Shown here: positions 1 to 43,522 of the stretch, piece by piece
How positions within the stretch are numbered: position 1 is the stretch's first letter
How the letters are laid out: each line of letters begins with the position of its first letter
Assembly: GCA_003818505.1 (NCBI GenBank)
Contig: RPRI01000031.1
Coordinates: 1-43,522, forward strand
Source of the DNA: Desulfobacteraceae bacterium
GTDB taxonomy: Bacteria > Desulfobacterota > Desulfobacteria > Desulfobacterales > RPRI01
Direction: 5' to 3'
DNA length: 43,522 nucleotides
Position numbers and translations under genes: made by a program
Notes under the pieces: generated by a model
What the model saw: the letters and a program-made list of their open reading frames with translations, nothing else
The model's database searches: none
Told to the model about the DNA's origin: nothing

Positions 1-1
1 C

Positions 2-1069
2 AGGGATGTCAAATTTGAGGACCTGCTGGGGCGGGATGAGGTGCGACTGGATACGGATCTGATTGGTCGGACTTATCGGAGCAAGCGAATCCTCGTTACC
101 GGGGCAGGGGGGTCCATCGGTAGCGAGTTGGTTCGTCAGGTGGGCCACTACAACCCCGGTGCACTTGCCTTACTCGATTTTTCCGAATTAAATCTGTTTA
201 AGGTCGAGTACAGGACGCGCCGGCAATTCGAATACATCCCTGTTCAGGCTTATCTTGTAGATATTCGCAATGAGGCCAACCTGCGGAGGATGTTTTCAGA
301 GTTCAAACCGGAAGTGGTTTTTCATGCTGCTGCTTATAAACATGTACCTTTGCAGGAGCTAAATCCCTGGGAAGCGGTTTTAAATAACGTTTTTGGAACG
401 CTGAATATGGTTAAAATCGCAAAGGAGACAGGGGTGAAGCGGTTTGTTCTCGTATCAAGTGACAAAGCCGTGCGGCCGACGAACGTCATGGGGGCCACAA
501 AACGGGTGGCGGAGATGTTCGTGGAGTGCATAAACGGCGAAAGTGGTTGTCGGTTCGTGGCTGTTCGGTTCGGCAATGTTATAGGCAGTTCCGGATCTGT
601 TATCCCTCTCTTCGAAGAACAGATTGCAGCCGGAATGCCTGTTACGGTGACACATCCTGAGGTGACGCGCTATTTCATGAGCACTGCTGAGGCTTCACAA
701 CTGATACTCCAGGCGGGGGCGATGGGCGAAGGGGGAGAGATATTCATACTCGATATGGGCAAGCCGGTAAAGATAGCGGATATGGCAAGGGACCTTATTC
801 GCCTGCACGGTCTGGAGCCGGAAGAGGATGTTCCAATCCGGTTTGTTGGATTGCGTCCCGGGGAGAAGCTCTTTGAGGAGCTTATTACCGAAGGCGAAGG
901 GATTGTCCCGACGACTCATGAAAAGATTCGCGTACTGCGGGGCAGGCACTGCGAATTTACGCAACTCAACGAGAAGATTGATGCCTTGGTTGAGGCGGCA
1001 CTGGCGTATGATGCTCCCATGATCAAGGCCCGTTTGAAAGATATCGCCCCCGAATATACCCCTCAATAA
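2..1069 (+). CDS. WbpM/CapD-type UDP-GlcNAc 4,6-dehydratase, 3' part (5' end outside window)
   Basis: The reading frame is open from base 2. Residues before the GTG at 41 read RDVKFEDLLGRDEVRLD, which is the usual linker between the membrane half and the catalytic half of WbpM/CapD/FlaA1-type proteins. The gene therefore starts to the left of the window and the GTG at 41 is internal. The visible 355 residues are the cytoplasmic SDR domain, with nucleotide-binding VTGAGGSIGSEL and the family motifs HAAAYKHVP and SSDKAV. The catalytic segment NVMGATK has Met where classical SDRs have Tyr, as known for the membrane-anchored WbpM subgroup. The family dehydrates UDP-GlcNAc to the 4-keto-6-deoxy sugar, the entry to QuiNAc/FucNAc-type sugars. 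Its product could feed the reductase at 42475-43410 (inference). Confidence 0.9.
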   Translation, partial: RDVKFEDLLGRDEVRLDTDLIGRTYRSKRILVTGAGGSIGSELVRQVGHYNPGALALLDFSELNLFKVEYRTRRQFEYIPVQAYLVDIRNEANLRRMFSEFKPEVVFHAAAYKHVPLQELNPWEAVLNNVFGTLNMVKIAKETGVKRFVLVSSDKAVRPTNVMGATKRVAEMFVECINGESGCRFVAVRFGNVIGSSGSVIPLFEEQIAAGMPVTVTHPEVTRYFMSTAEASQLILQAGAMGEGGEIFILDMGKPVKIADMARDLIRLHGLEPEEDVPIRFVGLRPGEKLFEELITEGEGIVPTTHEKIRVLRGRHCEFTQLNEKIDALVEAALAYDAPMIKARLKDIAPEYTPQ

Positions 1070-1239
1070 CAGGATTCCTTTTAAACGTGTCTGCGTCAGA
1101 CTCAAAACTCAACACACAAAACACAATCGAAAGGAGTCAAGTCTGCTTTCCCCCCCTTTTATCTTATGGTTTTAAAAAAAGTAGTTTCAAAGAATCCTCC
1201 AGGTTCCCGGCGCCGGAGATCAGAGTTCGGGTGCGGGAC

Positions 1240-3897
1240 ATGAGACGGGTTGCATCCTTTTTACTTATTTGCATATCAATTACAATATTCATGCTTCTCA
1301 TTCCGGGGAATGCAGGGGCTGATACCTTAAGGGGAATCTATGGCGCTCCGGCCGATCTTTCTGATGATTCACCTTTTCGCAAGGGCGCCACAGCTGAATC
1401 ATCAGGAGTAAACGCTGTATTTGTTTCGCAGAAGAATGATGCGGTCAGACGGTACAAGGAGCAGGGTTTCAAAGTCTTTATTTCGGTAAATGCGTTCGGG
1501 GGTAAAAGAGCATGGGATAAATATCCCGATTCAAGGCCGGTCAAGGCAAACGGGAAGAAATTGGGAGAAGATAAGAGCGATAAGGGACAGGAAGGGACAT
1601 GTCCAACCCATGTAAAATGGCGTGAAGATCGCTTAAGACACATAAAACACCTGGCGGATGTTCTCGGAAAAGATCAGGGTATTGACGGAATATGGCTTGA
1701 TTACATACGCTACCCGGGATTCTGGGAAACCCAAAAACCGGAAATTCCTGATACATGCTATTGCGAAAGATGCCTGAATAAATTCCAGGCGGACAGAAAA
1801 ATCATAATCCCTCCCGGCAAAATAGCCGGAGAGGCCGCTTCATGGATAAATAAAAACTGCCCCTATGAATGGATGGCGTGGAAGAAAGAGCAGATAAATT
1901 CATTTGTCAGGGATGTCAAAGCTATACTTGCGGTACATCCGGAAAAGATCACACTCGGTCTTTTCACGGTTCCCTGGAGAAAAGGGGAGAAGAATAACGC
2001 GATATCATACCTGCTTGCCCAAGATTCTTTCCTTTTATCCGAAATCGCCGATGTGGTATCTCCCATGCTTTATCACAAGATGTGCGGGCGTGATGTGGAC
2101 TGGGTCGGAAGAATGACACAGTACTACAAGGAGACAGCAGGGTGCAGTGTATGGCCGATAATTCAGTCACATGACCTGAATCCGGACGAATTCAAAAAAG
2201 CCGCCGAAAATTGCGGAAAAGCCGGAGCGGACGGAATGCTTGTTTTCTCCTGCGGCGGTATAAACGATTCGAAATTTGAAAAGAAAAAGATGTGGGAAGC
2301 TTTAAGGGATTTTGAACCTCAGGAAAATCTCATAATCAATCCGGGTTTTGAACCAAAACAGGGAAGCGTTTACCCGAAAGGATGGAGACCCGGAGAATCT
2401 GAAATTGATCCAGCCTTAAAGAGCGTTTTTACAGTCAAGAAAGCGGAAGAGATAGATAAAGATGAGAATATGCGGAATTTTTATTCCCTGGGAATAAGCT
2501 CCGGATACGGAAATGACGGAAAATGGACAGGTTCGATCAAACCTTCCGGTTGCCGGGATGATGAAGAGTATATATTCTCGGGTCTCTTTTACCGCGATAA
2601 CTGGAAAAACAGCGTATATCCATCCGTGACTCTTTTCGGAGAAAAGTACTATCTTGATAATCACTGGAAAACAAAAATCTTTCAGCCTATAAAAGTTCAT
2701 GTAAAGTGCAGGGAAAAGGCGGATGCCGGGTCCGTTGTTTTTGCAAATGAGAATCCGGGTGAGACTTTTTATGTGGGAGCCCCGAAACTCGCCAGACACC
2801 ATTCTTTTTCAAATAAAGCCGGAATGAATGAAGGTGAAAGGAAGCAACAATTCTACAAAAACTTCTTCCCGATAGGAGTGTACGGCGCTGATATGGATAA
2901 TCTTGCCGAAATAAAGAGGCTTGCCGTAAATACCGTAATTATAGGCGGGGAAGGGGAGAAGCTGAAAAAGACCATTGAAAAATGCCATGAGATCGGCTTA
3001 AGGTATTTCCTCTCCGTCCCGCATGATCCAGACAGGCTTAAACCATATCTTGATTACCTGATGCCACCGACTTTCCCGGGGGATAAAATGAAGCGGGAAA
3101 TATTAAGAAGGCATGACGCGGCCTTTTATGTAAATGATGAACCGGAGCTCACATCGTTTCCTGCAAACAAGGCATCGGATATTTTCGAGCTTATCAAGAG
3201 CAGGATCCCGGAAGCTCCTGCCTGCATGGCAGTGGTGAGGCCTTCGAATTGCCGCGAGTATCTTGAGGCGGCCGATTTTTTCATGATGGATCAGTATCCT
3301 GTTCCGAATATGCCGATGACCTGGCTTTCTGATTCGATTGACAGGGCTTCTGCAATAGCCGGGAATGAAAGAATAACAGCAGTAATCCAGGCTTTCGGAG
3401 GAGAAGCATATGAGAGTGCCGGATGGCCGAGAATTCCGACATGGCGCGAGATGGACTGCCTTGCCTTTCTTTCGGTTGTCCACGGAAGCAGGGGGATATT
3501 TTTCTTTACCTTTTCAGAGATCGGAAAAACAAAAAAGGGGCGGGAAAGTCTCGGACGTGTTGTCGGAAGGCTGAACCAGGTTTATCCATGGCTTCTTGAA
3601 AATAATCTGGACATAAAAGTGCCTGTTGATATGACTTCAGGCAACAGGTTTGATCCTTCCGGGCGTCCCTCCGTGCATTGCTGCGTTAAAGCAAAGGGTG
3701 AAAAGCGGCTGATTATGGCGGTCAATTCAATCGGAACCCGTGTCGAGGCGCAAATCGGGGCATCGGCAGCGGCAGGGAACGGAAAAAACGCCTTCTTTAC
3801 AGAGGTCTTCAGCGGGATAAAATTTCCGGTTATTGACGGCAGAATATCCGTTAAGTTTGATCCCTATGAAACTAAGGTGTTTTTAAGCGACAAATGA
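1240..3897 (+). CDS. Secreted protein with two glycosidase-like TIM barrels and a CBM-like middle
   Basis: The frame is open from a GTG at 1087, but the ATG at 1240 starts a clear signal peptide (MRRVASFLLICISITIFMLL, cleavage near GNAGA), so I place the start there; no good ribosome site is visible. The mature protein is about 860 residues. Residues about 35-355 resemble GHL10/DUF4015-type barrels, with GIWLDYIRYPGFW near residue 147. About 360-530 begins NLIINPGFEP, as in CBM4/9-like sandwiches. A second barrel starts near 541 (FFPIGVYGAD) and carries FYVNDEPE near 630. The last 80 residues look like a C-terminal beta domain. It probably acts in the periplasm or outside the cell on polysaccharide, perhaps the polymer made here (inference). 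Substrate and activity are unknown. Confidence 0.75.
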   Translation: MRRVASFLLICISITIFMLLIPGNAGADTLRGIYGAPADLSDDSPFRKGATAESSGVNAVFVSQKNDAVRRYKEQGFKVFISVNAFGGKRAWDKYPDSRPVKANGKKLGEDKSDKGQEGTCPTHVKWREDRLRHIKHLADVLGKDQGIDGIWLDYIRYPGFWETQKPEIPDTCYCERCLNKFQADRKIIIPPGKIAGEAASWINKNCPYEWMAWKKEQINSFVRDVKAILAVHPEKITLGLFTVPWRKGEKNNAISYLLAQDSFLLSEIADVVSPMLYHKMCGRDVDWVGRMTQYYKETAGCSVWPIIQSHDLNPDEFKKAAENCGKAGADGMLVFSCGGINDSKFEKKKMWEALRDFEPQENLIINPGFEPKQGSVYPKGWRPGESEIDPALKSVFTVKKAEEIDKDENMRNFYSLGISSGYGNDGKWTGSIKPSGCRDDEEYIFSGLFYRDNWKNSVYPSVTLFGEKYYLDNHWKTKIFQPIKVHVKCREKADAGSVVFANENPGETFYVGAPKLARHHSFSNKAGMNEGERKQQFYKNFFPIGVYGADMDNLAEIKRLAVNTVIIGGEGEKLKKTIEKCHEIGLRYFLSVPHDPDRLKPYLDYLMPPTFPGDKMKREILRRHDAAFYVNDEPELTSFPANKASDIFELIKSRIPEAPACMAVVRPSNCREYLEAADFFMMDQYPVPNMPMTWLSDSIDRASAIAGNERITAVIQAFGGEAYESAGWPRIPTWREMDCLAFLSVVHGSRGIFFFTFSEIGKTKKGRESLGRVVGRLNQVYPWLLENNLDIKVPVDMTSGNRFDPSGRPSVHCCVKAKGEKRLIMAVNSIGTRVEAQIGASAAAGNGKNAFFTEVFSGIKFPVIDGRISVKFDPYETKVFLSDK

Positions 3898-3934
3898 AAA
3901 AGGGAAAGTATCGACCATAATCGAAACTATTTGA

Positions 3935-5083
3935 CAAAAGCCAGGTAAGACCACTCTTTTAAAACAGTTTATCAAAACCCTGATCGAAAAAGCCGTTTCT
4001 GAAAAAGAGATTTTCTACCTTGCTCTTGATCACCCTGTTTTGTCCGTTATTCCAATATCGGAACACGTCAGGAACATGCGGAAGCTGTTTATGCATGACC
4101 GGGACAGAAAATTGTATCTGTTCCTCGATGAAGTTCAGGAAAGTTCTCAATGGGAAGCTGAGCTTAAAAGTCTCTATGATCTGGAATCGCTCAAAATATT
4201 CTGTACAGGTTCCACATCATCTCTGATTTCGAGACAGGCAGGAAAACTGACAGGCAGGCAGATAGTCAGTACTATATTTCCCTTAAGTTTACAAGAATTT
4301 ATCCACTTCAGAGGAGGTAATCCGTCCCTTGCTGAGGATTATAAATACGAAAAACTGGCGGATGATTATCTGAATATCGGAGGATACCCTGAGCAGGTTT
4401 TAAATCCTTCCCAGGAATATATGGCCAATCTGTTGGAAGATATTATTGCTCGTGATCTGGCCCGTCTTCATCCGATCAAAAAGTCTTATGTCCTGAAGGA
4501 TTTGTTGAGAATTATAGCCGCTTCAACAGGGTCACGAACCAGTTTCAATAAATTATCCCGAATCCTCGGCCTGTCCGTTGATACAGTAAAGGAATACGTC
4601 GGTTTTCTTGAAATGGCATTTCTCGTAAAACCTGTAGGAAAGTGGACAACATCATATTCCGAAAGAGTTTATTCACAGAAAAAGATTTACCTTTGGGATA
4701 ATGGCGTCAAAACACTGCTGACAGGCTCCGGCGATGAAGGGGGCAGGGCTGAAAATGCTGTGTTTCTCGCATTGAAAAGAAATAACATTTCCTGCGGTTA
4801 TTATGCAGAAAGTGACAGGGAGGTCGATTTTGTCATCGGTTCAGTGACTGATCCTGTGCCGATCGAGGTCAAATACATAACCTCTTTTGACTGGAAGGAA
4901 AAACGATTTGATGGCGTCAGGCTTTTTATTAAACGCTTTCCAAAAGTTAAAAATATCCTGCTGATTACAAAGAGTGTAGAACTCACAACCGCAGCAAATA
5001 ACGTTACCATCCATGTCGTTCCTCTGTGGAAGTTCTTGTGCTTTCCAAAGAAAAATCCTGTTACTGCCGCTTTCCTTTCTTAA
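3935..5083 (+). pseudogene. DUF4143-family AAA ATPase, N-terminus lost
   Basis: The frame is open from just after a TGA at 3932-3934 to the stop at 5083. Its first codons read QKPGKTTLLKQF, the tail of a Walker A loop (family form GxRQxGKTTLL), so the P-loop is damaged and everything before it is missing. The first possible start codon is a TTG at 4040, downstream of the loop. Walker B (LYLFLDEVQE), the sensor-like IFCTGSTSSL, and the C-terminal DUF4143 nuclease-like part (EVDFVIG, PIEVKY) are intact. About 35-45 residues are absent compared with the family's usual 380-420. No promoter is visible in the 140 bases after the preceding gene. The family is often mobile or toxin-antitoxin-like. 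This copy is probably dead. Confidence 0.8.
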
Positions 5084-5144
5084 TTCATATTCTATCGGTA
5101 AATCAATCTTCGATAATGCACCCAAATAGCCTATTAACAAGCTC

Positions 5145-5714
5145 TTATCCGCCTGCTGCCAGTTTTTTACCCAGATCGAAAGCCTCCTGCATAACCTTTT
5201 CATTAGATCGGATCTGACCGGCGTCCATTGCGCACCCATAGACCATCCCTACAATATTGGCTTGCGTATATGCATAGGCGTCCTGAAAAGTCCTTAAAGC
5301 ATTGACGCAACCGGAGGTGAAAGAATCTTCGTCGCCATACGACATGGCGATGGCAATCCGTTTACCCCGGAAAGGATCTTTATGATAAGCAGGAAGCGCG
5401 AAACAACGATCCATGAAGATCTTGGTCTGTGCGGACATCGTAAACCAGTAAACAGGGCTGGCAATAACCCAGGCATCCGCCTCGATGAGTTTCAAATAAA
5501 TGTCCTGCATATCATCCTTGATTGAACACCCCTTGCTGTTCTTCTTTTGACAGGCAAAACAGGCTTTGCATGGAGCGATGGCCTTGCCATGCAGATAAAT
5601 GGTTTCGACCTTTGCCTTGGCCGATTTTGCCCCTTTTGTTATCTGACCCGCAAGAATAGCGCTATTCCCCTTTCTTCTCGGACTTCCCAGCATTACCAGA
5701 ACCTTCTTTGCCAT
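5145..5714 (-). CDS. NADPH-dependent FMN reductase / iron-sulfur flavoprotein-type flavodoxin
   Basis: A 189-residue protein of the flavodoxin-fold NADPH-dependent FMN reductase family. The start MAKKVLVMLGSPRRKGNS is the FMN phosphate-binding loop. ASPVYWFTMSAQTKIFMDR is the second family motif. Residues about 48-63 hold a compact cysteine set, C-x2-C-x2-C-x7-C, as in Isf-type iron-sulfur flavoproteins that bind a 4Fe-4S cluster. Such proteins pass electrons in anaerobes and may help against oxygen stress (family knowledge). A strong ribosome site (AGGAGG) sits seven bases before the ATG. It stands alone between a broken ATPase gene and repeat-rich DNA and has no visible link to the polysaccharide genes. 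Confidence 0.88.
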   Translation of the reverse strand: MAKKVLVMLGSPRRKGNSAILAGQITKGAKSAKAKVETIYLHGKAIAPCKACFACQKKNSKGCSIKDDMQDIYLKLIEADAWVIASPVYWFTMSAQTKIFMDRCFALPAYHKDPFRGKRIAIAMSYGDEDSFTSGCVNALRTFQDAYAYTQANIVGMVYGCAMDAGQIRSNEKVMQEAFDLGKKLAAGG

Positions 5715-5759
5715 AAATATCCTCCTGTTTTGATGATATTATAAGATTATCCCTTAATT

Positions 5760-5852
5760 GAAGCTCCCCGCAGCAAGCTACGGGGAATCTTCGGCCGTAG
5801 GGTATAGCGTCTATTTTTAATTTGCTCGCTAACCCCGCTGCAAGCAGCGAGG
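5760..5852. repeat. Pair of related REP-like palindromes
   Basis: Two similar hairpins lie about 40 bases apart between divergent-facing genes. The first, 5760-5792, has arms CCCCGCAGC and GCTACGGGG around an AA loop, extended by GAAG and CTTC. The second, 5833-5852, has arms CCCCGCTGC and GCAGCGAGG around AA. Both share the core CCCCGC(A/T)GCAAGC. They look like REP-type palindromes or ends of a small non-autonomous element. No transposase is present in the window. Confidence 0.6.
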
Positions 5853-5939
5853 AATGCGCTCGCTGTTTCGGTTCAATACTGTAATAATGATACCGTCAGG
5901 ATGACGCACAGTAATCAACGTTTTTTTAAAGGTAATCAG

Positions 5940-6542
5940 CTACTTTGCAGATTGCTTTGCTGTGCTATTTTCTTCTTTTTCCTGAGATAGCGATGTGATA
6001 TCCAGGGGAAATCTATATCCGGCCTTCTCGTAGATATCCCGGATCAGGATCAGGTCTGCAATTTTATCTTCACCCGGAATAATTTCGCCCAGCCATCGGG
6101 AGGTTTTATTCTGATTATCCAGATACCAGCAGATGATGGAAACATCGGCGGCCCTGGCGATATGCCAGAATCCGGTTTTGATGGTCCTAATCTTTTTGCG
6201 CGTTCCTTCGGGCACGATTGCCAGAAGAAACTCGTCTCTCGTTTTGAAAATCTCCACCATCTGTTCCACAACGCCCTGGGATGCACTGCGATTGACCGGG
6301 ATGCCTCCTATTGCTTTTAGAATAAAAGAAAGGGGCCGGAAGAACCACTCTTTTTTTATCATGATATGGCCGGTTCGACGAACAATGCGAAAACCCGCGA
6401 AAGCCCTGACAGTATCCATGTTGGAAGTATGGGGAAATCCGATTATCACGTGCTTGCTGGAAAAATATGGTGGAAGCGGCTCAAAATGCCAGCCCATCAG
6501 GAAATAGATGAAACGTCCCACAAGACTCATTATTTGTTTCAC
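5940..6542 (-). CDS. PlsC-like lysophospholipid acyltransferase family protein
   Basis: A 200-residue member of the PlsC-type acyltransferase superfamily. It has the catalytic H-x4-D box (HTSNMD, near residue 38), the second block FILKAIGGIPVNRS near 75-88, and the substrate-binding block VPEGTR near 110. These proteins move an acyl chain onto lysophosphatidate or a related acceptor at the inner membrane. The short version with a hydrophobic N-terminus (GRFIYFLMGWHF) is often annotated only as a glycerol acyltransferase, so the acceptor is uncertain. The start is a GTG at 6540-6542 with AAGGA about seven bases upstream; an ATG two bases earlier is out of frame and meets a stop at once. It stands alone, flanked by repeat-rich intergenic DNA. 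Confidence 0.85.
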   Translation of the reverse strand: MKQIMSLVGRFIYFLMGWHFEPLPPYFSSKHVIIGFPHTSNMDTVRAFAGFRIVRRTGHIMIKKEWFFRPLSFILKAIGGIPVNRSASQGVVEQMVEIFKTRDEFLLAIVPEGTRKKIRTIKTGFWHIARAADVSIICWYLDNQNKTSRWLGEIIPGEDKIADLILIRDIYEKAGYRFPLDITSLSQEKEENSTAKQSAK

Positions 6543-6610
6543 ATGAGATTCCTTTTGTAAATATTTTATGCTGAATCAAAATTCAGCAAATGCGAGGCAC
6601 CATAGCATAT

Positions 6611-6643
6611 TTACCTATTTCGGCTCAAGGCTGAAATCGGTAA
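6611..6643. repeat. TTACC...GGTAA palindrome, copy 1
   Basis: A 33-base imperfect palindrome whose outer arms are TTACC and GGTAA and whose inner arms are ATTTCGGC and GCTGAAAT. It matches 28 of 33 positions of the palindrome at 42395-42427, near the other end of the window. It is probably a dispersed REP-like or MITE-derived element. Confidence 0.6.
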
Positions 6644-6649
6644 CTGTCT

Positions 6650-6875
6650 CTTTTCTAATTTGTGTCCATCCGTAAACCAAGTTCGGACACAGTTAACTTT
6701 CCGATTCGGAAATAAATAATTTTGGGCAAGCTCAAGGAAATCAAGGAATTGCGTGGAGACATACGCATAGTATGTCGCACAAGAAATCTCGCGGATTGAC
6801 AAAGAGATCTCTCAAAATGGGCATTTCCGGATGAAAACTAATTGATTCCGAAATAACGGAAAGGTATGGTGGGGG
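6650..6875. other. Structured noncoding stretch with several hairpins
   Basis: No credible gene lies here; the minus-strand ORF at 6741-7214 has no recognisable protein character. Several dyads are seen: GTGTCC with GGACAC (6662-6690), the palindrome TTTCCGA-T-TCGGAAA (6698-6712), and a 7-bp stem GACATAC/GTATGTC with loop GCATA (6758... flanked by GTG and CAC at 6753-6780). Together with the TTACC palindrome just upstream, it looks like an old mobile-element remnant or a structured RNA. I cannot decide between these. Confidence 0.4.
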
Positions 6876-6879
6876 AAAA

Positions 6880-7115
6880 GACGTGAGGCGGGAGGCGTGA
6901 GTCGTCAGAGCGGTATAAAGTGAAAAGTGAAACGTAAAAGGGATGAAAAATAGAATATCGGACATCGAATATCGAGGAACTGAACATCGAAGTGCGAAGT
7001 ACGAACTAAAATCAAAAACTGAAAGCCAAGACACAAGAAGCAAAGAGTCAAAGGCACAGAGGCACAAAGGGAAGAGAATGAAGGCGTGAGAGCGAAATGC
7101 GAGAAGGGAAGGGGT
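6880..7115 (+). repeat. Degenerate word-like repeat tract, block 1
   Basis: A purine-rich tract made of short, drifting words such as GAGGCGTGAG, TATCGGACATCGAATATCG, AAGTGAAAAGTGAAACG and GGCACAGAGGCACAAAG. Bases 6952-6974 match 21 of 23 positions of the reverse complement of 9303-9325. Bases 7049-7069 match 20 of 21 positions of the reverse complement of 10283-10303. It fills the space directly in front of the O-antigen ligase gene and seems noncoding. Confidence 0.7.
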
Positions 7116-7127
7116 AAGTTTTAGATA

Positions 7128-9287
7128 GTGAAAGCGGAAAAATCGGATAAAACGGCTTTTGTGATGCTGATGACGTCGCTTGTCATGAGCGTGATTCTTT
7201 TCGGGGCAGTTCATGCTTACACATACAGCTTCGTGTTTCTAATGATATTCACCGCATCGTTATTCCTTATTAATAAAAATATTATAAAAGACTTAAGAAC
7301 CGAGAAATATTCATACAGTCACTTAAAAACCGATCTCGATATTATTTTCTATCTGTTTCTCTCATACCTCCTGTTTCAGATAATACTGCTTCCCGAATTC
7401 ATCGTACGAGCGATCTCACCCGAAGCCCTTGCAGTCGGGAAAATGGCGCGTTCCCCTCTGCGCGCTTATGAGCAGGCAAAGAGCGCATGGTTTGCCCTCT
7501 CCCCGTATGCATATCCTGTTCGCCAGTCCTTTATCAGGATCGTTGCATACTGGCTGCTTTTCAGGTGTCTTGTTGAGACACTCAACACGAGAGCCCGCAT
7601 AAACACTGCCGTTGCGACCATTCTAATCCTGGGTTCTTTCGAGGCGTTGTACGGTCTTATCGAGACCTATTCAGGACATTCGCATATTTTATGGTTTAAA
7701 AGAATCGAGCACATAAAAGATCTTTCAGGTACCTACATAAACAGGAACCATTTTGCCGGCTTGATGGGAATTGGCCTTCTCCTTGCCACAGGCTTTGCAG
7801 GAGCGTTATCTGAAAAGAAAAAGAAGCGCAGCGGGATTAAATCGAACTGGGAAAAGAGCTTCAGGACAAGGCTTTCGGAATTGTTCTCGAAAGACCGCAA
7901 CTATGCAAAAAAGATCCTGGTCATAACATCCGCTATTGTCATGGGCCTCGGGCTTATCCTTTCCGCTTCAAGAGGAGGAATGATATCCGCATCAATTGCA
8001 ATGTTTTTCATGGGGATCATGTTTCTGTCCAAAAAAGAGCATCGCAGAAAAGGCTTTCTGCTTCTTACCATGTTCCTCGTCATATTCATCTATGCCTATA
8101 ATGTCGGCATAGATTATTCGTTAAAGAGGTTCGACCATATTTCAGGCGACTATGAGACAAGGAAAAGATACGCTCTGAAAACATTTGAGATATTTGAAGA
8201 TTATAGAATAACCGGCGCCGGAATAGGTAATTTTCAATATCTCTATCCGAGGTACCAGTCTTCCGAAGATAAAAAACAATATTTTATGTATGCTCATAAC
8301 GACTGGCTCCAGTTTGCCGCAGAAGCTGGAATCACAGGATTCGCCTTATTGGTTACGTGCATTTCCATTTATATCTATTTTACGATAAAACGCTGGAGTG
8401 CAAGAAGCAATTCGTATTCGATATGTCTCGGCGCAGTCCCTTTGGCCGTTCTTGCTGCTATGGGGATCCACTCATATTCAGATTTCAATCTTCATATACC
8501 GGCCAATTTCATGATGATGGTCTCAATCGCTGCAATCGGTTACAGCGCTCTGAATCTTGAAAAGCGATATCACAATGAAAAAATCCGGTACAAGTATATC
8601 AGCCTTGATCTTAATCGAAAAGGAAAGCTCCTGCTGCTTTTTTTTGCAGGATTCATACTCTGGTCAGGGATATATTCTTTCCGCCATCTGGTTGCAGAGT
8701 CATTGATCAATACAGTTCCCAATTCAACATTGAACAGAGAAAGGTATCCTTCGCCAGGAAAGATCAGCGCTGCGATAACATGGGACGGCGGGAACGCGGA
8801 ATACAGATTCAGGCTTGCCGAAAACCTGATTATCGCACGAAACAATGAACCGGATGATAAAATCAGAATTGAATATCTCGAAAAGATTATTGATGCCCTC
8901 GAGAATGCGGTACGCCTAAATCCCATGAATGCCGAGTATCATTTAAGGCTCGGCTGGGAATATAGCCATATGTGGGAAAAGCCCGACTACCATCAAAAGT
9001 GGATTCCAGCGGCGGATATTTACATGGAAAGGGCCGCATATTTTGCAGGAGAGAAGAATCCGAATCTCCATGTGGAACTTGGAAACTACTGGATCATGCG
9101 TTCAAAAACGGTTGATCCCTCAGCAAACCGTCTCTGTGATTCGGAATTCATCAGGGCCGGCTGGCATTATCAAAAGGCAATCGAGCTTGAACCGGCAGAT
9201 AAGAAATTGAAGGATAAAATAAGAAAATATATCTGGAATTTTTACCCTGATGAAGAATTTTTAAAAACAGTTATCAGTTACCGGTGA
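7128..9287 (+). CDS. O-antigen ligase / polymerase (Wzy_C family) with C-terminal TPR
   Basis: A 719-residue multi-spanning inner-membrane protein. About a dozen hydrophobic segments cover residues 8-525. The Wzy_C signature is seen as GTYINRNHFAG (about 201-211), SASRGG (279-284), GAGIGNF (363-369) and AHNDWLQFAAEAG (389-401). Residues about 580-700 are soluble and contain TPR-like helices (ALENAVRLNPMNAEYHLRLG). Members either polymerise undecaprenyl-linked repeat units (Wzy) or ligate the glycan to an acceptor (WaaL); sequence alone does not separate the two, but the TPR tail is common in exopolysaccharide polymerases or ligases. The start is a GTG at 7128 with a weak purine-rich site about 13 bases upstream. 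The last codons and the stop lie in repeat words (TTATCAGTTACCGGTGATC). Confidence 0.88.
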   Translation: MKAEKSDKTAFVMLMTSLVMSVILFGAVHAYTYSFVFLMIFTASLFLINKNIIKDLRTEKYSYSHLKTDLDIIFYLFLSYLLFQIILLPEFIVRAISPEALAVGKMARSPLRAYEQAKSAWFALSPYAYPVRQSFIRIVAYWLLFRCLVETLNTRARINTAVATILILGSFEALYGLIETYSGHSHILWFKRIEHIKDLSGTYINRNHFAGLMGIGLLLATGFAGALSEKKKKRSGIKSNWEKSFRTRLSELFSKDRNYAKKILVITSAIVMGLGLILSASRGGMISASIAMFFMGIMFLSKKEHRRKGFLLLTMFLVIFIYAYNVGIDYSLKRFDHISGDYETRKRYALKTFEIFEDYRITGAGIGNFQYLYPRYQSSEDKKQYFMYAHNDWLQFAAEAGITGFALLVTCISIYIYFTIKRWSARSNSYSICLGAVPLAVLAAMGIHSYSDFNLHIPANFMMMVSIAAIGYSALNLEKRYHNEKIRYKYISLDLNRKGKLLLLFFAGFILWSGIYSFRHLVAESLINTVPNSTLNRERYPSPGKISAAITWDGGNAEYRFRLAENLIIARNNEPDDKIRIEYLEKIIDALENAVRLNPMNAEYHLRLGWEYSHMWEKPDYHQKWIPAADIYMERAAYFAGEKNPNLHVELGNYWIMRSKTVDPSANRLCDSEFIRAGWHYQKAIELEPADKKLKDKIRKYIWNFYPDEEFLKTVISYR

Positions 9288-9360
9288 TCAGTTATCAGCC
9301 CACGATATTCGATGTGCGATATTCGAAGTCCGGCTGACGCCTCACGCCTTACGTCTCACG
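9265..9360 (-). repeat. Degenerate word-like repeat tract, block 2
   Basis: Between two convergent genes lie words such as CAGTTATCAG (twice), CGATATTCGATGTGCGATATTCG and CTCACGCCTTACGTCTCACG. Bases 9303-9325 match 21 of 23 positions of block 1 in inverted orientation. The tract supplies the last codons and stop of the ligase gene (plus strand) and the last five codons (VRRKA) and stop of the minus-strand gene ending at 9342. Confidence 0.65.
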
Positions 9361-10154
9361 ATTATTAAAATTGTTACTGCTATAAGAATGATTATGCAAA
9401 AAAGCGGATACCACTTAAAGAGAACAGGTTTTTCTTCGACTCCGGCCGTCCCTTCCGATTTTACGGAATAGATTATTCCATCCTTCTCATACCATGCAAC
9501 GGCAAGAATCTTTCCTCTCTGGTTGATTGATTTCTCCTTTTCAATCACAACGGTTTCTTCAACTTTACTATTTGGAGGAACTTTGGTTTGAATTAAGGCA
9601 TCTCCGGCTGTATATCCGTCAGAAAGGAAAAAGGCGATTACAGGAGAAAGAGGGCTGTTGCCTGAATTATTTATCGAAATCACCATTTTCTTTTTCGCTT
9701 CCATGAAAGCGCGCATATTGAAGAGAGGCGGTTTGAGTTCAAGGGAAAGCTCCGGCTTCTTATCCGTGTCTGATATTTTACATGGAAAAGGGAAATATTC
9801 AAAAATCCTGTGAGAGGTTCCGTTTTGCTCCTCGAAGCTAACTCTTGCAACGAGCATGTGCATGCCGGGTTTCAAACCGGGGATGCTTATGGTCTCATTA
9901 AATTTTAATATGCCGTCAGGGGGGTTATCGCCCAGATTGTCGAATTTCTGCGCCCAGTCTTCCATGAACAATGAAAGGGTTGCTCTATAAGCGGTTGAGT
10001 TTCCCATGTTTGCTATTTTTGCCTGTATGGCAATGTCGCTTTTTTTATTAACGGAGCAGGAGAGCTCGATTTTTGTGTTTATCACGCCTGCGTCGGCAAC
10101 GGATGGTGTCAGGAATAATGAAAACAGCAGGATATATTTTAAATGATGCCACAT
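9342..10154 (-). CDS. Membrane-anchored beta-sandwich protein of unknown function
   Basis: I do not recognise a named family. The 270-residue protein starts with a signal peptide (MWHHLKYILLFSLFLTPSVADA). Two beta-rich segments follow, about 27-130 and 137-235, with CARDB/NEW3-like phrases such as IQAKIANMGNSTAYRATLSLF and VISINNSGNSPLSP. It ends in one membrane helix (WYPLFCIIILIAVTILIIV) and a short basic tail, so it should be anchored in the inner membrane with its sandwiches in the periplasm. It is the last gene of the minus-strand operon, 63 bases after the GT-C gene. The final residues VRRKA come from repeat DNA. It may hold or present a substrate for the membrane glycosyltransferase (inference). 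Confidence 0.6.
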   Translation of the reverse strand: MWHHLKYILLFSLFLTPSVADAGVINTKIELSCSVNKKSDIAIQAKIANMGNSTAYRATLSLFMEDWAQKFDNLGDNPPDGILKFNETISIPGLKPGMHMLVARVSFEEQNGTSHRIFEYFPFPCKISDTDKKPELSLELKPPLFNMRAFMEAKKKMVISINNSGNSPLSPVIAFFLSDGYTAGDALIQTKVPPNSKVEETVVIEKEKSINQRGKILAVAWYEKDGIIYSVKSEGTAGVEEKPVLFKWYPLFCIIILIAVTILIIVRRKA

Positions 10155-10189
10155 ATATTATATTTCCAAATTTATTTCATATTCGTTAG

Positions 10190-10320
10190 TCGTAAGTCGT
10201 AAGTGGTGTATCTGGTTTCAGGTCCCCGGTTTATGGTCTTTGGTCTGGTGTTTCTGGTTTTTAGTTTCTGGTTTCTTTATGCCTTTGTGCCTCTGAGCCT
10301 TTGCCTCTTCATCTTTTAAC
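10190..10320 (-). repeat. Degenerate word-like repeat tract, block 3
   Basis: Read on the minus strand, the tract consists of words such as AGGCACAAAGGC, GAAACCAGAAACT, AAAGACCATAAACC and ACTTACGACTTACGAC. Bases 10283-10303 match 20 of 21 positions of 7049-7069 in inverted orientation. It spans the end of the GT-C glycosyltransferase gene and encodes the low-complexity C-terminus of that protein. Confidence 0.7.
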
Positions 10321-12020
10321 GAAATCTTATACAGCCCGTACTTGTGATCCTGTTCGCGCGCCGTCGCCACTTCGGTCAGGACATATTTTTCTTTTATGGC
10401 GTCACAGAGCCTTATGTTTCGTATATTTTTCGTGTTGCACCAGTAATTGTAATGAAAATATACATGTCCCTGGTATTTGCCGATGAGCTGTTTTATGAGT
10501 TCCGGCTCTTCAATGCCTGAATATGTCTGTATCGAATTTTGCCCCCATAGAAGAAACATGGCCGGATTCTGGCTTAAGACAATCGAGCGTTTAGGAATGT
10601 TTTGTATGAACTCCTTTGCGTATTTATGATCATACCTTGCGCCCCATGCTTCCTGGCCTTCACGATGCACCATGTTGAAAAAACGGACGGCTGAAAAGAG
10701 TATGAGAAAAACCATCAGAAAAATGCATGTGCTTCGGGGAGAAGGAATAAACGATTCGAGCCTTCTCCTGATCTCATCCGCTCCGGTTCCGGCCAGTATG
10801 GCAAGGGGGAGGAAGGTTAGAAGGGAAAAGCGCACATCAGCCCCGTAATGATAACTGCCGGCGTAAAAGAAGAGAAATATTCCGCAGAAAAGAATAAACC
10901 ATGTCATAAGGCATGCCTTCTGCCTGATGCTTTCTTTCGAAAAGATAAGTCCTGAAAAGGCAAGAGTGGTAAATACGGCCGGAAACTCTTTGTTGTTTAT
11001 ATAAAAAAGTCCGTTTACGGAAAAATTGTTTGAGAAAAAAGAGAGGGCAAACTTGCTTTCTTCAGCTCCCCATGAGTGGCCGCTGACAGCATACAGATGC
11101 ACAAGATGAGGAATGATAAGAACTCCTGCAAAGAGCAAATATGCCCAGAATTTTCTGTCGGCAAACAATCCCGGTGAAAAAAGAAGAATATATGCGGCAA
11201 GCACCGGTATTATGAGTCCGGATTCAGGCCTCATCTGGCATGAAAAGGGGAGTAGGGTCATGAGTAAAAAAAGATACGATGTTTTATAGGTTTTCAGATA
11301 AAGGATGAGCGCCAGAAACGATAATCCTGCAAAGAAAGCGGCTGCGGGCTCCGCAGCAATCGTGTTTCCCCACATCAGGTTCTGTGGAATAAGGCCGAAT
11401 ATAAGAGAGGAAAAAAAGGAGGCGTAAAAGTTGCCGGTCATGTGCCATGTTATAAGGTATGCAAGCATTACGGAGCCTGTGAAAAGAAAATTGTTCAGAA
11501 AGAAGGCATACAGTTCATTAACTCCGAATACCTGGAAAAGAAGGCTGATAAGATACGGCCACCCGCTCGGTTCCTTGTTGTATGAAAGGGAATGCGGATA
11601 ATATTCTTCATATTCGAATGTTCCGTAGTTGCACAGTCCGGTCTGGGTCTTAAGCGCTATGTTCTGGCCGATGTTGGCATATATGTCTTCATCATAATAA
11701 ATACGGTGATCCCGCGGAGCAAAAAAGGATGAGAGCATGAAGACTGCCGCAATGAATGCCGCGATCAATATTCCTTTCCTGTTCAGATAATTCTTAATAT
11801 GCTCCCTGATGGCAGGAAGGCAGAATATGAGGGCTGAGACAACAAGAAAGAAGTTGATATGAAGATTGACCGGAATCCATTTCATCAGGATGTTCTCAAG
11901 CCCGGTTTTGCTGTAGTAGTCTATAAAATAAAGCAGAATGCCGATAACAACAAGATGCCCCAGAAGGAGAAGAACCGGAAAGAACCGGTTGTCAAAGAAT
12001 TTACCGAGTCTTGTTTTCAA
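10218..12020 (-). CDS. GT-C membrane glycosyltransferase (PMT/ArnT-like, GT39 type)
   Basis: A protein of about 600 residues with some 11-12 membrane segments. After the first two or three helices comes RIYYDEDIYANIGQNIA (residue about 107), the acidic pair of the first periplasmic loop that binds metal and lipid-phosphate sugar in GT-C enzymes. CQMRPESG follows near 265. Such enzymes transfer a sugar from a polyprenyl phosphate donor to a glycan, lipid or protein in the periplasm; the DPM1-like GT2 at 15127-15816 in the same operon could make that donor. I chose the TTG at 12018-12020, which has GGAGG nine bases upstream; the ATG at 12053 has no ribosome site and would overlap the previous gene by 53 bases. 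The last 30 residues or so (EEAKAQRHKG onward, then K/Q/H/T-rich) are repeat-derived. Confidence 0.8.
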   Translation of the reverse strand: MKTRLGKFFDNRFFPVLLLLGHLVVIGILLYFIDYYSKTGLENILMKWIPVNLHINFFLVVSALIFCLPAIREHIKNYLNRKGILIAAFIAAVFMLSSFFAPRDHRIYYDEDIYANIGQNIALKTQTGLCNYGTFEYEEYYPHSLSYNKEPSGWPYLISLLFQVFGVNELYAFFLNNFLFTGSVMLAYLITWHMTGNFYASFFSSLIFGLIPQNLMWGNTIAAEPAAAFFAGLSFLALILYLKTYKTSYLFLLMTLLPFSCQMRPESGLIIPVLAAYILLFSPGLFADRKFWAYLLFAGVLIIPHLVHLYAVSGHSWGAEESKFALSFFSNNFSVNGLFYINNKEFPAVFTTLAFSGLIFSKESIRQKACLMTWFILFCGIFLFFYAGSYHYGADVRFSLLTFLPLAILAGTGADEIRRRLESFIPSPRSTCIFLMVFLILFSAVRFFNMVHREGQEAWGARYDHKYAKEFIQNIPKRSIVLSQNPAMFLLWGQNSIQTYSGIEEPELIKQLIGKYQGHVYFHYNYWCNTKNIRNIRLCDAIKEKYVLTEVATAREQDHKYGLYKISLKDEEAKAQRHKGIKKPETKNQKHQTKDHKPGT

Positions 12021-13710
12021 CCAGGAAATCCTCCATGAAAAGATAGCGGGCATCGGTTCTGTAGAATGTGTCGAGGGCGTCGCCGGGGGAGCAGACCACC
12101 GGATCTCCGTGTATATTGAAACTTGTGTTCAATACGACGCCGTAGCCAGTTTTCATTTTTATGTGACCGAGCAGCTCCCTGTACCTCGGATTTTCATCAC
12201 CAACAAAATGCGGCCTGCATGTGCCGTCTAAGTTCACAACCCCCTCCATTGCCTTAATCCGGTCATGCCTCACTGAATAGGCCATTGTCATATAGGGATT
12301 GTTGTCGGTGCCAAGTTTTTCAGTGCAAAGCAGTTCTTTTGCGTCTTCGGCAAGCATGCTCGGACAGAAAGGCTGATACCATACTCTTTTCTTAAGAGCA
12401 AGGTTGAGCCTGTCTTTCAGTCTCCTGTCATCAGCGCGGGCAAGTATGCTTCTGTTTCCAAGAGCTCTCGGACCGGCCTCCATGCGTCCCTGGAACCAGA
12501 GGATGATCTCGTTATTTAATATAAGATCCGCCGCCTTTTTTGCGGGATTACTTATTTTTTCAAAAGAGGCTTTCTCCCTTATAAGGCAGTCAAGGATCTC
12601 CTTTTCGGAATATCCTGGTCCGAGATAAAGATCGGAAAGCCCGCAGTTTGATATCCCTGATTTATGGTAATTTGCTTCAAGAGCGGCGCCTATTGCAAGA
12701 CCGCCGTCTCCCATGTGAGGAAAGACGCTGACCTTTTCGACTTCAGGAAGTTCGCCGAGTCTCTTGTTGAGCTTGATATTTGAGAAAAGGCCTCCTGCCA
12801 GGGCAAGCCTTTTCATTCCTGTTTGCGCCACGGCATTTTGTACAAGTTCCGCAGTTATTTTTTCAACCGTCCTCTGAGCCATGCAGGCAAACTGTTCCGG
12901 AGGATATCTCCAGAAGATTTTCTTCATCTCTTTAAACATACCGGTTGAGCTGTAACCGGAAACGAATGAGAGACCGTCGCATTTTATCATGATTAAAAGA
13001 GGATTCGCCGAATCATCGACAGGGAAGGCATAGTTTGCGAGCGCCATGACCTTTCCCTCGTCTTCGAGTTCCCGCATGTTGAGGAGATTGGTTACATGCT
13101 CGAAAAATACGCCCATCGAGACTTTTGCCGGGATCTTATTAACAGGCCTGAGTCTGCCGTTGCGGTATATCCATACAGATCCCGAAAGGCCGTCTCCCAA
13201 TCCGTCTAATGTTATGACAAGGCATTCGTCAAAACCGCTGCACCGTGCCGCCGTATTTGCATGGCATAAATGATGATCCGGCAGGTGAAGATTGTAGTTG
13301 CAAAATCCCATTTCAGATAGTTTTTTGTCAAAATAAAGCCTGCTCAAATATCTGGAAATAGAATTCGGACCGTACTCGGTAAATCTGTATTTAAACCTTT
13401 TTTTAAGTCCGTCGAAACGCCCCGGCCCTTTCTTTCTGCGCCGTATGAGATAATATTCTTCCTTTAATGACGGAAATATTCTCGTGAGAGTTTTGGCGGT
13501 GTCCGCTGTTGATGCCGCTATTTCGGTAATATCGGAAGGTGCTATTCCGGCGTAAGCGAGACAGGCCTTTATTGAAAGAAGGGGGAATCCGGCCTCCAGT
13601 TTACGTCTCGTAAGCCTTTCCTCGTTTACGGCAAAAGGAATGCTCTCTCCCGCAACAAGGGCAGCGCCTGCATCATGACCGTCCCAGATTCCAAGGATGT
13701 AGTTTCTCAT
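12001..13710 (-). CDS. Carbamoyltransferase (NodU/CmcH/TobZ family)
   Basis: A full-length 569-residue member. The N-terminal domain opens with YILGIWDGHDAGAALV, continues with NEERLTRRK and the metal/carbamoyl-binding DHHLCHA (145-151), and contains ITLDGLGDG. The ATP-grasping part has LAGGLFSNIKLN and GDGGLAIGAAL. The C-terminal domain carries EAGPRALGNRSILA and WYQPFCPSML. The family makes carbamoyl-AMP from carbamoyl phosphate and ATP and moves the carbamoyl group to a hydroxyl of a sugar or antibiotic (known). The start overlaps the stop of the radical SAM gene as ATGA, and its own end overlaps the GT-C start, so it is translationally coupled within the operon. A role in decorating the surface glycan with O-carbamoyl groups is inferred. 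Confidence 0.9.
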   Translation of the reverse strand: MRNYILGIWDGHDAGAALVAGESIPFAVNEERLTRRKLEAGFPLLSIKACLAYAGIAPSDITEIAASTADTAKTLTRIFPSLKEEYYLIRRRKKGPGRFDGLKKRFKYRFTEYGPNSISRYLSRLYFDKKLSEMGFCNYNLHLPDHHLCHANTAARCSGFDECLVITLDGLGDGLSGSVWIYRNGRLRPVNKIPAKVSMGVFFEHVTNLLNMRELEDEGKVMALANYAFPVDDSANPLLIMIKCDGLSFVSGYSSTGMFKEMKKIFWRYPPEQFACMAQRTVEKITAELVQNAVAQTGMKRLALAGGLFSNIKLNKRLGELPEVEKVSVFPHMGDGGLAIGAALEANYHKSGISNCGLSDLYLGPGYSEKEILDCLIREKASFEKISNPAKKAADLILNNEIILWFQGRMEAGPRALGNRSILARADDRRLKDRLNLALKKRVWYQPFCPSMLAEDAKELLCTEKLGTDNNPYMTMAYSVRHDRIKAMEGVVNLDGTCRPHFVGDENPRYRELLGHIKMKTGYGVVLNTSFNIHGDPVVCSPGDALDTFYRTDARYLFMEDFLVENKTR

Positions 13711-15116
13711 CGCCCCTTTACCCAGCCGGAAAAGCTCTTTATGGTAAACGGAATGTTGGTTGCAGCAAAAGGCCCGGCAATCTTAAGAAGCCTGAAAAGA
13801 GCCGAAATTCTTGAATAAAATCTTCTGTACGAATACTGCCTGAAATCGTCGACCCTTTTTGCGGAAAGCCCCGGCAATTCCATGACTGCATGGCTCTGCG
13901 AGAATGAATCGTTTTCCTTCAGCCAGCCTTCCGATATTGCTTCATCATACAGGCCGGTTCCCGGGAAGGGAGAGGCGGCATAGAACTGTGCGATGTCGAG
14001 CGGAAGGTCAAGAGCGAAACTTAAAGTTTGCATCATGCTGCTTTCTGTTTCCCCGGGAAGGCCGTATATAAAGTGGCCGGATGTTATGATCCCAAGCCTG
14101 TGGGCGGTTTCAACAGCTCTTTTCGACTGTATTGTGCGTATCCCCTTTTTTGACCTCCTCAGGATTTCATCCGAGCCCGATTCGAGACCGAAGCTTATCA
14201 TCCACATGCCTGCTTTTTTCATAAGCTCAAGCATATCCCGGTCCACAGTATCCACCCTGCTGTTGCAGGTCCATGATGTTTTTATATTCCTGGAAAGAAG
14301 TTCGCTGCAGAATTCCCTGACATACTCCCTGTCCGCGGTAAATGTGTCGGCCCATATGAAAAAATCATTTACATTATATTTTATCCTGTTGTTTAATATC
14401 TCTTCAATAACATTATTTACCGTCCGTTTCCTCAGTTTTTTCCCATAGTAGATGCCTGCGGTGCAAAACGAGCAGGGAAAGGGGCAGCCTCTCAAGGGAG
14501 CCACAATAAGAAAAGGCCTGTTTTTGAGCGGAAGCCTGTATTTTGTTATGTCAAGATGGTGCCATGCCGGAAAGGGGATTATTCCGGCGTCCATGAAATC
14601 CGAATCAGGATTATGAATTATACCGCCTTTCTTATCTCTAAAGGATATGCCGGGTATGCCGGTGAATTCCTTGTCTTTGCAGGAACAGATTTTCCGGATT
14701 GTCAACTCGGGTTCACCTCTTATGACAATATCAACCGAACTGAGGTTCAATGCCTGCGCGGGCATAACCGATACATGGGTTCCCATGACACAGGTGGTTG
14801 TTTCAGGCGAAACGGATTTAATCGATTCGGCTATGGCTATATCGTATACCAGCGTTGGGGTTCCGGTGTTCCAGATTGCAAAATCGGGCCTGTTCTCTTC
14901 GGCAGAATTTTTCAAACTGTCAAACGAGAGTCCAAGGGCCGGATAATCGGTGACATTGAGCGCATGCCCGTCTTTTTCAAGAAAAGACGATGCCGTTGCA
15001 AGAGTCACCGGGGGCCAGAGGGTGGCCCAGGCGCCTGCCTCCTGCGTGCATCTTCCTTCGCGTATAAAGCCTTTGCCGTCAGGTCCCGGGGGATTGAAGA
15101 GAATAATCTTTGCCAG
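13707..15116 (-). CDS. B12-binding-type radical SAM protein
   Basis: The N-terminal half resembles a cobalamin-binding domain and the centre holds the radical SAM cluster motif CPFPCSFC (residues about 211-218), followed by SAM-binding segments such as WTCNSRVD and SFGLESGSDE. The obvious GTG at 15008 would miss the conserved opening of this family. Reading further upstream in frame gives AKIILFNPPGPDGKGFIREG and more before it. The only start with good spacing is a CTG at 15114-15116, six bases after AAGGAG, so I place the start there (469 residues). The upstream GT2 gene stops 10 bases earlier, which suggests coupling. The family includes methyltransferases and ring-rearranging enzymes; a C-methylation or rearrangement of a sugar or lipid is possible, but the substrate is unknown. 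Confidence 0.82.
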   Translation of the reverse strand: MAKIILFNPPGPDGKGFIREGRCTQEAGAWATLWPPVTLATASSFLEKDGHALNVTDYPALGLSFDSLKNSAEENRPDFAIWNTGTPTLVYDIAIAESIKSVSPETTTCVMGTHVSVMPAQALNLSSVDIVIRGEPELTIRKICSCKDKEFTGIPGISFRDKKGGIIHNPDSDFMDAGIIPFPAWHHLDITKYRLPLKNRPFLIVAPLRGCPFPCSFCTAGIYYGKKLRKRTVNNVIEEILNNRIKYNVNDFFIWADTFTADREYVREFCSELLSRNIKTSWTCNSRVDTVDRDMLELMKKAGMWMISFGLESGSDEILRRSKKGIRTIQSKRAVETAHRLGIITSGHFIYGLPGETESSMMQTLSFALDLPLDIAQFYAASPFPGTGLYDEAISEGWLKENDSFSQSHAVMELPGLSAKRVDDFRQYSYRRFYSRISALFRLLKIAGPFAATNIPFTIKSFSGWVKGR

Positions 15117-15126
15117 GGCGATCTCC

Positions 15127-15816
15127 TTAAAAATAGAGGTACTTCAGCATCGAATAAACATACCGGAATGCGACTTTTCGTAATTTTATTTTTGAATATC
15201 CGGCTATTCTCTCGTATTCGTGCGAAGACACTTCCGCCATGCGGTAGCCTTTCTTTAAAGTCTTTATTATCATTTCCTGCTCTATTGTTGTAATATTTTC
15301 CTTCAGGTCAAGCGCTTTCAACACGCTTGTTTTTATGGCACGGAAACCGTTCTGACTTTCCGACAGCCTCAACTTGAAACGATGGTTTATTAAAGCCGTT
15401 ATAAGGGAGCTTCCCATCAGCCTGAAGCATTCGTCGAAGCCTCCGTGAAGTTCGCTTGAACCGCCGATCAGACGTGATCCGGATACATGATCGGCTCTGT
15501 TTTCAACTATCGGTTGAACAAGTTTTGGAATATCATCAGGATTATGTGAGCCATCGGCATCTATCAGAACCGTTATTTCGTTTCGGATGCCTGGTATGGC
15601 TGAACGAATAGCCTCTCCTTTTCCCTTTTTATGATCAAATATTATCTTAACACCGAGGGATCTGGATACTGATTCTGTTCCGTCATTCGAATGGCCGTCC
15701 ACTACAATAATATCATCAGAGTATTTTTTCGAACGGGTTATAATATCTCCGATTGTGGTTTCTTCATTCAGGGCAGGAATGAGGACCGTAATTTTATTCT
15801 TCAAATTATTATCCAT
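15127..15816 (-). CDS. GT2 glycosyltransferase, polyprenyl-phosphate mannose/glucose synthase-like
   Basis: A 229-residue GT-A fold enzyme of the DPM1-like branch. It opens with KITVLIPALNEETTIGDII, then IIVVDGHSNDGT, then KGKGEAIRSAI, and the acidic LIDADGSHNPDDI that binds the metal and nucleotide. QNGFRAIKTSVL and the EQEM segment follow. It lacks the C-terminal membrane helices of the longer versions. Members charge polyprenyl phosphate with mannose or glucose on the cytoplasmic side for use by GT-C enzymes in the periplasm (known), which fits the GT-C gene three places downstream in the same operon. It is the first gene of the minus-strand operon and is divergent from the FecR gene. No clear ribosome site precedes the ATG. 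Confidence 0.85.
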   Translation of the reverse strand: MDNNLKNKITVLIPALNEETTIGDIITRSKKYSDDIIVVDGHSNDGTESVSRSLGVKIIFDHKKGKGEAIRSAIPGIRNEITVLIDADGSHNPDDIPKLVQPIVENRADHVSGSRLIGGSSELHGGFDECFRLMGSSLITALINHRFKLRLSESQNGFRAIKTSVLKALDLKENITTIEQEMIIKTLKKGYRMAEVSSHEYERIAGYSKIKLRKVAFRYVYSMLKYLYF

Positions 15817-15861
15817 AAATAGAGAAAGTGATATAGCTATTGGAAAATGTTAAAAATATCA

Positions 15862-15890
15862 TTGACTATTTTATTTTATTTTCATATATT
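15862..15890 (+). promoter_or_regulatory. Sigma70-type promoter for the FecR gene
   Basis: TTGACT at 15862-15867 and TATATT at 15885-15890 are separated by exactly 17 bases of very AT-rich DNA. Transcription would start near 15897, giving a leader of about 60 bases before the ATG at 15957. It is the best promoter-like sequence in the window and lies in the divergent gap between the two transcription units. Confidence 0.6.
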
Positions 15891-15956
15891 GCACCTTGGA
15901 AAAATTGTAAACGATTATTTCCATCTGCACGCATTTTACCTACAAGGAGGCTGTCG

Positions 15957-16883
15957 ATGAAAAAGGTTGCAAGAGCTTGTTTACTGTCCACCTTTATCAT
16001 AGTTGTTCTTTTTTCAGGGACTGCGAAGGCCGCAATTCCTCTGGCAAAAGTAACGACCTTTACCGGAGAGGCGGTTGTTCTTAAAGAAGCCGACACAACC
16101 AGAATATCGAGAATCGGCCAGGAACTGAATGAAGGCGACCGCGTTCAGACGAAACAGGGCACGGTACAGGTGACATTTAATGATGGAGCTATCCTCAAAC
16201 TGAGCCCGTTTACAAGTGCCCTGATCCAGGAAAGAGATGAAGATTCGGGAATCCTGATTTTCAAGACAAAAAAAGCCGTCAGAAGAGTAACCTGCTTTGT
16301 AGGAAAGATGTGGTTTAAGAGCGGCGCCTCAAAAAAAGCCAACTATCTCCAGACTCCTACCGCAGTAATGGGACTTAGGGGTTCGGATGCCGATTTCGGT
16401 TTCGATAACCTTAATACTTACCTTAACATGTATTCAGGAGAGGCGGCAGTTGTAGGAAGGGTAATGAGAGGCTTTTTCCAAAACCCCGGTATTGATGCCG
16501 CAACAAAAAGCGCGGTTTACCGATCTCTTGAAAAAGCATTCGTGAAAAACGAAGAGGCTAAGGCAACAAGAAATGAGCTCGACAAGGCTACTGCAAAGGT
16601 GAATATCCTTGAAGCTGCAAAAATCGCGGCTGAAGAGCTGAAAAAGAATCCGGATGATGCTGTGAGACAGGATGCAGAGCGTGCTGCTGTTGCTATTGAC
16701 GCAGCTCTTGAAGCCGCCCGGAAAGAGCTTGAAAAGCTCTCATCAACAACAATCCCGGCTACGACGGCTGAAACGACGGAAGCTGCTACGACGGCTGAAA
16801 CGACGGCCCCGGCAACAACAACTACATCTACAACTACAACAACGACTACAACCAAGGAGAGTACAACAAGCCCTTCATCTTGA
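15957..16883 (+). CDS. FecR-domain secreted protein with Thr-rich tail
   Basis: The frame is open from 15840, but the ATG at 15957 has AAGGAGG six bases upstream and starts a signal peptide (MKKVARACLLSTFIIVVLFS, cleavage near GTAKA). The mature 280-odd residues hold a FecR domain (about 30-165), with GEAVVL, GDRVQTKQGTVQVTFNDGAILKL and TPTAVMGLRGSDADF. Next comes a charged helical stretch rich in Ala, Glu and Lys (about 185-265). The last 45 residues are almost only Thr, Ala, Ser and Glu, and look like a wall- or surface-spanning linker. There is no sigma factor or TonB receptor nearby, so this is the periplasmic or outer-membrane FecR type seen in exopolysaccharide loci rather than an anti-sigma factor (inference). 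Confidence 0.8.
   Translation: MKKVARACLLSTFIIVVLFSGTAKAAIPLAKVTTFTGEAVVLKEADTTRISRIGQELNEGDRVQTKQGTVQVTFNDGAILKLSPFTSALIQERDEDSGILIFKTKKAVRRVTCFVGKMWFKSGASKKANYLQTPTAVMGLRGSDADFGFDNLNTYLNMYSGEAAVVGRVMRGFFQNPGIDAATKSAVYRSLEKAFVKNEEAKATRNELDKATAKVNILEAAKIAAEELKKNPDDAVRQDAERAAVAIDAALEAARKELEKLSSTTIPATTAETTEAATTAETTAPATTTTSTTTTTTTTKESTTSPSS
16758..16806 (+). repeat. Tandem 22-base repeat in the FecR Thr-rich tail
   Basis: Two identical 22-base copies, 16758-16779 and 16785-16806, have a period of 27 bases and encode ATTAETT repeats. The following CA/ACA-rich stretch encodes the run of threonines. Such in-frame repeats change length easily by slippage. Confidence 0.75.
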
Positions 16884-17056
16884 TATATTGCAGTTAGGAG
16901 CCGTTACAAAATAACCATTCATTACATACCTGGCCGTTTCGTTAAGGCTCATGCCGGTCACGGGATTTCAATGTTACGGTTATTCTATTACAACGACTTA
17001 ATTGAAAATAACCGGATTAATATAACTGTATTGGCCTTTAATCGGGAGAATAATGG

Positions 17057-18283
17057 ATGAAAAGAATAATCTCAATTTTAACTGTTATACTTCTCTTTTT
17101 GTTTGTCGCGTCTTCAGGGGCATTTGCCCAAGGCGGCAAGATACGTTTCGGAAATCTTGCGCTGATACCTGGTTTGAGTGTTCAAGGTATACATGATGAC
17201 AACATTTATCTCGGAGACGGGAGCAATAACACTGCCGAAAGAGAGGAATCGGACTGGATAACCCATGTTAAACCGGGCATGATGCTTGATTTAACCTTTC
17301 CCGACAGAGGAAAAATGATGGCAGGGTACCAGGGTGATTTTGCATATTATTCGGATAACAGCGATAATGACTGGGAAACTCATAGAGGATTGTTTCTCCT
17401 GAATTACAATTCACCGGGCGGATTGATAGCAGGCATCAACAACACATATACTGATGCCGAAGACACGTATGGAAGCGCTGAGCAATATGGAATAGGCGCG
17501 CTTACCAAACGCTGGAACAACGATCTTACAAGCAAAGTTGGTTTTAATTTCAGTAATCGATTCAAAATCCTGGCATTTTACAATTATTTTAAACAGGATT
17601 ATGACAACGATGTCCGGGACTATACACAGGATTATTACAGCAGCGAAAGCGGGGCCGGTTTTGAAGTCAAGGTCATGCCGAAGACCTGGATGTTTTTACG
17701 ATATCATTATGGTTCGCAGAAGTATTTCACGCACCGTGCGGACGTGACCAGTTCCAACGACGCTTCTTTTAAATGGCACAGAGCAAATACTGGCCTTGGA
17801 TGGGACAGCGGAGCGAAACTCGCCGGAGAGCTCAATCTCGGTTACCAGTGGAAAGCTTATGAAAACAGGCTCGATGTAAATGGCAATGAATATGATGACA
17901 GGAATACATGGATAGCATCAACATCAGTCGATTATATGCCTACCGAAACCACGACACTTTCTGTATTAATCGAGCGTGCACTGAGGCAGTCCGCATCCGA
18001 CACTAATGATTATTTTGAAGATACCGGATTCGGATTCAGCGTCAGTCAGAAGATCTTGTCCAAATTGCTTGTAAAAGCCGGATATAATTACAGTGAACAC
18101 GATTATTTTGTCGGAAGAAGGAAAGACGACAATCAAGCCTTAAATGCATCTTTGCAGTTTGAACTTATAAAAGATATACTTAAAGCCGGAGCTGAATATG
18201 TATACAAGGAAAAAAATTCAAATAACCCCGGCTACGATTATAAAGATAACCAGTTTATTATTTCATTTGATGCAACATATTGA
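17057..18283 (+). CDS. Outer-membrane beta-barrel protein (BBP2_2/EpsL-like)
   Basis: A 408-residue protein with a signal peptide (MKRIISILTVILLFLFVASS, cleavage after AFA-Q). The opening of the mature part, LALIPGLSVQGIHDDNIYL, is typical of the putative beta-barrel porin 2 family found in exopolysaccharide operons. The rest alternates aromatic and polar residues with many Tyr, Asp and Asn, as in amphipathic strands. The chain ends NQFIISFDATY with a terminal aromatic residue, the usual signal for barrel insertion. It probably forms the outer-membrane channel or an accessory barrel for polymer secretion together with the Wza-like protein (inference). GGGAGA lies 9-10 bases before the ATG. 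A strong hairpin about 80 bases after the stop separates it from wza. Confidence 0.8.
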   Translation: MKRIISILTVILLFLFVASSGAFAQGGKIRFGNLALIPGLSVQGIHDDNIYLGDGSNNTAEREESDWITHVKPGMMLDLTFPDRGKMMAGYQGDFAYYSDNSDNDWETHRGLFLLNYNSPGGLIAGINNTYTDAEDTYGSAEQYGIGALTKRWNNDLTSKVGFNFSNRFKILAFYNYFKQDYDNDVRDYTQDYYSSESGAGFEVKVMPKTWMFLRYHYGSQKYFTHRADVTSSNDASFKWHRANTGLGWDSGAKLAGELNLGYQWKAYENRLDVNGNEYDDRNTWIASTSVDYMPTETTTLSVLIERALRQSASDTNDYFEDTGFGFSVSQKILSKLLVKAGYNYSEHDYFVGRRKDDNQALNASLQFELIKDILKAGAEYVYKEKNSNNPGYDYKDNQFIISFDATY

Positions 18284-18362
18284 GCCTTTGGAATATAATA
18301 AAATTAAATAATTTCTCACTAATAACAACATAAGAGAATAATAAGAACAGACTAGTTTAATA

Positions 18363-18395
18363 CAATGAAAGGGGCTTTATAAGCCCCTTTCATTG
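18363..18395 (+). terminator. Perfect 15-bp hairpin, likely terminator
   Basis: The arms CAATGAAAGGGGCTT and AAGCCCCTTTCATTG are perfectly complementary around a TAT loop. It lies about 80 bases after the beta-barrel gene. A weak T-rich run follows only after some 15 bases, so it may work partly as an RNA-stabilising end. The rest of the gap 18284-18590 holds no gene that I can support; a dyad ATGATTT/AAATCAT lies around 18441-18475. Confidence 0.75.
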
Positions 18396-18590
18396 TTGAT
18401 AGCCCATATTTTTGGTGGATCTTTTACGAAACCGGCACATTATGATTTCGTAAAGTCAGGCTAATTATTAAAATCATGAAGAGCACTAAGATAAAAAAAT
18501 CGTGTCCTTCATTATGGAAAAATGATAATAGTCATTTGCGGGTGCGCTTGAATCGGATTCGTCTCCGGTACGGTAATATAAGGAAATTGT

Positions 18591-19655
18591 ATGAAGGAAC
18601 GTTGTTTTGTCATAAATTTAATCATTGTTTCAATGTTGTTTTTTGCGGGCTGTGCTTCCACTGGCGGAGATGTCATCAGAATTACAAATGTTGAAGAGGA
18701 AAAAAATCCGATATCCGGCCTTAAAGCATCAGATCTTGCGATACTTGAAGAAATTAAAAAAAGCTCCGTAAAAAAAGACGGAACAGATAACGTAATAAGC
18801 AATGTCATAAATAAAACCAGGAATTTTTCTGTTGCCGAATATATAAAATTGCACCCCGATGCCGACGGCAGGGGTACCAGGGAGTATGTTGTGGGCGGAG
18901 ACGATGTCCTGAGCATAACAATATATGAAGAGAAAGACCTTTCAAGAGATGCGGTTCGCGTATCGGCAGACGGATATATCTCCTTTCCTCTTATAACGCG
19001 GCTTAAGGTCGAAGGGCTTACAATATCGGAGATAGGGGTGCTCATATCCACAAAGCTTGCAGAGGGCCAATATCTGCTTGATGCCCATGTCTCCGTCATG
19101 GTGACTGAGTATAAAAGCAAGCAGTTTCTAGTGCTGGGTGCAGTAAAAAAACCGGGGAGCTATCCTCTTTCAGCCAATGAAAGGGTTTTAAATGCCATTT
19201 CAAAGGCCGAAGGAATTGAGCAGACAGGAGCAGGCAAAAAAGCAAAAATCATACGAACGGAAAACCCGAATACAGGGAGTCAGGAAAAGATAGTCATAAA
19301 CGTCGATTTGCAGGGTGTTTTACAGGGGACAGACCAGTATTCCAATATATTTTTATCCGACAAGGATATACTTTTTATTCCAACTGCAGAAAACTTTTAT
19401 ATAATAGGACAGGTCAAGAACCCGGGATCTTATCCCTTGATCGACCGGGAAATCTCGCTTGTTGAGAGTATAGGAATAGCCGGCGGATTTACCAATATAG
19501 CTGCCAGAAACCGTACCCGTATTGTCCGCGTGGAAAACGGAGTGGAAAAAGTTATTGAAGTCAAAGTTGATGCCATCACAGAGGCAGGCAAAAAAATCCA
19601 TGATGTCATCATACAGCCGAACGATATAATTATCGTTCCGGAAAGCTTCTTCTGA
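18591..19655 (+). CDS. Polysaccharide export lipoprotein, Wza-like
   Basis: A 354-residue outer-membrane export protein. The N-terminus is a lipoprotein signal ending LFFAGC, with the lipid-bearing Cys at residue 21. The Poly_export domain begins near YVVGGDDVLSITIYEE (about 100), followed by two SLBB domains (about 180-265 with LGAVKKPGSYPLS, and 265-350 with IGQVKNPGSYPLI). The end VIIQPNDIIIVPESFF is typical. It forms the ring-shaped channel that carries polymer from the periplasm across the outer membrane, working with the Wzc-like kinase encoded next. AAGGAAA precedes the ATG by about six bases. The region between the lipid anchor and the first domain (22-95) is longer than usual and charged. 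Confidence 0.93.
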   Translation: MKERCFVINLIIVSMLFFAGCASTGGDVIRITNVEEEKNPISGLKASDLAILEEIKKSSVKKDGTDNVISNVINKTRNFSVAEYIKLHPDADGRGTREYVVGGDDVLSITIYEEKDLSRDAVRVSADGYISFPLITRLKVEGLTISEIGVLISTKLAEGQYLLDAHVSVMVTEYKSKQFLVLGAVKKPGSYPLSANERVLNAISKAEGIEQTGAGKKAKIIRTENPNTGSQEKIVINVDLQGVLQGTDQYSNIFLSDKDILFIPTAENFYIIGQVKNPGSYPLIDREISLVESIGIAGGFTNIAARNRTRIVRVENGVEKVIEVKVDAITEAGKKIHDVIIQPNDIIIVPESFF

Positions 19656-19811
19656 CGGCTTTGAAATAGCCCGTTGTTCGAACATAGTACTTCGGTTCGA
19701 TATTATATATTCGGCGGTTTAAAATCATCATTGATAAAGTCTGTTAACAGAATTGATTGTATGTAAATTACTTAATGATTACGGATTTCTTGCGGGAGAA
19801 CTGATACAATT

Positions 19812-22100
19812 ATGGAATTTATTGAAGAGAAAATTGATATTCGTGAGTATCTCCGTGTAATAATGAAAAGACGGTGGATAATAATCGCCATATCGAGCCT
19901 GATATTTGTTGCCGTCGTTATCCACGCATTTACAGCGACTCCTATATTTGAAGCTTCGACCCGCATTATAATAGATAAAGAAAATCCGAATGTAGTCTCC
20001 ATTCAGGAAGTTATGGCTGTTGATGCTTCAGGGACGGATTATTACCAGACCCAGTACAAGATAATCGAAAGCCGCTCAGTTGCAAGGAGTGTTATAAAAA
20101 GGCTTGATCTTGACAAGAGCGAAGAGTTTTTCCCGAAACCGGATGATAATTTCATCTCGGTCATGATGGGTTCCGTTAAGGATGGTTTAAAATCTGCTAT
20201 TGTAGCGGTGACGTCACTTTTTGTTACCGGCAGGAAAAAAAATGATGAAGCGGAAGAAAAAGAAGAATCGAATAACTCGCTTGTTTCATCTTTTCTTTCT
20301 CGTTTAAAGATTGATCCTATAAGAAACAGCCGTCTTGTAGATATAAAATATCAGGCAAAAGATCCTGTTATTGCAGCCAAAATCGTAAACACTATTTCGG
20401 ACGCATATATAGATCAGAACCTTGAAACCAAGCTCGCAGCAATTCAGAATGCGGTTAAATGGCTTCACAGCAGGATTGAAGAGGAAAGAAAAAAGGTTGA
20501 AACGGCAGAACAGTCTCTTTTGCGTTACAAGGAGCAACAAGGAATAATAACAGATTTTTCAAGCAATACCGAGAATATCACGGCGCAGAAGTTGGCACAG
20601 CTCAACCAACAAGTTGTCGATGCTGAATCACTGCGTGTAGAGGCGGAAACCCGCTACAAACAGGCAAAGGCTCTCGAAGGCAATCCGGATATGCTTGATT
20701 CGATCCCTCAGGTGCTGAATAACGAACTCATCCGTCAAATCAAGACGATGGAAGTAGAACTCTTTAAAAAAATGTCGGAATTTTCCAAGAAATACGGCTC
20801 GAATCATCCCCAGATGGTTGCAATCCAGTCCGAATTGAATACTCTCCAAGCAAGGAAGGCACAGGAAATAAACAGGGTTATCAATTCCCTTAATAATGAA
20901 TACAAGGTCGCTCTTGCCAAGGAAAATTCATTTAAGGCTGCTCTTTACGGACAGAAAAGAGAATCTCTCAGTCTTAATCAGAAAGCAATTGAGTACACAG
21001 TTCTGCAGCGTGAAGCGCAAAGCGCAAAGGAGATGTATGACCTTCTGATCAAAAGATTCAAAGAGACATCCCTTACCGAAGATATGAAGACCGGGAACGT
21101 GCGGATTGTGGACAAGGCTGAAGTGCCGAAGAATCCTGTCAAGCCCAGAAAAGGCCTCAATATAATTATCGGATTGATAGTCGGCCTCGGTGCGGGACTC
21201 GGAGCGGCTTTTTTTCTTGAATATCTCGACAATACGATCAAGCTTCCTGAAGACATCAAACGTTATCTTGATATTCCATACCTTGGTATAATTCCTATCT
21301 ATTTAACAAACAGGAATATTGCAAATGAAGGTGAGAGAGCGCTTGCCCCCGAGATGGTGACTTTCCATTCACCCAAATCGATTTCAAGCGAGGCCTATAG
21401 GGGCATAAGAACGAATATTCTTTTTTCCTCGGCGGATAAGGAACCGCAGGTGGTTCTTGTTTCAAGCGCGGGACCCCAGGAGGGAAAGACCATAACTTCG
21501 ACCAATATTGCCATTACAATGGCACAATCCGGCAATAAGGTTGTTCTGATTGACTGTGATCTCCGCAGGCCGAAAGTTCACAAGCTTTTCGGAATAAAAA
21601 AAGATGAAGGAATGACAAACCTTCTTGTAGGTAACAGAAAAATAGATGATGTTATATTTGAAACAAAAATACCGGGGCTTCATGTCATTCCATCGGGACC
21701 CATTCCTCCCAATCCTTCCGAAATAATAGGATCCGGAAGGATGAAAGAGCTCCTGGATAAACTGAGGCTTGATTTCAACATGATAATCATTGATTCTCCG
21801 CCGATTGCGGCCGTCACCGATTCCTCGATACTGGCAAAATCTGCCGACGGAGTTGTTCTTGTAATACGGGCAGGTGAAACGGCACGTGAGATAGTCAGAA
21901 CAGGCGTGGAACAGTTGAAAAGCATAGGAGCCCATGTTTTGGGAGCTGTATTAAACGGCGTGGATACGGCAAATGACAGCTACTATTACTACCAGTATTA
22001 CTACTATTATTATGGAGAAGACGGCGAGACAAAGAAAGGCGCACGAACAAAGAGAAAGCCGGAATTTTTAAACAGGTTTTCATCAAATAAGGAAGTCTGA
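19812..22100 (+). CDS. Wzc-like chain-length regulator fused to BY-type tyrosine kinase
   Basis: A 762-residue inner-membrane protein. The Wzz domain starts at residue 6, the first membrane helix is about 22-41, and the periplasmic coiled coil covers about 200-415. The proline motif NPVKPRKG precedes a second helix (about 450-470). The kinase domain has Walker A GPQEGKT (554-560), Walker A' LIDCDLRRP (about 579-587) and Walker B MIIIDSPP (657-664). The C-terminus bears a striking tyrosine cluster: ten Tyr within 724-734. BY-kinases phosphorylate such clusters in trans, and cycling of this state controls polymer length and export (known). The matching phosphatase gene follows after two bases, which supports one functional unit. 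A 10-base palindrome, CTGTTAACAG, lies at 19741-19750. Confidence 0.94.
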   Translation: MEFIEEKIDIREYLRVIMKRRWIIIAISSLIFVAVVIHAFTATPIFEASTRIIIDKENPNVVSIQEVMAVDASGTDYYQTQYKIIESRSVARSVIKRLDLDKSEEFFPKPDDNFISVMMGSVKDGLKSAIVAVTSLFVTGRKKNDEAEEKEESNNSLVSSFLSRLKIDPIRNSRLVDIKYQAKDPVIAAKIVNTISDAYIDQNLETKLAAIQNAVKWLHSRIEEERKKVETAEQSLLRYKEQQGIITDFSSNTENITAQKLAQLNQQVVDAESLRVEAETRYKQAKALEGNPDMLDSIPQVLNNELIRQIKTMEVELFKKMSEFSKKYGSNHPQMVAIQSELNTLQARKAQEINRVINSLNNEYKVALAKENSFKAALYGQKRESLSLNQKAIEYTVLQREAQSAKEMYDLLIKRFKETSLTEDMKTGNVRIVDKAEVPKNPVKPRKGLNIIIGLIVGLGAGLGAAFFLEYLDNTIKLPEDIKRYLDIPYLGIIPIYLTNRNIANEGERALAPEMVTFHSPKSISSEAYRGIRTNILFSSADKEPQVVLVSSAGPQEGKTITSTNIAITMAQSGNKVVLIDCDLRRPKVHKLFGIKKDEGMTNLLVGNRKIDDVIFETKIPGLHVIPSGPIPPNPSEIIGSGRMKELLDKLRLDFNMIIIDSPPIAAVTDSSILAKSADGVVLVIRAGETAREIVRTGVEQLKSIGAHVLGAVLNGVDTANDSYYYYQYYYYYYGEDGETKKGARTKRKPEFLNRFSSNKEV

Positions 22101-22102
22101 TC

Positions 22103-22843
22103 GTGATAGATCTCCACTGCCACATTCTTCCGGGGATTGACGACGGAGCAAAGACGCCGGAAGAGAGCCTGAAAATGGCAGAAATTGCTTTTCGAGACGG
22201 GATCCGTACCATTGTTGCAACTCCCCACGTGATGGGGGTTCATTCGAATAATGTAAGGGAGGTTGAAAAATCTATTGCAAATCTGGCAGATGCCTTTTCA
22301 ACGAACGGAATAAATATAAGACTTATCTCAGGCGCGGATGTGCCTCTATCATACGGACTGATGGATAAAATTAAGGGCGGAGAGGCCGGCACTATCAATA
22401 ACGGCATGAAATATATCCTCCTGGAACTCCCTTCCTACAATGTTCCTCCAAAAGTAAAAGATCTGATTTTTGAACTCAGGATTAACGGCATAACACCTGT
22501 TATTACGCATCCTGAAAGGAATCTGATGATCCAGAAGGATGCTGGTATTATGCATGATATGGTAATAATGGGGGCTTTGTGCCAAGTCACGGCCATGAGT
22601 ATTACGGGTGACTTCGGGAAGATTCCGCAAAAAAGCGCTGCCATGCTGCTTGAGAGACGTCTTGTACATGTAATCGCAACCGATGCCCACTCGGCGGATT
22701 ACAGGCCGCCTGTTTTATCAAAAGCGGTTGAAGCGGCAGCAAACATCCTCGGCAATTACGACGAGGCCGAACGGATGGTCAAAGATGTTCCGGCTGCGAT
22801 AATATCCGGCAATACGCCAAAAATTGAAGATCTCCGCTGCTAA
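22103..22843 (+). CDS. PHP-type protein-tyrosine phosphatase (CpsB/YwqE-like)
   Basis: A 246-residue PHP-fold phosphatase. The metal ligands are visible as DLHCH (residues 3-7), PGIDDGAK, ATPHVM (about 39-44), THPERN (about 134) and ATDAHSADY (near 193). The family removes phosphate from the tyrosine tail of BY-kinases using a cluster of metal ions (known from CpsB and YwqE). The GTG start at 22103 has AAGGAAG about eight bases upstream and comes two bases after the kinase stop, so the two are translated together. It most likely resets the Wzc-like kinase. It is more common in Firmicutes but also occurs in deltaproteobacterial polysaccharide loci; low-molecular-weight phosphatases are the usual proteobacterial counterpart. 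Confidence 0.9.
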   Translation: MIDLHCHILPGIDDGAKTPEESLKMAEIAFRDGIRTIVATPHVMGVHSNNVREVEKSIANLADAFSTNGINIRLISGADVPLSYGLMDKIKGGEAGTINNGMKYILLELPSYNVPPKVKDLIFELRINGITPVITHPERNLMIQKDAGIMHDMVIMGALCQVTAMSITGDFGKIPQKSAAMLLERRLVHVIATDAHSADYRPPVLSKAVEAAANILGNYDEAERMVKDVPAAIISGNTPKIEDLRC

Positions 22844-22930
22844 CGCCGGTGAGCTTCAATCCTTATGCAATATACAATCATCAACTCTTTTGGATATCAT
22901 TTACAATTGATTTTTGTAAAATAAACCTGT

Positions 22931-23872
22931 ATGAAACTACCCATGATTAACTTTCCTATCCTTGTCGTTGACGACAATCCCATTATTAAGAAGATGATGA
23001 ATATCTCCCTCACGAAGGCCGGCTACGAGGTTTCATCCGCTGAAAACGGTCGTGATGCTCTCCGTAAATTCGATAAAAAATTTTATCCGATTGTCATAAC
23101 CGACTGGATGATGCCGGAAATGGACGGTCTCGAGCTTTGCAGGGCAATAAGAAATTTATCCCTCGACAGTTATGTCTTCATAATTCTGCTTACCGCTAAA
23201 GATGCCAAGGACGATATCATTAAAGGACTTGAAGCCGGAGCGGACGATTATCTTACCAAGCCGGTAAATCATCCGGAGCTTATGGCGCGTCTTAATACAG
23301 GTATCCGAATTCTTGAGCTTGAACGATCCCTTAAGAAAGCAAATAACGAGATAATGATACTTTCAATTACTGATTATCTCACAGGATGTTACAACAGGGG
23401 ATATATCGGAGAAAATCTTTCGAAAGAGATAAGGAGGGCGGAGAGATATAAGCATCCCCTGTCTCTTGTCATATGCGATATAGATCATTTCAAGAATGTA
23501 AATGACACTTGCGGGCACCTGGCAGGGGACCATGTTTTATACAGATTTGCGGGGCTGATAAATAAATCGATAAGAATCCATGTTGACTGGCTAGCACGTT
23601 ACGGGGGCGAGGAGTTTATGATTGTTCTTCCTGAGACGGATATGAAAGGCGCAATAACACTTTGTGAAAAACTGAGAAGTATTATTGAAAACAGTGTTTT
23701 CACTTATAATGAAACAAACATCAAAATAACATCGAGCTTCGGTTTTACCAGTTTTGATCTTGTGGAATCCTGCAATGATAAAATTGTCGATGAAATCATA
23801 AACAGGGCCGATACGTATCTTTACCAGGCAAAGCAGGAAGGGAGAAACTGTGTCAGGGGCGGGCCATTCTGA
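22931..23872 (+). CDS. Response regulator with GGDEF output (diguanylate cyclase)
   Basis: A 313-residue two-domain signalling protein. The receiver domain (about 9-125) has the acidic pair VVDDN, the phosphoacceptor Asp58 in VITDWMMPEMDG, and Lys in LTKPV. The GGDEF domain (about 150-313) has DYLTGCYNRGYI, CDIDHFKNVNDTCGHLAGD, and the active-site loop RYGGEEF (GGEEF at 225-229), so it should make c-di-GMP. The inhibitory RxxD site is not intact: the four residues read IHVD, with Arg one place too early, so product inhibition may be weak. The placement right after the kinase/phosphatase pair suggests that c-di-GMP drives this polymer (inference). No partner histidine kinase lies in the window. 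A small dyad TTTACAA/TTGTAAA lies at 22900-22920 before the ATG. Confidence 0.9.
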   Translation: MKLPMINFPILVVDDNPIIKKMMNISLTKAGYEVSSAENGRDALRKFDKKFYPIVITDWMMPEMDGLELCRAIRNLSLDSYVFIILLTAKDAKDDIIKGLEAGADDYLTKPVNHPELMARLNTGIRILELERSLKKANNEIMILSITDYLTGCYNRGYIGENLSKEIRRAERYKHPLSLVICDIDHFKNVNDTCGHLAGDHVLYRFAGLINKSIRIHVDWLARYGGEEFMIVLPETDMKGAITLCEKLRSIIENSVFTYNETNIKITSSFGFTSFDLVESCNDKIVDEIINRADTYLYQAKQEGRNCVRGGPF

Positions 23873-23928
23873 TTCCTTGGCGGAAACCCGGCCTTTAGTC
23901 TAAACCTTTATGCACAATGGAGGGCTAA

Positions 23929-24474
23929 ATGATTATTCATGAGAATAAACATATTGCTGCCCGGTTATTTGCAGTTTTATTTTTCATTTTATTTACTGGG
24001 AACGCATACTGTAAAAACGCAAAAGAGATAGATGTCCGCTTCCTCTCGGATGATGCCTTTGCCGTGATAGAGAAAAATAAGAAAGGCGAAAAGATTCGCC
24101 ACTGTCCTCATCATGATTCTGAAGGCAAATTGGACAATGAACAGGTGATATACATGCTCGGTATTTTTGATAAAGAGAGCTGGATTGACGCCAAAAATAA
24201 GGAAGAGGCGAAAAAACACCTTGAGAAGCATTATGATAAATTCAAAGGTGAAATGATGAAGAAGGAATTGAAGGGGCCGGTAAATATAAATGATGCAAAA
24301 CTTACCGAATTTGTAAGACTTCCCGGCATCGGGCCTGTTGTTGCCGTTAAAATCGTCGAATACAGAAAAGCGCATACGCTGTTTAAAGATATCGATGAGA
24401 TAAAAAAAGTTGAAGGGATAGGTCAGGGTACCTTTAATGGTATCCGCCATTATATCAGGGCAGGGAACCCGTAA
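23929..24474 (+). CDS. Secreted ComEA-like helix-hairpin-helix protein
   Basis: A 181-residue protein with a probable signal peptide (about 1-28, ending GNAYC). Residues 30-110 are charged and not recognised; they contain the metal-binding-like string RHCPHHD (about 57-63). Residues about 114-178 form the ComEA-type double helix-hairpin-helix: VNINDAKLTEFVRLPGIGP, then AVKIVEYRK, then VEGIGQGTFNGI. ComEA binds incoming DNA in the periplasm during uptake (known), but short ComEA-like proteins occur in many non-competent bacteria. No other competence gene is here. TGGAGGG lies about six bases before the ATG. Its location inside the polysaccharide control region is odd; it could equally be a neighbour without any functional tie. 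Confidence 0.75.
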   Translation: MIIHENKHIAARLFAVLFFILFTGNAYCKNAKEIDVRFLSDDAFAVIEKNKKGEKIRHCPHHDSEGKLDNEQVIYMLGIFDKESWIDAKNKEEAKKHLEKHYDKFKGEMMKKELKGPVNINDAKLTEFVRLPGIGPVVAVKIVEYRKAHTLFKDIDEIKKVEGIGQGTFNGIRHYIRAGNP

Positions 24475-24510
24475 ATCCCGATTTCTTCCTTGACAACTTT
24501 TCCTATATAT

Positions 24511-24622
24511 GTTCAAAGTGTGAACACTATAATTTCCTGTTTTTTAAAGCACTTCAACAGCTAAATCCATACTCACTGGTAAGTTTACTGCAACAGCTAT
24601 GTAACTTACCGGGCGGAGCTGT
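24511..24622 (+). promoter_or_regulatory. Structured leader with dyads before the regulator gene
   Basis: This 196-base gap (24475-24670) holds overlapping dyads GTTCA-AAGTG-TGAAC (24511-24525) and AGTGT-GA-ACACT, directly followed by a TATAAT (24528-24533) without a good -35 box. Further down, GGTAAGTT (24578-24585) pairs with AACTTACC (24603-24610), enclosed by ACAGCT (24557-24562) and AGCTGT (24617-24622). It could be an operator plus a leader hairpin for the winged-helix gene at 24671. Confidence 0.4.
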
Positions 24623-24670
24623 CTATCAAAATGCCCTTTTCATTTCTTGAACAGGGGAAAAATCATTTAA

Positions 24671-25237
24671 TTGAATAATCAGGAAATCAACATCCTTAAG
24701 ATTCTCGAAGAGATCGGGAATGAAGAGGTTTCCAGCCAGCGGGAAATTGCAAAAAAGCTCAACATTTCTCTCGGTCTCGTCAATTCATTTCTCAAGCGGC
24801 TTGCACGCAAGGGCTATCTGAAAATTACAACTATTCCGAGCAACAGAGTTAAATATCTTTTGACGCCGAGGGGTGCAGCGGAAAAAACACGCCTCACATA
24901 TGCTTATATCCAGTATTCCTACCATTTTTACAAGGATGCGCGGATAAAGCTTAAACGACTCTTTTCGGAACTTTCCGAACAGAATGTGAAACAGATTGTT
25001 TTTTATGGTGCAACAGATCTTGCGGAGATCGCTTTTCTGTCTCTGCATGAGACACCGGTTCAGCTTGTTGCAATATTCGATGCCGACAAATCCGGAAGCT
25101 TTTTTCTGGGTTTAAAGATTGAACACCCGGAGCGTTTACCCGAATTTTCTTACGACAGGCTTATTTATACAAACGAAAAGCCGGATGACGAGTTGTTCAA
25201 GAAAATAAACAGAGAAAAGATGGTTTTAATCAGGTAG
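24671..25237 (+). CDS. Winged-helix regulator with Rossmann-like C-terminal domain
   Basis: A 188-residue protein whose first 75 residues form a winged helix: SSQREIAKKLNISLGLVNSFLKRLARKGYLKI is a clear helix-turn-helix with wing. Residues 100-188 look like a small Rossmann unit (KQIVFYGATDLAEIAFLSL, LVAIFDADKSGSFFLG), as in CoA- or nucleotide-binding folds. Regulators with this architecture often stand at the head of polysaccharide clusters and are annotated as EPS-associated MarR-like proteins. The start is a TTG with GGGGAAA about a dozen bases upstream; no closer start fits. It precedes the whole sugar-unit block, and the C-terminal domain could sense a nucleotide or nucleotide sugar (inference). 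Confidence 0.8.
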   Translation: MNNQEINILKILEEIGNEEVSSQREIAKKLNISLGLVNSFLKRLARKGYLKITTIPSNRVKYLLTPRGAAEKTRLTYAYIQYSYHFYKDARIKLKRLFSELSEQNVKQIVFYGATDLAEIAFLSLHETPVQLVAIFDADKSGSFFLGLKIEHPERLPEFSYDRLIYTNEKPDDELFKKINREKMVLIR

Positions 25238-25343
25238 TGGTTATAAAATATAGTTTCATGAAATGACCTATCATTTTGGAAATATGGCATAAAATAGATA
25301 AAAATTATATAATATCAATAAGATGAATTAAATTTGTGTTTTT

Positions 25344-26666
25344 ATGAGTTTGGGAAATGAAAAAGAAGTTTCCGATAAAAAATTCCCTGGAAGTTGTACA
25401 AGATCTCAACGATTTCGTCGGCTTTTCAAAGAAGGCTTCTGGATTGTCCTTGGTCAGGCGATGTCTGTGGTGGGCTCTCTTATCGGTGTGCGACTGCTTA
25501 CAGAACTGCTGGCCCCAGCGGCCTATGGTGAACTGGCTTTAGGAATGACTGTTGCCACATTAGTCAATCAGGCCGTTCTGGGGCCTTTGAGCAATGGAGT
25601 AATGCGCTTTTATGCCCCGGCAGTGGAACAGGATGATTTTGGTGGCTATTTAAATGCGGTAAAATGTTTGGTGTTATCGGCGACAGGGGTCACTGTTATT
25701 TTGATACTGACAATGGTTGTAGGATTGTTAATCGCTGGACAAACGAAAATGATCGGAATCGCAATTGCAGCATTCATTTTTGCGATTCTCAGTGGATACA
25801 ACTCGATTCTCAGCGGAATCCAGAATGCCGCTAGGCAAAGAGCCATCGTAGCGCTTCATCAAGGAATGGAATCTTGGGCGCGGTTTCTGGTTGCTGCGGG
25901 TTTGCTTATGTGTTTGAGCGCCACAAGCACTATGGCTATAGTCGGTTATGCTGTGGCAGCCATACTGGTGCTCGGATCGCAGTATGTGTTCTTTAAAAGA
26001 ATCGTTCCAAAAGGCGTAACAGGTCAAGATAAAAAAGAAGATTGGCAGAAAGAGATGTGGAATTTTTCATGGCCAATTTCAATTTTTGGCATGTTTACTT
26101 GGTTGCAGCTTGCATCTGACCGTTGGGCACTGAATCTTTGTTCGACAGTAGAAGATGTTGGTCTTTATGCGGTAGTCTTTCTTCTGGGGTACTATCCGAT
26201 GTCAATAGCTACCGGTATGGTGATGCAGTTTTTTGCTCCCATCTTTTACAAGCGAGCCGGCGATGCAAACGATAGCCTGCGAACCGCAAATGTAAACAGG
26301 CTGAGTTATTGTTTAGCCGGGTTGGCATTAGCTGTGACTATCTGTGCTTTTTTGTTATCTTACATATTTCATACGAAAATATTTAAGCTTTTTGTGGCTA
26401 AGGAGTTCGCGTCTGTTTCTAATTTATTACCATGGATGCTTCTTGCCGGTGGAGTCTTCACTGCTGGTCAATCTATCTCACTCAATCTTCAGAGCCAAAT
26501 GAAAACGCGTGTTATGATGGCGCCAAAAATAATTACCGCATTGTTGGGTGTATTTTTAAATTTTATAGGTGCCTATCTATATGGAACTTCAGGTGTAGTT
26601 ATGGCAGGGGTCTTATTTTCCGCCTCGTATTTTCTTTGGATGGTAGTGCTTTCAAAACACAAATGA
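25344..26666 (+). CDS. Wzx-like oligosaccharide flippase
   Basis: A 440-residue membrane protein of the MATE/MVF-type flippase superfamily with about 12 membrane segments. It begins with a basic cytoplasmic tail, then FWIVLGQAMSVVGSLIGVRLLTELLAP and YGELALGMTVATLVNQAVLGPLS, the typical Wzx opening. Such proteins flip undecaprenyl-diphosphate-linked repeat units to the periplasm, where the polymerase acts (known). It opens the sugar-unit block behind an AT-rich 106-base gap. No strong ribosome site precedes the ATG. Its stop overlaps the start of the FkbM gene as ATGA. The matching polymerase would be the Wzy_C protein at 7128-9287, since none is present in this block (inference). Confidence 0.88.
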   Translation: MSLGNEKEVSDKKFPGSCTRSQRFRRLFKEGFWIVLGQAMSVVGSLIGVRLLTELLAPAAYGELALGMTVATLVNQAVLGPLSNGVMRFYAPAVEQDDFGGYLNAVKCLVLSATGVTVILILTMVVGLLIAGQTKMIGIAIAAFIFAILSGYNSILSGIQNAARQRAIVALHQGMESWARFLVAAGLLMCLSATSTMAIVGYAVAAILVLGSQYVFFKRIVPKGVTGQDKKEDWQKEMWNFSWPISIFGMFTWLQLASDRWALNLCSTVEDVGLYAVVFLLGYYPMSIATGMVMQFFAPIFYKRAGDANDSLRTANVNRLSYCLAGLALAVTICAFLLSYIFHTKIFKLFVAKEFASVSNLLPWMLLAGGVFTAGQSISLNLQSQMKTRVMMAPKIITALLGVFLNFIGAYLYGTSGVVMAGVLFSASYFLWMVVLSKHK

Positions 26667-27523
26667 ATGGAATATCATTGAAAAATAATTCAATCTCTTT
26701 TGTACGACCTCTCATTGAAAGAGTACCTCTCATAGCTGCCATGTATAGGAGTATGCGTGATCAATATGAATATTTCACCGATAAGCCAATCGCTACTCCG
26801 TGGGGGTTTAAACTGGCTGGAAATAAAATCATGGCTCAAGGATCATTTGAGATTAATGAAACCAAAATCGTTAGGGATCTTCTCAAAAATGTGGATATAC
26901 TGGTCAATGTCGGTGCGAATGTCGGCTATTACTGCTGCCACGCCTTGAGTATGGGAAAGCCGGTGATTGCATTTGAACCCATTGAGAGAAATCTTCATTA
27001 TCTGTGTAAAAACATAAAAGCCAACGGCTGGTCTGGTGCTGAAATATATCCGGTAGCATTGTCGAATAGCGTTGGCGTACTCGAGATATATGGAGGTAAC
27101 ACAGGCGCATCCGTTGTTAAGGGATGGGCAGGTATCCCCGAAAGCTATGTGACACTTGTGCCGTCTTCAACAATGGATGTTGTGCTTGGTACTCGGTTGC
27201 GGGGGAAAAACGTGCTGATATTAGTTGATGTTGAGGGGGCAGAACAACAGATGCTGGAAGGTGCGACAAAAATGCTTGTTAACGATCCGAAGCCAATCTG
27301 GTTGGTCGAAATAACTACTAAAGATCATCAGCCGCATGGTGTTGAAATAAACCCGAATTTTAAGAGCACATTTCAATTGTTTTTCCAAAATGGGTATCAA
27401 GCGTTAAATGCTGATCAGGATATGAGTCAGGTAGTAATGGAACACGTTGATCTGGCCTCGAGTGGCAGTCTGAGATTTACGACGCATAACTTTCTATTTT
27501 GCGATTCAAAGAGAGCATTATGA
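26663..27523 (+). CDS. FkbM-family methyltransferase
   Basis: The frame is open from 26432, but the ATG at 26663 overlaps the flippase stop as ATGA and starts where family similarity becomes plausible, giving 286 residues. The SAM-binding site is DILVNVGANVGYYCCHAL (about 74-91), followed by VIAFEPIERNLHYLCKNIKAN and the acidic LILVDVEGAEQQMLEGA (about 190-206), all FkbM hallmarks. The family O-methylates sugar hydroxyls in antibiotics, glycolipids and O-antigens. It is coupled at its end to the DUF268 gene, again by ATGA. Probable role: methylation of a sugar in the repeat unit (inference). Confidence 0.88.
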   Translation: MNGISLKNNSISFVRPLIERVPLIAAMYRSMRDQYEYFTDKPIATPWGFKLAGNKIMAQGSFEINETKIVRDLLKNVDILVNVGANVGYYCCHALSMGKPVIAFEPIERNLHYLCKNIKANGWSGAEIYPVALSNSVGVLEIYGGNTGASVVKGWAGIPESYVTLVPSSTMDVVLGTRLRGKNVLILVDVEGAEQQMLEGATKMLVNDPKPIWLVEITTKDHQPHGVEINPNFKSTFQLFFQNGYQALNADQDMSQVVMEHVDLASSGSLRFTTHNFLFCDSKRAL

Positions 27524-28317
27524 ATATTCGGAATATGCTCCTTAAGCTCCACTGGCTCTTAAGTGCGCAATTCGGCATAGATTTTAGAAAAATGCTTCTT
27601 TCTTTGCGGGGCATACCGCGATATCTGCGGGATTTGTTCTGTTTCCGTTCCAACTACTCAGGACGCCTTGCATTATTGCCCTGCCTGAACGACTGGTACG
27701 AAGAAGGCGGAACCACCAAAAGCGAATATTTCTGGCAGGATTTGCTGGTAGCCAGATTAATCTTTGATGCCAAGCCGGAAAAACATGCGGATATCGGCTC
27801 ACGTGTAGACGGGTTTGTCGCTCATGTGGCCAGTTTTCGGGAAATTGAGGTGTTTGATATCCGGCCGATTACCTCTAAAATACCTGGTGTGGTGTTTAAG
27901 CAGGTGGATCTAATTAAGCCTATTGGTGAAATTGCGGGGAAGGGCTGTTATGATTCTCTTTCCTGCCTGCATGCACTGGAACACTTTGGATTGGGCCGTT
28001 ATGGTGACCCGATTGATGTCAAAGGCTTTGAACGCGGATTTATCAATATGACAGGTTTGCTGAAGAAAAACGGGGTATTTTACCTATCCGTTCCAATAGG
28101 TGTGGATCGCGTTGAGTTCAATGCCAACCGTGTTTTTAATCCGCGTGTTATTATTGATCTGGCTGTGAAGAATTCACTACGGCTGTCTGCTCTCATGGTG
28201 ATTCGGCAAGGAGGCAAGGTTGAGACTATTGTGCCAGATGAAATGCAACTTTTCGATCTGGCAAGTCAACATTATGCTCTTGGGATTTTTACTTTTGTGA
28301 AGTACGCTGAAGTATAA
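27520..28317 (+). CDS. DUF268 family protein, methyltransferase-like
   Basis: The frame opens at 27499, but the ATG at 27520 overlaps the FkbM stop as ATGA, giving 265 residues. It resembles the DUF268 family: DWYEEGGTTKSEYFWQDLLVA, then HADIGSRVDGFVAHVASF (a SAM-like glycine loop), FDIRPI, LSCLHALEHFGLGRYGDP and FYLSVPIGVDRVEFNANRVF. The fold appears to be that of a class I methyltransferase with a glycine loop changed from the usual GxGxG. DUF268 proteins occur in polysaccharide clusters, but their reaction is not established to my knowledge. Neighbours are methyltransferases on both sides, so sugar methylation or a non-catalytic partner role is possible. Confidence 0.8.
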   Translation: MNIRNMLLKLHWLLSAQFGIDFRKMLLSLRGIPRYLRDLFCFRSNYSGRLALLPCLNDWYEEGGTTKSEYFWQDLLVARLIFDAKPEKHADIGSRVDGFVAHVASFREIEVFDIRPITSKIPGVVFKQVDLIKPIGEIAGKGCYDSLSCLHALEHFGLGRYGDPIDVKGFERGFINMTGLLKKNGVFYLSVPIGVDRVEFNANRVFNPRVIIDLAVKNSLRLSALMVIRQGGKVETIVPDEMQLFDLASQHYALGIFTFVKYAEV

Positions 28318-28322
28318 AAACA

Positions 28323-29030
28323 ATGGTATTCATACCCTATAAAAACATCAACGAAGAAAATCGCCAACTCTGGCTGAAGAAGACACTTTCTGCCATTCCA
28401 CAAGGTGCGCGCATTCTTGACGCTGGTGCAGGTGAACTTCGCAACAAACCGCTGTGCAACCACCTTGTCTATGTTGCTCAAGACTTCTGCCAGTATGATG
28501 GTGGGGCATTAAATGAAGGTCTTCAAACAGGGAATTGGGATACCAGCCGCATTGATTTGGTCTGTGACATTACCGCTATTCCAGAACCGGATGCCTCATT
28601 TGATGCCATACTGTGTAGCGAGGTGTTGGAGCATGTGCCCGAACCTGCCAGAGCCATTGATGAGTTTGCACGCTTGCTCAAACTGGGAGGCAAGTTGATC
28701 TTGACCGCACCCTTCGCCTCCCTGGTTCATTTCGCACCCTATTATTATTGTACCGGCTTCAGCCGTTACTGGTATGAATATCATCTGCCCCAACGGGGAT
28801 TTTTAATTGGGGAGCTAACCTCAAATGGCGACTGGTTTGACTATTGTCATCAGGAACTGGCCCGTCTGGGCAGCACAGCGCGGTGTTACGGTCATTGGAG
28901 TTGGCCGTTGGCATATATGTTGGGTATCCTCGGGTCATTATATTTAAGAGTTCTTCGAGGTAGACGAGCTGATGATCTGGCGTGCTTTGGGTGGAATTGT
29001 GTGGCAGTGAAAAAGAGGTGTATTTACTGA
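28323..29030 (+). CDS. Class I SAM-dependent methyltransferase (type 11)
   Basis: A 235-residue enzyme. The SAM loop is ARILDAGAGELRNK (about 28-41). The acidic DLVCDITAIPEPDASFDAILCSEVLEHVPEP (about 80-110) and LKLGGKLILTAPF follow, the standard Methyltransf_11 pattern. A longer aromatic segment after it (FAPYYYCTGFSRYWYEYHLPQ, written here in part) probably covers the acceptor. It comes five bases after the DUF268 stop and seven bases before the GT11 gene. Target unknown; a sugar or lipid intermediate of the repeat unit is likely from context. Confidence 0.85.
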   Translation: MVFIPYKNINEENRQLWLKKTLSAIPQGARILDAGAGELRNKPLCNHLVYVAQDFCQYDGGALNEGLQTGNWDTSRIDLVCDITAIPEPDASFDAILCSEVLEHVPEPARAIDEFARLLKLGGKLILTAPFASLVHFAPYYYCTGFSRYWYEYHLPQRGFLIGELTSNGDWFDYCHQELARLGSTARCYGHWSWPLAYMLGILGSLYLRVLRGRRADDLACFGWNCVAVKKRCIY

Positions 29031-29036
29031 TATTTA

Positions 29037-29936
29037 ATGAAATTAAGAGTCATCACACGCATCAAGGGCGGCCTGGGTAATCAACTTTTCTGCTATGCTG
29101 CAGCGCGACGTCTATCGATTGTCAACAACGCTGAATTGGTAATCGATGACGTAACAGGTTTTGTACGGGATCATCTCTATCATCGATGCTATATGCTGGA
29201 TCGTTTCAACATACAGGCTCGCAAGGCGACAAAGGCGGAGCGGTTGGAGCCCTTCGAGCGCTTTCGGCGAGCGCTGGCCAAGTGGCATTCGCGCAAGCAG
29301 CCCTTCGAGCAGCGCAGATATATAGAACAGGATGGGATTGATTTCGATGAGCGGATTCTCTGCATTAAGGTTGAAGAAACCCTATATCTGGATGGCCTGT
29401 TGCAGAGCGAGGGTTACTTCAAAGATGTGCAAGATGTTATACGCGAGGATCTGCGGATTATTCCACCAACGGATTCAGAAAACCAAAGAATGGCAGAGAA
29501 GATTCGCAATAATCCTGCCGTGGCTATTCATGTTCGCTGGTTTGATAGGCCTGGCGGACCGGATAGTGCGACACACAATGCAGCTGCCGACTATTACCAA
29601 CGCGCTATCGCCCTGATGGATGAGAAGATCGATTCGCCCCGTTACTTCCTCTTTTCCGATGACCCGTTGGCTGCTCGTGCCAAGTTAGCCCTTCCAAACG
29701 GTCGGGCGACTTTCGTTTCCCATAACCGGGGTGACGAAAAGGCCTATGCCGACCTTTGGCTCATGACTCAGTGCCGCCATTTCATAACTGCTAACAGCAC
29801 TTTCAGCTGGTGGGGTGCATGGTTGGGAGGAGAAAACGAAAAGATTGTGATGACGCCGATGGTTGTTCAAAACAAGATAGAAACAACTAATTGGGGCTTC
29901 AAGGGATTGATACCTGATGTTTGGATGAAAATCTGA
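29037..29936 (+). CDS. GT11 glycosyltransferase, alpha-1,2-fucosyltransferase-like
   Basis: A 299-residue GT11 enzyme. It opens with RIKGGLGNQLFCYAAARRL, the first GT11 motif. The GDP-fucose-binding motif usually reads HVRRGDY; here it is HVRWFDR, which lacks the usual second Arg and Gly-Asp arrangement. The C-terminal motif is STFSWWGAWLGG (about 256-267). GT11 members add L-fucose in alpha-1,2 linkage to galactose (known), but the changed central motif leaves donor and linkage uncertain. No GDP-fucose synthesis genes (gmd, fcl) lie in the window, so the donor would have to come from elsewhere. Confidence 0.85.
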   Translation: MKLRVITRIKGGLGNQLFCYAAARRLSIVNNAELVIDDVTGFVRDHLYHRCYMLDRFNIQARKATKAERLEPFERFRRALAKWHSRKQPFEQRRYIEQDGIDFDERILCIKVEETLYLDGLLQSEGYFKDVQDVIREDLRIIPPTDSENQRMAEKIRNNPAVAIHVRWFDRPGGPDSATHNAAADYYQRAIALMDEKIDSPRYFLFSDDPLAARAKLALPNGRATFVSHNRGDEKAYADLWLMTQCRHFITANSTFSWWGAWLGGENEKIVMTPMVVQNKIETTNWGFKGLIPDVWMKI

Positions 29937-29974
29937 AGCATATAAATTTGTTCTAAACTATCTGAACTTATTCA

Positions 29975-31027
29975 ATGAAAATACTCGTTGTCGGAGACGG
30001 TCATTCCGAGATACATGAGGTTGCAGTAGCTGAGGCTTTTCGCAAGCTTGGGCACCAAGTTGAGGTATTTTTTTGGCGCAGCTATTTTTGTGCCCGCAAC
30101 GTAATTGTTCGACAGTGGCAGCGCGGACAGAACAAATTTATTCGGGGACCGCAGATATACAGATTGAATCGGGATCTAGCGGCGAAGGCATATCATTTGA
30201 AACCGGACATGATCTTTATTTATAGAGGCACCCATATAACAGCTTCGACTATCTCGAAAATAAAACATAATATTCCAAGGTGTCAGATAGTTGGATACAA
30301 CAACGATGATCCTTTTGCGCCAGGGCATCCACCATGGTTGTGGCAAAAATTTATGTCGTCGTTATCCATGTATGATCTTATTTTTGCCTATCGTAGACAT
30401 AACGTTGAAGATTTTCGGCGAGCCGGTGCCAAAAGAGTTGCATTACTGATGCCTTGGTTCATACCCGAAAAAAATCATCCTGTTTCGATCAATGAAATAC
30501 AAGAAAATAGATTCTTATATGATGTGGTTTTTATCGGGCATTATGAAAATGACCATCGCTTAACCTATATTAAGATTCTATCAGACAACGAATTCGATTT
30601 AAAACTTTTCGGCCCTGATTGGGATCGAGTTTCAAGACACCCGTGGCTGACCAAGTTTTTACCTATAAATCCGGTCAGGGGAGATGACTATAATCTTGCG
30701 CTTTGTTCTGCACGCATTGCTCTCTGTTTTTTCTCTAAATTGAATCGCGATACATACACGCGAAGATGTTTTGAAATACCAGCTACAGGCACATTCATGT
30801 TGTCCGAATATTCGAATGACATGGCCAATCTTTTTACGGAGGGCAAGGAAGCTGACTTTTTCAGAAGCCCTGAAGAAATGATCATGAAAATAGATAAATA
30901 CATAAATGATGACGCTTTGCGGACAAGTATAGCTGAGGCAGGATTAAGGCGCGTGCATCAAGATGGCCACGATGTGGTATCGCGTATGCAATTGGTACTC
31001 AAACATATGAGTAGTTTGAATGTTTAG
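29975..31027 (+). CDS. CgeB-like glycosyltransferase (GT4-type C-terminus)
   Basis: A 350-residue GT-B-type protein starting MKILVVGDGHSEIHEVAVAEAF. The N-terminal domain has the DUF3880-like LKPDMIFIYRGTHI and GYNNDDPF. The C-terminal domain has DVVFIGHYENDHRL, then LKLFGPDW, and the CgeB/Glyco_trans_1_2 pattern ARIALCFFSKLNRDTYTRRCFEIPATGTFML, with an acidic residue near FEIPA. It is retained as a glycosyltransferase, but donor and acceptor cannot be read from sequence. No ribosome site is evident before the ATG, as for several genes in this block. Confidence 0.82.
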   Translation: MKILVVGDGHSEIHEVAVAEAFRKLGHQVEVFFWRSYFCARNVIVRQWQRGQNKFIRGPQIYRLNRDLAAKAYHLKPDMIFIYRGTHITASTISKIKHNIPRCQIVGYNNDDPFAPGHPPWLWQKFMSSLSMYDLIFAYRRHNVEDFRRAGAKRVALLMPWFIPEKNHPVSINEIQENRFLYDVVFIGHYENDHRLTYIKILSDNEFDLKLFGPDWDRVSRHPWLTKFLPINPVRGDDYNLALCSARIALCFFSKLNRDTYTRRCFEIPATGTFMLSEYSNDMANLFTEGKEADFFRSPEEMIMKIDKYINDDALRTSIAEAGLRRVHQDGHDVVSRMQLVLKHMSSLNV

Positions 31028-31204
31028 CGATAATTACAGCAATATGAATACAATGAGTATTTCGAAGATATTGCTATCGCGTCATTTCGTGCTCAAATTT
31101 GAGTTTGACGCAGGAATTGTGTAAAAGGTGGCGTTTTACATAGGTCTCAATGTTGAGATATTGAAGAGGAATGGGCCTCAAATAACAGAAAAAATGTTGA
31201 AACG
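31028..31204 (+). other. Noncoding gap with a small hairpin
   Basis: No gene is seen here. The perfect dyad TCTCAA-TG-TTGAGA lies at 31145-31158. Bases around 31100-31140 contain TTGACGCAGGAATTGTGTAA, faintly like the tract near 6797-6825, but too diverged to call a repeat. Confidence 0.35.
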
Positions 31205-32056
31205 ATGTTAACTATTGAAGCAATCAAGTGGAAATTTAGACGATTATATTTACCCGTTTCCTCGGACACACTGGTCCTCGAAGTCGGCTCAGGAGGGAAT
31301 CCTTATCCCCGATCTAATGTCCTTCTGGATGCATATGAAGAAACGCGTGAGAGACATTATGATCCACTTGTCCATGATCGACCCACAGTTTTGGCATTTG
31401 GAGAGAATCTTCCCTTCAGAGATAAAACATTCGATTTTGTAATCGCAGCACATGTACTCGAGCATACTCATAAACCAGAGAAGTTTTTAGAGGAGTTACA
31501 AAGAGTAGCACATGCCGGATATATAGAAACACCCGATGCATTTATGGAACGTATAAACCCGTACAAGGATCATAGGCTGGAAGTGACTCTGCGAAATGAT
31601 TGCCTCATGATCAGGAAAAAAGATGCCTGGGTTGTTGATGCGTCACTTGTTGAATTATACGAAGAACGTGCAAAACGATGGGTGACGCAGCAACTTATAC
31701 CGGATCACCCGGCTGATTTTCACGTTCGTTATTACTGGAAAGATAGAATAAACTACCAAATCATCAATCCTAAAACAGATGCCTCGTGGCAACCCGTAGA
31801 TAGTAATAATATAATGGAAAATATGCTGAAGGGACAATATATCAGACACATGATTTTAAAATTATTTCGTCGTGTGCTTTCACAGACCAGAAGAAACAGT
31901 CGTATTGAATTGTTGCCGCTACTTCGCTGCCCCTCTTGTCATAAAGGCGAAATATCGATGTTAGGAGCATGGATTGTTTGTGGAAACTGTAAATCAAAAT
32001 ATAAAGTTGACCAGGGTGTTTATTTTATGCATTCTCAAAAAACCCGGAACAGATGA
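31205..32056 (+). CDS. SAM methyltransferase-like protein with C-terminal zinc ribbon
   Basis: A 283-residue protein. The SAM loop LVLEVGSGGNPYPRSNVLLDAY (about 22-43), the acidic LAFGENLPFRDKTFDFVIAAHVLEHT (59-84) and YIETPDAF indicate a class I methyltransferase. After a long spacer of about 130 residues the protein ends in a Trm112-like zinc ribbon, LRCPSCHKGE...WIVCGNCKSKYKV (about 241-268), with two CxxC pairs. The ribbon may aid substrate or partner binding. It lies four bases before the next glycosyltransferase gene. This is the fourth methyltransferase-like gene in this block. Confidence 0.8.
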   Translation: MLTIEAIKWKFRRLYLPVSSDTLVLEVGSGGNPYPRSNVLLDAYEETRERHYDPLVHDRPTVLAFGENLPFRDKTFDFVIAAHVLEHTHKPEKFLEELQRVAHAGYIETPDAFMERINPYKDHRLEVTLRNDCLMIRKKDAWVVDASLVELYEERAKRWVTQQLIPDHPADFHVRYYWKDRINYQIINPKTDASWQPVDSNNIMENMLKGQYIRHMILKLFRRVLSQTRRNSRIELLPLLRCPSCHKGEISMLGAWIVCGNCKSKYKVDQGVYFMHSQKTRNR

Positions 32057-32059
32057 ATT

Positions 32060-33082
32060 ATGAGACCGTTATTGTCCATTTGTATTCCAAGCTATAACAG
32101 ACCTGGACAGCTTTTGCAGCTTCTCGACTCAATTGATTGTGATCCCCAGAATATCGATATCGTCGTGTGTGAAGATAACGCACCGTTAAGGGAGAAAGTT
32201 CGGTCAGTTGTAACATCATTTAAGAGTCAGTCACCTTATCGAGTCCACTATTTCGAAAATGAAATAAATATGGGATATGATGGCAACTTGCGGCGACTTG
32301 TCGAACTTGCAGCAGGGCGATTTGTTATGTTCATGGGAGATGATGATTTGTTTTTACCTAAAGCCCTTAACAAGTATTTGAGATTTATCAATCAACATGA
32401 AGACAAGAAATATTTTTTACGCTCATATATCGTTATACATCCGGAAAATCGTATCGAGAATTTCCGTTATTTGCCGTCCACCACGATCTTACCTCCAGGG
32501 GAGAAAACGGTGGCTTGGCTTTTTAAGCGAAGTGTTACGATTTGCGGGTTCACAATTGCGAGAGACGATGCATTTAAGATTTCTACTTCAGAATTGGACG
32601 GGACGCTGCTGTATCAAGTATATCTGATGGCGCAGATATGTCTTAACCATGAGTCTATTTACTGCGATTTTCCTGTTGTCCAAGCCGTGCAGACTTTTCG
32701 GGATAATAAACCTATGTTCGGTTCATCCACGGCTGAAAAAAGTCGTTATACACCTGGCTCAATTTCGATAGAAAATTCGATAAATTTTACGAAAGCGTAT
32801 TTCGAGGTGACAAAATACATTGATAATAGGCGCGAAACGCGACTCACAAATCTTGTCAGGACGGATCTATCCAAATATTCCTATCCGTTTCTTTCCATCC
32901 AGCGCAAGCGTGGAATCGGGTCGTTTCTTCAATATGCTAAAAGACTTGAAACAGAGGCTGGCTTTGGCTGTACTCCTTATTATTTCATCTATAAATGGGG
33001 ACTTATACTGTTCGGAGAAAAACTCTGTGATCGCACGATTATGCGCATTAAGGATATTCTTGGCTACACACCCAATTTTTAA
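32060..33082 (+). CDS. GT2 glycosyltransferase (abequosyltransferase-like)
   Basis: A 340-residue GT-A enzyme. It opens PLLSICIPSYNRPGQLLQLLDSI, then IDIVVCEDNA, NEINMGYDGNLRRLVELAAGRFVMFMGDDDLFLPKAL, where the GDDD holds the metal and nucleotide. The NxGYxxN...GDDD pattern is that of the RfbV/abequosyltransferase group, whose members attach dideoxyhexose side branches. The donor here is unknown. The C-terminal 130 residues are basic and fit membrane association. Confidence 0.85.
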   Translation: MRPLLSICIPSYNRPGQLLQLLDSIDCDPQNIDIVVCEDNAPLREKVRSVVTSFKSQSPYRVHYFENEINMGYDGNLRRLVELAAGRFVMFMGDDDLFLPKALNKYLRFINQHEDKKYFLRSYIVIHPENRIENFRYLPSTTILPPGEKTVAWLFKRSVTICGFTIARDDAFKISTSELDGTLLYQVYLMAQICLNHESIYCDFPVVQAVQTFRDNKPMFGSSTAEKSRYTPGSISIENSINFTKAYFEVTKYIDNRRETRLTNLVRTDLSKYSYPFLSIQRKRGIGSFLQYAKRLETEAGFGCTPYYFIYKWGLILFGEKLCDRTIMRIKDILGYTPNF

Positions 33083-33109
33083 ATCCCGACGCATGGGGAG
33101 TATCTATTA

Positions 33110-34981
33110 ATGTGCGGCTTCATAGGCATTGCCAGTCAACACCCGATCTTAAATCGCAGCTGGCTTTCTAATGGGCGCGAAGCAATGCACCATCGTGGCC
33201 CTGATGATGCGGGTGAGTGGTGGTCGGCGGATGGCTGCGTTGGGATTGGACACCGCAGGCTTTCTATAATTGATCTCTCCCCGGCCGGACATCAACCCAT
33301 GCAGGATGCAAGCGGAAAATTGTGCATTGCCTTCAATGGAGAAATATACAACTTTATTGATCTGCGTCGGAGACTGATGGATAAAGGGCATGACTTTCGT
33401 TCAAACAGCGATACCGAGGTGATTTTAGCGGCATATCTGGAATGGGGGACGGATTGCCTTTCTCTGTTCAATGGAATGTTCTCCTTTGCGCTTTACGACA
33501 ATCGTAAGCAGCAGCTTTTCATGGCTCGGGATCGAGCGGGGGAAAAGCCGCTTTTTTATTGGAAATCAAATGACTCCTTGCGTTTTGCCTCTGAACTTAA
33601 GGCATTGATGGCAGATCCGTCATTTTCCAAGCAGATAAATCCGGAATCATTGGACTGTTATCTGGCAATGGGCTTTGTGCCGGGTGAGCGCTGTATATTG
33701 CGTGGAGTAAAGAAATTACCGCCAGCCCATGCGCTGGTGTTTGATATGAAAAGTGGACAATCAAGGGTGTGGCGCTATTGGGAGTTGCCAAAGCTGGATG
33801 AATCGGTAATGGCCGGTCAGGCAGATGAAGCCATGCTGCTGAATGAGCTGGAAGCTTTGCTGGAAGATGCCGTATGCAGACAGCTGGTAGCTGATGTGCC
33901 GGTAGGGATATTGCTCAGCGGTGGGGTGGATTCCAGTATGGTTACCGCAATGGCTGCCAGAACTGCATCAAAAATAAAAACGTTCACCATCCGGTTTCCC
34001 GGCTATGGAAAATATGATGAAACTGAACATGCCCGGTTAATTGCCCGCCATTTTGGCACGGAACATGTGGAACTGGAAGCCGCTGAAGCCACAGTGGAAC
34101 TGCTGCCGCTTCTGGCACGTCAATTTGATGAGCCGGTTGTTGATTCTTCCATGATACCGACATACCTGGTCAGTCGACTGGTCAGGCAGCATTGTACTGT
34201 GGCACTGGGCGGCGATGGAGGAGATGAGCTTTTCGGTGGCTATGAGCATTACAACCGCCTGCTCTGGGTGAAAGATAAACTGGGCTGGATTCCACAAAAC
34301 CTTCGTTCAGCCGCGGCCAAGTCGGCGGAAGTCCTACTGCCGGTCGGTTTCAAAGGCCGCAACTGGCTGCAGGGACTTGATATTAATCTGCAACGGGGGC
34401 TGCCGCTGATTGCTTCGTATTTTGACCGCAAAGCGCGGCGACAATTGATGGCAGGTCAAGGTTCATGGGAGTTGGTCGCTGAGGAGATCCGTAAACAATG
34501 CATCCCTCACACTCCATATCTTTTGCAGCGGGCTACCCGCATGGATTTCGAGAACTATTTGCCTGAGGACATCCTTGTCAAAGTGGACCGCACCAGCATG
34601 CTGAACTCCCTTGAAGTCCGCGCACCATTTCTGGACTACCATATCATCGAGTTTGCATTCGGCAAAGTGCCGTCGTATCTGAAGGCTACGGCAATTATCC
34701 GCAAGGTGCTTCTAAAAAAATTGGCAGTCCGCCTTTTACCGCCGACGTTTGATCAGCATCGAAAACAGGGTTTTTCAATTCCGCTGGGGTCATGGCTGCA
34801 AAACGGAACCTGGCGGCAGTTTTTTCGCGACGTGCTTCTATGTACGAATGATACACTGTTCAACCGCCTTTTTGTGCACAAAATGCTGGACGGACAGGCG
34901 AAAGGACGGGCAAACAGCGAGCGCCTGTTTGCACTGGTGATGTTTGAGTTGTGGAAACAGGAGTATGGTGTGACACTGTGA
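33110..34981 (+). CDS. asnB: Asparagine synthase (glutamine-hydrolysing), AsnB-like
   Basis: A full-length 623-residue protein. Cys2 after the start Met is the glutaminase nucleophile (MCGFIGIAS), followed by MHHRGPDD and HRRLSIIDLSPAGHQPM. The synthetase domain has the PP-loop SGGVDSS (270-276), and ALGGDGGDELFGGYEHY. GGGGAG precedes the ATG by about nine bases. Such AsnB copies are frequent inside capsule and O-antigen clusters, where they are thought to amidate uronic acids or related carboxyl sugars rather than make free asparagine (context knowledge, unproven). The end overlaps the start of the next glycosyltransferase as GTGA, so both are coupled. No uronic-acid dehydrogenase gene is in the window. 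Confidence 0.92.
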   Translation: MCGFIGIASQHPILNRSWLSNGREAMHHRGPDDAGEWWSADGCVGIGHRRLSIIDLSPAGHQPMQDASGKLCIAFNGEIYNFIDLRRRLMDKGHDFRSNSDTEVILAAYLEWGTDCLSLFNGMFSFALYDNRKQQLFMARDRAGEKPLFYWKSNDSLRFASELKALMADPSFSKQINPESLDCYLAMGFVPGERCILRGVKKLPPAHALVFDMKSGQSRVWRYWELPKLDESVMAGQADEAMLLNELEALLEDAVCRQLVADVPVGILLSGGVDSSMVTAMAARTASKIKTFTIRFPGYGKYDETEHARLIARHFGTEHVELEAAEATVELLPLLARQFDEPVVDSSMIPTYLVSRLVRQHCTVALGGDGGDELFGGYEHYNRLLWVKDKLGWIPQNLRSAAAKSAEVLLPVGFKGRNWLQGLDINLQRGLPLIASYFDRKARRQLMAGQGSWELVAEEIRKQCIPHTPYLLQRATRMDFENYLPEDILVKVDRTSMLNSLEVRAPFLDYHIIEFAFGKVPSYLKATAIIRKVLLKKLAVRLLPPTFDQHRKQGFSIPLGSWLQNGTWRQFFRDVLLCTNDTLFNRLFVHKMLDGQAKGRANSERLFALVMFELWKQEYGVTL

Positions 34982-36174
34982 TCATAGGCATTGATGCATC
35001 GAACATCCGGAATGGTGGCGGTGTGACGCATCTAGTTAAACTGCTGTGCGCCGCTGACCCGGTTGCACATGGATTTTCACAAATTTTGGTCTGGAGCGGA
35101 CAGTCAACATTGGACCGTATTGAAAACAGGTCCTGGCTTGTGAAAAGCCATGAACCTCTGCTGGACGAGACGCTGCCTTGTCGCGTCTTCTGGCAACGCT
35201 TCAGGTTATCTAGGCTGGCACGTAGCAGTGGTTGTGATATTCTTTTTGTCCCAGGCGGTTCGTATGCAGGCGATTTTCGTCCCATGGTAACCATGAGCCG
35301 GAATTTACTTCCATTTGAATGGCCGGAATTGCTCCGTTATGGCTGGTCATGGATGACTCTTAAGCTGTTAGTCTTGCGCCTGACACAATCCCGAACGTTC
35401 CGCCGTGCAAATGGAATTATTTTTTTGACCCGATATGCTCAGGATGCTGTCATGCGTCTGATTAAAACCACCTGTGCTAAAACGACTATCATTCCCCACG
35501 GTATTGATGACCAGTTTGTTTGTCCGCCGAGCAAGCAACTATCGATAACTCAGTACACAGCGGATAACCCCTTTCGAATACTTTATGTCTCCATCATTGA
35601 TCTGTACAAGCATCAGTGGCATGTCGCAGAGGCAGTAGCACAGTTGATAAAAAGTGGTTTGCCGGTGTCACTGGCGCTGGTGGGGTCAGCCTATCCGCCT
35701 GCCCTGAAACGTTTACGGCAGAAGCTGGACAAGATAGATCCTGCCGGAGAGTCTGTGTGGTATACAGGAGAAGTCCCTTATGCGGAGTTACATTTGCGCT
35801 ATGCACAGGCTGACTTGTGTCTTTTTGCATCAAGCTGTGAAAACATGCCGAATATCCTGCTGGAGGGTATGGCGTCGGGACTGCCGATTGCCTGCTCCAA
35901 TCGAGGTCCCATGCCTCAGATACTTGGCAATGCCGGGGTTTATTTCGATCCGGAAAAACCGAATGATATTTTGCGTGCGATTCGAACCCTAATTACATCA
36001 CCGGATTTACGGACAAGGCTGGCGCAATTATCTTTTGAGCGCGTGCAGGTTTATTCCTGGCGGCGCTGTGCAGATGAGACGTTTGGGTTTCTGGTACGTG
36101 TGGCTTGTGATTACAAAATAAGGCGTGGATTATGTGCTTCATACCGCGATACTGAAGCAGGTGCCGTACTGTGA
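34978..36174 (+). CDS. GT4 glycosyltransferase
   Basis: The frame is open from 34951, but the GTG at 34978 overlaps the asparagine synthase stop as GTGA and gives the natural opening IIGIDASNIRNGGGVTHL. The resulting 398-residue protein is a GT-B enzyme of family 4. It has FVPGGSYAGDF and the acceptor side MSRNLLPFE, then the donor domain starting IPHGIDDQF, FRILYVSIIDLYKHQ, ALVGSAYP, and the E-x7-E type motif CENMPNILLEGMASGLPIACS (about 288-308). Donor sugar unknown. Confidence 0.88.
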   Translation: MIIGIDASNIRNGGGVTHLVKLLCAADPVAHGFSQILVWSGQSTLDRIENRSWLVKSHEPLLDETLPCRVFWQRFRLSRLARSSGCDILFVPGGSYAGDFRPMVTMSRNLLPFEWPELLRYGWSWMTLKLLVLRLTQSRTFRRANGIIFLTRYAQDAVMRLIKTTCAKTTIIPHGIDDQFVCPPSKQLSITQYTADNPFRILYVSIIDLYKHQWHVAEAVAQLIKSGLPVSLALVGSAYPPALKRLRQKLDKIDPAGESVWYTGEVPYAELHLRYAQADLCLFASSCENMPNILLEGMASGLPIACSNRGPMPQILGNAGVYFDPEKPNDILRAIRTLITSPDLRTRLAQLSFERVQVYSWRRCADETFGFLVRVACDYKIRRGLCASYRDTEAGAVL

Positions 36175-36248
36175 GTATTTCCTTGGAAGCGCTGAACACG
36201 AACTTGCTGGTGCCGGAAAACATGATGAGCGCTGGCCAGAGCGTTTAA
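36171..36248 (+). CDS. Possible 25-codon ORF or gene stub
   Basis: A GTG overlapping the stop of the GT4 gene (GTGA) opens 25 codons (MSISLEALNTNLLVPENMMS and five more) before a TAA. A short palindrome AGCGTTT-A-AAACGCT sits over its stop (36240-36254). I recognise no family. It may be the truncated start of a gene that once followed, since the next gene begins a distinct cassette at 36362. An AT-rich stretch with TATAAT at 36282-36287 lies in the remaining gap and could act as a weak promoter. Confidence 0.25.
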   Translation: MSISLEALNTNLLVPENMMSAGQSV

Positions 36249-36361
36249 AACGCTATTCAAAGCAGATAAAAAATTTATATATATAATAAAATTGGATTTT
36301 GTTCGAACAACCATGGAGGAGTGTAAGATCACATTCTATGAGATCAGATAAAAGGAGCGGG

Positions 36362-37477
36362 ATGAATAATGTTTTAGTTACTGGTGCGAAGGGTTTCATC
36401 GGAAAGAACTTGATTGTAGTCCTCAAGCGCAGGTCTGACGTTGATGTCGCCGAATACGATCTGGATTCCCCGCCTTGTCTCTTGGAAGAGGGACTGGCCA
36501 AGGCGGATGTTGTCTATCATCTGGCCGGGATTAACCGGCCGGAGCGGTTCGAGGAATTCGCAGAAGGTAATTTCGATTTAACTCGGCAGATATGCGATGC
36601 TTTGCGGCGATTGAGACGCATGCCCCTGTTTGTGCTTTCATCGTCAACCCAGGCTGTACAGGATAACCCCTATGGGATTTCTAAACGTCGGGCAGAAGAT
36701 GCCGTGTTCGACTTTGGCAGAGAAACGGGAGCTTCGGTATTTGTCTTTCGACTGCTCGGTGTCTTTGGCAAATGGTGCCGGCCCAATTACAATTCCGTGG
36801 TGGCCACCTTCTGTCACAACATCGCCAGGAATATTCCCATCGCCATCTCCGATCCGGCAAGAGAAATCGAGTTGGTTTATATCGACGACGTAGTCCATGC
36901 CTTCGTAGGTGTCATGGATGGCCGTCCGCCGGTTTCAGAGGACAGATATTGCATAGGGGATCCGACGTATCGAATCTCCTTGGGCGCTTTGGCGGAAACA
37001 ATCCGGGGCTTTCGGGACAGCCGGGTCAGCCTTGATCTGCCGGACATCAGCAATCCCTTCATCCGCACCCTCTATTCGACTTATGTTTCATATCTTCCGA
37101 CTGATTCTTTCGCCTATACATTGACCCAGAGAGCCGACCTCCGGGGTGAACTTGCCGAGCTGCTGAAATCTCACCGCATCGGGCAGCTTTTCTTATCACG
37201 CACGAGACCGGGGTTCATGAGGGGCAACCATTATCATGATACAAAGATTGAGAAGTTTATTGTCATGGAAGGAGATGCGTTAATCAGGTTTCGCCATATC
37301 CTGGGCGGGGATGTAATCGAATACCCCGTTTCCGGCCGGGAATTTCGTGTGGTCGATATCCCGCCGGGTTTCACCCATTCTATTGAGAACATTGGTCAAA
37401 ATGATCTGATCACGCTCTTCTGGGCGGCTGAAGTTTTTGATCCTGATATTCCGGATGCTTTTGAAATGAGTGTATAA
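36362..37477 (+). CDS. capF: CapF/WbjC-like UDP-sugar reductase with cupin domain (UDP-L-FucNAc pathway)
   Basis: The ATG at 36362 has AAGGAG five bases upstream; the longer frame from 36299 is not needed. The 371-residue protein begins as an SDR: NVLVTGAKGFIGKNLI, DVVYHLAGINRPE, LSSSTQAV, and the catalytic pair Tyr104 and Lys108 in NPYGISK. Residues about 245-371 form a cupin with GFMRGNHYHDTKIEKFIVMEGDA and PPGFTHSIENIG. This fusion is specific to CapF/WbjC, which acts after CapE/WbjB on the way to UDP-N-acetyl-L-fucosamine, the cupin epimerising and the SDR reducing (known). The next gene encodes the last enzyme of the route. A CapE-like enzyme is not in the window. Confidence 0.92.
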   Translation: MNNVLVTGAKGFIGKNLIVVLKRRSDVDVAEYDLDSPPCLLEEGLAKADVVYHLAGINRPERFEEFAEGNFDLTRQICDALRRLRRMPLFVLSSSTQAVQDNPYGISKRRAEDAVFDFGRETGASVFVFRLLGVFGKWCRPNYNSVVATFCHNIARNIPIAISDPAREIELVYIDDVVHAFVGVMDGRPPVSEDRYCIGDPTYRISLGALAETIRGFRDSRVSLDLPDISNPFIRTLYSTYVSYLPTDSFAYTLTQRADLRGELAELLKSHRIGQLFLSRTRPGFMRGNHYHDTKIEKFIVMEGDALIRFRHILGGDVIEYPVSGREFRVVDIPPGFTHSIENIGQNDLITLFWAAEVFDPDIPDAFEMSV

Positions 37478-37496
37478 CGAATTTGGAGGGAGTTTT

Positions 37497-38615
37497 ATGA
37501 AAGTCATGACCGTTGTCGGTACTCGACCGGAAATTATCCGCCTTTCCCGAGTTATGTCAGCCATTGACCGCAATTTGACTCAAATCATTGTGCATACCGG
37601 TCAGAATTACGATTACGAGCTGAATCAAGTATTTTTTGATGACCTGGAATTGCGGAAACCCGATTATTTTCTTGAAGCAGCAGGTAAAACAGCCTGTGAA
37701 ACAGTGGGGCAGATTATTATCCGGATGGATGAAGTTATGGCAAAGGAGCAGCCCGACGCCTTGCTGGTGCTTGGAGATACCAACAGTTGTTTGGCAGTTT
37801 ATCCGGCCAAACGGCGAAAGATTCCTGTCTTTCATATGGAGGCCGGGAACAGGTGTTTTGACCAGCGGGTACCTGAAGAGATCAATCGCAGAATTGTGGA
37901 TCATATCAGCGATATCAACATGCCGTATAGTTCTATATCGAGAGAATATCTTTTAAGGGAGGGTTTACCGCCAGACAGAGTTATTAAAACAGGTAGCCCA
38001 ATGTATGAAGTTTTATATCACTATCTGCCTAAAATTGAGGCATCGGACATACTCAATCGTCTCGGCTTGAGGACTGAGGAATATTTCGTGGTCAGTTCTC
38101 ACCGGGAGGAGAACATCGATTTTCCGGAACAGTTTGATAACCTTATCAGTATGCTAAACGGCCTGACAGTTCAGTTCGGCAAGCGGGTGATCGTTTCGAC
38201 ACATCCCCGAACAATGAAGATGATTGATGAACGGAATGTTACACTGCAGCCCGGTGTGGAATTACTGAAACCGCTGGGATTTTGCGATTATATCCAGCTT
38301 CAGATGAATGCTAATGCTACCCTGTCCGACAGCGGGACAATCACGGAGGAATCTTCCATACTCAATTTTCCAGCGTTGAATATACGCAATGCGCATGAAC
38401 GCCCTGAGGGGATGGAAGAAGGAGCGGTAATGATGACCGGGTTTGAATTTGACCGTATTCTGGAAGGTCTTGCTATTCTGAAATACCAGGGGCGGTCAGA
38501 TAAGCGCACCATCAAGCTTGTTCAGGACTATAAGATGCCCAATGTTTCCGAAAAAGTTGTCCGTATAATTCTGAGCTATACCAATTATGTGAATCAAACT
38601 GTGTGGCGAAAATAA
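37497..38615 (+). CDS. capG: CapG/WbjD-like UDP-sugar 2-epimerase (UDP-L-FucNAc pathway)
   Basis: The ATG at 37497 follows GGAGGGAG by a few bases and yields 372 residues. The start VMTVVGTRPEIIRLSRVMSAI and the segment IVHTGQNYDYELNQVFFDDL mark the non-hydrolysing UDP-GlcNAc 2-epimerase fold. HMEAGNRCFDQRVPEEINRR distinguishes the CapG/WbjD branch from WecB, which reads HVEAGLRTGD at that place. LGDTNS, SSHREENID and SDSGTITEESSIL are also present. The reaction is the final 2-epimerisation to UDP-L-FucNAc (known). It lies 19 bases after capF, in the order seen in Staphylococcus and Pseudomonas O11-type clusters. Confidence 0.92.
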   Translation: MKVMTVVGTRPEIIRLSRVMSAIDRNLTQIIVHTGQNYDYELNQVFFDDLELRKPDYFLEAAGKTACETVGQIIIRMDEVMAKEQPDALLVLGDTNSCLAVYPAKRRKIPVFHMEAGNRCFDQRVPEEINRRIVDHISDINMPYSSISREYLLREGLPPDRVIKTGSPMYEVLYHYLPKIEASDILNRLGLRTEEYFVVSSHREENIDFPEQFDNLISMLNGLTVQFGKRVIVSTHPRTMKMIDERNVTLQPGVELLKPLGFCDYIQLQMNANATLSDSGTITEESSILNFPALNIRNAHERPEGMEEGAVMMTGFEFDRILEGLAILKYQGRSDKRTIKLVQDYKMPNVSEKVVRIILSYTNYVNQTVWRK

Positions 38616-38631
38616 ATCTGATTGCCCCCTT

Positions 38632-39900
38632 ATGTCACGTGTATTAATCCTTTCCCTCATATTCCGGCCGGATAATGTTTCCACCGCTCAAATTATGGGA
38701 GACCTCGCATTAGATCTTAAGAATCGGGGTCATGATGTGTTTGTGATCACGACCAAACCCCATTTTAACGACGATGTCGAGGCGCTGGCGATACAACCTC
38801 TTTATACTCATTGGGGAAAGCTTCTTCAAAAAAGCAACTATCACGATATTAAAGTACTGCACGTTTGGATGCCGCGCAAGGGCAAGAGCAAACTACTCAG
38901 AATTATTGCCTGGTTGGGATTCCATGCCGTCAGTACATTGGCAGGATTTTTTTCACAATTTCAGCCGGATGTAATATTGTCGCCATCTCCGCCGCTGACA
39001 ATCGGGATCAGTGCCGCGCTGGTTGGTATGTGGCATAAATGCCCATTCATATATAATGTACAGGAAATTTATCCGAATGTTGCCGTAAATTTGGGTGTGC
39101 TGCGAAACACATTCGCAATCAGATGCCTTCAGGGTCTTGAACTTTTTGTTTACAATAAAGCAAAAGCTCTTGTTGTGATCTCGGAGGGTATGGCAAATCA
39201 TATCCGTGCCAGAGGTATAACAGAAAATAAGATTCATGTTATCCCGAATTTTGTAGATGTAGAAGATTTTCGTCCTCTTCCCAAGGTCAATGCGTTCAGT
39301 CGCCGTTATGATCTCCATGAAAAGTTTGTAATAAGTTACGCAGGCAATATGGGTGCACCGCAGGGACTGGAAATCTTAATCGAAGCAGCTCATCTGCTGC
39401 GGAATGAGAAAAGAATCTATTTCCTGATGATGGGGGATGGCAGCGAGAAGTCTTCGCTTATTGAGAAGTCACAGCATCTGAAACTGACAAACATTACATT
39501 TTTATCTTATCAACCATATTCCTTAATGGCAGAAGCCTATGCCGCCGTTGACGCCTCGTTCGTATCTCAAGCGCCTGGTACGAGCAAAGACGGAATTCCA
39601 TCAAAGGTATACCGGATTATGGCATGCGCGCGTCCTGTGATTGCATGTACTGATCCAGATTCTGACCTTGCACTTTTGGTTGCGAAGACAGACGGAGGTG
39701 TCGTAGTCCCGTCAGGTGATTCTCCGGCGCTTGCGAACGCTATTAAACAGGCTCTTTTTCAACGTGAAGTCTGGCTGGAAAAAGGTTTAAAAGGTCGGAT
39801 TGCAATCTTAAAAGAATACTCCCGTTCAACTATTAGTGAGAGATATCATAGACTGATTTTGGAGTTACAGAAACAAAACGATAAAAAACTCACCTTATGA
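38632..39900 (+). CDS. WbuB/WbjE-like GT4, probable L-FucNAc transferase
   Basis: A 422-residue GT-B enzyme of family 4. It opens RVLILSLIFRPDNVSTAQIMGDLALDL, typical of the WbuB group, then PDVILSPSPPLTIGISA, FIYNVQEIYPNVAVNLG, VISEGMANHI and IPNFVDVEDFRP. The donor domain has YAGNMGAPQGLEILIEAA, LMMGDGSEKSSL, and the GT4 acidic region SKDGIPSKVYRIMACARPVIA. WbuB-type enzymes transfer L-FucNAc, and the gene order after capF and capG supports this donor (inference). Its stop TGA overlaps an ATG as ATGA, which begins a decayed SDR reading frame. Confidence 0.88.
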   Translation: MSRVLILSLIFRPDNVSTAQIMGDLALDLKNRGHDVFVITTKPHFNDDVEALAIQPLYTHWGKLLQKSNYHDIKVLHVWMPRKGKSKLLRIIAWLGFHAVSTLAGFFSQFQPDVILSPSPPLTIGISAALVGMWHKCPFIYNVQEIYPNVAVNLGVLRNTFAIRCLQGLELFVYNKAKALVVISEGMANHIRARGITENKIHVIPNFVDVEDFRPLPKVNAFSRRYDLHEKFVISYAGNMGAPQGLEILIEAAHLLRNEKRIYFLMMGDGSEKSSLIEKSQHLKLTNITFLSYQPYSLMAEAYAAVDASFVSQAPGTSKDGIPSKVYRIMACARPVIACTDPDSDLALLVAKTDGGVVVPSGDSPALANAIKQALFQREVWLEKGLKGRIAILKEYSRSTISERYHRLILELQKQNDKKLTL

Positions 39901-40004
39901 ATGCCTTGGAAGTTCAACATGAAGCTTATCGTGTTCTCATCATCGGAGCAGATGGTTTTGTAAGAAAGGTGCTTATTTCAGAAATGGCTTTTGCGACAGT
40001 CTGA
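39897..40004 (+). pseudogene. Remnant of an SDR gene, N-terminus only
   Basis: The ATG overlaps the stop of the preceding GT4 gene. The 35-codon frame reads RVLIIGADGFVRKVLISEM before a TGA. This is the nucleotide-binding opening of an SDR, close to VLITGADGFIGKALCTEM of the gene at 42475. By eye, 44 of 57 bases agree between the two (around 39934-39993 and 42482-42540). The second and third glycines of the GxxGxxG loop are affected (FVRK for FIGK), and the rest of the gene is gone. Confidence 0.7.
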
Positions 40005-40156
40005 TAATGGCAGTATAGTTAAAGATACCGTTATTGAAGATATTGATATTATTATATCATATAGAGCTTTGAAAACTATTTGGATTCCGAATTATTATGA
40101 TTGATTCAAGGGTTCCAGGATTAAAGTGACACGAAGTGAAGCATCAGTGTTAACTG

Positions 40157-40330
40157 ATGAATGTTTATAAAGAATTTTTGCATGATGAACGTGTGCTGTA
40201 ACAGTGGAAAAAAATGGCCGCTCAAAGTAATGAACTGATTGAAAGAAATAAATTATCTAATCTACTGAACGCTGATAATCACAAGCTGCTTGGGGGCATT
40301 AGCCCGAGTTTTTGTGATTTAGCGAAGTGA
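40157..40330 (+). pseudogene. Decayed ORF with one internal stop, unknown family
   Basis: From an ATG at 40157 the frame reads MNVYKEFLHDERVL, stop at 40199-40201, then continues in the same frame QWKKMAAQSNELIERNKLSN and so on to a TGA at 40328-40330. The continuity of a protein-like frame across a single stop suggests a broken small gene, but I cannot name a family. Between it and the SDR remnant, a frame DTVIEDIDIIISYRALK (40019-40076 or so) is also protein-like. The gap 39901-40427 holds no intact gene and is more AT-rich than its neighbours. Confidence 0.35.
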
Positions 40331-40427
40331 TTTAAAAATTCCCGAAAAGTGCATTAAGTGAGCATATTTCGCCTTGTTACGATACAGTCAAGAATTAGTT
40401 CACAATAATATTTAGAGGAAAAGAAAT

Positions 40428-41321
40428 ATGAGTGTCGACATCTCAACAATCATTGTAAATTATAACGCGGGCGATGCGTTGTATAGCTGTGTCGATTCGT
40501 TGCTGAATTGTCTATTGGAAATTGAAGTTATCGTGGTTGATAATGCATCGACGGATAGCAGTCTGGATGCTTTGCTGGGATTGCCATGCGTACAGATAAT
40601 TAAAAATCCATCCAACGTTGGTTTCGCTGCGGCTTGTAATAAGGGCGCGCGTATTGCTTCTGCTCCATTTCTGCTTTTCCTTAATCCGGACTGTTTATTT
40701 AAGCCGGGCACGCTGGTCAGTTTGTTGGAGGCTATGCGTGTGGATGAGCGCGTGGGTATGGTGGGGGGCTTACTTGTTAATTCGGACGGGACTGAACAAG
40801 CGGGCGGCCGCAGGGCTATACCTACTCCCTGGCGCTCCTTCGTTCGTGCCTTTGGCTTGTCGCGTATGGGCAATCTCTACCCCAGGCTTTTTTCTGATTT
40901 TCAATTGCATCTACAGCCATTACCTGACTGTCCTATTGAGATAGAAGCAGTTTCAGGTTCCTGCATGATGGTCCGGCATGCGGCAATGGAAGATGTCGGT
41001 CTTTTGGATGAGGGATATTTTCTACACTGTGAAGATTTAGACTGGTGCATGCGTTTTCGCCAGAAAGAATGGAAAATCCTTTTTGTGCCTTCAGCTAGAA
41101 TAACGCATTATAAAGGATTATGCAGTAAAGGACGCCATATCTTTGTCGAGTGGCACAAGCACAAGGGAATGCTGCGTTTTTACCGTAAATTCTTTCGTCA
41201 TCAGTATCCGTTAGCATTGATGTGGCTCGTGACAACTGGTGTATGGTTTCGATTTGGTATGGTGACAGTCAATCATGGCTTCAGCCTCATCAAGGATCGC
41301 ATAGCACATAATAGTGAATAA
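40428..41321 (+). CDS. GT2 glycosyltransferase (WbbL/rhamnosyltransferase-like)
   Basis: A 297-residue GT-A enzyme. It opens DISTIIVNYNAGDALYSCVDSL, then EVIVVDNASTDSS, KNPSNVGFAAACNKGARIA, FLLFLNPDC for the metal-binding Asp, VSGSCMMVRHAAMEDVGLLDEGYFLHCEDLDWCMRFR with the catalytic acidic residues. This is the WbbL-type pattern, whose members often transfer rhamnose, though donors vary. The C-terminal LALMWLVTTGVWFRFGM may be a membrane-associating helix. GAGGAAAAG precedes the ATG. The next gene starts directly after its stop codon. Confidence 0.88.
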   Translation: MSVDISTIIVNYNAGDALYSCVDSLLNCLLEIEVIVVDNASTDSSLDALLGLPCVQIIKNPSNVGFAAACNKGARIASAPFLLFLNPDCLFKPGTLVSLLEAMRVDERVGMVGGLLVNSDGTEQAGGRRAIPTPWRSFVRAFGLSRMGNLYPRLFSDFQLHLQPLPDCPIEIEAVSGSCMMVRHAAMEDVGLLDEGYFLHCEDLDWCMRFRQKEWKILFVPSARITHYKGLCSKGRHIFVEWHKHKGMLRFYRKFFRHQYPLALMWLVTTGVWFRFGMVTVNHGFSLIKDRIAHNSE

Positions 41322-42215
41322 ATGCGTATTGGAGTAATCGGGGCAACTAGTTTTATCGGACGATGCCTTATACCTTTGCTGACGGCTGAGGCAGGTTGGG
41401 AAGTTACAGCATTTTCTCGTCGAGCGCAAGACCTGCAGTATTTCAGGGAAACCAATCCGGTCGATTGGCAACTTCTTCAGAAAGTCGAACCTTCTCAAAC
41501 AAGAGAGGTACACCCCCCAGAGAAACAGATATCGCACTGGGTGTGTCTGGCTCCGATTTGGGGTTTACCGGAATACCTCCCAATGCTTTCGATTTACGGC
41601 GTCAAGCATGTTGTGGCGATTTCCTCAACGAGCCGCTTTACCAAATGTTTTTCGTCAGATACCACTGAGCAGGCCCTGGCGAAACGACTGGCAGATGGTG
41701 AAGAACATCTTATTGCATGGGCGAAAACAAAGGAGGTGACTTGGACAATTCTGCGGCCAACAATGATTTATGGCTTGGGAAGCGATAAGAATATCAGTGT
41801 GATCGCTCGTTTTATCAGACACTTCGCTTTTTTCCCATTTCCTGGCACCGCGATGGGACTGCGGCAACCGGTACATGTGAATGATGTTGCACTGAGTTGT
41901 CTGGCTGCACTGAATATATGTGAGACCACCAACCGTTCCTACAACCTATCAGGTGGTGAAACACTCCCTTATCGTGAGATGATCGGTCGCATTTTTTCAG
42001 CAATTGGAAAATCGCCGCGATTTGTAACATTTCCACTGTGGACTTTCCGGATGGCCGTAAAGTGTTTGCGCATAATACCGCGTTTTCGCCACTTGTCGGC
42101 CGCTATGGCTGAAAGGATGAATCAGGATCTCATTTTTGATCATGAGGATGCAGCCAGGGATCTGGGTTTCTCTCCGCGACCCTTCCTTCTGACTCATGAG
42201 GATCTGCCTGAGTGA
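41322..42215 (+). CDS. Atypical extended SDR, NAD-dependent epimerase/dehydratase-like
   Basis: A 297-residue Rossmann protein opening RIGVIGATSFIGRCLIPLL, with the extended-SDR glycine pattern. VKHVVAISSTSRF gives the Ser of the active site. At the place of the usual Y-x3-K it reads TTEQALAKRLADGEEHLIAWA, so the Tyr seems replaced by Gln while a Lys remains. ILRPTMIYGLGSDKN, QPVHVNDVA and YNLSGGETLPYREM are ordinary extended-SDR blocks. Such proteins may bind NAD and a nucleotide sugar without classical SDR chemistry. It starts right at the stop of the GT2 gene (TAAATG), so the pair is probably co-translated. Confidence 0.78.
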   Translation: MRIGVIGATSFIGRCLIPLLTAEAGWEVTAFSRRAQDLQYFRETNPVDWQLLQKVEPSQTREVHPPEKQISHWVCLAPIWGLPEYLPMLSIYGVKHVVAISSTSRFTKCFSSDTTEQALAKRLADGEEHLIAWAKTKEVTWTILRPTMIYGLGSDKNISVIARFIRHFAFFPFPGTAMGLRQPVHVNDVALSCLAALNICETTNRSYNLSGGETLPYREMIGRIFSAIGKSPRFVTFPLWTFRMAVKCLRIIPRFRHLSAAMAERMNQDLIFDHEDAARDLGFSPRPFLLTHEDLPE

Positions 42216-42474
42216 TTCCGGGGATTTTGCATAACAGCTTAACTGACTATTTAGGGGGCATAAGGAGCTTTTATGTTGAGTATGCATAATGTTTGTATCA
42301 AGTCAAAAACAATCTGAACCGTTGTTAGTCCAATAAAGAGACGGCGGACAGATACCGGCTTGGTATGGGGAACTTAAGTTAAAATATAAGCTATTTACCA
42401 ATTTCAGATCAAGGCCGAAATCTGTAAATAACATTATAAAAAGGTTTGTTTTGGAATAAGTGGGAGGTATTTAA
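42216..42474 (+). other. Noncoding gap before the last SDR gene
   Basis: Apart from the palindrome at 42395-42427 I see no gene here. GGGAGG lies seven bases before the TTG start at 42475. Confidence 0.5.
42395..42427. repeat. TTACC...GTAA palindrome, copy 2
   Basis: A 33-base imperfect palindrome that agrees with 6611-6643 at 28 of 33 positions. Two of the changed positions sit in the stem or loop without a partner change. It lies 48 bases before the last SDR gene. Confidence 0.6.
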
Positions 42475-43410
42475 TTGTCTATAGTTCTCATCACAGGAGC
42501 AGACGGCTTTATAGGAAAGGCGCTTTGCACGGAAATGGTTTCAAGAGGTTTGAAAGTCCGTGCCACTGTTCGGTCCCCGAGTAAAACAAAGAGTTTGCCA
42601 GAAGAAATTCAAATCATAGAAACAGGCTCGATCGGACCTGATACGGAATGGAAAGATGCGCTAAAAAGTATCGACTCGGTAATTCATCTTGCCGGGCGTG
42701 TTCATGTAATGGATGATTCATCATCCGACCCTCTTTCAGAATATCGTGTTGTAAATACTGCTGGAACCGAGAAGCTTGCACGTTCAGCAGCTTTCTCAGG
42801 TGTCCGGCGTTTTATTTTCATGAGCACTGTTAAGGTAAACGGTGAGGGCAGGGAAGCGCCTTATACCGAAGATGATATTCCAGCACCAGCAGATCCTTAC
42901 GGCATAAGCAAGTGGGAGGCTGAAGAAAAATTGAAAAACATAGCCTGCGAAACAAACATGGAAACAGTGATTATCCGTGCTCCGATCGTCTATGGCCCTG
43001 AAGTAAAAGCCAATTTTCTCAGACTGCTGAAAGCGGTTAATAGGGGAATTCCAATGCCCCTTGCAGCCATCGACAACAGGCGGAGCTTTATTTATCTTGG
43101 AAATCTTGTTAATTTGGTCATTGCCTGTATCAGCCATCCGAAAGCTGAGGGACAAACATTTTTGGTCAGTGATGGCGAAGATGTTTCCACACCTGAACTT
43201 CTCAGACAGATAGCAAAAGCGCTTGGAAAACAGGCAAGGTTATTTTATCTGCCCCTTTTCATGCTGCGTCTTGCGGGAATAATAACCGGAAAATCACAGG
43301 AAATAGAGAGGCTGACCGGATCGCTTGCTGTTGATTCCTCAAAGATCAGAAAAGAACTGGGTTGGAACCCTCCATTCACTTTAGCACAGGGATTAAAAAA
43401 CACTGTCTAA
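42475..43410 (+). CDS. WbpK/WbpV-like UDP-4-keto sugar reductase (extended SDR)
   Basis: A 311-residue extended SDR. The TTG start has GGGAGG seven bases upstream, and the frame opens directly with IVLITGADGFIGKAL. SVIHLAGRVHVM, FIFMSTVKVNG, and the catalytic Tyr142 and Lys146 in DPYGISKWEAEE are intact. APIVYGPEVKANFLRLLKAV, RRSFIYLGNLVNLV and DSSKIRKELGWNPPFTL complete the family pattern. WbpK and WbpV reduce UDP-4-keto-6-deoxy-HexNAc to UDP-D-FucNAc or UDP-D-QuiNAc (known), the product of a WbpM-type dehydratase like that at the left edge. In related clusters the next gene is a WbpL-like initiating transferase, which may lie just beyond the window. Confidence 0.85.
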   Translation: MSIVLITGADGFIGKALCTEMVSRGLKVRATVRSPSKTKSLPEEIQIIETGSIGPDTEWKDALKSIDSVIHLAGRVHVMDDSSSDPLSEYRVVNTAGTEKLARSAAFSGVRRFIFMSTVKVNGEGREAPYTEDDIPAPADPYGISKWEAEEKLKNIACETNMETVIIRAPIVYGPEVKANFLRLLKAVNRGIPMPLAAIDNRRSFIYLGNLVNLVIACISHPKAEGQTFLVSDGEDVSTPELLRQIAKALGKQARLFYLPLFMLRLAGIITGKSQEIERLTGSLAVDSSKIRKELGWNPPFTLAQGLKNTV

Positions 43411-43522
43411 TGGTATAAAAGAAAAGATAAGTATTAAACCAAAACATCGAGCGCATTCCACTCTGAAGGTCCGCATTGGCAGACATGCAGCGGGGTGCTT
43501 CAAAATTTTAACAGATTCCGTA
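43411..43522 (+). other. Right-edge noncoding sequence
   Basis: The last 112 bases hold no reading frame I can support and no clear hairpin or promoter. Confidence 0.4.

Follow-up and report, generated by a model that had tools for sequence, protein, structure and literature searches.

Three genes in the window (the whole stretch of 43,522 nucleotides analysed here, from a Desulfobacteraceae bacterium) take their last codons from tracts of short related words, which raises the question of where such words come from and how they reach the ends of genes. The three tracts are made of degenerate words of 7-8 nt each. Tract 1 (6880-7115, forward strand) is, by local alignment and sequence reading, a mosaic of words in a single orientation, with W8 at 6882-6908, W6 at about 6917-6938, W2 at 6953-6977 and W1 at 7043-7070. 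Tract 2 (9265-9360, reverse strand) is in sense with a CARDB-like gene and holds W4/W9 at about 9268-9300, W2 at 9300-9332 and W8 at 9334-9360; its segment CAGTTATCAGTTACC includes the reverse complement of TAACTGA plus variants. Tract 3 (10186-10320, reverse strand) carries W1 (10275-10309) and W5 (about 10213-10277) in sense with a GT-C gene, whereas its distal W7 word, TTAGTCGTAAGTCGTAAG (10186-10205), runs opposite to the rest. This corrects the single orientation given to tract 3 in a preliminary description of the locus, which had also counted tract 1 among the tracts at gene 3' ends, whereas it sits in a divergent spacer, 5' of the ligase start. The inverted matches of tracts 2 and 3 to tract 1 are present as first described: 7043-7070 matches 10282-10309 of tract 3 (28 nt, 93%), and 6953-6977 and 6882-6908 match 9300-9324 (25 nt, 92%) and 9334-9360 (27 nt, 85%) of tract 2. 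The inverted local scores against tract 1 are 21 for tract 2 and 25 for tract 3, versus 11 in direct orientation, and no dinucleotide shuffle out of 1000 reached them, nor did any of about 795 other segments of the window.

The genes concerned encode an O-antigen ligase-like protein (Wzy_C, PF04932; 7128-9287, forward strand), a beta-sandwich protein (9342-10154, reverse strand) called CARDB-like on a match that falls under Pfam's cut-off, and a GT-C/PMT_2 glycosyltransferase (10218-12053, reverse strand). The ORFs and the comparison with orthologues confirm that the words supply the ends of all three. The last codons and stops of the first two lie within tract 2, from which come the terminal VISYR-stop of the ligase (...EEFLKTVISYR) and VRRKA-stop of the CARDB-like protein (...TILIIVRRKA), and about 30 word-encoded residues form the K/Q/H/T-rich C-terminal tail of the GT-C enzyme. 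Between relatives, the C-termini diverge exactly at word onset. The GT-C protein ends in ...LYKISLKDEEAKAQRHKGIKKPETKNQKHQTKDHKPGT here, in ...LYKISIKDEGIKAQRHKETRN in the relative G001 and in ...LYRISLKGEKP in the sister genome G008; in outgroups without the words it ends in ...LYRMSFR (G013) or ...LYKMSLKE (G029). The ligase, which within the genus has an orthologue in G008 alone, ends there in ...EEFVKRVIGEGEKT, and the orthologue of the CARDB-like protein ends in ...TILITIRRKTEET. No orthologue carried the same C-terminal residues without the repeats. The words do make new C-termini, as first proposed, and they do so as a side effect.

The spacers themselves also differ between relatives. 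At the place of tract 3, G001 shares the tract but differs by whole units, and G008 has W8/W7 words, a gene of the S23/IVP family (four-helix bundle) and an inverted W7 arm. In G008, the spacer of tract 2 is instead an inverted W8 hairpin that lacks an IVP gene, and both the ligase and the CARDB-like protein have different C-termini. A spacer orthologous to tract 1 was not found, the DNA 5' of the ligase in G008 being unrelated, and the window itself holds neither an IVP gene nor a fragment of one.

The relatedness of the words noticed at first is real, and its extent is far larger than was reported. With up to three mismatches, AAAGGCACAGAGGCACAAAGG has 37 matches genome-wide and its reversed control none. 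In the 0.84 Mb of the genome covered by the statistics, which were complemented by targeted searches, 11 word families give about 190 matches, and the reversed controls of the main families give zero. By the crude ORF calls on which the spacer and gene-end statistics rest, words are densest in spacers between co-directional genes (1.78/kb), sparser in convergent spacers (1.05) and sparsest in divergent ones (0.48); words of the nonpalindromic families are in sense rather than antisense to the upstream gene (63:15, p=4e-8), and over half of the 31 genic matches are no more than 70 nt from the 3' end of the gene. The expectation of many copies concentrated at 3' ends is thereby borne out, but not that of a process specifically appending words to gene ends. 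A de novo search for enriched 10-mers returned mainly other dispersed repeat families of this genome. One exact 21-mer recurs in at least 115 genome stretches of many phyla (chance, about 0.1).

S23/IVP genes accompany the words. Matches to PF05635 above the curated cut-off occur in this genome and in 24 of 28 other word-bearing genomes, and the IVP protein has a solved relative, 2gsc (E 4e-23). The published S23p structure is reportedly a homopentameric ring; we know of no function for the family. Matching inverted word arrays, defined by an inverted score above the 95th percentile of mismatched pairs, stand on both sides of 99 of 121 IVP genes; the copies sampled were mainly top-scoring ones, and the resulting 82% therefore holds for well-preserved copies. 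The median score of the arms is 22 inverted and 11 direct (Wilcoxon p=5e-13), and ordinary genes of this genome have inverted arrays in 10 of 654 cases (2 of 195 small control genes plus 8 of 459). The arm period is 7, 8 or 14 in 75 of 82 arms. Among the sampled copies, none was cognate to W4 or W5, and none of the 121 was armed with TAACTGA. The arms were also considered as selected RNA stems, which was rejected: G-U is not above A-C among inter-arm transition mismatches (189 vs 209), so there is no sign of selection for pairing as RNA. The IVP gene is in sense with the upstream ORF in 92 of 102 cases, at a median of 73 nt past its stop. An ORF lies up- or downstream within 350 nt in 116 of 121 (on plasmids, the neighbours are annotated); the examined copies sit between protein genes and not inside a 23S rRNA helix.

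Word family and branch of the IVP family also go together. At the cross-phylum loci with the W1 21-mer, IVP was present at 11, in 10 of them within about 210 nt and in 10 with the words pointing at it. IVP occurs in 32 of 34 genomes with at least three W1 words and in 70 of 113 others (p=2e-4). When word families are mapped on the IVP tree, W1 needs 2 changes (13.8 when shuffled), W3 needs 1 and W10 needs 1 with 100/99 support, and all word groups together need 12 versus 29.9, a value as low in none of 200 shuffles. The tree tracks the word family across phyla; therefore, word and gene travel together.

Where related plasmids differ by the block, a words-IVP-words unit has been inserted at a stop/start junction, and the IVP ORF is the only ORF in it. 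The occupied and empty sites are L346 versus L353/L354 and L359 versus L346/L353 in Nostoc, Calothrix versus Tolypothrix/N. carneum, and Picosynechococcus 7003 versus 7002, in which the empty site is cas10-cmr3; no words were found in the empty sites of these four loci. In the Desulfobacteraceae genome, W3 elements are multicopy and dispersed, with identical, sharp, hairpin-bearing ends and unrelated flanks. A DNA search with the W2 element returned mostly paralogous flank genes, together with a copy relocated in G007. W1 arms occur as pairs without the gene (L018/L021). Candidate target duplications are TTCTA at L359, ATG-like at L346 and TTCATTTA at L209, with none clear at L208, L345 and L347, and no duplication of constant length was found in the elements compared. 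There is no transposase within the element. A terminal sequence common to all elements was rejected, as W3 ends are GGATCATCT.../...GAGAAGAAC and the others differ; some W1/W10 copies end in GTAACTA(C/T)TCAGG, and other elements show words alone. Searches of the genome for RTs and Y1 transposases gave no clear positional link; of its four RVT_1 matches, one alone is on the same contig as IVP fragments, from which it is about 3 kb away.

The tracts probably stem from small mobile elements that carry one S23/IVP gene, being their arms and decayed leftovers, an explanation that draws on matched inverted arms, word/gene co-inheritance, occupied and empty sites, multicopy sharp ends and altered C-termini. 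Such an element would span about 450-650 bp, with tandem words of 7-8 nt, the IVP gene and the same words inverted, and would insert immediately after a stop codon, between one gene and the next, in most cases in sense. Its first words would often turn into the last codons and stop of the upstream gene, and the altered C-termini would be a by-product of where the element lands. Each IVP clade would have its own word, the pair moving between phyla, and the IVP protein may recognise the cognate words and take part in mobility. After loss of the gene, and usually of one arm too, the words would remain, slippage would add or remove entire units, and mosaics would accumulate at preferred sites. The window's own tracts would be such remnants: tract 1 may be a stack of arm remnants that lacks an IVP gene, and the W7 word of tract 3 a surviving distal arm. 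The model does not directly predict mosaics of one orientation, of which tract 1 is an example, and this counts against it. So do the absence of IVP from the window, the more than tenfold excess of solo words over IVP genes, the lack of a cognate IVP for W4 and W5 in the sample, the missing sign of selection for RNA pairing, and an element with no transposase and no target duplication of constant length.

An improbable alternative is that the words arose first by another process and that IVP genes then landed in pre-existing word hairpins, as 23S rRNA IVSs replace helix loops. Solo words do greatly outnumber IVP genes (by more than 10:1), and inverted word pairs without IVP occur (e.g., L352), but decay can give the same picture, as in the arms-only copy L049:9977-10162, from which IVP was deleted. 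Moreover, across phyla the word family goes with the IVP clade and not with the local vocabulary of the host, and the four empty sites are free of words.

Still less probable are microsatellite-like repeats that slippage during replication created and spread locally near gene ends, without any element and with an incidental link to IVP. Slippage does act, because tract 3 differs between this genome and G001 by whole units and degenerate units are mixed, and a preference for 7-mers is known in bacteria (PMC4679880). As the sole cause it is contradicted by the same 21-mer across many phyla, by the matched inverted arms that IVP genes have and other genes lack, by the co-inheritance of word and IVP and by the block insertions; it remains as a secondary process. 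The idea closest to the preliminary description, that words are appended to transcribed gene ends, for instance by addition to mRNA 3' ends, either untemplated or through reverse transcription, is very unlikely. The strong sense-strand and 3'-end bias that speaks for it follows from IVP elements inserted in sense behind stops; the single-orientation mosaics in tract 1 would fit it, but antisense distal arms exist, the elements lack an RT and the genome's few RTs have no positional link. Least probable of all are regulatory sites under selection (translation, transcript stability or binding of a global regulator), a role suggested in the literature for TAACTGA repeats (PMC4679880) and Geobacter metallireducens paired repeats (PMC2700814) and in keeping with the recurrent place near gene borders, since the words follow stop codons, vary from one orthologous spacer to another inside a single genus, mix several families in one tract and are depleted in divergent spacers, where promoters lie; single sites may have been co-opted.

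The word-armed IVP element resembles several known systems. The 23S rRNA IVSs, earlier proposed as selfish or transposition-derived (PMC4990558), share with it the PF05635 ORF, a unit of a few hundred bp and terminal inverted repeats, and that of Coxiella burnetii has tandem heptamers (GACAGAT) directly before the S23p ORF (PMC4990558). In contrast, the elements described here are multicopy within a genome and occupy stop/start junctions separating protein genes; they have long degenerate word arms matching the IVP clade and leave solo arms behind. The published IVS appears to be an element of this kind at a different location. TAACTGA heptamers of Beggiatoaceae, Cyanobacteria and Bacteroidetes, for which horizontal spread was suspected with no evident mechanism, are tandem intergenic 7-mers that can overlap gene ends and supply stop codons, but they were read as one regulatory word and not tied to an IVP gene (PMC4679880). 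Cyanobacterial STRRs, 7 bp repeats capable of forming hairpins, were described only as repeats of unknown function (PMC2670836); STRR-type words (GGGAACAGGGAACAG, GTAGGGAGTAGGG) flank IVP genes on Nostoc plasmids. Tandem 7-mers (period 7, 8 or 14 nt) that are intergenic and present in many copies, a feature of TAACTGA/STRR-type repeats, occur here. The 'global regulator sites' of G. metallireducens, 3-5 tandem 7-8-mers in opposite-strand pairs at variable distance, have by their description the architecture of two arms, but were interpreted as IHF/HU-type binding sites with no link to IVP (PMC2700814). MITEs and REP/RAYT are likewise small and multicopy with inverted ends, as are the W3 copies with their sharp hairpin-bearing ends, but in the elements here a conserved and mostly intact ORF lies between degenerate arms of tandem words, and no target duplication of constant length emerged from those compared. 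Avd is a four-helix-bundle accessory protein of diversity-generating retroelements, which IVP may resemble in fold; unlike there, no RT is adjacent in the inserted blocks. A search of mostly open-access literature found no paper that connects IVP genes with intergenic word repeats, which is weak evidence of absence.

Several unexplained families of short bacterial repeats may thus share one cause, the word-armed IVP element. More tentatively, these could be pan-bacterial minimal selfish elements, in which a pentameric four-helix-bundle protein and cognate 7-8 nt arrays would suffice, with host enzymes, for mobility, the protein reading the words as a ring reads repeated sites; STRR, TAACTGA, the Geobacter paired sites and the rRNA IVSs would then all be its remains. 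The short dispersed repeats of cyanobacteria, Geobacter, Beggiatoa and uncultured phyla, described over several decades, would gain one testable origin, and the S23/IVP family a context outside rRNA. A selfish element would be seen remodelling protein C-termini and operon spacers, and with word and protein clade so closely paired across phyla, a recognition code would be directly testable.

The tracts at 6880..7115 (+), 9265..9360 (-) and 10186..10320 (-) consist of several families of degenerate 7-8 nt words. Tract 1, a mosaic of words in a single orientation, aligns with tracts 2 and 3 as inverted matches of 25-28 nt (85-93%), far better than shuffled sequences or other parts of the window do; the three tracts of the preliminary description are real. 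The families are W1 (AAAGGCACAGAGGCAC), W2 (GAATATCGAACATCG), W3 (GGGTTCAAGGATTCAAG), W4/W9 (CAGTTATCAG / CAGGGATCAG), W5 (AACCAGAAACCATAAACC), W6 (GTGAAAAGTGAAA), W7 (AAGTCGTAAGTCG), W8 (GGCGTGAGGCGTGAG) and W10 (TCAGGAGTCAGAAGTC). About 190 word matches were found in the 0.84 Mb searched of the window's genome (G000), where reversed-pattern controls for the main families gave zero. Word density is highest in co-directional spacers and depleted in divergent ones; with near-palindromic families left out, words share the direction of the upstream gene by 63:15, and those within ORFs cluster toward the 3' end. Adjoining tract 1, positions 6722-6738 carry TTTTGGGCAAGCTCAAG, a member of a different dispersed repeat family over-represented in G000. 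Palindromes also occur within or next to word tracts, REP-like GTCATTCCCGCGAAAGCGGGAATCC in stretches L011 and L023 and GTCCGCCA...TGGCGGA in L008, L012 and L019.

A connection of the words with S23/IVP genes was first suggested by the sister genome G008, in which such a gene (PF05635, 23S_rRNA_IVP, four-helix bundle) occupies the tract 3 site, flanked by W8/W7 words in inverted orientation; G000 and the related G001 have words only. The 25 PF05635 matches of G000 fall at about 20 loci, and most well-preserved genes carry a single word family on both sides, mutually inverted. When the two flanks of each copy were aligned together in many genomes, including complete cyanobacterial plasmids, the inverted match exceeded the 95th percentile of mismatched pairs in 99 of 121 distinct copies (82%, which holds for well-preserved copies because the sample was mostly top-scoring matches). 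Among ordinary G000 genes, 2/195 small and 8/459 larger ones passed this threshold. The word varies between copies, but both arms of one copy agree, with a period of 7, 8 or 14 in 75 of 82 arms. Selection for an RNA stem was not seen in the arms of the 121 copies, and W4 and W5 had no cognate IVP among those sampled. Solo words are more than ten times as numerous as IVP genes. Within 9 kb of a single G000 contig (C129:5669-14662), a W1 word is accompanied by two degraded pieces of IVP and by an RVT_1 reverse transcriptase (8656-9318).

The vocabulary is not local to G000. Among species-representative genomes, at least 115 stretches contain the exact W1 21-mer AAAGGCACAGAGGCACAAAGG (chance expectation ~0.1), the matches listed including Bacteroidota, Bacillota, Nitrospirota, Planctomycetota, Verrucomicrobiota, Omnitrophota, Actinomycetota, Zetaproteobacteria, Armatimonadota and others. 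Eleven of the cross-phylum loci with this 21-mer hold an IVP gene, within ~210 nt of the word in 10 and with the word oriented toward it in 10 of the 11. IVP is present in 32/34 genomes with at least three W1 words versus 70/113 others. On the IVP protein tree, word families are strongly clustered (12 changes for all groups versus 29.9 shuffled, although near-copies inflate the clustering and the protein is short): W1 changes twice over 16 rows, and W3 and W10 once each. The W10 branch has support of 100/99, and in the W1 clade the G000 copy stands among those of Bacillota, Nitrospirota, Verrucomicrobiota and Planctomycetota. This match of word to clade and the published pentameric ring of the family (PMC4990558) suggest that the protein reads its words; its closest solved relative is PDB 2gsc.

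Occupied and empty sites can be compared directly. In Nostoc ATCC 53789 pNsp_c, a words-IVP-words block splits a TAATG stop-start overlap that is unsplit in two Nostoc C052 plasmids. At a second site, on pNsp_a, the empty form is TTCTAGGTTATG and the occupied block has TTCTA at each end. The block alters the last codons and stop of the upstream gene in Calothrix NIES-22, compared with Tolypothrix and N. carneum, and in Picosynechococcus 7003, compared with Picosynechococcus 7002. Words were absent from the empty sites compared at these Nostoc, Calothrix and Picosynechococcus loci. Overall, 92 of 102 IVP genes run in sense with the ORF upstream, the median distance past its stop being 73 nt.

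The new C-termini proposed from the window were borne out, as orthologues of the ligase (7128..9287, +), CARDB-like (9342..10154, -) and GT-C/PMT_2 (10218..12053, -) genes diverge where words begin. Word-free GT-C orthologues terminate at LYRMSFR* or LYKMSLKE*, whereas those with words bear differing extensions; the ligase and CARDB-like C-termini change at the word start. Insertion and decay of the element are the likely cause. W3 elements with identical ends occupy many G000 sites whose flanks are unrelated, and in genome G007 the W2 element of G000 has a different location. Decayed forms include arms around an internally deleted IVP (L049:9977-10162) and arms only (L352, L018, L021). Slippage reshapes old words, because tract 3 of G000 and G001 differs by whole units. 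At L018:1352-1545 and L021:1350-1545, the two 193-195 bp hairpin units, MITE-like derivatives with W1 arms and GTAACTAC(T/C)CAG-type ends, share a non-IVP interior at unrelated sites. In the G000 genome, Y1 transposases (IS200/RAYT-type) gave nineteen matches, of which several contain stops; such enzymes could move hairpin-ended repeats in trans.

The Coxiella 23S rRNA IVS, with terminal inverted repeats and tandem heptamers preceding an ORF of the same family (PMC4990558), fits this architecture, with rRNA as its location. Intergenic copies do not lie in rRNA and are best called a free-living variant. An IVP gene does not feature in the descriptions of TAACTGA repeats (PMC4679880), cyanobacterial STRRs (PMC2670836) and Geobacter paired repeats (PMC2700814).

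In the cyanobacterial plasmid stretches L339, L341 and L347, IVP genes lie within cas operons, at type I-D cas6/cas4 and type III-B CRISPR cas10/cmr3, and related plasmids carry these operons empty. In Nostoc C052, C057 and ATCC 53789 (L350-L361), the same operon occurs on several plasmids per strain, with the block at differing junctions or absent, and this plasmid series is ready-made material on insertion.
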